Source of the DNA: an uncultured Clostridia bacterium
Lineage (GTDB): Bacteria > Bacillota > Dehalobacteriia > UBA4068
Direction of reading: 5' to 3'
Assembly: GCA_944390945.1 (NCBI GenBank)
Contig: CALXRV010000048.1
Coordinates: forward strand, 1 to 51,059
DNA: 51,059 bases
Below the pieces are notes generated by a model that saw only the letters and a list, made by a program, of their open reading frames with translations, made no database searches and had not been told where the DNA came from. The position numbers and the translations under genes were made by a program. Positions 1-51,059 of the stretch are shown here, one piece after another; positions within the stretch are counted from its first letter, which is position 1; every line of letters starts with the position of its first letter.

Positions 1-47
1 CTGAACAAATCGTAAGCGCAAACGCGCTGCGGCAGGAAGTCGGCTGA
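1..47 (+). CDS. possible C-terminal tail of an upstream gene (partial)
   Basis: Frame 3 is open from the window edge and would encode a 14-residue tail (EQIVSANALRQEVG) ending in TGA at 45-47. The convergent hairpin at 111-142 could end its transcript. Frame 1 also closes quickly, so the reading frame cannot be settled from so few codons. No function can be assigned. Confidence 0.2.
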   Translation, partial: EQIVSANALRQEVG

Positions 48-110
48 TGCCGGAGGCAACTGCCGCGGCGGAAAAGCCGAACGCATTGCCGACCGGCAAG
101 AAAGGCAGAG

Positions 111-142
111 AAAAAAGGCCGCCTAAAGCAGGGCGGCCTTTT
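111..142. terminator. bidirectional rho-independent terminator
   Basis: An 11-bp perfect stem (AAAAGGCCGCC at 113-123, GGCGGCCTTTT at 132-142) encloses an 8-nt loop. On the minus strand it is followed by six T, so it ends the tetR-MMPL-repeat protein operon. It could also serve a plus-strand gene entering from the left. Confidence 0.85.
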
Positions 143-221
143 CGCCGGATCACAAAACAGGCGGATCGCAAAACGGATGGACGGCGAGGAACGCGCCAAC
201 CGCGCCGCTTTTTGGCTATGG

Positions 222-2492
222 TCAGAACGGACGCAAAGATGTAGCCAGGCCGCGGAAAAAGCTCACGCCGTCGTGGAACCACTGCTCCATCTGATCCAGA
301 TAGCTGCCAAGATCAAGAAAACGCTGCAAGATGCTGCTCTCTTCCTCTTCCACCACCGCTGTCTCCGGCGCTGCAGGCGCAGCTACCGCCGCGGTCTGCA
401 GCACGAACTGCACTGCCTCGATCTGCGTATTCTGTGGCGAAACATAGCTTTTCAGCACAAAATCACGGCCGCCGTATTCATCCAATAATTCGCGGATCTT
501 TTCCTCCACCTGCGCATCCATATCGCTGGTCTCGCTGCGCAGCTCACCAGTACCATCCTTCAGTTCCTGCGTGCCGTCGCGCAGCTCACCAACGCCGCTC
601 AACAGCTCGCCAATACCGCTTAACAGCTGGCTGCTGCCGTCGCGCAGCGACCAAGCGCCATCCGTCAGCTCTCTGCTGCCCTCCAGCAGCGTCCAGACGC
701 CGCCGCTGAATTCCGCAGTACCATCTGCCAATTCATCCGCGCCATCACGCAATTCATCCATGCCGTCTGCCAACTGCGTAGCGCCATCCGCCAGCTCATA
801 TACGCCGTCAGCATAGGTTTCCAGGCCTTCATGCAGCGTCAGATAGCCGACTGCCGTCTCCGCCAGCGCGGTTGCTGCACCGGAAAGGCCGGCAGCCGTC
901 GCCAAGCCCTCAAGCGCAGTTTGGTAGCCGGAGAGCAGGGCATCAGCCTCGGTTTGCGCAGCCGCCGCCTGCTCCGCCCAAGCGGCCGCAGCCGTCTCGG
1001 CCTGCGCGGCAGCCTGCTCCGCTGTCTCCGCAGTCTCCTGGGCTGCCGCATAGGCGCCTTCTGCCTGGCCCCCCAGCTGACAGGCTGCAGTCAATTCACC
1101 AAGCACGATCATACCCGCTGCATAAGCCTGTTCTGCCTGCGCCACGCCGGCAGCCGCTGCCTCCGCCTGCGCAGCCAGCGCATCCGCCGCCTGCCAGGCT
1201 GTGTCCGCTTGCGCCCGCGCGCTCTCTGCCGTGGCGGCGGCGGTCTCCGCTGCTCCGGCAAGACCGGCAGCAGACCCCAACGCGGTGAGGTACTGCGTCA
1301 TCACCGTCTGCAGCTCCTGCTCAGCTGCGGCTACCGCTGCTGCGGCTGCCTCGGTATCCGCCTGCGCGGCTAAAGTTTGATAAAACTGCCATGAACCGTC
1401 TACCAGCAGATCGGTGCCGTCTGCCAGCTCCTCTGTACCATCTGCCAACCGCCATACGGCGTCGCTCACTTCCGCAATGCCGCCAGCCAGCTCATCCGCG
1501 CCGCCGGAAAGTTCGTCCGCACCACCCGCCAGCTCCCCTACGCCGTCTTCCAGATCCTGCAGACCGTCGCCGAACTGCGCCATACCGTCATCCAGCTCAG
1601 CAGCGCCATCCTCCAGTTCGCCAACGCCATCCGCCAGCTCCACCACGCCGTCGTGCAATTCAAGCACGCCATCATCCAGCTGCACGATACCATCCTGCAA
1701 CTGGGAAAGATCCTCGGTCAGCGCGCCGGTATCCAGATCGTCCAGATCAAAAGAAAGGGGAATGCCGGCAAACTGAATGCTAGGCAGCGAAAAATCGCTG
1801 ACCTGCGCGGAAAAATCAAGTGTTGTCTCGCGGTCGGCAAAAACAATATAGGAGACCGTCTTGCTGCTGCCTTCACTGGCGATGGTCCCGCCCTGCGCCT
1901 CGATCTCCCGCGCCTGCGCACTATCGACCGTCAACGAAATCTGCAGCGCATAGTTTTCAAAAAAGACCGGATCCACACGGCTGTCCACATTTTCCCGGAT
2001 GGTGATCCTGAGCTGCAGCAAACCATTGGCCGCACACAATTCCCCGGCCGGCACCGTTTTGCCATCCAGGCTGGCGCTGATCTCGATCTGCCAGGGCAGC
2101 GCAGCAGCGCCCAGTTCACCCTGATAGTAGAAATCGCCCGCTTCCACTTCTGCCGTGATACAGCCGTCTTCCTGCTGTAATGCGGCCAAAGAGGTCAGGT
2201 TGGCCACACGCTGATAATCGCCATAGTCCAAAATCGTACCGGCCTGCTCCAGATGAAAGCCGTTGATCACCGTCACGCTCTGTACGCTGCCCTCTGGCGT
2301 CAGCGTGGCATAGACGACCTCTTCTTTCGGCGTATTCGCGGCCACAGCTTCCTCCGCTGCGCTTGCGTTCTCCGCCACATCTGCTTCTCCTGTCGCTTCC
2401 GCTGTTGACAGCGCAGCTGCCGCAGCTGCCTGGGGGAAAGCCGTCGCGGCCAGCAGCAGCGGAATGAGCAACAAAGCGATCCATCGTTTCAT
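222..2492 (-). CDS. secreted heptad-repeat protein (YhgE/Pip-like) of an MMPL export operon
   Basis: The product has 756 residues. I chose the ATG at 2492 because it follows GAGAGGTG and opens a clear Sec signal peptide (MKRWIALLLIPLLL...) with a likely AAA cleavage region; the longer frame upstream lacks these. After a beta-rich N-terminal domain (about 45-260) come two long arrays of 7-residue repeats of the form L.DG..E (about 265-385 and 590-690). They are separated by an alanine- and glutamine-rich coiled-coil insertion (about 390-585). Such DG heptads are typical of YhgE/Pip-type proteins that accompany MMPL transporters. No C-terminal membrane anchor is visible, unlike classical YhgE. 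It lies 34 nt behind the MMPL gene and is probably the last gene of the operon. A periplasmic or cell-wall-spanning partner of the exporter is inferred, not shown. Confidence 0.75.
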   Translation of the reverse strand: MKRWIALLLIPLLLAATAFPQAAAAAALSTAEATGEADVAENASAAEEAVAANTPKEEVVYATLTPEGSVQSVTVINGFHLEQAGTILDYGDYQRVANLTSLAALQQEDGCITAEVEAGDFYYQGELGAAALPWQIEISASLDGKTVPAGELCAANGLLQLRITIRENVDSRVDPVFFENYALQISLTVDSAQAREIEAQGGTIASEGSSKTVSYIVFADRETTLDFSAQVSDFSLPSIQFAGIPLSFDLDDLDTGALTEDLSQLQDGIVQLDDGVLELHDGVVELADGVGELEDGAAELDDGMAQFGDGLQDLEDGVGELAGGADELSGGADELAGGIAEVSDAVWRLADGTEELADGTDLLVDGSWQFYQTLAAQADTEAAAAAVAAAEQELQTVMTQYLTALGSAAGLAGAAETAAATAESARAQADTAWQAADALAAQAEAAAAGVAQAEQAYAAGMIVLGELTAACQLGGQAEGAYAAAQETAETAEQAAAQAETAAAAWAEQAAAAQTEADALLSGYQTALEGLATAAGLSGAATALAETAVGYLTLHEGLETYADGVYELADGATQLADGMDELRDGADELADGTAEFSGGVWTLLEGSRELTDGAWSLRDGSSQLLSGIGELLSGVGELRDGTQELKDGTGELRSETSDMDAQVEEKIRELLDEYGGRDFVLKSYVSPQNTQIEAVQFVLQTAAVAAPAAPETAVVEEEESSILQRFLDLGSYLDQMEQWFHDGVSFFRGLATSLRPF

Positions 2493-2526
2493 CAAAAACA
2501 CCTCTCGTCTGTCACTTTCTTTCCCG

Positions 2527-4689
2527 TCATCCTTGATCAGATTCCAAACCCGGGCCGCCGGGCGGCAAGCCCCTGCGCGCAGCATGCCCTGCCCGCCGTC
2601 TATGGCCTGCCCTTAGCCTGCGCTCGCGCGCTGGGATGCCGCTACGCAGGCTCAGCCAGCGAATCAGCGTATCGCATAGCGTAAACAGGGCAGGCAATGC
2701 CAGCAGCACCAGCCCCATCGAAAGCAGGGCGCCGCGGCCGATCAGCAAACCGATGGTCGAGATCGCGCCCATGCTCGAAAGCTCGGCTTCCGCAAAACCA
2801 GCCACTGCCAGGATCAGGCCGGAGGTGATGACGGAAAGCCCCGCGCGGTGCACCGCTTCCGCCGCAGCCTGCCGCGGCTGCAGGCTGGCGCGCGCCTCGA
2901 CATAGCGGCTGGCCAGCAGGATGGCATAATCGATCGTCGCCCCCAGCTGCAGCGAAGAAACGACGAGATAACCGATGAACACCAGCGGCTGGCCAAGAAA
3001 ATACGGCACCGCCATATTGATGTAGACCGCACTCTGAATGACGGCGATCAGCAAAACCGGCATGATCAGGCTGCGGAAAGTAAGAAAGATGATCACCGCT
3101 ACAGCGCCCATCGAAAGCCCCATTATCAGCCGCAGATCCGCCTGTACGCTGTCGCGAATATCCACGATCGAGACCGCTTTGCCCACCAGATAATATTCCG
3201 CATAATAATTCGCCGTCTGTTCTTTAATGAATTCCACGCAATCATACATCGCTGCGCTTTCCTCTATCGTATTGACGTTGAGGATAAAGCGCCCCCAGCC
3301 GTCGGCGACAAAATTTTCCAGTACGCTTTCCGGCAACATGCTGCGTGGAATCGTGGGATCAACCAGGGTGACCAGGGCCTGTATGCTATCGATATACGGG
3401 CTTTCCGCCAGGGCATCGGCCAGTGCTTTTTCCGCCGCCACATCGCCATCCGGTACCATCAGCACCACCTGGTCGTTAAGCGCAAAATGCTCGCCGATGC
3501 GGGCGCGTTCCGCCGCGATTTGCCCCGAACTGCTGCTGCCAGAGCTATCGCCATAAAGGAAATCCGTATTCAGCTGCCCAAAATAGCAAGGCACCACGAT
3601 CAACAACATCAAGATCAGAAACAGATAGCGCGGCGCCGTCAGCCAGCGTCCCATGCGCGCGCTGACATGCAACAGGGTACGGTGCCGGCTGCGCTCCACC
3701 AGACGATGGCAGCGGTAAAGCAAAGGCGGCAGGAAGAGCAGCACGGAAAGAAAGCTGAGCAGCACGCCTTTGGCCAGCACCAAGCCGATATCGCGACCAA
3801 TGCCATACTGCATGAAAGCAAGCGCGCCAAAACCCGCTACCGTCGTCATTGCCGAAGAGGCAATCGCCGGGAAGGTCTTACGCGTGGCCTCGATCACCGC
3901 GCTGCGCAGATCATGGCCAGCCGCACGTTCTTCTTCAAAACGATGCGTGAGAAACAACGAATAATCCATCGATACGGCAAGCTGAATCGCAGCGCCCATC
4001 GAGAAAATGATAAAGCTGACGCTATCAAACAATATGTTGGTGCCCATATTGATGACAACGGCAATGCAAATCACAAAAATATAGAGCAGCGGCTCAAACC
4101 AGGAAGTGGAGATCAAAACCAGGATCAGCAGGCATGCCGGCACAATCACCAGCATGATGTTAACGAATTCCGCCATCACCTGGCTGCGCGTATTGCGGCT
4201 CTCCTCCGCCGTGCCATAAAGGGCAGGGTTGTATTCCGCCGCCAGCTCGCGTGCAGCAACCAGGGCGTCGCCGGTGCGCAACGAATAATCATCTTCTGCA
4301 AAGTTGAGCGTATAAAGCGCGCAGCCATCCTGATAATAACTTTCCTGCAGCGTGGCGTCGATCTGCGAAAGCGGCTGATTGAGATCCGCCACATCATCCA
4401 ACCACATCACGCTGGATATCCCGTCGATCTGTTCCAGCTGTTGCTTGAGCACGAGCGCCTCATTGATCGCAATATCCTCTGCCATCAGCAATGCAAAGCC
4501 CTCATAGCCAAAGGTATCCTGCAGCAGTTCCAGCGCTTGCCGGCTGCCGGATTCCGGCGGCAGGTATTCCGCCAGATCATAGTTGATGTTGACAAAAGGG
4601 ATCAGACATGCGCTGAGCAAAGCGATCAGCAAGATAGTCCAGATCGTGCCGCGCCGGTGATCAAGCAAAAAAGCGGTCAATTTTCTCAT
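2527..4689 (-). CDS. MMPL/RND-family membrane exporter
   Basis: The product has 720 residues. The layout is two copies of one transmembrane helix, a large extracytoplasmic loop and five helices: TM1 at about 10-32, loop to about 165, TM2-6 to about 340, TM7 at about 355-375, loop to about 510, TM8-12 to about 685. This is the RND fold of MMPL proteins, which export lipids, hydrophobic compounds or drugs using the proton gradient. The ATG at 4689 follows GGAGG and overlaps the tetR stop as ATGA, so translation is coupled. The last 30 or so residues are arginine- and glycine-rich and probably cytoplasmic. The substrate is unknown; control by the TetR protein suggests induction by the compound exported. 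Confidence 0.9.
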   Translation of the reverse strand: MRKLTAFLLDHRRGTIWTILLIALLSACLIPFVNINYDLAEYLPPESGSRQALELLQDTFGYEGFALLMAEDIAINEALVLKQQLEQIDGISSVMWLDDVADLNQPLSQIDATLQESYYQDGCALYTLNFAEDDYSLRTGDALVAARELAAEYNPALYGTAEESRNTRSQVMAEFVNIMLVIVPACLLILVLISTSWFEPLLYIFVICIAVVINMGTNILFDSVSFIIFSMGAAIQLAVSMDYSLFLTHRFEEERAAGHDLRSAVIEATRKTFPAIASSAMTTVAGFGALAFMQYGIGRDIGLVLAKGVLLSFLSVLLFLPPLLYRCHRLVERSRHRTLLHVSARMGRWLTAPRYLFLILMLLIVVPCYFGQLNTDFLYGDSSGSSSSGQIAAERARIGEHFALNDQVVLMVPDGDVAAEKALADALAESPYIDSIQALVTLVDPTIPRSMLPESVLENFVADGWGRFILNVNTIEESAAMYDCVEFIKEQTANYYAEYYLVGKAVSIVDIRDSVQADLRLIMGLSMGAVAVIIFLTFRSLIMPVLLIAVIQSAVYINMAVPYFLGQPLVFIGYLVVSSLQLGATIDYAILLASRYVEARASLQPRQAAAEAVHRAGLSVITSGLILAVAGFAEAELSSMGAISTIGLLIGRGALLSMGLVLLALPALFTLCDTLIRWLSLRSGIPARERRLRAGHRRRAGHAARRGLPPGGPGLESDQG

Positions 4690-5291
4690 GCCATCGATAC
4701 CTCCGATGAAAACAGGCGGCACAGGTATTCGCTCACCATCGCGGTGAGCGCGGTTTCCTCTTCCGGTGCGTCAAGCAGGATCACGCACAACCCTTCGATC
4801 ACTGCCGTTGCCCAAGCATGTGCCAGCAGATCGGCATCAATTTCCCCACTGCAGCTGGTCAACAGATAATCACGGATGCGGCGCGCTGCAGTTTCGATAA
4901 TCACATCCTTGCAGCCGGCAAAGGGCGAGCCTTCACTGCCTCGCAATAGAATAAAAAATTCGTTGCGGTGGGCAAGAAAGATATGGATTACCTCTGTCAC
5001 AATGGCCTGTAATACCAGCGGGGAGGCAGCGCGGCAGCAAATCAGGCGCGAGATTTCACTTCCGGCCGGAAATTCCAGGCGGCAAAGCGCTTCCGCCTGC
5101 GCCGCAACCGGTGCGACCACGGCGGTAAAAAGCTGCTCCTTGCTGGTGAAATAGGCATAAATATTGCCCGGCGTAATCCCCGCCCGCTTGGCGATTGCAC
5201 GCATGCTGGCATGTTTATAACCATGCGCGGCAAATTCATATGCAGCTGCTGCCAGGATTGCTTCCTGGACATCTTTTTTTTGTACTTGCAT
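4686..5291 (-). CDS. TetR/AcrR-family transcriptional regulator
   Basis: The product has 201 residues, normal for the family. The N-terminal helix-turn-helix is clear at about residues 30-56 (MRAIAKRAGITPGNIYAYF followed by SKEQLF). The C-terminal ligand-binding half is divergent, as usual. It is the first gene of an operon with the MMPL exporter and the repeat protein. A perfect inverted repeat abuts its start codon and lies downstream of a consensus promoter, so autorepression with release by an exported ligand is the likely circuit. The Shine-Dalgarno element (GGATG) lies inside that repeat, so bound repressor would cover it in the DNA. Confidence 0.93.
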   Translation of the reverse strand: MQVQKKDVQEAILAAAAYEFAAHGYKHASMRAIAKRAGITPGNIYAYFTSKEQLFTAVVAPVAAQAEALCRLEFPAGSEISRLICCRAASPLVLQAIVTEVIHIFLAHRNEFFILLRGSEGSPFAGCKDVIIETAARRIRDYLLTSCSGEIDADLLAHAWATAVIEGLCVILLDAPEEETALTAMVSEYLCRLFSSEVSMA

Positions 5292-5311
5292 AATTAAACA
5301 TCCGTTTAATT
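5292..5311 (-). promoter_or_regulatory. TetR-type operator (perfect inverted repeat)
   Basis: AATTAAAC-ATCC-GTTTAATT is an 8-bp perfect inverted repeat with a 4-bp centre. It lies directly upstream of the tetR ATG and just downstream of the predicted transcription start (about 5320). Position and symmetry fit an autoregulatory operator; binding is inferred. Confidence 0.7.
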
Positions 5312-5326
5312 TTATTTTCGTTATTC

Positions 5327-5355
5327 ATTATAGCAGGCTTCACAATACCTGTCAA
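5327..5355 (-). promoter_or_regulatory. consensus sigma-70 promoter of the tetR-MMPL operon
   Basis: On the minus strand TTGACA (5350-5355) and TATAAT (5327-5332) are exactly 17 nt apart. Both hexamers match consensus at every position, implying strong transcription held down by the adjacent operator. Confidence 0.88.
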
Positions 5356-5643
5356 TATTAAATCCCTGTTTATTATTCCACATTCTAGCAGCCACAAATA
5401 GGTTGCCTTGAAAAACCTTGTTTCTCTGCGTTTTTCCCCGTTTCGCTGCAGTTCTTCCTGTCTTTCCGTATAGCTGATCCTTCCGCTATCCTTGGCGCCC
5501 GGAGCCGCTCCGCGCAGCGCGCAACATCTGCCGCTGATGCCTCCCGATCTCTGGCGCGGCGATGCCGCAGCCGCGTAAGGCATGGCTGCGCCAGCCTGCA
5601 ACTGCGCCGGATCGTCATCCTTGGCGCCGCCGGCAAAGCAGCG
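5356..5643. other. intergenic stretch without a supported gene
   Basis: Two overlapping minus-strand frames cross this stretch, but they lack ribosome binding sites, run through the terminator and promoter, and have no recognisable composition. A 12-bp direct repeat (ATCCTTGGCGCC) occurs near 5488 and 5618. I see no RNA gene. Confidence 0.5.
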
Positions 5644-5689
5644 CAAGAAAAAAGATGCCAGATCCAAAAGGCCCGGCATCTTTTCTTGT
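5644..5689 (-). terminator. terminator of the malonate decarboxylase operon
   Basis: AAAAGATGCC and GGCATCTTTT form a 10-bp stem with a 15-nt loop. On the minus strand it is followed by TTTTTTCTTG. It lies about 60 nt behind the last gene of the operon (madG). Confidence 0.85.
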
Positions 5690-5749
5690 AACCCTTTGAC
5701 CGGCTGTTCAGCCAGGGGCGAGAAAGCAAGCGCAAAAATATTGCGCCAT

Positions 5750-6616
5750 TCAGCGGATCTGAACGGGGAAGCGGCCATGTTCCCAGAGATAGCAGGTCAA
5801 CGTGACGGAAAGCAAATCCGCGCTGCCGCCAGGACTGAGCTGATGCGCACGGCAAAAGCTATCCAACTGCTGATAAGCATTGCGCCCCGCCGCGCTGAAC
5901 ACGCTGCCCTGAGCAAGGACATCCGCCGCCTTTTCTTGCAGCGTCTGCAGGCTCTGCAGTCCGCCGCGCCAGAGCACGGTCGTATCCTCTACACTGCAAA
6001 TCAGGTGCAATAACGTATGCTGCACAGCCTCGGAAAGCGTAACGCCGCGCGCAAACGCTTCCTGCAGCGCCGGCAGCCCACGCTGCGCTACATTCGGCAG
6101 CCCACTTTCCACCTCACCGCGAATACCGGTTGCCCCATAAAGGCGGTAAAGCTTTTCGCCGGCCGTATGCGGTTCCGCCTGTCCGGCCAGCTCTCTTGCG
6201 ACCAGACCAGCGGCCGCGCTGCGTGCGGCGGCAAACAAAGGCGTGCAACGGATCTCCTCCTGCTCCCGCCACAGGCGGCCGGCCAACACGGCCAGCAGCC
6301 CCATCACAAACACAATACCGCGCTGCGTATTCACGCCACCGGTGGCGGCGAACATCTGCTGCTCTGCCTCCGCGCCGATCGGACGGATCGCCGCCAGCAG
6401 ATCCGGCAAAGCGCTCGCATCCGTGCGGCCCAAAGAAACCAGGCGGTAAAAATAAGGGAACAATGCCGTCGTGCTGCTCATAAAAGTCAGGATGCTCATA
6501 TCCTGATGGCTGCCGTTACTGCCATAACAGACAAGCCCCGGTTTGCCGGCCGTCGCCACTTCCAGTAAAAGCCCCTGTATGATCGGCTCTGTCAACCGCC
6601 AGCTGATCGCATCCAC
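5750..6616 (-). CDS. madG: triphosphoribosyl-dephospho-CoA synthase (CitG/MdcB family)
   Basis: This enzyme makes 2'-(5-triphosphoribosyl)-3'-dephospho-CoA from ATP and dephospho-CoA, the precursor of the prosthetic group carried by the malonate decarboxylase acyl carrier protein. The family signature [19 protein letters not shown] followed by QDM is present near the N-terminus, with the conserved [12 protein letters not shown] motif further on. I chose the GTG at 6616 because it follows GGAGGAACTGCT; an ATG at 6712 would overlap madF and adds a Cys/Arg-rich stretch with no family likeness. The result is 288 residues, a normal size. It is the last gene of the operon and works with MadK upstream. 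The name follows the Malonomonas system and corresponds to MdcB. Confidence 0.88.
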
Positions 6617-6698
6617 AGCAGTTCCTCCATACCGCTCCGGCCCAAGGCGGAAACATCCTCGGCAATGCGCGCAGATGCCCGCCGGTTTAGGGCAGGCA

Positions 6699-6908
6699 TT
6701 ATTCCACAACAAAGATCACGTCGCCGGCGCGCAGACGGTCGCCGACGGCAAAACGGATCTCCTTGACCACGCCATCCGTCGGGCAAGGAATCTTCTGCTG
6801 CATCTTCATCGCTTCCATCACGCCGAGCACATCTTTCGTCTTGACCGTATCCCCTACCTGCACATGGATCTCCATCAGTTTACCCGGGACTCTGCTTTTA
6901 ATTTCCAT
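6699..6908 (-). CDS. madF: biotin carrier protein of malonate decarboxylase
   Basis: A 69-residue single biotinyl domain with the canonical EAMKM motif; the biotin acceptor is Lys35. The ATG at 6908 follows AGGAGG. An upstream in-frame ATG at 6941 overlaps the madK stop as ATGA, but its Shine-Dalgarno is too close. Biotin on this protein accepts the carboxyl group of malonate from the MadCD carboxyltransferase and delivers it to membrane-bound MadB. Most biotin carriers have a longer N-terminal linker; this one is a bare domain. It should be biotinylated by the ligase encoded at 14907-15896. Confidence 0.93.
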
Positions 6909-6937
6909 TTTTCTTTCCTCCTTGATCATCTTTTTTA

Positions 6938-7633
6938 TCATCCTTCTTTATTTTCCATGATGACGGCCTCTGCCCTTTCCAGCGACCGCACATCCGTAAA
7001 GCCCTTGGCCAATAGATAATGGCTGTCAGAAAAGAACTCCTTCAGCTTAACGCCATAGCCGCCGCACAAAGCCAGCTCTGCATCAATCCGAATACCAGAT
7101 GCCGCTTCCAGACGGCAAAGCCGCGCATAGAATGCCGGCAAGGTAGTTTGCGCCTGATAACGCACGATCAAATCAAGATCCGAATCCGCATGACAATAGG
7201 GCAATCCGGTCGCCAGCTCCAATGCGAGCGAACCATAGACCCCGCAGGGAATCCCCAGTTCCTCACCAACTGCAAGCACTGCGCTAAGCAGACGGTAAAG
7301 CGCAGATTCCCTTCGCGTTTTATCCGGCGGTAACAATGCCGCCTGATAAGGCGTCAACCGCGCTCCGGCAGCCGCAACCGGAATCGTCGCCGCCATGCGC
7401 AGACGGCGGCCATCCTGCCGGTAAGGTGCGGAAAGGCCGATCTGCAGCTGCCCGGGCAACGCGTTTTCCTGCCGGCGTACAATGCCCGGCACAAAAACAC
7501 CATCATAACCGCACAGGACAAGCTTTTTCAGCTCATTCTGCGGCCAATTCGCCGCGCAGGCCGGTAGCGCCTGCCAGATCTGCTGCCGCGCCGGCGTGGC
7601 AATGGCGATCAAATCATGCCGCTGCACAAACAT
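6938..7633 (-). CDS. madK: phosphoribosyl-dephospho-CoA transferase (MdcG family)
   Basis: The 231-residue product transfers the phosphoribosyl-dephospho-CoA group from the MadG product to the acyl carrier subunit MadE. Family motifs are RHDL at the N-terminus, GIVRR, and the nucleotidyltransferase signature VYGSLALELATGLPYCHADS followed by DLDL, whose aspartates should bind metal. The ATG at 7633 follows GAGGAGG. It sits between madH and madF, as in the Malonomonas order, and overlaps the upstream edge of madF by a few bases if the longer madF start is used. Confidence 0.9.
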   Translation of the reverse strand: MFVQRHDLIAIATPARQQIWQALPACAANWPQNELKKLVLCGYDGVFVPGIVRRQENALPGQLQIGLSAPYRQDGRRLRMAATIPVAAAGARLTPYQAALLPPDKTRRESALYRLLSAVLAVGEELGIPCGVYGSLALELATGLPYCHADSDLDLIVRYQAQTTLPAFYARLCRLEAASGIRIDAELALCGGYGVKLKEFFSDSHYLLAKGFTDVRSLERAEAVIMENKEG

Positions 7634-7645
7634 TGCGCCGCCTCC

Positions 7646-8749
7646 TCACTCCTGTTTCAGCCACAGCGGGTCATTTTTCGCCTGGCTTTGATACTGCTGC
7701 TGCGCTTCCAGCATGCGCTGAAACAACCGCGTCTGCCGCTCACCGCGCAAAATCAAGCCCACGCCTTCATCCGGCCAGGCGGGGCGCAGCTCCAGAACAT
7801 TTTCCAATGCTGCAGTCTGCACATTCGGCGCCACCCTTACCACGCGCCCTTTGATCCGCAAAATACTGCGCGCCGTGCGTGCGGCGGTCACCGCGGAATG
7901 CGCAGTGCAGGCATGGATGATCAGCTCGTATTCTGGTTGGCTCCGCCGCCGCGCATAGGTGATCACCGGGCCTGCTGGATTGAGCATATGCCCGCTGGCC
8001 AGGCGGGGGAAGCTGTCGCCGGTTGGTAAACCGCCAACCACCAGCTGCTGCCAGTCCTGCTGCTGCGCCTCCGGCAGCAGGCAAATATCTTCTCGCAGCG
8101 GAACGCCATCCAAGGTCAGCCAACCAAATTCCTGACAGCCATACAGATCATGCAGTGTCGCGCCCAGCGACTGCGCCAGCTCCGGCAGTGCCGGATCAAG
8201 CGGCGTACCGCAGGCGACCAAAACCATTTCCCGGGGCAGCAATGACCGGATCCCCAGACGCAGCGCCTCTTGCAACGCAGCGCGCAGGAAGCTGGATTCA
8301 CCAACCACCAACCGCAGCTGCCGCTGACAAAGCTCCACCAGAAACGCATCCCGGCTTGATCTGGGCAAAAAGCGCGGCTGTACGCCCAGCTTGGCCAGAG
8401 CCTGCGGTGTAAAAACATTGATCAACGGCGGATAGCAGACCAGCATTTCCTCACCCTGCCGTGCGCCGGCAGCAGATAAGGCCAGCTCGCCAGCTGCCAC
8501 CCGTTCCGGCAGTTCTGCATGCGTTATGCCGACGATATTCTGAAAGCTGCTGCTGCCGGTGGTGAAGGTCAGATAGGCCAGGTTAAGCGGCGTATGCACT
8601 TCTTCGATCACATGTGCGCTCGTCGGTCCGTCGATCCGCTTATCCGCCAGCGTGCGCCGCGGCATATCTGCCAGGGTCGGCGCATCGGCGGCCAGCGCCG
8701 TCAAGGCGGCCATATCCGCCAACAGCGCCAGCATCTCCTCGCGCGTCAT
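7646..8749 (-). CDS. madH: acetate:[acyl-carrier-protein] ligase, MadH-like
   Basis: A 367-residue protein of the adenylate-forming superfamily. In the Malonomonas system MadH acetylates the thiol of the decarboxylase carrier protein with ATP and acetate, which starts the catalytic cycle. The phosphate-binding loop is a divergent TTGSSSFQN instead of the usual TSGSTGxPK; further motifs are DLYGCQEFG (adenine/acyl site) and a C-terminal IKGR. The ATG at 8749 follows GGAGGAGG; a GTG at 8779 overlaps the madD stop and is less likely. The protein is shorter than normal acyl-CoA synthetases, as expected for MadH. Position between madD and madK supports the call. Confidence 0.8.
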   Translation of the reverse strand: MTREEMLALLADMAALTALAADAPTLADMPRRTLADKRIDGPTSAHVIEEVHTPLNLAYLTFTTGSSSFQNIVGITHAELPERVAAGELALSAAGARQGEEMLVCYPPLINVFTPQALAKLGVQPRFLPRSSRDAFLVELCQRQLRLVVGESSFLRAALQEALRLGIRSLLPREMVLVACGTPLDPALPELAQSLGATLHDLYGCQEFGWLTLDGVPLREDICLLPEAQQQDWQQLVVGGLPTGDSFPRLASGHMLNPAGPVITYARRRSQPEYELIIHACTAHSAVTAARTARSILRIKGRVVRVAPNVQTAALENVLELRPAWPDEGVGLILRGERQTRLFQRMLEAQQQYQSQAKNDPLWLKQE

Positions 8750-8775
8750 CGCGGCCTCCTCCGTTCCCCCGCCAC

Positions 8776-9654
8776 TCACAGATACTGCTCCGCTACAGCC
8801 GCGAATTCCGCCGTCATCCGTTCGATCACCGGCCGGCGATGCATCCTGCCGCCGCGCTGCTCTCCCAGTTTACCATGATACATCGGGCCGGTGCAGTCTG
8901 CCACCCCAGCTGCCTTGGCCGCTTCGATCTCCTGAATATGGCGGTTGATGGCAGAAGGCATATCCTCCAGCTCTGTCACCATTTCATCCACACCGCCGAG
9001 CCGATAAAAGAAATCCGGACCAGCGGCAAAGACCGGGTTGTTTTCCGCCAGCTGTTCCAGCCGTTCGATATCCAGCTTTGTAATGCGGGAAATACTGGTC
9101 AGCGGCATGACGTGGATCATGGTACCAAATTCCGGCGAAAGGGAAAGAATATGGTCTGCCTGCAGGCCATGGCAAAGAAAAGCGCCGCTGATCGCACGCC
9201 CGATCACCATCGCCACCACCGCATGACCGCAGCGGCGCGCCTCTGCCAGCGCCAGCTGATAGGCGCCGGTCGCCTTGTTCATGCCAAAGATCTCTTCGAT
9301 CTTGCCCGGCGCATTGCCGGGCGTATCCACAATCAACAGCAGCGGCCGTTTCTCACCCGCCGCCTTTTCCGCATCCTGCCGCATCACGGTATAAACGGTC
9401 TTTGCCATTTTATAGGCTTCTTCCATTCCGATCACGCCAAAATAGACGACCGGGAACCGCTCGTTAATCGCCTCTGCATCGTTGGCAATGACGACGATGT
9501 CACGTCCAGCCAGTTTTGCCTCGCCTACCACCGCGCCGGGGCCAAGCTCCGGCGAAAACTCGCTTTCCCCAATCCGGTTTTCCTGAAAGCTGCCGGGATC
9601 CACGATCATATCGATCGCTTCCCGGCCTCTGCCGATCATCATTTCAACTGTCAT
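8776..9654 (-). CDS. madD: malonate decarboxylase carboxyltransferase, gamma-type subunit
   Basis: A 292-residue crotonase-fold protein of the MdcE/MadD family, one half of the carboxyltransferase that moves CO2 from malonyl-ACP to biotin on MadF. The segments VVVIANDAEAIN, LLIVDTPGNAPGK and GRAISGAFLCHGLQADHI fit the family, with glycine-rich oxyanion-type turns. The start follows AAGGAGG by 5 nt. It is 10 nt from madC, its partner subunit, and is cytoplasmic. Confidence 0.92.
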   Translation of the reverse strand: MTVEMMIGRGREAIDMIVDPGSFQENRIGESEFSPELGPGAVVGEAKLAGRDIVVIANDAEAINERFPVVYFGVIGMEEAYKMAKTVYTVMRQDAEKAAGEKRPLLLIVDTPGNAPGKIEEIFGMNKATGAYQLALAEARRCGHAVVAMVIGRAISGAFLCHGLQADHILSLSPEFGTMIHVMPLTSISRITKLDIERLEQLAENNPVFAAGPDFFYRLGGVDEMVTELEDMPSAINRHIQEIEAAKAAGVADCTGPMYHGKLGEQRGGRMHRRPVIERMTAEFAAVAEQYL

Positions 9655-9664
9655 ACTGTCCTCC

Positions 9665-10618
9665 TTAGGGCCTGCGCCTTACCGTGCGGAGAAAGTCGGC
9701 TGTCGTCTGTTCCGGAATCGCCGCCGCATCCGCATTGCCGAAATACGCCCAGACATCACGCGCATCCTGCGGCTGTATCTCGCAGGAAAGCTCAGCCAGG
9801 GCCAGCTGCTCATCAACCAGAGCCTCGCTGCCGATACGGCGGCAGCGGGCAATCTCCGCATAGGGCTGCTGCAATGCACTGGCCAAGGCTGTGCGAAAGG
9901 CGCCGATGCTGTCCTCCACCAACTGGTTACAATCGCGCATGATATACTTATGCTTGCCGCCGGTAGTACGGTAGACCAGCGCTTTATCCGACGCATTGAA
10001 CTCTTCCCGCCCCATCTCTTGCTCGATCACTTCCGGTCCGGTCAAGCCCAGCCGGCCTAATTCGCTCATGATGATGAGATCTGTTGCCGCTGCCACAAAG
10101 CCCATGCCGCCAAAGCAGCCGATCTTACTGCCAATCAGGGCGATCACCGGGAATTTTCCCCGTGCATTCTGGATTTGGTCCATCACTTCGGCATGGGCAA
10201 GCAGGCCTGCATTTGCTTCATGCAGACGCACGCCGCCGGTCTCAAATGAAATCACGACTGCGGGCAGCCGCTCGGCCAAGCTATCCGCACCTTTTGCCGC
10301 CAGCTGCGCATAAGCTTGCTGCGCCAGCTGGAAAATGCCTACCATCTTGGCACCATGCACTTCGCCAACCGCGCCGCCGATGAACCGCCCCTCCTGCGAA
10401 ATAACAAATACCGGGTGTTTCCCGACCCGGCCCACGCCGGTGACAACGCCGTCATCGAACTCAATCGCCTCGCCCAGGGCCGGCAGATGCGGGCTACTCA
10501 TCCGATCCCGCGGACCGGCAAGCTCAGTAAAACTCGCCGCATCGACAATGCCGTTTGCCCGCTCGCGTGCAGTCGCCTCGTAAAAACTTTTTTGTTGTAA
10601 AGCCTGCCAGTCGGTCAT
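9665..10618 (-). CDS. madC: malonate decarboxylase carboxyltransferase, beta-type subunit
   Basis: A 317-residue carboxyltransferase-domain protein (MdcD/MadC family, related to acetyl-CoA carboxylase beta). Clear motifs are FISFETGG-like VVISFETGGVRLHEANAG, GSKIGCFGGMGFVAA and LTGPEVIEQEMGREEF. With MadD it forms the active site that decarboxylates malonyl-S-ACP and passes the carboxyl group to biotin. Its ATG overlaps the madE stop as ATGA, so the two are translationally coupled. Confidence 0.93.
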   Translation of the reverse strand: MTDWQALQQKSFYEATARERANGIVDAASFTELAGPRDRMSSPHLPALGEAIEFDDGVVTGVGRVGKHPVFVISQEGRFIGGAVGEVHGAKMVGIFQLAQQAYAQLAAKGADSLAERLPAVVISFETGGVRLHEANAGLLAHAEVMDQIQNARGKFPVIALIGSKIGCFGGMGFVAAATDLIIMSELGRLGLTGPEVIEQEMGREEFNASDKALVYRTTGGKHKYIMRDCNQLVEDSIGAFRTALASALQQPYAEIARCRRIGSEALVDEQLALAELSCEIQPQDARDVWAYFGNADAAAIPEQTTADFLRTVRRRP

Positions 10619-10941
10619 CCTTCCGCCTCCTTGCGCGCTTCCTTCAGCGCCTGCCGCAGCCGCATCAGCACAACGACTGGCGTCGCGTTATTATCATTGA
10701 TCTCCACGCTGACATCTGCCAGGTTCGTCTCGTTGACAAACCTGCCCAGCACCTGTTCCCATACGCGTTCAAAACCACGTACCGGTGTTACGACCTTAAA
10801 CCGGATTTCCCCGTCCAGCATACAACGTTCAAACATCACTTCCATATCGCCGGAACCAACCACTCCGGAATGCGACCATCCCAGCGGGAAAGGTTGCGGC
10901 TCTGTTGCCCGAAACGTATAATGCAGCTCCTGCAGTGCCAT
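10615..10941 (-). CDS. madE: malonate decarboxylase acyl carrier protein (delta subunit)
   Basis: The product has 108 residues, the expected size. The motif VVGSGDMEV holds Ser30, by family comparison the attachment site for the phosphoribosyl-dephospho-CoA group. This carrier holds the acetyl and malonyl thioesters during the cycle. The start follows GGAGGAG. It lies 27 nt after madA and overlaps madC. MadK, MadG and MadH, which build and acetylate its prosthetic group, are all encoded downstream. Confidence 0.92.
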   Translation of the reverse strand: MALQELHYTFRATEPQPFPLGWSHSGVVGSGDMEVMFERCMLDGEIRFKVVTPVRGFERVWEQVLGRFVNETNLADVSVEINDNNATPVVVLMRLRQALKEARKEAEG

Positions 10942-10968
10942 CTGCTCTCCTCCTTTTCCGCTTCCCGT

Positions 10969-12639
10969 TTACCAGTTATGAAAACGTGCCGGTGGCGTAT
11001 ACAGTCCTTTCGACCAATGCACAAGCTCCCGCATATTTTTGGCTGCCAGCAAGCTGCGGTTGGCACGCGCCGGATCGATGCCAAGATCCTCCGCGGTTTT
11101 AAAAATCCCCCGTTTACGCAGGGCAGCTGTCTCCTGCGGATCCTCCTGCAAACCGATATCCGTATAGCCGGCCACGGCGCGGATCGCGGCCATACGCTCC
11201 TGCATATCCGCACATTTATGCAGATAAGCAATGCCCTCTTCCGTCACGATATGGGTCAGGTCGTCGCTGTAGATCATCACCGGTGGCAGCGCCAGGCCCG
11301 CATTCTTCGCCAGCTGCACCGCATCCAGTTCTTCGACAAAACCAGGTGTCATCTTTTCCCGGAATGTCTCCTGCAGCTGCACGACAAGCCGTTTGCCGCG
11401 CGGCAGACCGCCGGTCATCTCCTGCTGCAAGCCATATTCTTCCCCACAACGCAGCCAGCCGGACGTGGCATGACGACGCCCCCGGGCGTCGCAGCCCATA
11501 TTCGGCGCACCGCCAAAACCAGCGATGCGCGTCGCCGTAGCGGTGCTGCTGTTGCCGTAACGGTCGATCTGCAGCGTACCGCCGATAAAGATATCCAGCG
11601 CATAATGGCCGGCGGTCTGCGCCAGGCAACGGTTGGAACGCATCGTTCCATCCGGACCGATAAAGAAGACATCCGGTCTCGCTTTGACATATTCCTCCAT
11701 CCCCACCTCGCCGCCGAAACAGCAAACCGAGCGCACCCAGCCGGATTCGATCGCCGGGATCAGCGTCGGGTGCGGATTCAGCGCAAAATAAGAACAGATC
11801 TTGCCTTTCAGCCCCAGCTCTTCACCATAGGTGGGCAAGAGCAGCTCGATGGCTGCCGTATCAAAACCGATGCCATGATTCAGGCGCTGCAGGCCATATT
11901 CCGCATAAATACCCTTGATCACCATCATCGCACGCAGAATCTGCGCATCCGTGATCAGCGCCGGGTCGCGCGTGAATAATGGTTCGATATAAAACGGCTG
12001 CGGCGATTGAATAATAAAATCCACCCAGTCTGCCGGGATATCCACCCGTGGCACCTGATCGACGATCTCATTGACCTGCACGATCACAATGCCCTGTTTG
12101 AATTTGGTCGCCTCGACGATCACCGGCGTGTCTTCCGTATTGGCGCCGGTATAAAGATTGCCGTTCCGATCTGCGCTGTAGGCGGCAACCAGCGCCACGC
12201 GCGGCGTGAGGTCGATAAAATAGCGGCCATATAACTCCAGATAGGTATGGATAGCGCCGATCTCCAGCTTTCCTGCGCGCACATATTCCGCCAAGCGGCC
12301 CGCCTGCGGCCCGGAAAAAGAAAAATCCAGCTTCTTGGCAATCCCCTTATCAAACAAATCCAGATGACGATCAAGCGAAAGAACAGACTGTACCATGTGC
12401 AGATCATGCACCTGTGCCGGGTCAACCCGGCACAGGCATCCCGCGAGAAAATCCGCTTGCTTTTGATTATCGCCCTCCAGATTCACCTTATCTCCGGGGC
12501 GCAGCACAGCTTCCAGCAATTTCACCGCGTCTGCCGCCGCCACCTGCTTCCCCGCCTGCACATATGGCGCTGCCGCCGCCAGGCGGGCGCGGGTATCCTG
12601 CAGCAGGCTGTCCCAGGATACGCTCTCTTCTGTAATCAT
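10969..12639 (-). CDS. madA: malonate decarboxylase alpha subunit (acetyl-ACP:malonate ACP transferase)
   Basis: A 556-residue CoA-transferase-fold protein of the MdcA/MadA family. It swaps acetate for malonate on the carrier protein. Recognisable stretches are RPGDKVNLEGDNQKQADFL, FSFSGPQAGRLAEYV, RNGNLYTGANTEDTP, TLQIDRYGNSSTATATRIAG and GFGGAPNMGCDARGRRHAT. The ATG at 12639 follows AAGGAG; ten extra residues upstream are unlikely. The length matches the family. It follows the hutP-like gene by 56 nt. Confidence 0.95.
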   Translation of the reverse strand: MITEESVSWDSLLQDTRARLAAAAPYVQAGKQVAAADAVKLLEAVLRPGDKVNLEGDNQKQADFLAGCLCRVDPAQVHDLHMVQSVLSLDRHLDLFDKGIAKKLDFSFSGPQAGRLAEYVRAGKLEIGAIHTYLELYGRYFIDLTPRVALVAAYSADRNGNLYTGANTEDTPVIVEATKFKQGIVIVQVNEIVDQVPRVDIPADWVDFIIQSPQPFYIEPLFTRDPALITDAQILRAMMVIKGIYAEYGLQRLNHGIGFDTAAIELLLPTYGEELGLKGKICSYFALNPHPTLIPAIESGWVRSVCCFGGEVGMEEYVKARPDVFFIGPDGTMRSNRCLAQTAGHYALDIFIGGTLQIDRYGNSSTATATRIAGFGGAPNMGCDARGRRHATSGWLRCGEEYGLQQEMTGGLPRGKRLVVQLQETFREKMTPGFVEELDAVQLAKNAGLALPPVMIYSDDLTHIVTEEGIAYLHKCADMQERMAAIRAVAGYTDIGLQEDPQETAALRKRGIFKTAEDLGIDPARANRSLLAAKNMRELVHWSKGLYTPPARFHNW

Positions 12640-12695
12640 GGTCTTTTCTCCTTTCTGCAGGCAGTTCACCCTTTCCGCCTGCGCCAGCCGGCTGA

Positions 12696-13148
12696 TCAGG
12701 GCAAATGCATGACGCCCAGGCCGACCCGTTCATGAGAGGAAAAGGAGTGCAGGGAGGATTCGCCGAACATGGCGACCGCCACCCACTCCCGGTTGCATAC
12801 GATTGCGATCTTCACCGCCAGATTTGCCGTGGAAGTCTCGTTGACCAGCAGCCCGCGCTTGGCCTCTTCAGCTGCATGCAGCAGCGCATGGATGGTGCGG
12901 GCGTTTTTTTCGATCAGCCCGGCATTCAGCGCAGCACCGATCACGGCACGCATCGATTTTGCCTGAAAATCTCCGCTGCTGTTGCCACCGGTCTCGGTAA
13001 CCGCACAATGCAAGCCCAATCCGCCTAACGCGGACTTCAATGCTTCTTCCTCAGCCAGCGTACTGCTCAATGCGAGCAGCAACGCATGATAACCAAGTCC
13101 ACGCGCGCCCTCCAGCACCGGCATCACCCGCAGGGTAATGGTATCCAT
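12696..13148 (-). CDS. HutP-family protein, putative RNA-binding antiterminator of the mad operon
   Basis: The product has 150 residues, the size of HutP, the histidine- and Mg-dependent antiterminator of the Bacillus hut operon. The HALLHA segment with His87 and His91 and the C-terminal EWVAVAMFGE...SHERVGLGVMHL segment with His139 line up with the HALYHA and DWIAVSLYG...EHETFGVGINHI segments of Bacillus HutP as I recall them. The three histidines correspond to the Mg ligands His73, His77 and His138. The start follows AAGGGGG. It lies between madB and madA, where no HutP belongs in the classical cluster. The operon leader carries a terminator, which suggests local antitermination. The effector is unknown: malonate, histidine or another metabolite. 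Confidence 0.8.
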   Translation of the reverse strand: MDTITLRVMPVLEGARGLGYHALLLALSSTLAEEEALKSALGGLGLHCAVTETGGNSSGDFQAKSMRAVIGAALNAGLIEKNARTIHALLHAAEEAKRGLLVNETSTANLAVKIAIVCNREWVAVAMFGESSLHSFSSHERVGLGVMHLP

Positions 13149-13185
13149 CAGACAACCCCCTTCTACCCTGCGCGGAGCAGCTGCT

Positions 13186-14394
13186 TCAAGCGGCGAGAAA
13201 GATCGTAGCGATGAACACGCCGGCGGCGATCGCCGAGACGATCACGCCGCAGACATTCGCGCCCATCGCCACCGGCAGGATCATCGCAAAAGGATTTTCC
13301 TCTTCCGCTGCATGCTGCGCCAGCTTGGCCGTTGTCGGCACACAGGAAACGCCGGCCACACCGATGACAGGGTTGAATTGTTTTTTATTTTTCCAATAAA
13401 CGATCCAGCCGCCCAGCAGACCCCCGACCGCTGAAAAAGCAAGCGCGATAATGCCGAGCAGAAGGATTTTACCTACGACCGGATCAAAAATGGTGCCTGC
13501 CTCACAAAGTGTGCCCAATACCAGGCCAAGAAACAACGTGGAAAGGTAGGTGACGGCAGATTCCAACACTTCCTGATAGGGCAGGATCTCCGCCTCTTTG
13601 ATCGCCATACCGAGGAAAAAGGAAAGGATCAGCGGCGCAGCAACCGGTAACAGCAGGCAAAGCAAGGTGCAGATGGCCAGAATGAAGACAAATTTCGCTT
13701 TCTGCGAAACCTCCGGCACATAAGCCTCTACGTCAATGCCACGATATTTTTTCGGCACCAGCAATTTGATAATATAAGGATAGCAGGCATATGTCAAGCT
13801 CAGATAAAGGTAGGCGATAATCGATACCGGAACAAACAGCTCCGGCGCCAACATCAACGAGGTAAACAACACCATCGGCCCATCGGCGCCCCCGATCGTG
13901 GCGACAGAAGCAGCGGCAGCCGGTTCCATGCCGAACAGCTCAACACCGCAGACCAGGGCAACAAAAGTTCCCAGCTCAGCCAGAATGGCGATCAGGATGC
14001 ATGCCCAGGGCCGCGCCAGCAGAAAGCTGATCTCACTGCGTGCGCCGATGCCCATAAAGACCAGGCAGGCGATCAAGCCATTGCTGAAGGTCAGGTTATA
14101 GATCGGCTGCAAAAAATTAACCTGCATGATATCGACCAGTTGCTGTGGGTCAGAAACCAGCGGATCCAGGATAATCGTCCCCAGCTGGCCATCCCCCAAA
14201 AACAGCATTCCGGCATTGACGGCGATCATCCCAATGCCCATCGGTACCATGATCAACGGCTCCAGTTTTCCCCGAAAGCCAAAATAAGCCAGCGCAAAAC
14301 CCAGCAAGATCAGACAAAGGCGCGCGGCTGCCAGCAGCGGGTCGCTAAGAAAAAAGCTGCTGATGCCGGGAAACATCTCAATCCATATCTCCAT
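13186..14394 (-). CDS. madB: sodium-pumping carboxybiotin decarboxylase, MadB (OadB/GcdB family)
   Basis: A 402-residue polytopic membrane protein. It decarboxylates carboxybiotin on MadF and exports sodium ions, so malonate decarboxylation is converted into a sodium gradient. The family hallmark IGGADGPMVLFTS lies at about residues 165-177 and its aspartate is the expected sodium/proton ligand. PVIGVAGVSCVPTTAK and NPFAMILPVAMGANVCGVI mark the second conserved helix pair. About ten helices are visible and the length is typical of the family. The start is next to a run of GGAAGAGG. It lies 47 nt after the 43-residue membrane peptide gene. Confidence 0.95.
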   Translation of the reverse strand: MEIWIEMFPGISSFFLSDPLLAAARLCLILLGFALAYFGFRGKLEPLIMVPMGIGMIAVNAGMLFLGDGQLGTIILDPLVSDPQQLVDIMQVNFLQPIYNLTFSNGLIACLVFMGIGARSEISFLLARPWACILIAILAELGTFVALVCGVELFGMEPAAAASVATIGGADGPMVLFTSLMLAPELFVPVSIIAYLYLSLTYACYPYIIKLLVPKKYRGIDVEAYVPEVSQKAKFVFILAICTLLCLLLPVAAPLILSFFLGMAIKEAEILPYQEVLESAVTYLSTLFLGLVLGTLCEAGTIFDPVVGKILLLGIIALAFSAVGGLLGGWIVYWKNKKQFNPVIGVAGVSCVPTTAKLAQHAAEEENPFAMILPVAMGANVCGVIVSAIAAGVFIATIFLAA

Positions 14395-14441
14395 CTGTTA
14401 ACCTCTTCCTTTCTTCTCGCTTTTCTCGTGGATTCCTGCGT

Positions 14442-14573
14442 TCATGCATCAGAACTGCCATCCTGCCGCCCTCCACCCATCGTGCGGCTGATCCAAACGA
14501 TTACCGCCACGACCAGCAGCGAGATGATTGCGGTCAGGCCATAGGCAAGCAGTGCGTAAAGCGCGATATGCAT
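14442..14573 (-). CDS. 43-residue single-span membrane peptide, first gene of the mad operon
   Basis: This frame is too short for normal ORF calling but well supported. The ATG follows GGAGGTGAACCCAT, a near-perfect ribosome binding site. The peptide has one hydrophobic helix (about residues 4-29, ending VVAVIVWISR) and then a short polar Gly/Asp/Ser tail on the cytoplasmic side. The layout resembles the N-terminal half of OadG-type gamma subunits, small helix proteins that assemble biotin-dependent sodium pumps, but the Pro-rich tail and zinc-binding end of OadG are missing. It is 47 nt upstream of madB. A role as assembly or stability subunit of MadB is inferred. Confidence 0.72.
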   Translation of the reverse strand: MHIALYALLAYGLTAIISLLVVAVIVWISRTMGGGRQDGSSDA

Positions 14574-14602
14574 ATGGGTTCACCTCCATCCACACAGGCC
14601 AT

Positions 14603-14651
14603 AAAAAACAAAAAGAACAGGAGTTGAACAACTGCTCAAACTCTCTGTCCC
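14603..14651 (-). terminator. intrinsic terminator (attenuator) in the mad operon leader
   Basis: In the transcript GGGACAG pairs with CUGUUCU and GAGUU with AACUC, plus two more pairs below an 8-nt loop: about 14 bp with one bulged A and one bulged U. The U tract UUUUGUUUUUU follows at once (14603-14613). It lies about 185 nt downstream of the predicted start of transcription and only 30 nt before the first start codon, so unimpeded transcription would stop before the operon. This is the layout of an attenuator. The HutP-like protein is the obvious candidate to relieve it. Confidence 0.75.
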
Positions 14652-14795
14652 ACATAAACCAACAGCGTAAGCCAATCCACTGTAACAGAAGCCGGTTGAC
14701 CAAAACCAGCCCGTCCCAAAACGAAACTGCCGGGGCAGGAAAAGATGCGGCTTTCCGGCACAGATACCTGCCTGCAGCGGCCAGAAACAGGGGCG

Positions 14796-14835
14796 CTCTC
14801 ATTCGCTCATTCTCATCTTCCCTGCTCCCTCATCT
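14796..14835 (-). promoter_or_regulatory. NAG-triplet-rich 5' end of the mad leader, candidate RNA-binding site
   Basis: The first 40 nt of the predicted transcript are purine-rich and contain eight NAG triplets (GAG, GAG, CAG, AAG, GAG, GAG, GAG, GAG) at intervals of 2 to 8 nt. HutP is known to read NAG triplets in its RNA targets. Spacing is less regular than in the Bacillus hut site, so this is a suggestion only. Confidence 0.35.
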
Positions 14836-14841
14836 TAGATT

Positions 14842-14870
14842 ATCATAACGAATCCTCCCGCACTTGTCAA
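14842..14870 (-). promoter_or_regulatory. promoter of the mad operon
   Basis: TTGACA (14865-14870) and TATGAT (14842-14847) on the minus strand are 17 nt apart. The start of transcription would be near 14835, giving a leader of about 260 nt before the first gene. Confidence 0.82.
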
Positions 14871-14906
14871 GCGACTGCGCAAAAATCTGCCCGGCCGGCC
14901 TATGCT

Positions 14907-15896
14907 TCAACACTGCGTAACCATATCGCCGGCCAACACCGGCTGCGGCAGAGCGGCCCCTTCCTCCTGTAACAGCAGGCAACCCTGCATATCGATACCC
15001 GTCGCAATGCCCTGTTGCGGCGTACCCGCGCCTTGGATCGTCACATATTCACCCAGGCATAATGCATAGGACAACCAGGTTCTCCGAATGCCGGCAAACC
15101 CCTCATGCTGCAGCCGCCGATAATTTTCCACCAGCTGCTGCAGGACTGCTGCCGCAATGCGTGCGCGCAGCAACGGCACGCCGTGATTGAGTTCGCGCAG
15201 AGATACGGCAATGCCGGCAAGCTCAGGCGGCAATTCCTGCTGGTTGACATTCACGCCAATGCCCAGGCTCAGCCAGTCCATCCCGCTTACGCCGGCGGCC
15301 ATCTCCGCACGAATGCCGCATAGCTTGCGGCGCCAATGCGCCGAATCCGCGGCCAGGATGTCATTTGGCCATTTAATGCCAACGTCAAAACCCAGGCCAT
15401 GCAGCGCTTCCGCCACCGCGACAGCGGCAAGCAAGGGGAAAAGCGTAGCCTGTTCCAGCGGCAGCTTGGGCCGCAGCAGCACGGTCATCCAGATTCCTTC
15501 GCCGGCAGGGGAATACCAGGGCCTGGCCAGACGCCCACATCCGGCGCGCTGGCTTTCGCTGAATACCACGGTATATTCCTCGCAGCCCAGCTCTGCCAGA
15601 CGCTGCGCCTCATCCATCGTACTGTCCAATTCCGTATAGGTAAAAATCCGCCAGGGCGCGCCGGCAGGAAGCCACTGCCGGATGGCTGCCGCATTCAGCG
15701 GCGGCGCGGCTTTGGGCAGCAGCCAGCCAAATCCGGGAATATCCCAGACTGCGCAACCGCTGCAGCGCAGCGCAGCCACAGCCTGTCGCACCGCCTGTTG
15801 CGATGTGCCGCAGCGAGCCGCGAGCAGACGGGCATTCCACATCGCGCCACCGCGCAAACAGTTATATACGCGTTTTTGCAGATTCCTGTTTCCCAT
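14907..15896 (-). CDS. birA: biotin-[carboxylase] ligase / biotin repressor BirA (with DNA-binding domain)
   Basis: A 329-residue group II biotin protein ligase. An N-terminal winged helix (about 1-65, including RCGTSQQAVRQAVAAL) precedes the catalytic domain. The latter contains the biotinyl-AMP loop as GCGRLARPW (usually GRGRxGRxW; here the second Gly is Ala) and KWPNDIL and GIGVNVN. It activates biotin with ATP and attaches it to carrier lysines, here surely MadF. The ATG at 15896 has only a weak ribosome binding site. It ends 37 nt before the mad promoter, so carrier and modifying enzyme are neighbours. The winged helix means it may also repress biotin genes elsewhere. Confidence 0.93.
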   Translation of the reverse strand: MGNRNLQKRVYNCLRGGAMWNARLLAARCGTSQQAVRQAVAALRCSGCAVWDIPGFGWLLPKAAPPLNAAAIRQWLPAGAPWRIFTYTELDSTMDEAQRLAELGCEEYTVVFSESQRAGCGRLARPWYSPAGEGIWMTVLLRPKLPLEQATLFPLLAAVAVAEALHGLGFDVGIKWPNDILAADSAHWRRKLCGIRAEMAAGVSGMDWLSLGIGVNVNQQELPPELAGIAVSLRELNHGVPLLRARIAAAVLQQLVENYRRLQHEGFAGIRRTWLSYALCLGEYVTIQGAGTPQQGIATGIDMQGCLLLQEEGAALPQPVLAGDMVTQC

Positions 15897-15964
15897 CAAT
15901 ACGCCTGCCAATTCTATACCACGCCGGCAGCCCGGCTGGCTCCCGGCTTAAAAGAGCGCTGTTG

Positions 15965-16000
15965 CCAAATCTGCTACCAAATCTGCTGCCATCCCTGCTG
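15965..16000. repeat. three tandem 12-bp units
   Basis: CCAAATCTGCTA, CCAAATCTGCTG and CCATCCCTGCTG lie end to end just behind the stop codon of the symporter gene. They read through neither neighbour. No function is evident. Confidence 0.6.
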
Positions 16001-16008
16001 CCGCACGC

Positions 16009-17247
16009 CTATTTGCTCGCCGCCTTTGCTTTCCGCATACGCTCCAATTTAGAGACCCAAAGCGTGCAGGTAGCATCACCGGTAATATTGAGCGCGGTGC
16101 GCCCCATATCAAAAAGTTTATCCACGCCGGCAATGATGGCAATACCTTCCACCGGAATACCAATAGAAGTGAGCACCATGGCCAGCATCACCAACCCGGC
16201 GCCGGAAACGCCCGCCGTGCCCACCGAAGCCAGCGTCGCCGTCAGCACCACCGTCAGCATATCGCTTGCACTCAAGCTGATCCCATAGCAGGCGGCGATA
16301 AACACCGTTGCCACGCCCTGGTAAATCGCGGTACCATCCATATTGATGGTAGCGCCCAGCGGCAGAACAAATGAACTGATTTCCGGCTCCGCACCCATCC
16401 GGTTGCAGCATTCCATATTGACCGGCAGGGTAGCATTGGAAGAAGTCGTGGTAAACGCGCAGATAAAAGCAGGATAGATTCCTTTGGCAAAAGCTATTGG
16501 ATTCATCCCGCTCAGCAGACGGACGCTAAGTCCATAGACGACGGCCAGATGGATAAAATAGGCAAGATAAGCTATGCCAATCACCAGCGCCAGCGTACCC
16601 ACAACAGAGGCACCGTTTACCGCAACCACATTCGCCATCAGGCAAAAAACACCGATCGGGGTGATGCGGATAATCATCATCATGATCTGCATCACCACTG
16701 CATTCATCTCGCTGACAAGAGTACCAATCCGCTGCCCCCGTTCCCCGGCAGCCAGAATGCCGGCGCCGAAAAGAATTGCAATCACGATCACCGGCAGCAT
16801 ATCCGCGCTAACCATCGGCGCAAAAAGATTGTCCGGGAAAATATCGATGATCACATCCATAATACCTGGCGCTTCCGCAGCAACATATTCCAGCCCTGCC
16901 AGCTCAGCACTGGGAAGAGGAGAAAACATGCCCCGAAAAAGATTAACGGTCATCAGGCCGATAGCCACAGCCAGCGCCGTGGTGAATAGGTAATAGATAA
17001 ATGTCCGGACGCCCACATTGCCAACCCGCTTGAGATCCTGCAGCGAAATGACCCCGTCAATGATGGAAAACAGAACAACCGGCACCACCAGGAATTTTAA
17101 AAGATTGATATAGATCGTCCCCAGCGGCATAATCCAGGTGGTAACGAATTCAGGCGCTGGCAGGAAAGCAAGACCGGTAAGGATACCGGCAATCATGCCA
17201 ATAAAGATCCACGCTGAAAGCGAAAGCCTGCGTTTATGTTTTTCCAT
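16009..17247 (-). CDS. dicarboxylate/amino acid:cation symporter (DAACS family)
   Basis: A 412-residue transporter of the GltP/DctA/SstT superfamily, which takes up glutamate, C4-dicarboxylates or neutral amino acids with sodium or protons. Signatures are TTSSNATLPVNMECC (serine-rich hairpin region) and LGATINMDGTAIYQG (the NMDGT substrate and sodium site), with eight or so helices. The ATG at 17247 follows AAGGGG. It is co-oriented with birA and the mad operon, and no MadL/MadM malonate carrier is seen in the window. Malonate or another dicarboxylate is therefore a plausible substrate, but glutamate cannot be excluded. Confidence 0.9.
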   Translation of the reverse strand: MEKHKRRLSLSAWIFIGMIAGILTGLAFLPAPEFVTTWIMPLGTIYINLLKFLVVPVVLFSIIDGVISLQDLKRVGNVGVRTFIYYLFTTALAVAIGLMTVNLFRGMFSPLPSAELAGLEYVAAEAPGIMDVIIDIFPDNLFAPMVSADMLPVIVIAILFGAGILAAGERGQRIGTLVSEMNAVVMQIMMMIIRITPIGVFCLMANVVAVNGASVVGTLALVIGIAYLAYFIHLAVVYGLSVRLLSGMNPIAFAKGIYPAFICAFTTTSSNATLPVNMECCNRMGAEPEISSFVLPLGATINMDGTAIYQGVATVFIAACYGISLSASDMLTVVLTATLASVGTAGVSGAGLVMLAMVLTSIGIPVEGIAIIAGVDKLFDMGRTALNITGDATCTLWVSKLERMRKAKAASK

Positions 17248-17372
17248 TCTCTGCCCCTTTTCCCCTTGCTCAACACCGGATACATTAGCAACCCGCCGCC
17301 ATTTTAGCACGTTTTATTTTTTTGTCAATAAATTGTTCTGCTTTCTCGTCAATGTTTTCTCTTCAATAAATC

Positions 17373-17406
17373 AAAAAGATCTGAAACCAAAGTTTCAGAT
17401 CTTTTT
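17373..17406. terminator. bidirectional terminator behind tRNA-Leu
   Basis: A perfect 15-bp stem (AAAAAGATCTGAAAC / GTTTCAGATCTTTTT) with a CAAA loop. It directly follows the tRNA 3' end on the minus strand. Confidence 0.92.
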
Positions 17407-17494
17407 TGGTGCGGCAGAAGGGACTTGAACCCCCACCCTGGCAATCAGGACTAGAACCTGAATCTAGCGCGTCTGCCAATTCCGCCACTGCCGC
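17407..17494 (-). tRNA. tRNA-Leu (anticodon CAG)
   Basis: The minus strand folds into a class II tRNA. Acceptor arms are GCGGCAG/CTGCCGC followed by A and an encoded CCA. The anticodon stem CTAGA/TCTAG encloses the loop TTCAGGT, anticodon CAG. There is a long variable arm and the T-arm GGGGGTTCAAGTCCC. It reads CUG codons. A consensus-like promoter lies upstream and a strong terminator downstream. Confidence 0.97.
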
Positions 17495-17508
17495 GCACCG
17501 CAGGTATT

Positions 17509-17537
17509 AATATAACACACACGGTTCAAGAATGCAA
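17509..17537 (-). promoter_or_regulatory. promoter of tRNA-Leu
   Basis: TTGCAT (17532-17537) and TATATT (17509-17514) on the minus strand are 17 nt apart, about 15 nt before the mature tRNA 5' end. Confidence 0.65.
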
Positions 17538-17579
17538 GAGGAAATCCCCTAAAAATGAAAATTTTATTTCCGTACCAAA

Positions 17580-18926
17580 TTATTCTTTGGCTGCATCTTC
17601 TCCGCCCTCAGGCGGCAGTTTAGAGACGAGCGCCCATTCCACCCGGCGGTCCACCATACTTTCCACTTTGATATGCAGGCCGTAGGCGTCCAGTTCCGGC
17701 TGGCTGCCATCCGCCGGGATCTCAGAGAGGCCACTGAAGATCATGCCGCCCACCGTATCAAACTCATCTTCGATTTCCTCCGGCTGGGACACCCCCAGCC
17801 GCTCGAAAAAGAGGTCGATCTCCATTCCGCCGGATACGCGCCACAGGTTTTCTTCCAGCTGCACGATCTCCTCAGTATCCGGCTGATCGAATTCATCATA
17901 AATATTGCCGACGATCTCTTCCAACAGATCCTCCAGGGTGACCAGGCCGCTGGTACCGCCGTATTCATCGACGACGATCGCCATATGCTCCTTTTTCCGC
18001 TGCATATCGCGGAACAGAACATCTGCCGAAACCTGCTCCGGCACGAAATAGACCGGGGCCAGCAGTTCAGCCAGAGGCTTTGGCTGCTCGCTGTTCATGT
18101 TCAGCAGATACTGCCGCGTCCGCAGCAAGCCGACAACGTCATCAATATCGTCACCGCAGACCGGGAAACGGGAAAGTCCGCTTTCCGTGATCCGCTGCAG
18201 GATATCCTCCGGCGTATCGTCCATCCAAATGACGACCATATCCTTGCGGTGAACCATCACGTCCTCTGCCGTAATGTTATTGAATTCGAAGATGTTTTCG
18301 ATCATCTCCTTTTCTTCCTGCTGGATGGCTCCCTTTTCCTCACCGATATCGACCATCATACGGATCTCTTCTTCTGAGACTTCCTCCTGGGTTTCATTCG
18401 GGTCCACACGCAACAGGCGCAACACACCATTCGTCGAAGCCGCGAGCAAGCGCACCACCGGACGGAAGATCACACTGGCACCAAGCACCACGCCGGAAGT
18501 AATACGGGTTACCGCTTCGGTGCGGGCCATGGCCAGACGCTTCGGCACCAGTTCGCCCAGAATCAGCGTAAAATAGGAAAGAATAAACGTAATCAGCACC
18601 AGGCTGACCGTATTGAGCACGCTGAAAGAAATCTGCCAGCCCTGATCTTCGACCAGCCAGTTGACCAGCCGGTCGGTAAAGGTATCCGCCGCATAGGCAG
18701 AAGCCAGAAAACCGGCCAGCGTAATCGCGATCTGGATCGTGGACAGGAACTGCGTGGGATTTTCGACCAGCTTCAGCAGCTTGCGCGCAGACTTATCCCC
18801 TGCCTCTGCCTCGCGCCGAACCTTGTTTTCGTTCAGCGAGATGACGGCGATCTCCGATGCGGCAAAGAACGCGTTGACAAAGATCAGGATGATAACGATG
18901 GCGAGCTGTAGCCCAATGGACTCCAA
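17580..18926 (-). CDS. CNNM/CorC (HlyC/CorC) family CBS-domain membrane protein
   Basis: The product has 448 residues: an N-terminal CNNM (DUF21) membrane domain with three to four helices (about 5-185, containing [18 protein letters not shown] and [10 protein letters not shown]), two CBS domains (about 205-330) and a C-terminal CorC_HlyC domain (about 345-430). The family is linked to magnesium/cobalt efflux and divalent ion balance. The start is a TTG at 18926, chosen because AAGGAGG stands 8 nt upstream; a TTG 36 nt further upstream lacks such a site. No terminator separates it from the tRNA-Leu downstream, so read-through is possible. Confidence 0.92.
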
Positions 18927-19197
18927 GGAAAATTCCTCCTTCTTTTGTTTGCGCTTTTCCAAGCTGTGGCCAAAACAGCAAAAAAAGCATACCAGACCAG
19001 CCAGATATGGCGATCTGCTATGCTATCTCCCGATGGATATTGTCGCCGAAATTGCCGGCGTGATCAGGGTCTGCTTCGTCCATGCTTGCGCAATTAACCT
19101 CTCTGAGAATATGGAAACATTCTACCAGATTTTCCACATGATGTCAAGCATATGCCCGCCCGGCTGGAAATGCCGCTGCCTGGGGTGCAGCATGCGC

Positions 19198-20433
19198 TTA
19201 TGCTGCTACATCCTTTACGCCGTACAATGGCAGTCGCGAACGCATCAACAGCAGCCAGGCGACTGTCTGCAGCGTGGCCAGGCCAACGATCCAACTGCCC
19301 AGCGCAGCGGCAAGCGAACCGCTGCCTGCCCCAACCAGTACCATACCGATGCTTCCCATCACGGTAAAGGTGGCATTGATCAGTGCCGAAGCAGAGCCGC
19401 TGTCGCCTTTAACCTGGTCGAGCAGGATATTGGTGGCAAAAGGACGAGTCATCGTATTGACCAGCGAAAAAGGCATGAAACAAAAGAGGAACAGCCAGGG
19501 CGAACGCCGGCCGAGAAGCACCACCAGCAGCCCGGCGACAAAGGCAACGGCAAACAGACCATGCGCCACTACACGCTTGGGCCGGTCTGCCAGCAAGCGT
19601 ACATAAAGCCAGGGGGCAACCAGAGAAAGACAAGCATTGGCAGCGAAAAAGTAACTGTACGACTGTTCGCTCAGGCCAAAGGAGCTGACATATATATAAG
19701 AAGAATTCGCAATATATCCCATGAAGGCCATGCTGGTGCAGGCGAAGATCAGGGCGGTAGCGAGAAAGCCGCGATTGCGCGCCACGACAAACATGCGGCT
19801 ATAGGAAACAGCCAGCGCACCATGTACGCGTTCTTCCTCCGGCAGCGTATCCCGGTAGAGCAAGGTCAACACCAAACAAAGGCAACCCATGCCGGACAAC
19901 ACAAGAAATGTACTGCGCCAATCGGAAAAACGCAGGATCAGCGCACCCAACATCGGCGCCAACATCGGCGCCAGACCAGCCATCGACTGCACCAGCGCCA
20001 AGATGCGCAAGCGTTTCTTGCCCGCATAGCAGTCTTTGACGATCGCCATCGCCGTCGCCGTGATCGCGCCCGCACCGATGCCCTGCAGGCTGCGCGCCAG
20101 GATCATCACCTGCACGCCCGGCGCCAACGCGCAGCTGAGCGAAGCCAGCACATAGAGCGTACTGCCCGCCAGCAAAATCGACCGGCGACCAAAACGGTCG
20201 GAAAGCGGGCCCCAAAAGAGGATGCCCAATGCATAAAAAAAGAAAAAGGAAGACAACGTCATATTGACGAGCGTTGCAGTGGTCTGAAAGTTCTCCTGCA
20301 TTGCCGGCAGCGCCGGCAGATACATATCTGTAGAAAGCGGGATAAACATGTTGGTCAGCACCAGAAATGCCACCAGACCACGACTGCCAAGCCTGGTTTG
20401 GCGGGCAACGGCATCCCCTGTCGATCTCTGCAT
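19198..20433 (-). CDS. Bcr/CflA-type MFS drug exporter
   Basis: A 411-residue major facilitator with 12 helices. The Bcr/CflA marks are LSTDMYLPALPAM in helix 1, WGPLSDRFGRRSILLAG (motif A) and ARSLQGIGAGA (helix 4, motif B region). The family exports drugs such as bicyclomycin, sulfonamides or chloramphenicol, and sometimes cysteine, by proton antiport. Three consecutive ATG codons (20439, 20436, 20433) follow GGGGGG; the third has the best spacing. An octanucleotide repeat lies about 95 nt upstream. It is divergent from cysE, so cysteine export is a possible but unproven link. Confidence 0.88.
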   Translation of the reverse strand: MQRSTGDAVARQTRLGSRGLVAFLVLTNMFIPLSTDMYLPALPAMQENFQTTATLVNMTLSSFFFFYALGILFWGPLSDRFGRRSILLAGSTLYVLASLSCALAPGVQVMILARSLQGIGAGAITATAMAIVKDCYAGKKRLRILALVQSMAGLAPMLAPMLGALILRFSDWRSTFLVLSGMGCLCLVLTLLYRDTLPEEERVHGALAVSYSRMFVVARNRGFLATALIFACTSMAFMGYIANSSYIYVSSFGLSEQSYSYFFAANACLSLVAPWLYVRLLADRPKRVVAHGLFAVAFVAGLLVVLLGRRSPWLFLFCFMPFSLVNTMTRPFATNILLDQVKGDSGSASALINATFTVMGSIGMVLVGAGSGSLAAALGSWIVGLATLQTVAWLLLMRSRLPLYGVKDVAA

Positions 20434-20526
20434 CATCATCCCCCCACAGATAGCCTTGGAACAAATAGCAAAACAGCACCGGCCTGCGCTGCCATACGCA
20501 GCCCCGGCTTCTGCAAAAACGAGCCG

Positions 20527-20566
20527 CCGGACAGCCGGACAGCCGGACAGCCGGACAGCCGGACAG
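20527..20566. repeat. octanucleotide tandem repeat, five perfect copies
   Basis: CCGGACAG occurs five times in a row between the divergent MFS and cysE genes. It lies in the probable promoter/leader of the MFS gene. Length changes by slipped-strand mispairing would alter spacing there. Confidence 0.95.
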
Positions 20567-20634
20567 CTTTCATTATACTGGATTTCGACAACAGCCGCAA
20601 GCAAAAGACATTGACAAAAATTTTCAGATCGGGA

Positions 20635-20663
20635 TTGCCTTTTTGCCGCAAAATGCGTATAAT
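20635..20663 (+). promoter_or_regulatory. promoter of cysE
   Basis: TTGCCT (20635-20640) and TATAAT (20658-20663) are 17 nt apart, about 38 nt before the cysE ATG. A TTGACA at 20611 has no matching -10. No T-box leader is present. Confidence 0.75.
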
Positions 20664-20700
20664 AAAACGATACTGAAACCCTAGTATGGAGGTAAGGATT

Positions 20701-21360
20701 ATGTCGTTATGGACGGATGCCAAAAACATGGCGGCCAAAGACCCGGCAGCAAAAAGCACCCTGCAGGTGATCCTGCTCTATTCCGGCTGGCATGCGCTGC
20801 TCTGGTACCGGCCCGCCCATTTTTTCCATCGCCACCGTCTTTTTTTTCTGGCGCGTCTCTTTTCCCAGCTGGGCCGGTTCTTCACCGGCATTGAGATCCA
20901 CCCCGGCGCCAAGATCGGCAACGGCCTGTTCATTGACCATGGCATGGGCATCGTCATCGGCGAAACAGCGGAGATCGGGGATAACTGCACGATTTACCAC
21001 GGCGTGACCCTGGGCGGCACCGGCAAGGAGAGCGGGAAACGGCATCCAACCATCGGCAACAATGTGCTGATCGGCGCAGGCGCAAAGGTGCTCGGTCCAA
21101 TCCGTGTCGGCGACAATGCGATGATCGGCGCCAATTCCGTCGTGCTGCGCGATATCCCGCCGGAAACCACGGTAACCGGTATTCCCGGCCGCATGGTACG
21201 GCAGCAGCAGCGCCGCGTGCCTTCCAGCGACCTGGATCAGATCCACCTGCCGGATCCGGTGATGCAGGAATTCCTGCGCATCCATGATGCGCTCGATAAA
21301 CTCGCCGCACGCTGTGATACGCTGGAACATCCCGCGCAACCAGACCGCCGGCCGGCCTGA
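20701..21360 (+). CDS. cysE: serine O-acetyltransferase
   Basis: A 219-residue enzyme making O-acetylserine from serine and acetyl-CoA, the first step of cysteine synthesis. The left-handed beta-helix hexapeptide region is clear ([59 protein letters not shown]), with the catalytic-type DHG...GETA motifs. It is the short bacillary form, lacking the long N-terminal helical domain of E. coli CysE. The ATG at 20701 follows GGAGG and AAGGA. The C-terminal tail is charged and may be where cysteine feedback acts. Confidence 0.95.
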
Positions 21361-21462
21361 TACAGCAGCCGGGGCGCACCAGGCCCATTGCAGGGATATG
21401 CCGGCTGCGCGGGATATGGCGGACAGCGCCAGACAGCCCCGCGGCCATATCCAGAAAAATGC

Positions 21463-21491
21463 TTGTCGATCTGCCGTGGACTTGCTATACT
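21463..21491 (+). promoter_or_regulatory. promoter of thyA-folA
   Basis: TTGTCG (21463-21468) and TATACT (21486-21491) are 17 nt apart, about 45 nt before the thyA start codon. Confidence 0.7.
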
Positions 21492-21536
21492 GAAGACAGA
21501 ATGACCGCCTGCGCCACAGGCAACGGAGGAATTGCG

Positions 21537-22367
21537 ATGAGCTATGCGGATGAAGTTTTTCGCGCCAACTGCAGCATGATCCTGCAGCACGGCGTCTGGG
21601 ATACCGGTCATGCGGTACGGCCGCACTGGCCGGATGGCGCGCCGGCGCACACGGTAAAATGCTTTGGACTGGTCAACCGCTATGATCTGCGGCAGGAATT
21701 CCCCCTGCTCACCCTGCGGCGAACGAATTTTTCCGCTGCGGTGGACGAAATCCTCTGGATTTGGCAGAAGAAATCCAACCGCATCCAGGATCTGAACAGC
21801 CATATCTGGGATGCCTGGGCGGATGAAGACGGCACCATTGGCAAGGCTTACGGCTATCAGCTGGGGGTGAAACACCGCTTCCCAGAGGGCGAGATGGATC
21901 AGGTGGATCTGCTGCTGCATCTGCTGCGGCATGACCCGCTCTCCCGCCGCATGGTCAGCAATCTCTTTGTCCACAGCGATTTGGCCGAAATGCGGCTTTA
22001 TCCCTGCGCTTACAGTCTGACGCTCAATGTCAGTGGCAATACGCTGAATGCCATCCTCAACCAACGCAGCGCGGATATGCTCACCGCCAACAACTGGAAT
22101 GTCAGTCAGTATGCGGCATTGCTGATGATGTTCGCGGCTGCTGCCGGCCTGCAGGCCGGCGAGCTGGTGCATGTGATTGCGGATGCGCATATCTACGACC
22201 GTCATTTGCCGCTGGTGGAGGCGCTGTTGCAGCAGGAGGGATTTCCTGCGCCACAGGTGCGGCTGGACCCGGCGCAAACCGATTTTTATGCGGTGCGCGT
22301 GGAGGATTTTCAGGTCAGCGACTACCGTTATCATCCCTTCCCGCATAAGATCCCGGTTGCGATCTAG
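21537..22367 (+). CDS. thyA: thymidylate synthase (ThyA)
   Basis: A 276-residue enzyme that methylates dUMP to dTMP with methylenetetrahydrofolate. It resembles the Bacillus ThyA subgroup: LLTLRRTNFSAAVDEILWIW, NSHIWDAWADEDGTIGKAYG and DQVDLLLHLL. The catalytic cysteine is Cys157 in LYPCAYS, followed by LNQRSADMLTANNWNVSQYA, where the usual LGxPFN is changed to TANNWN. The ATG at 21537 follows GGAGGA; longer upstream frames are not supported. It is followed 69 nt later by folA, which recycles the dihydrofolate it produces. Confidence 0.95.
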   Translation: MSYADEVFRANCSMILQHGVWDTGHAVRPHWPDGAPAHTVKCFGLVNRYDLRQEFPLLTLRRTNFSAAVDEILWIWQKKSNRIQDLNSHIWDAWADEDGTIGKAYGYQLGVKHRFPEGEMDQVDLLLHLLRHDPLSRRMVSNLFVHSDLAEMRLYPCAYSLTLNVSGNTLNAILNQRSADMLTANNWNVSQYAALLMMFAAAAGLQAGELVHVIADAHIYDRHLPLVEALLQQEGFPAPQVRLDPAQTDFYAVRVEDFQVSDYRYHPFPHKIPVAI

Positions 22368-22436
22368 GCCGGCGCTGACCGGGCCAGTTGTCCGGGGCAG
22401 AAAAAAGAAGAACAGAAAGTGGACGAGGAACAGCAG

Positions 22437-22940
22437 ATGAATCTGATCGCATCCGTAGACGAAAACTGGGGCATTGGCGCGGACGGCCAGCTGTTGGCGC
22501 GCGTGCCGGCGGATATGCGCCAATTCCGGCAGCATACGCTGCATCATGTCGTTGTACTGGGGCGGCTGACCCTGGCGACCTTCCCGCATGCCGCGCCGCT
22601 GCCGGAGCGTACCAATATCATTCTCAGCCGGGACCCGGCCTTTGCCTGCCCAGACGCATATGTCGCCCATTCGCAGGAAGAATTGTTTGCTCTGCTGCAC
22701 GGCTATGCAGATGACGAGATCTATGTGATCGGCGGCGCCAGCGTTTACCGTCAGCTGCTGCCGTATTGCCGCCGTGCCTATCTCACCCGCTTTCATGCCG
22801 TCTATGCGGCGGACCGTTTTCTGCCGAACCTGGATGCGGCGGCTGCCTGGCAACTGACCGCATGCAGCGAACGCATGCGCCATGCGGGCTTGGACTTCAC
22901 CTTCCTTACCTATGAAAACAGCCGTCCGCTTGCCTATTGA
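22437..22940 (+). CDS. folA: dihydrofolate reductase
   Basis: A 167-residue enzyme reducing dihydrofolate with NADPH. It shows IASVDENWGIGADGQLL, the GR.T NADPH site (VVLGRLTLATFP, with Leu where Lys or Arg is usual), NIILSRD and the EIYVIGGASVYRQLLP motif. The ATG at 22437 is preceded by GAGG; a GTG 18 nt upstream is an alternative. It is in an operon with thyA, its metabolic partner, and is followed by a strong terminator. Confidence 0.94.
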   Translation: MNLIASVDENWGIGADGQLLARVPADMRQFRQHTLHHVVVLGRLTLATFPHAAPLPERTNIILSRDPAFACPDAYVAHSQEELFALLHGYADDEIYVIGGASVYRQLLPYCRRAYLTRFHAVYAADRFLPNLDAAAAWQLTACSERMRHAGLDFTFLTYENSRPLAY

Positions 22941-23017
22941 ACGGCAACATGCCGGCACAGCGCGCGGCAAATGCGCAGCGAAGTGCGAAACGGCCAAATG
23001 ATAACGATAACCCAAAT

Positions 23018-23053
23018 AAAAGGAAAGGCAGAATGATTCTGCCTTTCCTTTTT
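23018..23053. terminator. bidirectional terminator between folA and the aminotransferase gene
   Basis: A perfect 16-bp stem (AAAAGGAAAGGCAGAA / TTCTGCCTTTCCTTTT) with a TGA loop and T-rich ends on both strands. Confidence 0.93.
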
Positions 23054-23241
23054 GCTTTGCTTTGACAGATGTTTTTCCGACAGCCTTCCGCAGCGTCTTT
23101 CCCCGGCATTGTCGCCGATTTTTCTGCAGCCGTCACAGCGGATGGCCGCCGTGCAGCAAGCAGCGCCAGCAGAAAACCAGGCTAAAAGCAGGTATACCGC
23201 AAATGCTGTGCGGCATACGGCAAAGAAGGCCTGGGCGCCGC

Positions 23242-24417
23242 TCAGACCGCGATACACTGCTCGCGCAGCTTAGCACAAAAGGCAGCGATGCGATCGAAAG
23301 CCTCTTTCAGCGTATCCATGCTGTAGGCATAGGAGATGCGGATAAAACCTTCGCCGCCCTCGCCAAAGGCCGGGCCGGGGATCACCGCCACACGCCCCTC
23401 GTCGCGCAGTCGGGCGCAGAATTCCGCGCTGGAAAGTCCGGTATGGCGAATGCTGGGGAAAACATAAAACGCGCCGCCAGGCCGCACGCAGGGCAGGCCG
23501 ATCTCCTCCAACCGCTGCATCACATAATGCAGGCGGCGGTCATATTCCGCAACCATCCGCTCCACATCATCGCTGCACTGACGCAGGCCGGCCAACGCGG
23601 CATACTGCGCGATGCCGGAAGCACACATCACCGCGATCGAATGCATTTTCGCCGCCGGCGCCAACAGCTCGCGCGGCGCGCACATATAGCCAATGCGCCA
23701 ACCGGTCATGGCATACATCTTGGAAAATCCGGAAATCAGCAGCGTGCGCTCACGCATATCCGGCTGCTCCAAAATGCTGTGATGCCGGTCATGATAGCAG
23801 AGCTCGGCATAGATCTCATCCGTGACCACCATCACATTCGTATCGCGCAGCACATCGGCAATGGCGGCAAAATCCGCCGGGCTGAGCGTAACGCCGGTCG
23901 GATTATCCGGTGAAGTCAGCACAAGCATCTTTGTCTGCGGGGTAATCGCAGCCGCCAGCGCCTCCGGTCGCAGGCGGAAGCCGTCTTCTGCCCGCTTGAC
24001 CACCGGCACCACCGTGCCGCCAGCCATACGGATGGCAGGGTCGTAGCAGGAAAAAGCGGGTGTAGGCAGGATGACTTCATCACCTGGTTCGACAAAAGCG
24101 CGCATCACGCTATCCAGCGCCAGCGAGCCGCCGACCGTGATGCAGATCTCCTGCGGCGCATAGCTGTAGCCGAACTTGTCGCGCAGATAATGCGACATTT
24201 CCTGCCGCAGCTGGGGAATACCCTCGGAAGGGGGATAGGAGGTCTTGCCATGCGTGATTGCTGCCACGCCAGCCTCCCCCGCTTTCCTTGGTGTATGAAA
24301 GTCCGGTTCGCCGATGCCGAGCGAGATCACGCCCGGTGCCAGATTGAAAAACTCCTCGATGGCCAACGGCTGGATCGCAGTCTGTCTGGAAGACTGCACC
24401 TTACTACAATCAAACAT
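23242..24417 (-). CDS. class I/II pyridoxal-phosphate aminotransferase
   Basis: A 391-residue fold-type I aminotransferase of the AspC/PatA/AraT group, probably acting on aromatic amino acids, aspartate or N-acetyl-diaminopimelate; the exact substrate cannot be read from the sequence. Visible are GIGEPDF at the N-terminus, LVLTSPDNPTGV, DEIYAEL with the cofactor aspartate just before it (VVTDEIY), the Schiff-base Lys233 in SGFSKMYAMTGWRIGY, and the C-terminal arginine in GFIRISYA. The ATG follows AAGGAGG. It is divergent from the antiporter gene and has its own promoter. Confidence 0.92.
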   Translation of the reverse strand: MFDCSKVQSSRQTAIQPLAIEEFFNLAPGVISLGIGEPDFHTPRKAGEAGVAAITHGKTSYPPSEGIPQLRQEMSHYLRDKFGYSYAPQEICITVGGSLALDSVMRAFVEPGDEVILPTPAFSCYDPAIRMAGGTVVPVVKRAEDGFRLRPEALAAAITPQTKMLVLTSPDNPTGVTLSPADFAAIADVLRDTNVMVVTDEIYAELCYHDRHHSILEQPDMRERTLLISGFSKMYAMTGWRIGYMCAPRELLAPAAKMHSIAVMCASGIAQYAALAGLRQCSDDVERMVAEYDRRLHYVMQRLEEIGLPCVRPGGAFYVFPSIRHTGLSSAEFCARLRDEGRVAVIPGPAFGEGGEGFIRISYAYSMDTLKEAFDRIAAFCAKLREQCIAV

Positions 24418-24488
24418 GTGACAACCTCCTTCTTTACAAATTTATATCGGACAGCCGCCAGACGGCGGCAAAACCGTATATGCTGAAT

Positions 24489-24517
24489 AGTATAACGAAT
24501 CCGGCAGTAAAAGTAAA
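24489..24517 (-). promoter_or_regulatory. promoter of the aminotransferase gene
   Basis: TTTACT (24512-24517) and TATACT (24489-24494) on the minus strand are 17 nt apart. The short leader contains a GCCGCC/GGCGGC hairpin without a T tract. Confidence 0.65.
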
Positions 24518-24665
24518 GCAAAAATTTACAAAAAGCAGGATTTTACTTCTACCGGCAAGAACCAAGTTATGGCGTAGATCCGCATTTTATTCGGCAGCCA
24601 TGGAAAATACTTGACGGCGGGCCGCGGCAGCGCAGCCTGCGATATCATCGACTGGAGGCGACGGA

Positions 24666-26984
24666 ATGCATCTCCCTTCCTTAATCAGCGATCTGGCGCT
24701 GATGCTGATCACCGCGGCCATCGTGACCATTCTTTTCAAGCGGATCAAACAGCCGCTGGTGCTCGGCTATATCGTTGCCGGCTTCCTCACCGGCCCGTAT
24801 ATCACCTTTATTCCTTCGGTGGTTGATACTGCCTCGGTCAGCACTTGGAGCGAAATCGGCATCATCATCCTCATGTTCTATCTCGGTCTGGAATTCAACC
24901 TGCATAAGCTGGCGCAGGTTGGCGGCACGGCCATCATCACCGCACTCGTTGAGGTGGCCGGTATGCTCGCACTCGGTTTTGCCGTCGGCCAGCTGCTCGG
25001 CTGGTCCACGATGAACAGCGTCTTTCTTGGCGGCATGCTTTCGATGAGCTCAACGACAATCATCATCAAGGCTTTTGACGAAATGAGCCTGCGCGGCCGC
25101 AAATTCACCGAACTTGTTTTCGGCACGCTGGTAATCGAGGATATTGCCGGCATCTTCATGATGATCATCCTCTCCACCATCGCCGTCTCGCAGAACATCA
25201 GCGGTGGCGAACTGGCGCTGAATATCCTGATGCTGCTGCTCTATCTCGTGGTGTGGCTGCTGCTTGGCATTTTCCTGTTACCGACCGTACTCAACCGCAC
25301 CTCTTCACTGATGAATGATGAAACGCTGCTCATCTTTTCCCTCGGCATCTGCTTCGGCATGGTGCTGTTGGCCAATACCCTTGGCTTTTCTTCTGCTCTG
25401 GGCGCCTTCCTGGCCGGTTCCCTGCTCGCCGGTACCGTACATGCGGAACGGGTGGAACATCTGACCAAAGGCGTGCGCGACCTGTTCGGCGCGGTATTCT
25501 TCATTTCGGTCGGCATGATGGTCGACCCTGCGATGCTCGTCGCCTACATCGGACCGATCATCCTCATCTCGTTGGTTACCATCGTAGGCAAGCTGATCTT
25601 TTCGTCCGGCGGTGTGCTGCTTTCCGGCCAACCGCTGTCCACCGCGCTGCACTGCGGCTTCTCGCTGGCGCAGATTGGTGAATTCGCCTTCATCATCGCC
25701 TCGCTTGGTCTTTCGCTCGGCGTTACTGCAGATTTTCTCTATCCGATCGTGGTCTCCGTTTCCGTCATTACCACCTTTACCACGCCGTTTTGCATCAAAG
25801 CGGCAGATCCTGTCACAAACTGGGCGGAAAGCCACCTGCCGTCGCGCATCGCTGCCTATCTCAACCGCTATACCGATGAGAACCAAAGCGAAAAGGAGCA
25901 TGACAACGACTGGCAGGCCTATATCAAGCGCTACTTTTTCACGCTGGCGCTGTATGGCGCGCTGCTCTTTGCCATCTATCTGGGGGCCACAGAGCTGCTC
26001 GCCCCCTGGCTGCAGGAACGCCTGCCCGGAGGTCTTGCCAAGGCGCTGACCCTGCTTGCCGCTTATGCCTGCATGGCGATATTCATTCGGCCGCTGCTCG
26101 ACCTGCGCAACAGTAATTTTACCGCGCTCTGGCTGAAAAGCCGTTCCTTCCGGTTGCCGCTGATCGCGCTTACTGTGCTGCGCGTCGCTCTCATCGTGCT
26201 GCTGCTCATGCTGCCGATGCAGCGTATCCTTGGCGTAGGCGCGCTATGGTTGCTGCCCGCTGTGGTGCTGGTAGTCTGGCTGCTCTCGCGCTCCAAGCTT
26301 TTCGCCAGTTCCTATTTACAGGTGGAGGCGCGTTTTCTCGCCAACTTCAATGAACGCCTGCTGCATCGCGAAGCAGGCAGCGCGGGGGAAAGCGACTGGT
26401 TGGATGAAAAGCTTTTCCTTGTACGCTATACCGTGCCCGAAGGTTCGCCCTTTGCCGGACAAACCCTGCAGGAGCTGAACTGGGGGCGCAGCTTTAGCGC
26501 CTATGTAGTAAAGATCATCCGCGGCAGGAATCATATCAACATCCCACCAGGGCGCGAACGTCTGCAGGAAGGGGATAGCGTGTTGCTGTTGGGAGAAGCG
26601 AAGCCGATCGAGAACATCTGCCGCCTGCTTGGTTTCCTGCCAGAGCGACCGCTGCAGACGCTGCGCAGCTATATCAACAGCCAGGAGGAAGATGCGGCAC
26701 GGCAGCTCTACTGCGTTGCCTTCCGCGTGGAACGCGATTCGCCGCTTTCGCACAGCTCGATCCGTGATTCCGGCATTCGCGAACAGCTGGGCGGCTTCCT
26801 GCTTGGCCTGCAGCGCGGTCGCCTACCGCTGATCCGACCGGATATCAACATGCTGCTGATGCCGGATGATTTTATCTGGGTGCTCGGCACGCGCCAGATG
26901 GCTAACCTGCTGGCACAGCGTGGTCTGCTTGACATGGGCGAGCAGGAAAATGCGCCGCAAGCTGCAGACCCGGCAAATGCCTGA
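24666..26984 (+). CDS. CPA2-type cation:proton antiporter with extra membrane block and two RCK_C domains
   Basis: A 772-residue KefB/NapA-like antiporter. Residues 1-385 hold about 12 helices with the CPA2 features LMFYLGLEFN, SSTTIIIKAFDE, VIEDIAGI and GAFLAGSLLAGT. A second block of four hydrophobic helices follows (about 420-548). The C-terminus has two RCK_C (TrkA-C) ligand domains at about 585-658 and 678-751, but no nucleotide-binding RCK_N domain lies between membrane and RCK_C parts. Potassium or sodium export controlled by a small ligand such as a cyclic dinucleotide is likely for this architecture but not proved here. The ATG follows GGAGG by 7 nt. Confidence 0.9.
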   Translation: MHLPSLISDLALMLITAAIVTILFKRIKQPLVLGYIVAGFLTGPYITFIPSVVDTASVSTWSEIGIIILMFYLGLEFNLHKLAQVGGTAIITALVEVAGMLALGFAVGQLLGWSTMNSVFLGGMLSMSSTTIIIKAFDEMSLRGRKFTELVFGTLVIEDIAGIFMMIILSTIAVSQNISGGELALNILMLLLYLVVWLLLGIFLLPTVLNRTSSLMNDETLLIFSLGICFGMVLLANTLGFSSALGAFLAGSLLAGTVHAERVEHLTKGVRDLFGAVFFISVGMMVDPAMLVAYIGPIILISLVTIVGKLIFSSGGVLLSGQPLSTALHCGFSLAQIGEFAFIIASLGLSLGVTADFLYPIVVSVSVITTFTTPFCIKAADPVTNWAESHLPSRIAAYLNRYTDENQSEKEHDNDWQAYIKRYFFTLALYGALLFAIYLGATELLAPWLQERLPGGLAKALTLLAAYACMAIFIRPLLDLRNSNFTALWLKSRSFRLPLIALTVLRVALIVLLLMLPMQRILGVGALWLLPAVVLVVWLLSRSKLFASSYLQVEARFLANFNERLLHREAGSAGESDWLDEKLFLVRYTVPEGSPFAGQTLQELNWGRSFSAYVVKIIRGRNHINIPPGRERLQEGDSVLLLGEAKPIENICRLLGFLPERPLQTLRSYINSQEEDAARQLYCVAFRVERDSPLSHSSIRDSGIREQLGGFLLGLQRGRLPLIRPDINMLLMPDDFIWVLGTRQMANLLAQRGLLDMGEQENAPQAADPANA

Positions 26985-27025
26985 TCGCAGCCTGCCATCT
27001 GTGGCCTGTGGAAAGGGTTTCCGCC

Positions 27026-27148
27026 GTTAACGTCAAATTAACCTATATTCCGCGTCTTTCGGCACGGCAGATAAACCGCGCCGGAGGAAGAACAAGCACG
27101 GCCGGGCGGAGCAAGCCCGGCCGCAATCTCTGCGCATATGCAATGCGC
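27026..27148 (+). other. leader region of xpt with two hairpins, no purine riboswitch
   Basis: An inverted repeat GTTAA-7-TTAAC (27026-27042) sits just before a TATATT (27044-27049) that could be a -10. Then come a 9-bp stem CGGCCGGGC/GCCCGGCCG (27099-27123) and a 6-bp stem GCGCAT/ATGCGC (27132-27148) just before the ribosome binding site. The purine riboswitch core common before xpt in Bacillota is not recognisable. The role of the hairpins is unknown. Confidence 0.4.
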
Positions 27149-27169
27149 GATAAAACGGAGGAGAAGGCA

Positions 27170-27742
27170 ATGCGTATTCTGGAAGAAAAAATCCTGCATG
27201 ATGGGCTTGCCCTGGGAACGGAGATCGTCAAAGTAGACTCCTTCCTCAACCATCAAATAGACGTGCATTTCCTGCGCCTGCTGGGCGAAGAATTCCATCG
27301 GCTGTTCGCCGATACCCATCCGACCAAGATCCTGACCATGGAAAGCTCTGGCATCGCCTGCGCACTGGCCACTGCGCAGAGCTTTGGCGACCTGCCGCTG
27401 GTCTTTGCCAAAAAAACCGTGCCCAACACGATGGTGGATGATGTCTATGCCGCAGAAGTGAAAAGCTTCACCAAAGGCACCATATCGCGTGCGGTAGTCG
27501 CGAAAAAGTTCCTTACGCCGCAGGATGCGGTGCTGATCATCGACGATTTTCTGGCGCATGGCGAAGCGGCGACCGGCATGTGCGATATCGTGCGCCAATC
27601 CGGCGCGCAGCTGCTTGGCATGGGTGCAGTGATCGAAAAGGAATTCCAGGGTGGCGGCAGCCGCCTGCGGGAAGCCGGCGTACGGCTGGAATCGCTGGCT
27701 GTAATCCGCTGCATCGAAGACGGCGTAATTCACTTCCGCTGA
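27170..27742 (+). CDS. xpt: xanthine phosphoribosyltransferase
   Basis: A 190-residue purine salvage enzyme converting xanthine and PRPP into XMP. The protein begins MRILEEKILHDGLALGTEIVK and contains TMESSGIACAL and the PRPP loop VLIIDDFLAHGEAATG, all typical of Xpt. The ATG at 27170 follows GGAGGAG; the open frame upstream is only leader sequence. It is 48 nt upstream of idi and probably cotranscribed with it. Confidence 0.95.
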   Translation: MRILEEKILHDGLALGTEIVKVDSFLNHQIDVHFLRLLGEEFHRLFADTHPTKILTMESSGIACALATAQSFGDLPLVFAKKTVPNTMVDDVYAAEVKSFTKGTISRAVVAKKFLTPQDAVLIIDDFLAHGEAATGMCDIVRQSGAQLLGMGAVIEKEFQGGGSRLREAGVRLESLAVIRCIEDGVIHFR

Positions 27743-27790
27743 TGCTGCGCCAGCAGAGGGCGCAGCAAAAGGCCAAAGGAGGATATGCTG

Positions 27791-28321
27791 ATGACCAACT
27801 CTCCTCAGGTACAGCTGGTCGATCTTTTTGACCGCCCCTGCGGCAGCGCGGAAAAGTTGGCCGCGCACAGGCAGCCTCTGCTGCACCGCGCGTTTTCCGT
27901 CTTTCTTTACCATGAAGATGCGCTTTTATTGCAACAGCGCGCCTGGCAGAAATATCACTGCGGCGGGCTATGGGCCAATACCTGCTGTTCGCATCCGCAG
28001 CCGGGCGAAGCGCTGCCTGCTGCGGCACACCGCCGACTGCGCGAAGAGCTGGCGATTGACTGTCCGCTAACCGAGATCGGTAGCTTTGTTTACTATCATC
28101 CCTTTGCCAACGGCCTTTACGAATATGAATACGATCATATCTTCGTGGGCAGCTGGCATGGCACGGCGCAACCGGATCCGCAGGAAATTGCGGCGCTGGC
28201 CTGGCTGCCGGCAGAAGAACTGGCGGCGGACCTTCTGGCCCGCCCGGCGCGTTATGCGCCCTGGTTCCATACGGCGGCGCCGCTCGTCCTCGCCTGGCTG
28301 GCAGAACAGACAAAGGACTGA
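27791..28321 (+). CDS. idi: isopentenyl-diphosphate delta-isomerase, type I (Nudix fold)
   Basis: A 176-residue type I isomerase interconverting IPP and DMAPP for isoprenoid synthesis. It shows HRAFSVFLYH, the catalytic WANTCCSHP motif (usually WTNTCCSHP), the Nudix-like RRLREELAI and the metal/acid motif EYEYDHIF. Two ATG codons 6 nt apart follow AAAGGAGG; the second (27791) has normal spacing. Many Bacillota carry the unrelated flavin type II enzyme, so the type I enzyme is noteworthy. Confidence 0.93.
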   Translation: MTNSPQVQLVDLFDRPCGSAEKLAAHRQPLLHRAFSVFLYHEDALLLQQRAWQKYHCGGLWANTCCSHPQPGEALPAAAHRRLREELAIDCPLTEIGSFVYYHPFANGLYEYEYDHIFVGSWHGTAQPDPQEIAALAWLPAEELAADLLARPARYAPWFHTAAPLVLAWLAEQTKD

Positions 28322-28651
28322 TCTCCGCCGCGGGAAAAGCAGCGCGCAGGCGGCCGAACCCATATCGCAGCAAAGCTGGTTTGCTGCTTTGCAAAGCGGC
28401 GGATAACCTCGCCTTATCTGCCTGCGGCTGCGTATCTTTACCGCTTGGCAATGCTGCGCAGCGCTTTTGCCGCGCGAAAGCAAAACATAGGTTATCCCGC
28501 ATTATCGCAGGAGGAGAATACCCGCCACCGGGTATTCTCCTCCTGCTTCGTTCTCCTCTTGCTTCGGCATCTGTTCCCCAACCGCTGTTTTTCGCCAACC
28601 CTTTTTCCGTTAATACCGTTTTCTTCTCTGGCCGCTTTTTATGCAAAAGCA
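28322..28651. other. intergenic stretch with inverted repeats, no supported gene
   Basis: No frame here has a ribosome binding site or recognisable product. GCGGATAACCT (about 28396) recurs inverted as AGGTTATCCCGC (about 28489), enclosing about 80 nt of GC-rich sequence; the long perfect hairpin at 28507-28546 follows. Confidence 0.45.
28507..28546 (+). terminator. long hairpin behind xpt-idi, probable terminator
   Basis: An 18-bp perfect stem (GCAGGAGGAGAATACCCG and its complement) with a CCAC loop, followed by the pyrimidine-rich TTCGTTCTCCTCTT. The T tract is imperfect, and the stem also contains AGGAGG. Confidence 0.6.
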
Positions 28652-28680
28652 TTGACAGATATATCGCAGTACGATATAAT
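28652..28680 (+). promoter_or_regulatory. consensus promoter of padR-DUF2812
   Basis: TTGACA (28652-28657) and TATAAT (28675-28680) are 17 nt apart; every position matches consensus. Confidence 0.9.
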
Positions 28681-28697
28681 TATATCGCAGTGCGATA
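28660..28697 (+). promoter_or_regulatory. two tandem palindromic operators, probably for PadR
   Basis: TATATCG-CAGTA-CGATATA (28660-28678) fills the promoter spacer and -10. TATCGC-AGT-GCGATA (28683-28697) covers the start of transcription. The two sites share TATATCGCAGT.CGATA and are offset by 21 bp, two helical turns, so bound dimers would lie on one DNA face. Confidence 0.78.
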
Positions 28698-28733
28698 CAT
28701 CGTACCAAAATCCAAACGGACAGGAGGCGCGGT

Positions 28734-29048
28734 ATGGATCCGCATCTGAAAAAAGTTTATGTGCCGATGACCGAGACCGCCTTTTTTATCTTGTTCTGCC
28801 TGCGCGAGCCAAACCACGGCTACGGCGTCGTACAAACGGTCGAGCGGCTGACAGAGGGTGCGGTCAGGCTTGCCCCCGGCACCATGTACGGCAGCTTGTC
28901 CAAAATGGAAAAGGATGGGGTCATCCGCTTTATCCGTGAGGAAGATAAACGCAAGCTCTATCAAATCACGGAATTGGGGCGGGAACTCCTGCAGCTGGAA
29001 CTGAAACGTATTGCGCGATTGTATCAAATCGCAAAGGAGGCGCTATAG
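28734..29048 (+). CDS. PadR-family transcriptional regulator
   Basis: A 104-residue small PadR protein. The winged helix shows FILFCLREPNHGYGVVQTVE, the family mark APGTMYGSLSKMEKDGVI and the wing YQITELGRELL. The ATG follows AGGAGG. It is the first gene of a two-gene operon with a DUF2812 membrane protein, a recurring pair in Bacillota, and the tandem operators in its promoter indicate autorepression. The inducing signal is unknown. Confidence 0.95.
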   Translation: MDPHLKKVYVPMTETAFFILFCLREPNHGYGVVQTVERLTEGAVRLAPGTMYGSLSKMEKDGVIRFIREEDKRKLYQITELGRELLQLELKRIARLYQIAKEAL

Positions 29049-29588
29049 ATGAAAACAAAAAAGGAGTTCCGCTTTTTTTCGATCATGGAATACGAGCAGG
29101 AACAGGATTATCTCCGTACCATGCATAAATCCGGCTGGAAATTTGTTAAAGTATCCGGCCTCTGCTGCTACCTGTTTGAGGAATGCGAACCGGAAGACGT
29201 GATCTATCAGCTGGACTATAACCAGGATGGACGTGCCCACCGGGAAGAATACCTCCGGATGTTTGCCGACTGCGGCTGGGAATACCTGCAGGATTATGTC
29301 GGGTACAGTTATTTCCGGAAACCGGCATCCGAAATGAACGGCACGGAAGAGATTTTCTGCGATGACGCCTCCCGGCTGGACATGATGAAGCGAATCTTCC
29401 GCAGCAGGGTTCTCCCTCTGGTAATCATTTGCACGCTTGTGTTCATCCCACAATTTCTGCTGCAGATCTTCAGCTTTCACAATTACGGGCTGGCCGCCGG
29501 ATTCGGCTGCCTGATCGCCCTTTATCTTTCGCACTTCGCCTTGTTTACCGCCAAATATTGCCGCTATCTGCGCAAGATGCAAAAATGA
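29049..29588 (+). CDS. DUF2812 membrane protein, partner of PadR
   Basis: The product has 179 residues. A cytoplasmic N-terminal DUF2812 domain (about 8-100: FFSIMEYEQEQDYLRTMHKS then GWKFVKV, and W-rich GWEYLQDYVGYSYFRK) is followed by two predicted helices (about 120-140 and 146-168). The start directly abuts the padR stop and has GGAGG. DUF2812 proteins are commonly found behind padR genes and are thought to act in envelope stress or PadR signalling, but no activity is established. Confidence 0.88.
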   Translation: MKTKKEFRFFSIMEYEQEQDYLRTMHKSGWKFVKVSGLCCYLFEECEPEDVIYQLDYNQDGRAHREEYLRMFADCGWEYLQDYVGYSYFRKPASEMNGTEEIFCDDASRLDMMKRIFRSRVLPLVIICTLVFIPQFLLQIFSFHNYGLAAGFGCLIALYLSHFALFTAKYCRYLRKMQK

Positions 29589-29713
29589 GCATCCGCATAG
29601 CTATGCCATACGGATGCGCAAAAAAGATCGGCAAAAGAATCTCCTGCCGCTTTAACCAACCAGGCAAAGCCAGGCCCGTCTGCGGCAAATATCTGGCGCA
29701 GCCTTCGCGCCGC

Positions 29714-29755
29714 ACGCCCACCGTCTTTCCTGCCGGCGGGCGTTTATTTTTGTTT
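29714..29755 (+). terminator. terminator of padR-DUF2812
   Basis: ACGCCC-A-CCG pairs with CGG-C-GGGCGT around a 10-nt loop, followed by TTATTTTTGTTT. Confidence 0.7.
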
Positions 29756-29786
29756 GGCCAGGTTTATTTATTTTTGTTTGGCCAGG
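29743..29786. repeat. 20-bp direct repeat across the degV stop codon
   Basis: TTTATTTTTGTTTGGCCAGG occurs at 29743-29762 and 29767-29786. The second copy encodes the last residues and stop of degV; the first lies in its 3' flank. It looks like a recent tandem duplication. Confidence 0.9.
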
Positions 29787-30640
29787 AAGAAAAGCGCGAC
29801 TGTACCTGCGCCGGAATGGGCGCCGATCACCGGGCCGATGTAATTGATCACAATATCGCGCACGCCAAGTGTGCGCATCTTTTCCGCCAGCCGCTCCGCA
29901 CTTTCGGCAGCGTCGCCATGACCGATGAATATCGTCTGTTCCGCAAGGTTCACTCCGCTTTCCGCGGCAATCTCCACCATACGGTCAAGCGTTTTCTTAT
30001 GCGAACGTACCTTTTCCATCGGGATCAGCCGGCCCGCATCATCCACATGCAGCAGGGGCTTGATATTGAGCACCGTGCCCATGAACGCCGCAAGCGCAGT
30101 GCAGCGTCCGCCACGCTTAAGATGATACAGATCATCCACCGTAAACCAGTGCGCCAGATGCTGCACCTTCTCTTCAATATCCGCCGTGTTCTCCGCCAAT
30201 GTCAGGCCCTGCTGGCGGTTGATCGCGGCATACCAGGCGAGCAACCCCTCGCCCATCGAGGCGGCGCGGCTGTCCAGCACAATAATCTGCCGCTCCGGAT
30301 ATTCTTCCTTCAGCTGTTCTGCGGCCAGTCTTGCGCTGTTGCAAGAACCGGAAAGGCCGGAGCTGAAGCAAAGATAAAAGATATCCAGCCCCTCTGCCAA
30401 CAAAGGTTGGAAAGCCTCATAGGCCTGCGCAACGGTGATCTGGCTGGTATTGGCTGAATCGCCGGCGCGCAAACGCTGATAGAAATCCGCCATCGCATAT
30501 TGGCGGCAATCCGGATAATGCAGGTAAGACTCTGTTTCAGAAAAGAAAAAAGACATCGGGATGACATGGATATTCAGTTCTTCACATAAACTGGCGGGGA
30601 GATCCGCCGTCGCGTCCGTCATCACAGCATATTCGTGCAT
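29768..30640 (-). CDS. DegV-family fatty-acid-binding protein
   Basis: A 290-residue protein of the DegV/FakB type, which presents bound fatty acids to FakA kinase for phospholipid synthesis. Visible are VMTDATADLP, the TSQITVAQAYEAF segment, the fatty-acid carboxylate motif SSGLSGSCNSA, DSRAASMGEG and the C-terminal GPVIGAHSGAGTVALFF. The start at 30640 (MHEYAV) is chosen because family likeness begins there and AGGAGG lies 11-12 nt upstream; the long upstream frame crosses its promoter. No FakA gene is in the window. Confidence 0.92.
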   Translation of the reverse strand: MHEYAVMTDATADLPASLCEELNIHVIPMSFFFSETESYLHYPDCRQYAMADFYQRLRAGDSANTSQITVAQAYEAFQPLLAEGLDIFYLCFSSGLSGSCNSARLAAEQLKEEYPERQIIVLDSRAASMGEGLLAWYAAINRQQGLTLAENTADIEEKVQHLAHWFTVDDLYHLKRGGRCTALAAFMGTVLNIKPLLHVDDAGRLIPMEKVRSHKKTLDRMVEIAAESGVNLAEQTIFIGHGDAAESAERLAEKMRTLGVRDIVINYIGPVIGAHSGAGTVALFFLAKQK

Positions 30641-30755
30641 GATAGGGATGACCTCCTCATTCTCCGTCGCCGGCAGGGCAAAACGCCCCGCTCTGCCGCT
30701 GGCCAGCGGCTGCACGACAGTTGTTGGCCGGCGCTTTGCAGCAACCTTAGCCTGT

Positions 30756-30784
30756 ATTATATCATACCCCATCCAGCGGTACAA
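30756..30784 (-). promoter_or_regulatory. promoter of degV
   Basis: TTGTAC (30779-30784) and TATAAT (30756-30761) on the minus strand are 17 nt apart, giving a leader of about 110 nt. Confidence 0.75.
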
Positions 30785-30794
30785 GCCCAGCCCG

Positions 30795-31850
30795 CTACAG
30801 GCAGACGATCTCCCGCGCCACGGCAGCCGGCCACAGCCTGCCCGCGCCTTCGCTGATCTCGGCGCGCGCACGATAAAGCTTGCGCGCTGGACGGTAAGGT
30901 CGTGGCAACAACATGGCGGCAAAGGCGCCGCATGCACCAAGCACGCTGGCGGCAAGCGGAATCTCCCGGCCATGCAGGCCATCCGGGTAGCCGCTGCCAT
31001 CCAGCCGTTCATGGTGGCTGCGCACTGCGGCGATCACCCCCTGCGGCAGGCCGAGCGAAGCGGCCAGCTCCGCAGCAAAGACCGGATGCCGTTTGATGCG
31101 GTTGAATTCTCCCGGGGTCAGACAGCCTGGCTTGGCCAGGGCAGCGCCGGCTGCCTCTGCCATCGCAATATCGGCAAATGCGGCAGCCAACGAAAGCTCG
31201 GAGAGCATAAGCTCGCTCATGCCCAGCCTTCGCCCCACCTGCTGCGCGTAGCCGGCCGTCATCTGCCCATGCCGCCGCAAATAGGGGTCACCATGTGCAA
31301 GATAAGCCTCTGCCAGATGGATATAGGCTGCCGCCGTATCACGCTGGATATCGCTGGCGGCCAGGGCATCCGCTTTCAACAGCTGTGCAAACACCCCGCC
31401 TTCCGCCCGGCGCAGCTGGCGCTCGGCTTCCTGCGTCAAGCTGTTCAGCTCAACCGGCGGCGAAGCAGCTGCGCCATAGCAAAGATCCAGCTGCAAATTC
31501 TGCATTTCAAACACCATCGGCAGCACGCTCTCCTGCAGGGCATCGCGCAGCTTTTCGCCAACATCCTCCGCCCGCCAAACCGGGCAATCCGGCAGCAGCA
31601 GGGCAAAGGTATCGTTTTCCCAGCGCGCGGCAGCGCTGTTTGCCGGCGCAGCGCGCTGCAGGGCCTCGGCGGCCAGGGCAAGCAGGCTGTCGGCTGCCAG
31701 CGGCGTTAGACGTTCCTGCCAGAGAGAAAAATCCTTTACCCGCAACAGCAACAGCGCCAACGGCTCGGCAGCCGTGGCGCGCGCCGCATATTCCGGAATC
31801 TGCATATGCAGCCAATGCCGGGAGGAAAGGCCAGTCAGTACATCGATCAT
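30795..31850 (-). CDS. degenerate GGDEF / HD-GYP-like signalling protein
   Basis: The product has 351 residues from the ATG at 31850 (after GAGGTG); an ATG at 31952 would add 34 residues. The N-terminal part (about 1-150) starts DVLTGLSSRHWL as in GGDEF domains, but the active-site loop reads WENDTF instead of GGDEF, so cyclase activity is unlikely. The C-terminal part (about 185-320) has an intact HHERLDGSGYPDGL GYP motif. The metal-binding HD region reads FADIAM in place of LHDIGK, having lost the histidine and the lysine. The protein probably senses or scaffolds rather than makes or degrades cyclic-di-GMP. No membrane helix or sensor domain is seen. Confidence 0.78.
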   Translation of the reverse strand: MIDVLTGLSSRHWLHMQIPEYAARATAAEPLALLLLRVKDFSLWQERLTPLAADSLLALAAEALQRAAPANSAAARWENDTFALLLPDCPVWRAEDVGEKLRDALQESVLPMVFEMQNLQLDLCYGAAASPPVELNSLTQEAERQLRRAEGGVFAQLLKADALAASDIQRDTAAAYIHLAEAYLAHGDPYLRRHGQMTAGYAQQVGRRLGMSELMLSELSLAAAFADIAMAEAAGAALAKPGCLTPGEFNRIKRHPVFAAELAASLGLPQGVIAAVRSHHERLDGSGYPDGLHGREIPLAASVLGACGAFAAMLLPRPYRPARKLYRARAEISEGAGRLWPAAVAREIVCL

Positions 31851-31952
31851 CTCGCGCACCTCTTTTTTCTTTGTCAGATGGATCAACCGTTCCCCGCTCC
31901 TTGTCCCGCGCTGTATCCTGCCCAGCAAATCCGGGAAACGGCTTTCTGCCAT

Positions 31953-32114
31953 GGGTTCTTGACAAACGGTTTCTTATAAAAATCTTAAGAAACCATCTTC
32001 GCTCACGCCTAGAGATATTCTGTTTTCCAAGCCTGCCAACCTCCCATTTTAGCTGGCTTTTTAGCGACAAATACCGTATCGCGCCGCCAATATCCTCCAA
32101 AGCGCGGCAAAGGC
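31953..32114. other. intergenic stretch, no gene seen
   Basis: A/T-richer sequence between the signalling protein gene and the sigma factor promoter. It probably holds the promoter of the minus-strand gene (a TATAAG near 31972 is a possible -10), but no clear -35 can be paired with it. Confidence 0.35.
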
Positions 32115-32143
32115 TCGTCAGATGCGGGAAAATGTGCTATAAT
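32115..32143 (+). promoter_or_regulatory. probable promoter of the ECF sigma operon
   Basis: TCGTCA (32115-32120) and TATAAT (32138-32143) are 17 nt apart. It is a housekeeping-type promoter with a leader of about 160 nt; no clear GGAAC-type ECF autoregulatory promoter is seen. Confidence 0.6.
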
Positions 32144-32172
32144 GATATGAAAAATCTGATTCAGGTTTTCTG

Positions 32173-32218
32173 CCGCAGGGGTTGTCGCCGCCACAGCGCC
32201 GGTATTTTCCCCCTGCGG
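32173..32218 (+). other. leader hairpin upstream of the ECF sigma gene
   Basis: CCGCAGGGG (32173-32181) pairs perfectly with CCCCTGCGG (32210-32218) around a GC-rich 28-nt loop that can itself pair. A-rich and T-rich sequence follows 5-15 nt later. It could be a weak attenuator or an mRNA-stabilising structure. Confidence 0.45.
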
Positions 32219-32309
32219 AATAGCAAAAAATTTCTTTTCAAAAATCATATTTTACCTGCAAGATTTCAGGCATTAACATTGTATTTATTACGAATTGCGG
32301 AGGTTGCTG

Positions 32310-32867
32310 ATGCAGCAGCACAGCGATGAACAACTGGCATGGCGCGCGCGTAATGGCGATCATGCGGCATTCGAAATATTGGTGGAACGCTACCAGAAGC
32401 AGATATTCGCCCTTGCTTACCGTTTGGGCGGGGATTATGACGAGGCCAGGGATATGGCCCAGGAATCGTTCATCCATATCTACCAGGAGCTTTCCCGTTT
32501 CGATGTTTCCAGGCGCTTTTTCCCCTGGATGTATCGCGTCGCACACAATACCTGCCTCAATATGCTGCGCAAAAAACCGCGCGAGATCACGCCGCTCGAT
32601 CATGTCATCGATTTGGCGTCGGCAAGCGATGCGGAAGGTAATCCACCGGAAGCCTATGCGCGACTGGAACAATCCGAAGCAGTGAACGCTGCGCTGCAGG
32701 CTCTGCCGGAGCAATACCGTTTGCCTCTGGTGTTGAAATACCTGGAGGGCATGAGTTATCAGCAGATTTCGGAATCGCTAGACCTGCCGGTGACCACGAT
32801 CGAGACACGTCTTTTCCGTGGTCGGAATATGCTGAAAAAGGCTTTAGCTGAATATATCCATAAATAA
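32310..32867 (+). CDS. ECF-family RNA polymerase sigma factor (RpoE/SigW type)
   Basis: A 185-residue sigma factor with region 2 (about 10-80: FEILVERYQKQIFALAYRLG, DMAQESFIHIYQ, FFPWMYRVAHNTCLNMLRKK) and region 4 (about 125-180: LPEQYRLPLVLKYLEGMSYQ and SESLDLPVTTIETRLFRGRN). The ATG at 32310 follows GGAGG. It is followed 57 nt later by its probable membrane anti-sigma factor, so it is expected to be silent until an envelope signal releases it. Confidence 0.95.
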   Translation: MQQHSDEQLAWRARNGDHAAFEILVERYQKQIFALAYRLGGDYDEARDMAQESFIHIYQELSRFDVSRRFFPWMYRVAHNTCLNMLRKKPREITPLDHVIDLASASDAEGNPPEAYARLEQSEAVNAALQALPEQYRLPLVLKYLEGMSYQQISESLDLPVTTIETRLFRGRNMLKKALAEYIHK

Positions 32868-32924
32868 GGGCGCCGTTTTCGGCGCAATTGGTTGACAAGA
32901 TGCAGTAAAAGGAGTCGCTAAGAC

Positions 32925-34184
32925 ATGGAGTGCCGGGATATCGAAATTCTTGTGCAAATGAATATCGATCATTGTCTGCCGGAAGCGCTGCGCCCCGAAT
33001 TGGAGGCGCATCTTGCGGCCTGCCCGGCCTGCGCACAATATGCCGCAGAGCTGCAGCAGCTCGATGCGATGCTTGCGGCGGAGATTACGCATGTCGCACC
33101 GCCGGAAGGCTTTACCGCCGCGGTAATGGCTGCGCTGCCTGCGCTGCCGCAGGCGCAGCAACAACAGAAGCATCGTCCGCGCCGGGCTGCGTGGGGTCTG
33201 CTCAGCGCCGTGGCTGCTGCTTGTCTGCTGCTGACCGCCGGGCTGGCAGGCTGGTTCGAAGGCCTGTTTGGGGACGACCCGCTGGCAGCGCCACCGGTGA
33301 TCGCAGAATCTGACGACGATCAGCCGGGCAATGAAGTCTATAAACCGGTATTACCGGAAGAGAATACGGAGACCCAGCTCCCGCCTGTTATCTCAGACCC
33401 GCAGGAAGAAGAGGAAGAGCAGCCGGAAGAAGACCCGGAAGAACTCGAACCGCCGGAAACCTACAGCGAAGAGCTCGACCTGCCGCGCGTGGCGACCAAT
33501 ACCACGGCGACCGGCGAATATGCCATCATCACGCTGGGTTATTGCGAAACCTGCGATGCCATTCTGCCACGCGTCAGCGGCGAGATCGTCACCTACTACA
33601 TGGAAGATGACGGCAAAAAACTGGAATACCAGGTGCCCCTGGATGGCAGTAGCCAGCCGGAACTGGTCGGCAGATGTGAAAGCCTGCCTTCGCCGCTTGG
33701 CATGGGGCAAAAACACACGGCTACCATTGAACTGCAGCCGGATACAGAGGCCACAGCGGAAACGGATACTGCCGAGCAGGCTGCGGATGCAGCCGCTGAT
33801 GCAGCGGCAGAAAACAGCAACGATTCCTCCATGGCGCAGGAGACAATAGAGATCACTTACTATACAGCGGTTTCCCCCAGCGGTTTGCTGACAGCGATCA
33901 ACCGTCCGGATGGATTTTATGTGCAGAAGAATGCGGATAGTGAACCGGAACTGGTATTCAACCAGGGGGGTGGCCTGTTGGTTTGCTGGTCGCCGGACGG
34001 CAACAAGGTGTTCTTCAGCAGTGCAGATGGCAAGCTCCATCTCTACTACCCGGCAGAAGGTACCACACTGACCATTCCCTATACCGTTCACAGCGCCTGC
34101 TGGAGCGGGAACCAATATATCGTATTTGCCGCTGACGATGCGGCTTCCGGCTATACCAGCATATTCAGGGCAACTGTACCCTGA
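32925..34184 (+). CDS. zinc-finger anti-sigma factor with large extracytoplasmic domain
   Basis: The product has 419 residues. The N-terminal anti-sigma zinc finger has Cys3, His29, Cys33 and Cys36 (HLAACPACA). One transmembrane helix follows at about 89-111. Outside the membrane come a very acidic Glu/Pro linker (about 125-185), a domain with a CETC motif, an Ala/Thr/Asp-rich linker (about 270-305), and a C-terminal beta-rich part with propeller-like blades (LLVCWSPDGNKVFFSSADGK). The cytoplasmic zinc finger should bind the adjacent sigma factor; the outer domain probably senses envelope state. The ATG follows AAGGAG. Homology of the outer domain is not recognised. Confidence 0.85.
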   Translation: MECRDIEILVQMNIDHCLPEALRPELEAHLAACPACAQYAAELQQLDAMLAAEITHVAPPEGFTAAVMAALPALPQAQQQQKHRPRRAAWGLLSAVAAACLLLTAGLAGWFEGLFGDDPLAAPPVIAESDDDQPGNEVYKPVLPEENTETQLPPVISDPQEEEEEQPEEDPEELEPPETYSEELDLPRVATNTTATGEYAIITLGYCETCDAILPRVSGEIVTYYMEDDGKKLEYQVPLDGSSQPELVGRCESLPSPLGMGQKHTATIELQPDTEATAETDTAEQAADAAADAAAENSNDSSMAQETIEITYYTAVSPSGLLTAINRPDGFYVQKNADSEPELVFNQGGGLLVCWSPDGNKVFFSSADGKLHLYYPAEGTTLTIPYTVHSACWSGNQYIVFAADDAASGYTSIFRATVP

Positions 34185-34225
34185 GCCGATACAGCCTCCT
34201 CTCACTTTTCATATTTCTCCCAAGA

Positions 34226-34260
34226 CGAAAAGCCCCTGGGAAGGGGCTTTTCGTTATTTT
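34226..34260 (+). terminator. terminator of the sigma/anti-sigma operon
   Basis: An 11-bp perfect stem CGAAAAGCCCC/GGGGCTTTTCG with a TGGGAA loop, followed by TTATTTT. Confidence 0.92.
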
Positions 34261-34264
34261 ATGC

Positions 34265-34293
34265 TTGTTTTTTAGCAGCCAGCCCTGTATAAT
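34265..34293 (+). promoter_or_regulatory. promoter of the EamA exporter gene
   Basis: TTGTTT (34265-34270) and TATAAT (34288-34293) are 17 nt apart, about 36 nt before the start codon. Confidence 0.75.
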
Positions 34294-34328
34294 ATGGGCG
34301 AAATCGAAAGGAAGAAGGCCTGATCCGC

Positions 34329-35240
34329 TTGAAAAAATACGCACCATTATTGGTCATCCTCGCCGGCTGTCTTTGGGGCAGCATGGGGCTTTTCGTCCGC
34401 ACATTCAATGCCATCGGGCTGGAATCGATGCAGATCAGCGCCATCCGTGCGGCCTGTTCTGCCATATTGCTGTTGCTGGTACTGCCTTTCTATGATAAAA
34501 CCCTGCTGCGTATCCGCCTGCGCGACCTTTGGTGCTTTTTGGGCAGCGGCATCTGCAGCATGACCATGTTCAACTACTGTTATTTCCGCACCATCGAACT
34601 GACCTCCCTCTCGGTAGCGGCAATCATGCTTTATACCGCACCAATCTTCGTCATGCTGCTTTCGGCAAAGCTGTTCGGTGAAAAGATCACGCGCCGCAAG
34701 TTGGTCGCTTTGGCGCTCGCGTTCACCGGCTGTCTGCTCGTCAGCGGTGTGCTGGCTGGAGGTACGGCGCGTCTTTCCCCGCTCAGCCTGCTGCTTGGGC
34801 TGGGTTCCGGATTTGGTTATGCCCTCTACAGCATTTTTAGCCGCTTCGCGCTTAATCGCGGCTATCATTCGCTGACGATTACGCTCTATACTTTTATTTT
34901 CGCCGGTATCTCCAGCCTGCTGCTGGCAGAACGCGCACCGATTTTGAACCTGCTGGCTGCCGGGCAACCGCTGCAGATCATCTTTATGATCTTCTTCGCC
35001 ATCGTCACCTCAGTCGCGCCATATCTCAGCTACACGCTGGGTCTGGTACATGTGGAAAATGCAAAAGCTTCGGTCATCGCCTCGATCGAGCCGGTAATGG
35101 CCACCTTATTCGGCTTCTTCTTTTTCCAGGAACTGCCCACCCTTTCCGGCTTTGTCGGCATGCTGCTGGTTCTTTCCGCCGTTTTTTTGCTCTCGCGGCC
35201 GGAAAAGCAAAAAGAAATTCTCTTGCCGCAGAAGCGCTAA
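34329..35240 (+). CDS. EamA/DMT-family transporter
   Basis: A 303-residue protein with ten helices in two five-helix EamA repeats (about 5-140 and 150-292). Conserved features are LWGSMGLFVR in helix 1 and the repeat ends ENAKASVIASIEPVMATLFG and LSGFVGMLLVLSAVFLL. The family exports amino acids and other metabolites. The start is TTG, since no in-frame ATG precedes the first helix and GAAGG lies upstream with slightly long spacing. It stands alone between two terminators. Confidence 0.9.
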   Translation: MKKYAPLLVILAGCLWGSMGLFVRTFNAIGLESMQISAIRAACSAILLLLVLPFYDKTLLRIRLRDLWCFLGSGICSMTMFNYCYFRTIELTSLSVAAIMLYTAPIFVMLLSAKLFGEKITRRKLVALALAFTGCLLVSGVLAGGTARLSPLSLLLGLGSGFGYALYSIFSRFALNRGYHSLTITLYTFIFAGISSLLLAERAPILNLLAAGQPLQIIFMIFFAIVTSVAPYLSYTLGLVHVENAKASVIASIEPVMATLFGFFFFQELPTLSGFVGMLLVLSAVFLLSRPEKQKEILLPQKR

Positions 35241-35385
35241 GCCCCTATCCGTCTGCTGTCCCCAGGCAAAGCTTACCGCCGTACTGCCTGCCGGCTTGGC
35301 CAGCAAGGCATAATTGCTGCCGCCCTGCCTGCTTTGGCGCAGGCTACTGTTTTATCGCAAGACGATGCAAGAAAATATCATGACA

Positions 35386-35416
35386 AAGAGGAGGACGGCC
35401 AAGCCATCCTCCTCTT
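35386..35416 (-). terminator. terminator of murA
   Basis: AAGAGGAGGA/TCCTCCTCTT form a 10-bp stem with an 11-nt loop; on the minus strand a short TTTGTC follows. It lies about 40 nt behind the murA stop. Confidence 0.7.
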
Positions 35417-35454
35417 CCCCATATTTTCACCGGCATGGCCCAGCGCTACTGCGT

Positions 35455-36708
35455 TCAGATATCCAACACCTTGATGCGCGTACCGATCTTTTCCAACTTC
35501 TGGCAGAAATTCTCATAACCGCGCTCGATATGCTGAATCTCCGTAATCACGCTCGTACCTCTGGCCATCTGCGCTGCGATCACCATCGCCGCCCCTGCGC
35601 GCAGATCTGTTGCTGCCACCGTGGCAGCCTGCAGATGGCTAACACCATTGATGCGCGCGGTATTGCCATCAATGCGGATATCCGCATTCATTTTCTGCAA
35701 TTCGCCAGCATGCATAAAGCGGTTTTCGAATACGGTTTCTGTCACCACGCTGCAACCACGCGCCACGGTAAGCAGCGCCATAAACTGCGCCTGCATATCC
35801 GTGGGAAAACCGGGATAAGGCAGGGTCTTGATATCCAGCGGCCGGAGCTCCTCGTTGCCCAAAATATGAATGCTGTCGTAACCGACCTCCAAAAAAACGC
35901 CGGATTCCTGCAGTTTGGCCGTCACCGGCTGCAGGTGCTCGGAAATGACATTATTGACGATCAACTCACCGCCGGTTGCCGCAGCCATCACCAGAAAGCT
36001 ACCGGCCTCGATGCGGTCGGGAATCACCGTATGCCGCGCGGGCGAAAGGCTGCTCACGCCTTCAATACGGATGGTATTCGTCCCCGCGCCTTTGATCTTG
36101 GCGCCCATCGCGCTCAGCAGGTTGGAAAGATCGATAATCTCCGGCTCCAACGCCGCATTCTCGATCACCGTATGTCCTTCCGCAAGCGAAGCTGCCATCA
36201 TCAGGTTTTCCGTTGCACCAACGCTGGGAAAGTCAAGATAAATGCGTGAACCAAACAGACGCGGCGCCTTGGCTTCGATAAACCCATGCCCGATATCAAT
36301 TTTGGCGCCCATTGCTTCAAAGCCTTTCAAGTGCAGGTCGATCGGCCTGGCGCCGATCGCGCAGCCGCCCGGCAAGCTCATGCAGACGCGACCGGTACGC
36401 GCCAACAGAGGCCCCATCACCAGGAAGCTGGCCCGCATTTTGCGCACCAGTTCGCCCGGTGGTTCGCAGCCCACAATGCGCGTCGTATCGATAGAGAGCG
36501 TGCCGCGCTCAAAATGCGTCGCCGCACCGAGATGATTGAGCACGCGACACATACAATCCACATCCGAAAGCCAGGGGCTTTCATCAATCGCAGAAACACC
36601 CTCGGTGAGCAGGGTAGCCGCGATCAGCGGCAGCACGGAATTTTTTGCGCCGCTGATATGGACTTCGCCAAACAAGCGAGCGCCGCCTTCGATCAATATT
36701 TTTTTCAA
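35455..36708 (-). CDS. murA: UDP-N-acetylglucosamine 1-carboxyvinyltransferase
   Basis: A 417-residue enzyme performing the first committed step of peptidoglycan synthesis: transfer of enolpyruvyl from PEP to UDP-GlcNAc. It shows SGAKNSVLPLIAATLL and the catalytic loop LPGGCAIGARPIDLH with Cys116 (fosfomycin target, not the resistant Asp form). I chose the TTG at 36708 because the protein then begins MKKILIEGG as in the family and GAGGT precedes it; an ATG 33 nt upstream is less likely. It is divergent from spoIID, whereas in Bacillus murAA and spoIID run in the same direction. Confidence 0.95.
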   Translation of the reverse strand: MKKILIEGGARLFGEVHISGAKNSVLPLIAATLLTEGVSAIDESPWLSDVDCMCRVLNHLGAATHFERGTLSIDTTRIVGCEPPGELVRKMRASFLVMGPLLARTGRVCMSLPGGCAIGARPIDLHLKGFEAMGAKIDIGHGFIEAKAPRLFGSRIYLDFPSVGATENLMMAASLAEGHTVIENAALEPEIIDLSNLLSAMGAKIKGAGTNTIRIEGVSSLSPARHTVIPDRIEAGSFLVMAAATGGELIVNNVISEHLQPVTAKLQESGVFLEVGYDSIHILGNEELRPLDIKTLPYPGFPTDMQAQFMALLTVARGCSVVTETVFENRFMHAGELQKMNADIRIDGNTARINGVSHLQAATVAATDLRAGAAMVIAAQMARGTSVITEIQHIERGYENFCQKLEKIGTRIKVLDI

Positions 36709-36938
36709 ACCGATTACCTCGCCCTTTCCATCACCTTGCATGCCGCAACCGCGGCAAGCAGGGCAACCCCCAGCGCATCGCGACGCGACATACCGTTTAT
36801 TAAGTTCGGCATCTCCTCTGGTTTTCCTTTTTTGGCATCGACTGCAGCTGAAGGGAATAGATTAAGGCATGGGGCAGCTTACCGTTAAAGCCGTGGACAG
36901 GGGTTGCGCCCAATCTGCTGTAAGAAGGGGGATTGCCG

Positions 36939-37940
36939 ATGCGCCCGCCCCGCAAAAAACCTGTGCAGCGCGCCATCCTGCTGCTGGCAGCTCTGCTCCT
37001 TTTGCTCGCTATTTTATGCCGCGCCTGCGAAACCGTGCATGACCGAACGGAAAGAGCGGAAGAAAATCTGCCTGCGCTGCAGATCTGCCTGCTGGACCAC
37101 GAAAGCGGCGAGCTGCTGACGATGGATCTGGAAGAATACCTGGTGCATGTGGTCGCAGCAGAAATGCCGGCCAGCTTTGCGCCGGCTGCGCTGCAGGCGC
37201 AAGCGATCGCCGCGCGTACTTACACCCTGCGCCGTCTTCCCCCCTATGGCCAGCCAAAGCATGGCCAGGCCAGCCTCTGCACGGATTCCGCCTGCTGCCA
37301 GGCATATCGGAATACCGCTGAGCTGCGGGAAAGCTGGGGGCATGATTTTGCGGCGAACGAAGGCAAAATCCGCGACGCCGTTGCCGCCACCGCCGGTATC
37401 GTGCTCTGCTACCAGGGCGCGCTGGCAGAAACGCCATTCCATTCCACCTGTGGCGGCAGTACGGAAGCTGCGGCAGATTGCTGGCAGACGGATATCGCCT
37501 ACCTGCAGCCAGTCGCCTGCGCCTGGGATATGCATTCGCCACGGTTCACCTCCAGCCGCAGCCTGTCGCTGGAAGAGGCCGCCGCATTGCTGGATCTCAG
37601 CGTAGAGGAGCTGCGCAGCCTGCAACCAGCCGGCGATACGGCGGGCGGAAGGTTGCGCACTGCCATGGCTGGCGGCAAAAGCTGGCGCGGCACAGAACTG
37701 CGCAGCCTGCTCGGGTTGGATTCCGCCGCTTTTCGCTGGCTGATCCTGGGCGAGCGTATCATTTTTACCAGTGTCGGCTATGGTCATGGCGTAGGCCTCT
37801 GCCAATACGGTGCAGATGGCATGGCTACAGCCGGCTACAGCAGCGCGCAGATCCTTTCGCATTATTATCCCGGAACAGCACTTGGCCGCCTGACTGCAGA
37901 AGGAATCCTGGCCGCGCCTGCCGCCGCATCCGCGCCATGA
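36939..37940 (+). CDS. spoIID: SpoIID-family peptidoglycan lytic enzyme
   Basis: A 333-residue protein with one N-terminal membrane anchor (about 9-27) and a SpoIID domain. Key motifs are DLEEYLVHVVAAEMPASF with the catalytic glutamate of AEMP, QAIAARTYTL, the zinc-type motif HSTCGGST, and GYGHGVGLCQYGADGMA. SpoIID is a lytic transglycosylase that cuts stem-peptide-free glycan during engulfment in spore formers; relatives also occur in non-sporulating Bacillota. The ATG at 36939 follows AAGGGGG. Proximity to murA supports orthology with Bacillus spoIID, but sporulation of this organism is not proved by it. Confidence 0.9.
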   Translation: MRPPRKKPVQRAILLLAALLLLLAILCRACETVHDRTERAEENLPALQICLLDHESGELLTMDLEEYLVHVVAAEMPASFAPAALQAQAIAARTYTLRRLPPYGQPKHGQASLCTDSACCQAYRNTAELRESWGHDFAANEGKIRDAVAATAGIVLCYQGALAETPFHSTCGGSTEAAADCWQTDIAYLQPVACAWDMHSPRFTSSRSLSLEEAAALLDLSVEELRSLQPAGDTAGGRLRTAMAGGKSWRGTELRSLLGLDSAAFRWLILGERIIFTSVGYGHGVGLCQYGADGMATAGYSSAQILSHYYPGTALGRLTAEGILAAPAAASAP

Positions 37941-38181
37941 GCACCCTGCCGACGCAGGTGGCAAAATCCGGGAAAGATACGCTTTTTGCCGCTGCGGCAA
38001 AGAGCCGGCCTGCACAGCGCTGCCTTGCTGCGCTGGCATTGGACAAGTTGCTCCGTAGACGATCTGCAGCCGGAAAAAGGATTTTGCCGCAGCAGCGCGA
38101 ATATTGATTTGTTTAGACGGAACTTTTCCGCGGAATGCGTCGTCGCATAGATATTCGCTAAATTATTTTTTGGAGTTTCCT

Positions 38182-39981
38182 ATGGCAAACAAAACGGCCA
38201 AATATATCCTGGCCTTTTTGCTGCTGCTGTTTGTTACCGTCTTGCCATCCACCGCAGGACAAGCGGCAGAAACAGCGCAAAGCACAACGTCTTATTATAC
38301 GATCGGCAACAGCTGGGATTATACGCTGACGCACGAGGTTTTGGTTGAAAACCTTGCGCGTTCCTATGCCTTCGATTCGACCATCACCATTCCGCTGATC
38401 GACGAAACTTCGCCGCTGTACAATCAGTTGGTCGGGATGGAGCTCAGCCCTTATCCGGATCGGATAGTGACCGAAGCGGATGGCAGCCGTTATGCAGTTT
38501 ATGAGATCGGCAATCTGGAGGGTTATGATTCCGTTACCTTTGTTCAGCGCTATGCGCTGCGCGTTTTTTCTGTTGACTATACTTTCGATACTACGGCAGT
38601 AGCGAATACCTACAGTGATCTGGAGCTGCGTCTCTTAACGGACGAGCTTTCCGCCACCAGCGACGTGCAATGCGATGATGCGGCGATTCTCGAATTTGCC
38701 ACGCAGGCGGCAGATGGCGAGACCAATCCTTACCAGATTGCGCATGCCCTGTTTGCAGCCGTCAGTCTGGCTACCGACTATGACGAAGCGGATGTTGCGC
38801 AGGATGCGCTCAGCGTGCTGGAACGTGGCAGCGCCACCTGTGAAGGCTATACCAACCTTTATCTTGCCTGCCTGCGCGCAATGGGCATCCCCTGTCGTCA
38901 GGTCACCGGCTACCTCTACCAGCCCGCGCTGCACAGCACCGCGCCTTATTTGGATCTGGAAAATCGGCGGCTGCTGGCCAATGGCCTGCGGCATTCCTGG
39001 GTAGAATTTTATCTGCCTTCGCTTGGCTGGGTGGCAGCTGACCCAACTTTCATCTATACGTTTAGTTTTAATGGCCAGGTCCAAAAATTTGTCAACTGGT
39101 CTTTCTTTGCTTCCATCCCGCAAGACCGCCGTTATATCGCTTCTCATGTCGGCGATCTCAGCGACGAATCGATCGATATCCGGCATACCGGCGGTAATCT
39201 GGATGTAACGTTCACCGCCTCGCTTGTTCCCGGGCATGTCTATACGCCTTTTGCCGATATCAGCGGCCATTGGGCGCAGCAGGCAGTCACCTTCTGCGTG
39301 GAGCAGGGGCTGTTCCAGGGCGTTTCCGCCGCATCCTTCGCGCCGGAAGAACCGATGACGCGCGCCATGTTCGTCACGGTGCTTGGCCGTCTCTATGAAG
39401 CTTATGGCGGCAAGATCAGCTCTTACAACACCTCGGTACTGCAATTCACCGATATTGGGTATCATAGCTACTATATTGATTATCTTGGCTGGGCGGTGGA
39501 CAATCAGCTGATCGAAGGCTATGGCGATGGTCTGTTCGGTCCGGATGACAGCGTGACCCGTGAACAGATGGGAAAGATGATCTTTGATTTCCTGGCTTTG
39601 ATGGAACAGCAGCTGCCGGCAGAAGGCGAGCTGGACTTTGCCGACAGCGCAGCAATCAGCGATTGGGCGGTGGAGGGTATTCTCGCCTGCACGCAAAACG
39701 GCGTGATCTCCGGCTATCCGGATCAGACCTTCCGTCCCGACCAGGAAGCCACACGCGCGCAGGTGGCGGCGATCATTGAACGTATTTCGCGCCTGCTCAA
39801 CGGTGAAACGCTGATTGAGGAAGAAACAGCCCCAGCAGAACAGGAAAGTGCGCAGCCGGATACGACGACAGAAGCGGGCGCCGCAGAGCAGGAAAGCGCA
39901 CAGCCGGATACGGCAGAAGCGGGCGCCGCAGAGCAGGAAAGCGCACAGCCGGATACGACAGAAGCAGACGCTGCACAATAA
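38182..39981 (+). CDS. surface protein with transglutaminase-like domain and three SLH domains
   Basis: The product has 599 residues. It has a Sec signal peptide (about 1-29), a beta-rich region, then a transglutaminase-like cysteine protease core with Cys220 (SATCEGYTNLYLACL), His271 (LRHSWVEFY) and Asp287 (VAADPTF). Three S-layer homology domains follow (about 356-540: PFADISGHWAQQAV, FTDIGYHSYYIDYLGWAV, FADSAAISDWAVEGI), which bind secondary cell-wall polymer. The C-terminus ends in three 15-16-residue repeats rich in Glu, Gln and Thr. The ATG at 38182 follows TGGAG. It probably cross-links, cleaves or binds cell-wall proteins at the surface; the substrate is unknown. Confidence 0.9.
   Translation: MANKTAKYILAFLLLLFVTVLPSTAGQAAETAQSTTSYYTIGNSWDYTLTHEVLVENLARSYAFDSTITIPLIDETSPLYNQLVGMELSPYPDRIVTEADGSRYAVYEIGNLEGYDSVTFVQRYALRVFSVDYTFDTTAVANTYSDLELRLLTDELSATSDVQCDDAAILEFATQAADGETNPYQIAHALFAAVSLATDYDEADVAQDALSVLERGSATCEGYTNLYLACLRAMGIPCRQVTGYLYQPALHSTAPYLDLENRRLLANGLRHSWVEFYLPSLGWVAADPTFIYTFSFNGQVQKFVNWSFFASIPQDRRYIASHVGDLSDESIDIRHTGGNLDVTFTASLVPGHVYTPFADISGHWAQQAVTFCVEQGLFQGVSAASFAPEEPMTRAMFVTVLGRLYEAYGGKISSYNTSVLQFTDIGYHSYYIDYLGWAVDNQLIEGYGDGLFGPDDSVTREQMGKMIFDFLALMEQQLPAEGELDFADSAAISDWAVEGILACTQNGVISGYPDQTFRPDQEATRAQVAAIIERISRLLNGETLIEEETAPAEQESAQPDTTTEAGAAEQESAQPDTAEAGAAEQESAQPDTTEADAAQ
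39835..39972 (+). repeat. three tandem coding repeats (48, 45, 45 bp)
   Basis: Units at 39835-39882, 39883-39927 and 39928-39972 encode AEQESAQPDTTTEAGA, AEQESAQPDTAEAGA and AEQESAQPDTTEADA. The last two are almost identical at the DNA level, suggesting recent expansion at the C-terminus of the SLH protein. Confidence 0.93.
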
Positions 39982-40034
39982 GCACCGACGAGTATGCGGC
40001 GGTAATTCAAGGCATAAAAGGAGACCGAACAGAA

Positions 40035-40547
40035 ATGACGAAAATTGCAGTTTATGCCGGCACCTTTGATCCGATCAGCAACGGGCATCTGGATATCGCC
40101 CGCCGTGCAGCCGTGCTTTTTGACGAAGTGATCATTGCCGTGGCGGTCGACAATTACAAGCATACCCTGTTCAACAGTGAAGAACGCTGCGCTTTGGCGC
40201 GGGAGGCGACAAAGAGCAGCCCGAATATCCGCGTGGAATCCTTCTCCGGCCTGCTGGTTGAATACTGCCGCCGCGTGGGCGCAACATCGATCATCCGCGG
40301 CCTGCGCGCTGTCTCGGATTTCGACCGTGAATTCCAGATGGCCCTGCTCAATCGTAATCTGCATGGCGGTCTGGATTCTGTATTTCTGATGAGCGATGCG
40401 GCCTATCTTTATATCAGCTCCAGCATCATCCGCAATACAGCGGCAGCAGGCGGCGATGTTTCGCATCTCGTTCCGCCCTGCGTCAACGCTGCGCTGCGCT
40501 CACGAATCGACGAATGGCGCCGCCGTTCAGCAGGCGAAGCGCGATAA
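40035..40547 (+). CDS. coaD: phosphopantetheine adenylyltransferase
   Basis: A 170-residue enzyme of coenzyme A synthesis, forming dephospho-CoA from ATP and phosphopantetheine. It shows the nucleotidyltransferase motif GTFDPISNGHLDI, RGLRAVSDFDREFQMALLNR and the ISSSIIRN motif. The ATG follows AAGGAG. Its product dephospho-CoA is also the substrate of MadG in the malonate decarboxylase region, although the two loci are distant. A strong terminator follows. Confidence 0.96.
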   Translation: MTKIAVYAGTFDPISNGHLDIARRAAVLFDEVIIAVAVDNYKHTLFNSEERCALAREATKSSPNIRVESFSGLLVEYCRRVGATSIIRGLRAVSDFDREFQMALLNRNLHGGLDSVFLMSDAAYLYISSSIIRNTAAAGGDVSHLVPPCVNAALRSRIDEWRRRSAGEAR

Positions 40548-40671
40548 TGCGCGGTCTGCCATGCCGGGCCGGACTGCAGCGCCGGCAAGCCAGGCATGGC
40601 GAAGCGCAACCCGCTTGAACCACAGCGCAGACCAGCGGCTAGCCGCAGCAGAGCCTGCTGCTGAAGCGAAT

Positions 40672-40711
40672 AAAACAGCAGCTGTTTCCCGACGGAAACA
40701 GCTGCTGTTTT
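40672..40711. terminator. bidirectional terminator between coaD and the BMP lipoprotein gene
   Basis: A perfect 18-bp stem (AAAACAGCAGCTGTTTCC and its complement) with a CGAC loop and T runs on both strands. Confidence 0.93.
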
Positions 40712-40801
40712 CATCTATTCCTGCCATCCCTTCCACCAGCTGCGCAGAACAACCCCTGCTGCAGCGAACGCCCGCTTGACCGCCTGTTCGGGCGGCTTTG
40801 C

Positions 40802-41965
40802 TCAATCTTCCTCGTAAAGGATGGTCACCCGATCGCTGACCAACGTGTCCAGCGGCACCGCAACATCGCTCACCGCACGCACCAGAATCTGCTCATCAGC
40901 CAGTTGCTGCAGAATCTGCGCATAGCTCTCGCTGTCAAAGCTCTGGAAGCGCGCCGTATCCATCGCCAGGCCGACGCCGCCTTCCGCCACGCCAAGGTTA
41001 ACCGTACTGCCCCCTGGGAATTCCCCGCGATAATAAGCGTCGACCGCATCATAGACCGAAGCGGAAAGGGATTTGACAGCCGAGGTGATGATGGTCGGCG
41101 AATCCTTCGACTGATCGACATCCACACCGATCATCACGGTGCCGGCAGCTTCAGCCGCTCTGGCCACCGAACGATAAAACTCGCCGCCGCAGGCAAAGAT
41201 CAGCTGCGTACCATTGATATACCAGGCGCTGGCCTGCGTCTCCACCAGCGGGTCATCCGTAAAGAGACCACAATAGTCGTAACGCAGCTCCACCTGCACA
41301 CCCTGCTGCTGCGCCGCATGATCCGCACCCTGCACAAAACCAGTGCCAAAGCGAACGACCGAAGGCAGGCTCATGCCGCCCAGAAAACCGATCTTCGTAT
41401 AGCCATCCATCACTGCCGCATAACCGGCCAGGAAACCGGCCTGCTCTTCACGGTAAAAGATGGAATAGACATTTTCTTCCTGCTTCGCCTCGCCGCTTGC
41501 CGTAGAGACCGGCGAGCAGTCTACCGCGATAAAACAGATTTCCGGATAAAGGTATTGCGCCTGATAGACCGCATCTGCAAATTGATAGCCCGGGCAGGCG
41601 ATAAGCTGCGCGCCCGCCTCTGCCGCTGCAGTGATCGCAGCCAAATAAGCGCTGTTGCTCGATTCTGTCGGCTGGAAGTATTGCGCCTGCAGTTCATGCT
41701 CCTCCGCATACTGCTGGAGTCCTTCCCAGACAGCCTGGCTGAAAGCCCCATCCGCAATACCGGTATAATCCGTCACCAGAGCCAGCGCGCAGACGGCATC
41801 TTCCGCGACCTCACCATCCACCTCTTCAGCCGGCGGCGTCTCACCCCCTGTTGTCTCATCCTGCGCCGCTTCCGGCTCGTCAGAAACCATTACCTGCTGG
41901 CAGCCGGCAAGCAGCAATGCCAGCAGCAACAAAGCAGCCAATGGCAAAACGAGCAGTTTTTTCAT
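40802..41965 (-). CDS. BMP-family substrate-binding lipoprotein (PnrA/Med-like)
   Basis: A 387-residue lipoprotein with a signal peptide ending in the lipobox LLAGC, followed by an acidic linker (about 25-57) and a periplasmic-binding fold of the BMP family (YTGIADGAFSQAVWEGLQQY, YEDGYTKIGFLGG-like MDGYTKIGFLGGMSLPSVVR, IGVDVDQS). Family members bind purine nucleosides for ABC uptake or act as signalling proteins such as Med. No ABC transporter genes are adjacent, so the partner is elsewhere or absent. The ATG follows GGAGG by 8 nt. Confidence 0.9.
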   Translation of the reverse strand: MKKLLVLPLAALLLLALLLAGCQQVMVSDEPEAAQDETTGGETPPAEEVDGEVAEDAVCALALVTDYTGIADGAFSQAVWEGLQQYAEEHELQAQYFQPTESSNSAYLAAITAAAEAGAQLIACPGYQFADAVYQAQYLYPEICFIAVDCSPVSTASGEAKQEENVYSIFYREEQAGFLAGYAAVMDGYTKIGFLGGMSLPSVVRFGTGFVQGADHAAQQQGVQVELRYDYCGLFTDDPLVETQASAWYINGTQLIFACGGEFYRSVARAAEAAGTVMIGVDVDQSKDSPTIITSAVKSLSASVYDAVDAYYRGEFPGGSTVNLGVAEGGVGLAMDTARFQSFDSESYAQILQQLADEQILVRAVSDVAVPLDTLVSDRVTILYEED

Positions 41966-42004
41966 TTCATTTTCCTCCGCCTTCCTGATTGCTTACAATT
42001 AAAT

Positions 42005-42033
42005 ATTATAACATAATTTTCCCTACTCCGCAA
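42005..42033 (-). promoter_or_regulatory. promoter of the BMP lipoprotein gene
   Basis: TTGCGG (42028-42033) and TATAAT (42005-42010) on the minus strand are 17 nt apart. Confidence 0.65.
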
Positions 42034-42087
42034 TGCAGCCCGTGACGGCGCTTGGGACTGAATATTCCGTAAATACCAGCGCCAGGA

Positions 42088-42116
42088 TTGCCAGACAATA
42101 ATGAAGATGGTATAAT
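42088..42116 (+). promoter_or_regulatory. promoter of glnA
   Basis: TTGCCA (42088-42093) and TATAAT (42111-42116) are 17 nt apart. Transcription would start near 42123, leaving a leader of about 175 nt. Confidence 0.78.
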
Positions 42117-42206
42117 AACGGAACCATCTGGAAACAGCATTTACGTGCCGAATCTCCATTCGTGACCGTATTTTTTTATACGCAGGACCGCATGATTTTC
42201 GGAACA

Positions 42207-42233
42207 GCAGCGCAAGACCATGTTATGCGCTGC
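42207..42233 (+). other. hairpin in the glnA leader
   Basis: GCAGCGCA (42207-42214) pairs perfectly with TGCGCTGC (42226-42233) around an 11-nt loop. There is no T tract. I do not recognise a glutamine riboswitch. Confidence 0.4.
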
Positions 42234-42299
42234 CGAAGTGCTGCGCCGGATAACTATGACCGCGCAACAGGGCGGATCAAAAAAGGAGGATAAAGCAGG

Positions 42300-43718
42300 A
42301 TGGGAATTTTTTCGCGGATCAAAGAGCTGTGCGAAGAAAGTCATGTTCGCATGATCGACTTCAAAATGGTGGATATGGACGGCCGCTGGCGGCATGTGAC
42401 CATTCCGGCAGAGCGCTTTGACGACGAGCTGCTCAGTCAGGGCATTGGTTTTGACGGTTCCAACTACGGTTATGCCGCGGTGGAAAAAAGTGACATGGTC
42501 TTCATTCCGGATCCGGATTCCGCGCATATCGATCCGTTTACGGAAACACCTACGCTGAGCATGACCGGAAAGGTATATACCATCCATGGTGCAGAACAGT
42601 GCCTGTTCGATCAGTATCCACCCAATGTTTGCCGCAGTGCAGTCGCGCGGATGCAAGCACTCGGCATTGCCGACCGCATGCGGATCGCACCGGAATTTGA
42701 ATTCCACATTTTCGACCATGTCGATTTTGCGCTGCAGCCGGAAGATTCCCATCTGCAAATCGCGACATGCCAGGCCGGCTGGCCGGCCGGCGGCAATGCC
42801 TCCTACCGTACGGATAAGGGTGGCGGTTATCATATCACCAGCCCGCAGGACGTCAATTTCGAACTGCGCAACCAGATCTGCCTGCTGCTGGCAGACTGGG
42901 GTATAGACGTCAAATATCATCATCACGAGGTGGGCGGCAGCGGCCAGCTGGAGATCGAAGTGGAGCTGGGCGACATGCCGGATATGGCGGACCGCACGAT
43001 GATCATCAAATATGTGGTGAAGAATGCGGCGGCAATGGCAGGCAAAACGGCGACCTTCATGCCTAAACCGATCGCCGGCGAAGCCGGCAACGGCATGCAT
43101 GTGCACATGCTGCTGATGAAAGGCGACCAGCCGCTGTTTTATGATGCGAACGGCTATTCCGGCCTTTCGCGGGAAGCGCACTGGTTCATCGGTGGCCTGT
43201 TGGCACATGCCAGCTCGCTGGCGGCTTTCACCAACCCTTCGACCAATTCCTTCAAGCGTCTGATCCCGGGCTTTGAAGCGCCGGTCACCCTGGGTTATGC
43301 AACCTCTAACCGCAGCGCGGTAATCCGCATCCCCGCCTATGCGCGCAAACCGGAATCCAAACGCTTCGAGCTGCGCTGCCCGGACGCCACCTGCAATCCT
43401 TACTATGCCTATGCCGCCATCCTGATGGCTGGTTTGGATGGCATTGAAAAGCAGATCGACCCGGCGGAACGCGGCTGGGGGCCGTATGATTTCAACCTTT
43501 ACGATCTGCCGGAAGAAGAGCAGAAGAAGATCAAATCCCTGCCGCGCAGCCTGGATGAAGCGCTGGATGCCCTGGAAGCGGATCATGACTATCTGACTGC
43601 CGACGGCGTGTTCCCGGAACGCCTGATCCAACTCTGGATCAACCGCAAACGCCAGGAAGCCGCCCGCGTCCAGCAGGTGCCCACGCCAGCGGAATTTGCC
43701 GCATACTTCAACCTGTAA
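42300..43718 (+). CDS. glnA: glutamine synthetase, type I
   Basis: A 472-residue GS making glutamine from glutamate, ammonia and ATP. It shows GIGFDGSNYGY, PEFEFHIFD, KGGGYHITSP, the NGMHVHMLL helix, the catalytic-loop region NPSTNSFKRLIPGFEAP and RSAVIRIP. The C-terminal segment DFNLYDLPEEE places Tyr401 where GS-I-beta enzymes are adenylylated, unlike the feedback-inhibited I-alpha form of Bacillus. The ATG follows AGGAGG with 10-nt spacing. Its own promoter lies upstream. Confidence 0.96.
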   Translation: MGIFSRIKELCEESHVRMIDFKMVDMDGRWRHVTIPAERFDDELLSQGIGFDGSNYGYAAVEKSDMVFIPDPDSAHIDPFTETPTLSMTGKVYTIHGAEQCLFDQYPPNVCRSAVARMQALGIADRMRIAPEFEFHIFDHVDFALQPEDSHLQIATCQAGWPAGGNASYRTDKGGGYHITSPQDVNFELRNQICLLLADWGIDVKYHHHEVGGSGQLEIEVELGDMPDMADRTMIIKYVVKNAAAMAGKTATFMPKPIAGEAGNGMHVHMLLMKGDQPLFYDANGYSGLSREAHWFIGGLLAHASSLAAFTNPSTNSFKRLIPGFEAPVTLGYATSNRSAVIRIPAYARKPESKRFELRCPDATCNPYYAYAAILMAGLDGIEKQIDPAERGWGPYDFNLYDLPEEEQKKIKSLPRSLDEALDALEADHDYLTADGVFPERLIQLWINRKRQEAARVQQVPTPAEFAAYFNL

Positions 43719-43736
43719 GCAGCCTGGGGGAAGAAG

Positions 43737-43817
43737 ATGAAGCTGACGCTCCTGCGCGCCGCACTGAAACAGATGTGGAGCATGATCGTTCTGGAATATC
43801 GCGTTCAGGGGGGATGA
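43737..43817 (+). CDS. possible 26-residue small protein between glnA and the GNAT gene
   Basis: The ATG follows GGGGGAAGAAG, and the TGA overlaps an ATG of the next gene as ATGA. The peptide (MKLTLLRAALKQMWSMIVLE and six more) is amphipathic. It could be a real small protein or a coupling frame for the acetyltransferase. No homolog is recognised. Confidence 0.35.
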   Translation: MKLTLLRAALKQMWSMIVLEYRVQGG

Positions 43818-43819
43818 CT

Positions 43820-44272
43820 ATGCAGATCCGCAGCTATCAGGCGGCAGACTGTGTCCATCTGGCCGCGCTTTTTCACCAGACCGTGCATACGGTAAATGTG
43901 GCCGACTATACGGCGGCGCAATGCGACGCCTGGTCGGACGGGCAGGTGGACCTTGCTGCCTGGCATCGATCTTTCAGCCAACATCATACGCTGGTCGCGC
44001 TTATCGATCATGAGATCGTCGGCTTTGGCGATATTGCGCCGGATGGTTATCTGGACCGGCTATATGTGCATCATGCGCATCAGCGGCAAGGCATTGCCAC
44101 CGCGCTCTGCGATGCATTGGAGCAGGCCTTCCCCGTAATGCGGATCTATACACAGGCTTCGCTCACCGCACGGCCCTTCTTTCTGCAGCGCGGCTACCAT
44201 GTACTGCAGGCACAAAACGTGCTACGCAAGGGGATCCTGCTGCCCAACCTGCTGATGGAAAAACTGCGCTGA
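43820..44272 (+). CDS. GNAT-family N-acetyltransferase
   Basis: A 150-residue acetyl-CoA-dependent acetyltransferase. The fold signature is visible: DHEIVGFGDIAPDGYLDRLY (beta-4), VHHAHQRQGIATALCDALE (acetyl-CoA loop Q/RxxGxA) and FFLQRGYHVLQ (C-terminal). The ATG at 43820 lies 6 nt after GGGGGG; an ATG at 43814 overlaps the stop of the small frame upstream. The substrate is unknown. It ends in front of a terminator and may be read from the glnA promoter. Confidence 0.88.
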   Translation: MQIRSYQAADCVHLAALFHQTVHTVNVADYTAAQCDAWSDGQVDLAAWHRSFSQHHTLVALIDHEIVGFGDIAPDGYLDRLYVHHAHQRQGIATALCDALEQAFPVMRIYTQASLTARPFFLQRGYHVLQAQNVLRKGILLPNLLMEKLR

Positions 44273-44309
44273 ACCGTCAGGATGGCAGCAATGATCCAGC
44301 GATTATCCA

Positions 44310-44345
44310 CAAAAAGCAGGCGCCCATTTGGCAGCCTGCTTTTTG
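44310..44345 (+). terminator. terminator of glnA-GNAT
   Basis: CAAAAAGCAGGC-GCC / GGC-A-GCCTGCTTTTTG forms a 15-bp stem with one bulged A and a CATTT loop, ending in TTTTTG. Confidence 0.85.
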
Positions 44346-44410
44346 TTGTGCTTTGCGTCGCGGCGCCAGCTGCACTACGCCCGCATGCAGATCCGGCACA
44401 GCGGCAAAAG

Positions 44411-44444
44411 AAAACAGGCAGCGGGCCAACGGCCTGCTGCCTGT
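44411..44444 (-). terminator. terminator of rplM-rpsI
   Basis: ACAGGCAGC-G-GGCC pairs with GGCC-T-GCTGCCTGT (14 bp with one wobble) around AAC. On the minus strand TTTTCTTTTG follows. Confidence 0.9.
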
Positions 44445-44456
44445 AAAGGACGAAAT

Positions 44457-44852
44457 TTAACGCTTGGAGAACTGGCTCGCTTTACGGGCCTTCTTCAAGC
44501 CGTACTTGCGGCGTTCCTTCATCCGCGGGTCACGCGTCATGAAGCCGGCTTCCTTCAGCGCCGGGCGCAGCTCGGCATCCGCCTGTACCAACGCGCGCGC
44601 CACACCGTGACGTACCGCGCCGGCCTGACCGGTGGTGCCGCCGCCGTGTACCGAGGCCACCACATCATATTTATCCAGAGTGGAGGTCAGCACGAGCGGC
44701 TGCCGGACGATCATTTCCAGCGTCTTCTTGCCGAAATACTCGCTCAGCTCGCGTTTGTTGATCGTGACATTACCAGTACCCGGCATCACCCAAACACGGG
44801 CAATCGCGTTTTTCCGTCTGCCGGTGCCATAGTATTTATTCGCTTCAGCCAT
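44457..44852 (-). CDS. rpsI: 30S ribosomal protein S9
   Basis: The product has 131 residues, full length. It begins [20 protein letters not shown], contains [21 protein letters not shown] and ends in the S9 tail [12 protein letters not shown] that reaches the ribosomal P site. The ATG follows AAGGAGG. It is cotranscribed with rplM, 24 nt upstream. Confidence 0.98.
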
Positions 44853-44876
44853 GGTTTTCTTCCTCCTTCCTCCAGA

Positions 44877-45308
44877 TTAGAAATTCCACACTTCCGGCTT
44901 CTGCGCGGCATGCGGATGTTCGCCGCCGGCATAAACCTTCAGCTTCCTACCCTGCGCGCGGCCAAGACGGGTATGCGGCAGCATGCCCTTGACCGCCTTT
45001 TCCACAGCAAAGACAGGCTTTTTCGCCATCAAATCTTTGTAGCTGACCTCTTTCAGGCCGCCCGGATAACCGGAATGATGATAATATTTTTTCTGCTGCA
45101 GCTTGTTGCCGGTAAGCAATGCCTGTTCGGCATTGATGATGATGACGAAATCCCCGGTATCGATATGGGGCGTAAAGGTCGGTTTATGCTTGCCCCGCAG
45201 GATGCGGGCCGCTTCGGTGGATACACGGCCGAGCGGTTTGCCGGCAGCGTCAATGATCCACCATTTCCGCTCGATCTCGGCGGGCTTGGCCATATAAGTG
45301 CTACCCAA
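44877..45308 (-). CDS. rplM: 50S ribosomal protein L13
   Basis: A 143-residue L13. The start is TTG at 45308, chosen because AAGGAGG stands 8 nt upstream and the protein then starts [17 protein letters not shown] like other Bacillota L13; the ATG at 45293 has no ribosome binding site. Conserved parts are [32 protein letters not shown] and [11 protein letters not shown]. It leads the rplM-rpsI operon from a consensus promoter. Confidence 0.97.
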
Positions 45309-45391
45309 GAAAATTCCCTCCTTAACAATCAGACGAACCTGTTCTTCTTTTCGGCGCTTATTGCCAACGGGGCAGAAGTCAACAAGCGTAC
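45309..45391 (-). ncRNA. candidate L13 mRNA leader
   Basis: About 80 nt separate the predicted transcript start from the rplM start codon. A stem CTTCT/AGAAG can enclose a GCC-CCGTT-GGC hairpin, after which AACAGGTTCGTCTGATTG leads to the ribosome binding site. Position and size suit an L13-type autoregulatory leader, but I cannot match it to the known family by eye. Confidence 0.35.
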
Positions 45392-45397
45392 TTATTT

Positions 45398-45426
45398 ATT
45401 ATACTGGGCAAATGATTCATTGTCAA
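45398..45426 (-). promoter_or_regulatory. consensus promoter of rplM-rpsI
   Basis: TTGACA (45421-45426) and TATAAT (45398-45403) on the minus strand are 17 nt apart, a perfect match. The -35 hexamer overlaps the end of truA. Confidence 0.92.
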
Positions 45427-46232
45427 GAAAAATCAGCAGAAATCGTACTGCCATAATGCACGGCCATCAGCATCAGACCGCGCCCCGGCGCCGGCGGGAT
45501 GTTGCGCCGCTCACTGCCATCCAGAAAGCCGGCCATCGCCTCTGGCGCAAGCATGCCGCTGCCGACGGCCAGTAGGCGGCCGACGATGATGCGCACCATT
45601 TTGTAGAGGAAACCGTCGCCCTCTACATCGAACAGCAATGGCGCCTGCAGCTGCTGCCAGGGCTGCATCAGCTCTGGCTGCGGTTGCGCTGGCTCGTGGA
45701 TTTCCAGGCGATGGATCGTGCGCGTGAATTCGCGTGCGGAAACGCCGCTCACCGTGAAATGGCGAAAATCATGTCGGCCAATCAGATAAGCGGCTGCCCG
45801 GCGCATGGCGGCGACGTCCAGCATCTCTGTCACCTGCCAGCTATAGCGCCCACAGAAAGCGCTGGGCAATGCGCCGCGCTCTACGGTATAGCGGTAATGT
45901 TTTCCACAGGCGCTGAAGCGGGCATGGAAATCCGCCGCTGCCGTCTCTGCCGCGCGAATGCGTACAGACGGCGGTAGCTTGCGGTTGAGGATCAACGGCA
46001 GTTTTTCCACCGGCACGGCGACATCGCTGCAAAAATGACAGCATTGGCCCCAAGCATGCACCCCGGCATCAGTTCGGCCGGCGCCATGCACGGTCACACG
46101 CTCGCGCAGCAGCTGGCAAAGCGTATCCTCCAGCGTCTGCTGCACGCTCATGCCATGTGATGCCGGCTGCCGTTGCCAGCCGGCAAAATCCGTCCCATCA
46201 TAGGAGACAAGCATGCGAATGATGCGGCTCAT
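45423..46232 (-). CDS. truA: tRNA pseudouridine(38-40) synthase
   Basis: A 269-residue enzyme modifying uridines 38-40 in the tRNA anticodon arm. It shows LVSYDGTDFAGWQRQP, the catalytic aspartate in GAGRTDAGVHA, FHARFSACGKHYRYT and GDGFLYKMVRIIVGRLL. The ATG at 46232 follows GAGG and overlaps the ecfT stop as ATGA. The arrangement ecfT-truA-rplM-rpsI is conserved in Bacillota. Confidence 0.96.
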   Translation of the reverse strand: MSRIIRMLVSYDGTDFAGWQRQPASHGMSVQQTLEDTLCQLLRERVTVHGAGRTDAGVHAWGQCCHFCSDVAVPVEKLPLILNRKLPPSVRIRAAETAAADFHARFSACGKHYRYTVERGALPSAFCGRYSWQVTEMLDVAAMRRAAAYLIGRHDFRHFTVSGVSAREFTRTIHRLEIHEPAQPQPELMQPWQQLQAPLLFDVEGDGFLYKMVRIIVGRLLAVGSGMLAPEAMAGFLDGSERRNIPPAPGRGLMLMAVHYGSTISADFS

Positions 46233-47038
46233 AACCAGATCCTCTGGGCGATCGCCGCCGCCAGCAACAGGCAGAACAGCATCAGCGTCAGCGTATCGCA
46301 AAAACGCCACGGCTGCAGCTTCCAGCGTGTGCGGCCCTCGCCCCCCTGATAGCATTTTGCCTCCATCGCCTGCGCCAGATCCTCGGCGCGGCGCAGCGCG
46401 GCAACGAAGAGCGGCACCAACAGCGGCACAAAGGAAAGCAGGCGTTTATCCAGCCTTCCCCGGCCGCCAATGTTCGCCCCGCGCGCCCGCTGGGCAAGCA
46501 GCAGGCGGTCAAATTCCTCCAAAATCATCGGGATGAAGCGCAGCGCGATCGACATCATCATCGCGATCTCATGCGCCGGCACATGCAAACGGCGCAGCGG
46601 GCTGAGCAGATCCTCCAATCCGTCGGTCAGTGCGATCGGCGTGGTGGTCAGCGTCAGCAGCGATGCAAAAGCCACCAACAGCAACAGCCGCAGGCCCATC
46701 GCCAGTCCCCAGCTGATGCCTTCTGTCGTCAAGCAGAGCGAGCGCCATTGCCACAGCACATGCTCGCCGCCATAAAAGAAAGCATTGATCACCACGGTCA
46801 GCAGGGCAAAGATGAGGATCAATTTCAGACCGCGCCAAAGCGCGCGCAGTGGCACGCGCGAAAGCAGGACCGTAAGCAGACAGACGCCGGTCAACACACC
46901 CCAGCCCAGCCAACTGTTGACCACGAACAGAGCGGCCATATAGAGAAAAACTACGATCAGTTTGCCGCAGGCATGCAGGCGATGCACCGGTGAAGCGGCC
47001 GGATAATACTGCCCCAGCAACACCTTTTCCTTAAACAT
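46229..47038 (-). CDS. ecfT: energy-coupling factor transporter transmembrane protein EcfT
   Basis: A 269-residue membrane scaffold of the ECF vitamin transporter, coupling EcfA1/EcfA2 ATPases to interchangeable S components. It has five to six helices and the two coupling motifs, QRARGAN and AMEAKCYQGGEGRTR; in the second a lysine replaces the usual arginine of EAR. The ATG at 47038 follows GGAGG and overlaps the ecfA2 stop by a few bases. No S component is encoded next to it. Confidence 0.95.
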   Translation of the reverse strand: MFKEKVLLGQYYPAASPVHRLHACGKLIVVFLYMAALFVVNSWLGWGVLTGVCLLTVLLSRVPLRALWRGLKLILIFALLTVVINAFFYGGEHVLWQWRSLCLTTEGISWGLAMGLRLLLLVAFASLLTLTTTPIALTDGLEDLLSPLRRLHVPAHEIAMMMSIALRFIPMILEEFDRLLLAQRARGANIGGRGRLDKRLLSFVPLLVPLFVAALRRAEDLAQAMEAKCYQGGEGRTRWKLQPWRFCDTLTLMLFCLLLAAAIAQRIWL

Positions 47039-48272
47039 CGTCCGCACCTCCCCGCCATTCCGGCACGCGCGGCGTTTCCTCGCCGGTCAGGCCGGTCAGA
47101 TCAAGATCCACTTCCGGCTGCGGTGGCTGCGCAGCCTGATAAGCAGGTGCTTCTTCCGCAGTTGCAGACTTAACGATTGCTTGCAATGCCTGAGCGGTCT
47201 CGCGTTCCCAGGCCGCGTCTTCGTCCTCATCCCCTGCCGGCTCTGCTTCAGGCTGTTGATCGCCTGCCGCCGCCTGCTGCAGCTCCTGCCGGTCCTTGAA
47301 CAGGGCTGCCGCTGCGCAGCGATTGTTTTGCGCCGCCGGCAGGTCGGCATCAGGCGTTCCCGTTTCCCGCCCGGCGCAGTCTGCCACCGGCAGGGCTACT
47401 CCAACCTGGGCTGCGGCATCGGCCGGCAGACCCTGTTCGCGCTGCTGCAACCAGCCGCTGATCTCCGCATAAGCCTGCTGTACGGTAACCGCAGTGCCAG
47501 GCAGCGGCAGCCCGCGCTGCCGCAGACCGCGTACCAACGCGGCAGCAGTTGGGATGCGCAAATGTGCCTGTGCCAGAATCTCCTCTTCTGCAAAGACATC
47601 CGCTGGGCTGCCGTCGAGTACGGCGCGCCCCCGGTCGAGCACGATGATACGTTCCGCCAGCTCAGCTGCTTCCGTCATATCATGCGTCACCCAGATCACC
47701 GTTTTGCCTTTTTCATGCAAGCGGCGCATCAGATCTGCCAGCCAGCGGCGCCCGCCGGCATCCAAGCCTGCGGTCGGTTCATCCAAAATAACGATCCGCG
47801 GATTGACGACCAGCACGCTGGCCAAACAAACGCGGCGCTTCTGCCCGCCGGAAAGCATAAACGGCGAGCGATGCCAGAATACGTCTGCATCCAGACCAAC
47901 CAGGTCCAGCGCCTGCCGCACCTTGTTCGGCAAATAATCATTCGGCGTACCCATATTGCGTGCGCCAAACGCAACCTCTTCAAACACACTTTCGCCGAAC
48001 ATCTGCTGCTCCGGATACTGGAATACCATGCCGACCTGGCGAAAAAGCGCGGGATCATGGCGGTGGTCCTCGCAGATGGTCAGTTTACCGCTGGTCGGCT
48101 GATAAAGTCCGGCCAGCAGCAGCGCCAGCGTGCTTTTCCCGCTGCCGCCATGGCCGATCACCGCCAGCATCTCACCAGGCGCGATCTGCAGGCTGATATC
48201 GCGCAGCGCTGCAGCCTCGCTGATCGATCCCGGCTGATAGGTGTAGTCCACATGTTCTAAGATAATTCGCAT
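47031..48272 (-). CDS. ecfA2: energy-coupling factor ATPase EcfA2 with long acidic C-terminal extension
   Basis: A 413-residue ABC ATPase; relatives have about 280-290 residues. Walker A is GHGGSGKST, Q-loop VFQYPEQQ, signature LSGGQKRR, Walker B IVILDEPTAGLD, H-loop VTHDM. The domain ends around residue 285. The remaining 125 or so residues are Ala/Gln/Glu/Asp-rich, low-complexity and probably disordered. They remain in frame right up to the overlap with ecfT and show no frameshift. The ATG follows GGAG inside the end of ecfA1, which it overlaps by 16 bp. Confidence 0.95.
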   Translation of the reverse strand: MRIILEHVDYTYQPGSISEAAALRDISLQIAPGEMLAVIGHGGSGKSTLALLLAGLYQPTSGKLTICEDHRHDPALFRQVGMVFQYPEQQMFGESVFEEVAFGARNMGTPNDYLPNKVRQALDLVGLDADVFWHRSPFMLSGGQKRRVCLASVLVVNPRIVILDEPTAGLDAGGRRWLADLMRRLHEKGKTVIWVTHDMTEAAELAERIIVLDRGRAVLDGSPADVFAEEEILAQAHLRIPTAAALVRGLRQRGLPLPGTAVTVQQAYAEISGWLQQREQGLPADAAAQVGVALPVADCAGRETGTPDADLPAAQNNRCAAAALFKDRQELQQAAAGDQQPEAEPAGDEDEDAAWERETAQALQAIVKSATAEEAPAYQAAQPPQPEVDLDLTGLTGEETPRVPEWRGGADDV

Positions 48273-49078
48273 ATACGCTCCGTCAGCTCTTCCGGCGTCA
48301 GCGCGCCGCGCAGGGTTTCATAACCGTCATCCGCCAGCATGGCAGCTATTCGGCAGGCTTGCGGCGCATCCAGGCCATGCGCGGTCAGCCATTGCGGGTC
48401 GCGGAAAATTTCCTCCGCCGTCCCCTCGCGAACGATGCGCCCTTCTTCCAGCACGATGACGCGTTCAGCAAGCAGCGCTTCCTCGATGATGTTCGTCACA
48501 TAAATTACGCCCAAGCCATGACTGCTATGCAACAGGCGCAGGCTGGCCAGCACCTGCTCGCGCATCAGCGGGTCAAGCATGGAAGTCGGCTCATCCAGCA
48601 CCAGATAATGCGACGCCATCGCCAGCGCACCGGCAATGGCCACGCGCTGCTTTTCCCCACCGGAAAGCAGATGCGGCGCCTTTTCCCGCAATGCAAGCAG
48701 TCCGGTCACATGCAGCGCCGCCTCCACACGGCGGCTGATCTCTTCCCGCGGCAGGCCGAGATTCTCCGGCCCAAATGCCACGTCATCTTCGACCGATGTT
48801 GCGATGATCTGGTTATCCGGGTTTTGAAAAACAAAGGAGACGCGTTCGCGCACAGCCATCAGCTCATCCTCTGCCGCAGTATCCAGGCCATCCACGCGTA
48901 CGCTGCCGCCAGTCGGCAGCAGCAGCCCGTTCAGGCAGCGTGCCAGCGTACTTTTCCCGCTGCCGTTCGGCCCGATCAGCGCCAGCCATTGCCCCGGCGG
49001 GATATCCAGATCGATCCCATCCAGCGCCAGGGGTTGATCTTCGCCATAACGAAACTGTAAATTTCTAATCTCGATCAT
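48257..49078 (-). CDS. ecfA1: energy-coupling factor ATPase EcfA1, H-loop histidine replaced
   Basis: A 273-residue ABC ATPase that pairs with EcfA2. Walker A GPNGSGKST, Q-loop VFQNPDNQ, signature LLSGGEKQR and Walker B YLVLDEPTSMLD are intact. At the H-loop the sequence reads VIYVTNIIEEA, with Asn196 where nearly all family members have histidine (THDxDEA). The codon is AAC in clean sequence. This should weaken or abolish one of the two ATP sites and make the heterodimer asymmetric. The start has only a weak ribosome binding site (GGGTAATTT). Confidence 0.95.
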   Translation of the reverse strand: MIEIRNLQFRYGEDQPLALDGIDLDIPPGQWLALIGPNGSGKSTLARCLNGLLLPTGGSVRVDGLDTAAEDELMAVRERVSFVFQNPDNQIIATSVEDDVAFGPENLGLPREEISRRVEAALHVTGLLALREKAPHLLSGGEKQRVAIAGALAMASHYLVLDEPTSMLDPLMREQVLASLRLLHSSHGLGVIYVTNIIEEALLAERVIVLEEGRIVREGTAEEIFRDPQWLTAHGLDAPQACRIAAMLADDGYETLRGALTPEELTERICELS

Positions 49079-49110
49079 AAATTACCCATGCCGCGCAGAC
49101 GCGCGGAAAC

Positions 49111-49137
49111 AAAAAGGGCGGTCGCGCCGCCCTTTTT
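49111..49137. terminator. terminator between rplQ and ecfA1
   Basis: A perfect 11-bp stem AAAAAGGGCGG/CCGCCCTTTTT with a TCGCG loop. A second GC hairpin (CCGCGC/GCGCGG, 49091-49106) follows on the minus strand just before ecfA1. Some read-through to the ecf genes is likely, as no separate promoter is obvious. Confidence 0.9.
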
Positions 49138-49157
49138 CCTGCTGTGATCTTTTTCTG

Positions 49158-49496
49158 CTACACCAGCTCGATCCGCGCCATCTGCGCAGCGTCGCCACGA
49201 CGCTTTTCGAGGCGGATGATGCGGGTATAACCGCCTTGCCGCTCGGCATATTTCGGGGCGACCTCGCTGAACAGCTTGCTGACGACATCTTCTTCCGTCA
49301 GAAAGGCCAGCGCGGTACGGCGGGCGGCCAGATCGCCCTGCTTACCAAGGGAGATCATCTTCTCCGTCACCGAAGCGATCTCTTTGGCGCGCGGTTCGGT
49401 GGTATCTATCCTACCGTTTTTGATCAGGGATGTGGCCGCATTGCGCAACAAGGCGCGGCGATGGGCGCTTTTGACCCCTAACTTGCGGTATGCCAT
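49158..49496 (-). CDS. rplQ: 50S ribosomal protein L17
   Basis: The product has 112 residues, the short bacterial form. It begins [19 protein letters not shown] and ends [20 protein letters not shown] with a final Val. The start follows GAGG. It is 14 nt behind rpoA, the usual neighbour. Confidence 0.98.
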
Positions 49497-49510
49497 CTGT
49501 CATTTCCTCC

Positions 49511-50470
49511 TTATTCTTCGCTCTTTCTCAGCGAAAGACCCAGTTCATTCAGCTTGGCCACGACTTCTTCCAGAGACTTCCGGCCGAGGTTCCGCACCTT
49601 CATCATCTCTTCTTCCGTGCGGCTGGCCAGTTCCTGTGCGGTGTGGATGCCGGCGCGTTTCAGGCAGTTATAGGAGCGTACCGAAAGATCCAGCTCTTCG
49701 ATCGTCATCTCCAGCAGCTTATCCTTTTTGTCGTCCGGCTTGTCGACCAGGGTAACCTCAGCGGGCGCGCATTCGGTCAGGCCGACGAACAACTCCAGGT
49801 ATTCGCGCAGGATCTGCGCAGAAGCAGAGATCGCCTCATCCGGCGCGATCGTCTTATCCGTCAGTACATCGAGCGTCAGCTTATCATAGTCGGTCTGCTG
49901 CCCGACGCGCGTATCGACTACACTGAAATTCACCTTGATCACCGGCGAAAACAGGCTGTCTACCGGAATCACGCCAATCGGCTGATCTTCGCGCTTGTTC
50001 TTATCCGCACCGACATAGCCGCGGCCTTTGGCTACGGTAATCTCCATCTTCAGCACGCCGTCGCTGTCCAGCGTCGCCAGGTAATGGTCCGGGTTCAAAA
50101 TCTCCACATCCGGATCACAGATGATATCGCCGGCATAAACGCGGCCTTCTCCCCTGGCATCTACATAGATGATGCGCGGCTCGTCACAGTTCATCTTCAC
50201 CGAAATCCCCTTTAAGTTAAGGATGATATCGGTAATATCTTCCACCACGCCAGGCATGGTGGAAAACTCATGCAACACATCGCCCTGTGCGCCGCTGATC
50301 TTCACCGAGACAACAGCCGCGCCAGGCAGCGAACTGAGCAGTACCCGCCGCAGCGCGTTACCCAGCGTGATGCCATAGCCGCGCTCCAGCGGCTCAATCA
50401 CAAAGCTGCCAAAAGAATTGTCCTCCGTGGATTTGACGCATTGAATCTTGGGCTTTTCAATACCGAACAT
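49511..50470 (-). CDS. rpoA: DNA-directed RNA polymerase subunit alpha
   Basis: A 319-residue alpha subunit. The N-terminal dimerisation domain (about 1-230) contains [21 protein letters not shown] linker follows and then the C-terminal domain (about 250-310: [20 protein letters not shown] and [14 protein letters not shown]) that contacts promoter UP elements and activators. The start follows GGAGGGG. It is placed between rpsD and rplQ as in other Bacillota. Confidence 0.98.
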
Positions 50471-50516
50471 AGGACCCCTCCTTCATCTTTTCCTAATCAG
50501 GTTCGGGGCGTGCCGC

Positions 50517-51059
50517 TTATCTGGAGTACAATTCGACGATCAGCTGCTCGTTGATCGGCAGATCGATATCCTCACGCGTGGGCATCGCGACGACTTTGCC
50601 CACGAGATTCTCTTTATCCAGTTCCAGCCAGGCCGGCGGTGTGCGGTGGCCGATAGCAGCGGCGATCGCCTCGAATTTCGGCGATTTACGGCTGCTTTCC
50701 TTCACCGTAATCACCTGGCCTTCCTTGACCAGGAAGCTGGGGATATTCACCTTTTTGCCATTGACGGTAAAATGACCATGCCGCACCAGCTGGCGTGCAT
50801 CCACGCGGGAGCTGGCCATGCCCAGGCGGTAGATCACATTATCCAGACGGCGTTCCAGCAGGGAGAGCAGGTTGGCGCCGGTGACGCCGCCCTTGCGGGA
50901 AGCATGATCATAATAGATGCGGAATTGCTTTTCCTGCACGCCGTAGATACGTTTCACTTTCTGCTTCTCTCTCAGCTGCGTGCCATATTCGGACACTTTC
51001 TTGCGCGAGGTGCCATGCTGGCCGAGCGCATATTGCGTGGTGGCAAAAGCGCATTTATC
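50517..51059 (-). CDS. rpsD: 30S ribosomal protein S4 (N-terminus cut by the window edge)
   Basis: The last 180 residues are present; the frame stays open to the window end, where [20 protein letters not shown] precedes KVSEYG. Only the first 20 or so residues are missing. The S4 RNA-binding domain is clear ([40 protein letters not shown]). It begins 16S assembly and represses its own operon in many bacteria. Confidence 0.97.

Follow-up and report, generated by a model that had tools for sequence, protein, structure and literature searches.

The Na+-type malonate decarboxylase operon of an uncultured Clostridia bacterium is very likely controlled at a conditional terminator in its leader by the HutP-family protein that its own third gene encodes, a reading for which there are no binding, expression or ligand data. 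The operon lies on the minus strand of a stretch of 51,059 nucleotides (the window) from an 85%-complete MAG. In B. subtilis, HutP acts on the hut operon as a histidine-sensing antiterminator that recognises NAG triplets of the leader RNA. We propose antitermination of the HutP type here, by a protein whose sensor pocket has changed and which probably responds to malonate, a ligand that is inferred. The mechanism class is thus known, while the target and the spacing of the RNA sites are new and the ligand is probably new as well. A sequence-only reading of this DNA had suggested transcription antitermination as a new mode of control; this is right for malonate operons, but the HutP mechanism class was already known. 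Its idea of antitermination is supported, although it overlooked both the HutP gene and the NAG arrays.

The operon comprises 11 genes for a biotin-dependent malonate decarboxylase of the sodium-pump kind. The first (14573..14442) encodes a 43-aa protein with one hydrophobic span and no Pfam or NCBIfam match. Most of 17 named loci have this frame before madB at 33-61% identity (tblastn), as do further loci, and the protein is possibly a gamma-like small subunit of the sodium pump. It is followed by madB for the carboxybiotin decarboxylase subunit of Na+-transporting malonate decarboxylase (13186..14394; TIGR03136, 640 bits against a cut-off of 597), the gene for the HutP-family protein, our proposed antiterminator (12696..13148), and madA/mdcA for the alpha subunit (10969..12669; PF16957, Mal_decarbox_Al, 941 bits). 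The family search further assigned mdcC for the ACP (10615-10941), mdcD (9665-10618) and mdcE (8776-9654), and the remaining genes are a candidate AMP-binding-like ACP ligase (7646-8779), mdcG (6938-7633), a biotin carrier protein (6699-6941) and mdcB/citG (5750-6712), all on the minus strand. Downstream on the same strand (222-5291) lie an MMPL/RND-type transporter, a heptad-repeat protein and a TetR regulator (4686-5291).

Upstream of the operon we found a promoter, TTGACA-17-TATGAT (14870..14842, minus strand), which matches the consensus at 11/12 positions; a consensus scan gave three promoter-like sites in the 2.5-kb region against 1.0 expected. Transcription is inferred to start near 14835, giving a leader of about 234 nt. 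The leader ends in an intrinsic terminator, UUUUUGUUUUUU (14650..14603, minus strand), in which the hairpin GGACAGAGAGTTTGAGCAGTTGTTCAACTCCTGTTC (14650..14615) has 15 pairs and two 1-nt bulges and the T tract TTTTTGTTTTTT (14614..14603) follows directly. The hairpin core folds at -14.4 kcal/mol against -7.6 +- 2.1 in shuffles (z = -3.2, 0/200 shuffles); this fold ends one base before the stem end, and the full hairpin reaches -17.6. Folding of the whole 246-nt leader is ordinary (z = -0.69), so that the terminator alone is unusually structured. A simple terminator consensus scan found four sites against 3.7 expected and did not list this one, probably because the stem is bulged. About 29 nt past the T tract, and after the ribosome-binding site GGAGGTG (14587..14581), stands the first start codon, the ATG of the 43-aa frame at 14573. 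The sequence-only reading had named the promoter, the malonate decarboxylase operon downstream, a strong terminator about 30 nt before the start codon and a terminated RNA of about 230 nt. The first three are confirmed and the length, as deduced from the inferred start, agrees; the strand, minus for all of these elements, was missing from it.

The terminator is not peculiar to the window. Scanning 84,980 species genomes for MadB gave 17 loci. A terminator was present between promoter and first gene in all of 16 non-redundant leaders with HutP, compared with 0/7 upstream regions of madB without HutP, where the chance rate of such a call in shuffles is about 2%. Since the leader ends had been chosen by eye, we also ran the test on upstream stretches cut uniformly at up to 400 nt, and a terminator-like hairpin was seen in 19/19 HutP-bearing loci plus the divergent L077, and was absent in the HutP-less L070 and L082. 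In a few of these regions (e.g. L071, L076, L078) another hairpin scores better than the leader terminator, and leaders from related genera count only partly as independent cases. A terminator kept with HutP and absent without it should be a regulatory part. The earlier suggestion that the terminator is conditional is supported by this co-occurrence together with the HutP gene and the conserved NAG arrays, and the lack of a conserved terminator in related genomes, which had been named as a refutation, was not what we found. A covariation check of the stem, also suggested there, showed a G-C pair at the stem base exchanged for A-U in three related leaders (L083, L092, L094). Stems from different genera have diverged too far for alignment, and we therefore rely on the independent conservation of the terminator. 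The Yanshouia leader (L074:9590-9870) seemingly has two terminators in tandem, with GAG repeats ahead of each, and in Phascolarctobacterium (L076:3619-3748) a cobalamin riboswitch (48.9 bits) comes after the HutP-type terminator, as seemingly tandem RNA switches; L078 resembles the latter, with a cobalamin match below the cut-off.

The product of the third gene is a clear member of the HutP family. It matches Pfam HutP (PF09021) with 104.7 bits against a cut-off of 25 (E=5.5e-30), and a profile built from its orthologues finds no structures in the PDB other than those of HutP, with E about 3e-10. Its segments HALLH and SHERVGLG align with HALYH and EHETFGVG of 1vea. Three histidines, two in HxxxH and one in HE(R)xGxG, which we take to be the metal ligands in hut-type HutP, are kept in nearly all proteins of the malonate type (mad-type) and in other HutP-like proteins. 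The mad-type proteins have the motifs EEAK and HERxGLG in common, and their basic residues are conserved. Two segments of 4 and 8 residues found in hut-type HutP (1vea, 4ok9) are absent from them, and the tyrosine preceding HALYH is not conserved. The missing loops and the unconserved tyrosine suggest a ligand other than histidine, as far as alignment can tell; we infer that mad-type HutP has a different ligand, which it may also bind through metal. The gene context makes malonate the obvious and probable candidate, without demonstrating it. The AF2 monomer has a pLDDT of 85 and the order a-a-b-a-a-b-b-b, the oligomer being outside the model; a Foldseek search with this monomer returned no HutP in the top 50, and only weak matches resembling anti-sigma factors (E above 0.08). 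The possibility that hut genes are the true target was rejected, as no hutH was found in the own genome (85% complete) or in 8/12 other genomes, which makes a role in histidine use improbable for this protein. The own genome also has a second HutP paralogue (L065:9044-9562; G000:C62:19061-19441), which adjoins cytidylate kinase and lacks the HxxxH histidines, and therefore probably has another role.

We observed that the HutP gene co-occurs with malonate operons across phyla. It lies within or directly before the operon in 14 of the 17 named loci, with 32-61% identity, and in further genomes too; in L073 it is on another contig of the same genome. The HutP-bearing loci include Adlercreutzia (Actinomycetota), Pelosinus, Phascolarctobacterium, Lachnospiraceae, Yanshouia, Cuneatibacter and a MAG labelled Deltaproteobacteria. 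In the genomes compared, the family profile gives 185-240 bits for mad-type proteins versus 42-72 for other HutPs. Mad-type HutP was not found in more distant MadB genomes (49-57% identity). The divergent HutP locus mentioned above, L077 (32% identity), has the terminator but not the GAG-N5-GAG motif described below. In L083 (2727-2962; G194) the mad-type gene appears as two tblastn pieces in different frames, which is a broken gene or a sequencing error. A GAG-rich ribosome-binding region lies just upstream of the hutP start in L071, L076, L075 and L080 (e.g. GAGAGTGAGAGG); it might permit translational autoregulation, or may be merely a purine-rich Shine-Dalgarno region.

The RNA sites expected for a HutP protein are present in the leaders as NAG arrays with a period of 8 nt. 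In the window, predicted site I is the NAG-rich 5' end of the transcript, AAGATGAGGGAGCAGGGAAGATGAGAATGAGCGAATGAGAG (14797..14836, minus strand; GAGNNNNNGAG match), with its GAG-N5-GAG, GAGCGAATGAG, at 14808..14798. Predicted site II, GAGAGTTTGAG (14645..14635, minus strand; GAG-N5-GAG match), falls within the terminator's 5' arm, about 150 nt from site I. In the relatives its equivalents abut or overlap the terminator arm, and the clusters are separated by about 25 nt or more, the range over the malonate leaders being about 25-160 nt. In the 16 leaders together, GAG pairs at distance 8 number 26 against 2.4 +- 1.5 in dinucleotide-preserving shuffles (0/500), and 24 against 2.2 when the window is left out, while NAG triples at period 8 number 10 against 1.8 expected, e.g. 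CAG-N5-TAG-N5-GAG (L072), CAG-N5-AAG-N5-GAG (L066) and GAG-N5-GAG-N5-GAG (L067). The pairs are concentrated within 45 nt of the RNA start (13 in 720 nt) and at the terminator. Their density is 11.3 per kb in leaders versus 0.41 per kb in downstream sequence, and there is no pair in the 4.1 kb preceding the promoters or on the antisense strand. They were not found in the leaders of L083, L091 and L092, where NAG clusters are present. For the window alone, GAG-N5-GAG reaches just mild significance (2 against 0.25, P=0.03). The window leader has no perfect period-8 NAG triple, each cluster consisting of one perfect GAG-N5-GAG plus other NAGs. The 51 kb contain only nine GAG-N5-GAG on both strands, of which two are sites I and II. 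The NAG signal of the window is modest by itself and takes its weight from position and conservation.

The order of promoter, site I and terminator is common to the window and the other leaders. A constitutive terminator might instead merely dampen expression, with the promoter under an unlinked regulator; read-through data are lacking, and a TetR gene does lie downstream, next to the efflux-type genes. We nevertheless regard this as very improbable because the promoter, the NAG array and the terminator are conserved as a set, and this set is confined to loci with a HutP-like gene. Equally improbable is a riboswitch or T-box in the leader, with the HutP-like protein acting elsewhere. A leader bearing a terminator is the usual form of riboswitches, and that of L076 does contain one for cobalamin, but no Rfam family matched the leader of the window at gathering thresholds or at E up to 5, and the ordinary folding of the whole leader likewise gives no support. 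Leader lengths vary from 93 to 239 nt across the set, and the sequence between the NAG sites is not conserved, which also argues against a structured sensor RNA.

The arrays could instead be read by another protein such as TRAP, which recognises GAG and UAG triplets and was found in 3/13 genomes tested, or the HutP protein could promote termination. This deserves slightly less credence still, as PF02081 had no match in the own genome, with its incomplete assembly, or in 9/12 genomes with related operons, and the period-8 array goes with HutP genes, those of non-malonate operons included; protein bound at site II, on the 5' arm of the terminator, should block the hairpin rather than favour it. 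The weakest explanation, ribosome-mediated attenuation through a leader peptide, can point to a 5-codon frame (ATG AGA ATG AGC GAA TGA, about 14816-14799) with a Shine-Dalgarno-like sequence and a purine-rich stretch before it, but no leader peptide is conserved, 4/16 leaders have no ATG at all, many lack any start that combines a Shine-Dalgarno-like sequence with a complete frame, and the NAG array accounts better for the purine-rich stretch.

Control by the HutP-family protein, which we prefer, would work as follows. Without inducer, RNA polymerase would start near 14835 and halt in the T tract near 14603. The inferred inducer would most likely be malonate or a close metabolite, together with a divalent metal on the three conserved histidines. 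In its presence a HutP-like hexamer, itself an inference, may bind the NAG array at the 5' end of the RNA (site I) and the GAG-N5-GAG of site II; this binding is inferred. Because site II is on the 5' arm of the terminator, protein binding should prevent the hairpin: the bound arm could not pair, and transcription would read through into the operon, a direction of effect that is also inferred. The hutP gene stands behind the terminator in the window and most relatives, and upstream of it in L072 and L074. Where hutP is behind its own terminator, induction would be reinforced by an inferred positive feedback.

HutP-like genes are not confined to malonate operons. A HutP-profile search of 398 genomes of the phylum gave a second tier (L128-L149), mostly of 125-170 bits, away from malonate genes, in which the three metal-type histidines are kept as well. 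These genes precede CoA carboxyltransferases, OadB-like pumps, CoA-transferases, nifI1-nifI2, an ammonium transporter and permeases, as named by eye from the translations without a family search. The arrays and terminators are here in the gap after hutP (e.g. L130:1420-2095, L139, L145). In these gaps, picked without regard to sequence, period-8 NAG triples number 20 against 2.6 (0/500 shuffles), and 12 against 2.1 without the extreme L139, whose gap has the long array TAGAGTAATAGAGTAACAGAGTATTTAAGG. Six of 15 gaps pass a strict terminator test, compared with 3% in shuffles, and in most of the remaining ones inspection by eye shows a plain hairpin followed by a short T tract. We therefore think it rather likely that HutP is not a histidine speciality and that many operons (malonate, other CoA-linked decarboxylases, CoA-transferases, nitrogen fixation nifI, ammonium and amino-acid transport) are controlled by a large family of HutP-type antiterminators, which bind RNA and respond each to a small molecule or signal of its own. 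All would read the same RNA code, in which NAG recurs every 8 nt at the terminator of the leader. The recurrence of the arrangement in many distant bacteria points to a little-known but widely used kind of gene switch. If confirmed, it would provide an RNA-level switch for malonate use in gut and anaerobic bacteria, and would add a family of RNA-binding proteins gated by ligands, whose simple code could serve to predict ligands, targets and synthetic regulators.

The malonate operons of the mdc/mat type, typically biotin-independent mdc operons, are under LysR- or GntR-type control by DNA-binding proteins that act on the promoter. These systems also control malonate decarboxylase genes, but without a leader terminator or an RNA-binding protein; the conserved terminator, the HutP gene and the NAG arrays support antitermination over such control here. 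TRAP and the BglG/LicT-type antiterminators likewise exert protein control over a leader terminator, and TRAP also reads NAG repeats, but they belong to other protein families, and the own genome gave no TRAP match. In the leader of the window we recognised no RAT-type antiterminator hairpin; its site II is a NAG array that lies in the arm of the terminator. In the open-licence literature, subscription papers being outside our search, we found no HutP targets other than Bacillus hut. The hut leader has an N4 spacer between its NAG triplets, whereas N5 (period 8) is preferred in the malonate leaders. The two NAG clusters of hut are reported to be about 20 nt apart (PMC7430163), against about 25-160 nt in the malonate leaders. 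The malonate systems further differ from hut in serving malonate rather than histidine catabolism, in having hutP behind the terminator in most loci, and in a protein that lacks the two hut-type loops and in which the tyrosine before HALYH is not conserved. As in B. subtilis hut, on the other hand, a HutP-family protein that keeps the three metal-binding histidines in its sequence is encoded in the operon under its proposed control, and the leader combines an intrinsic terminator with two NAG clusters, one of them at the terminator.
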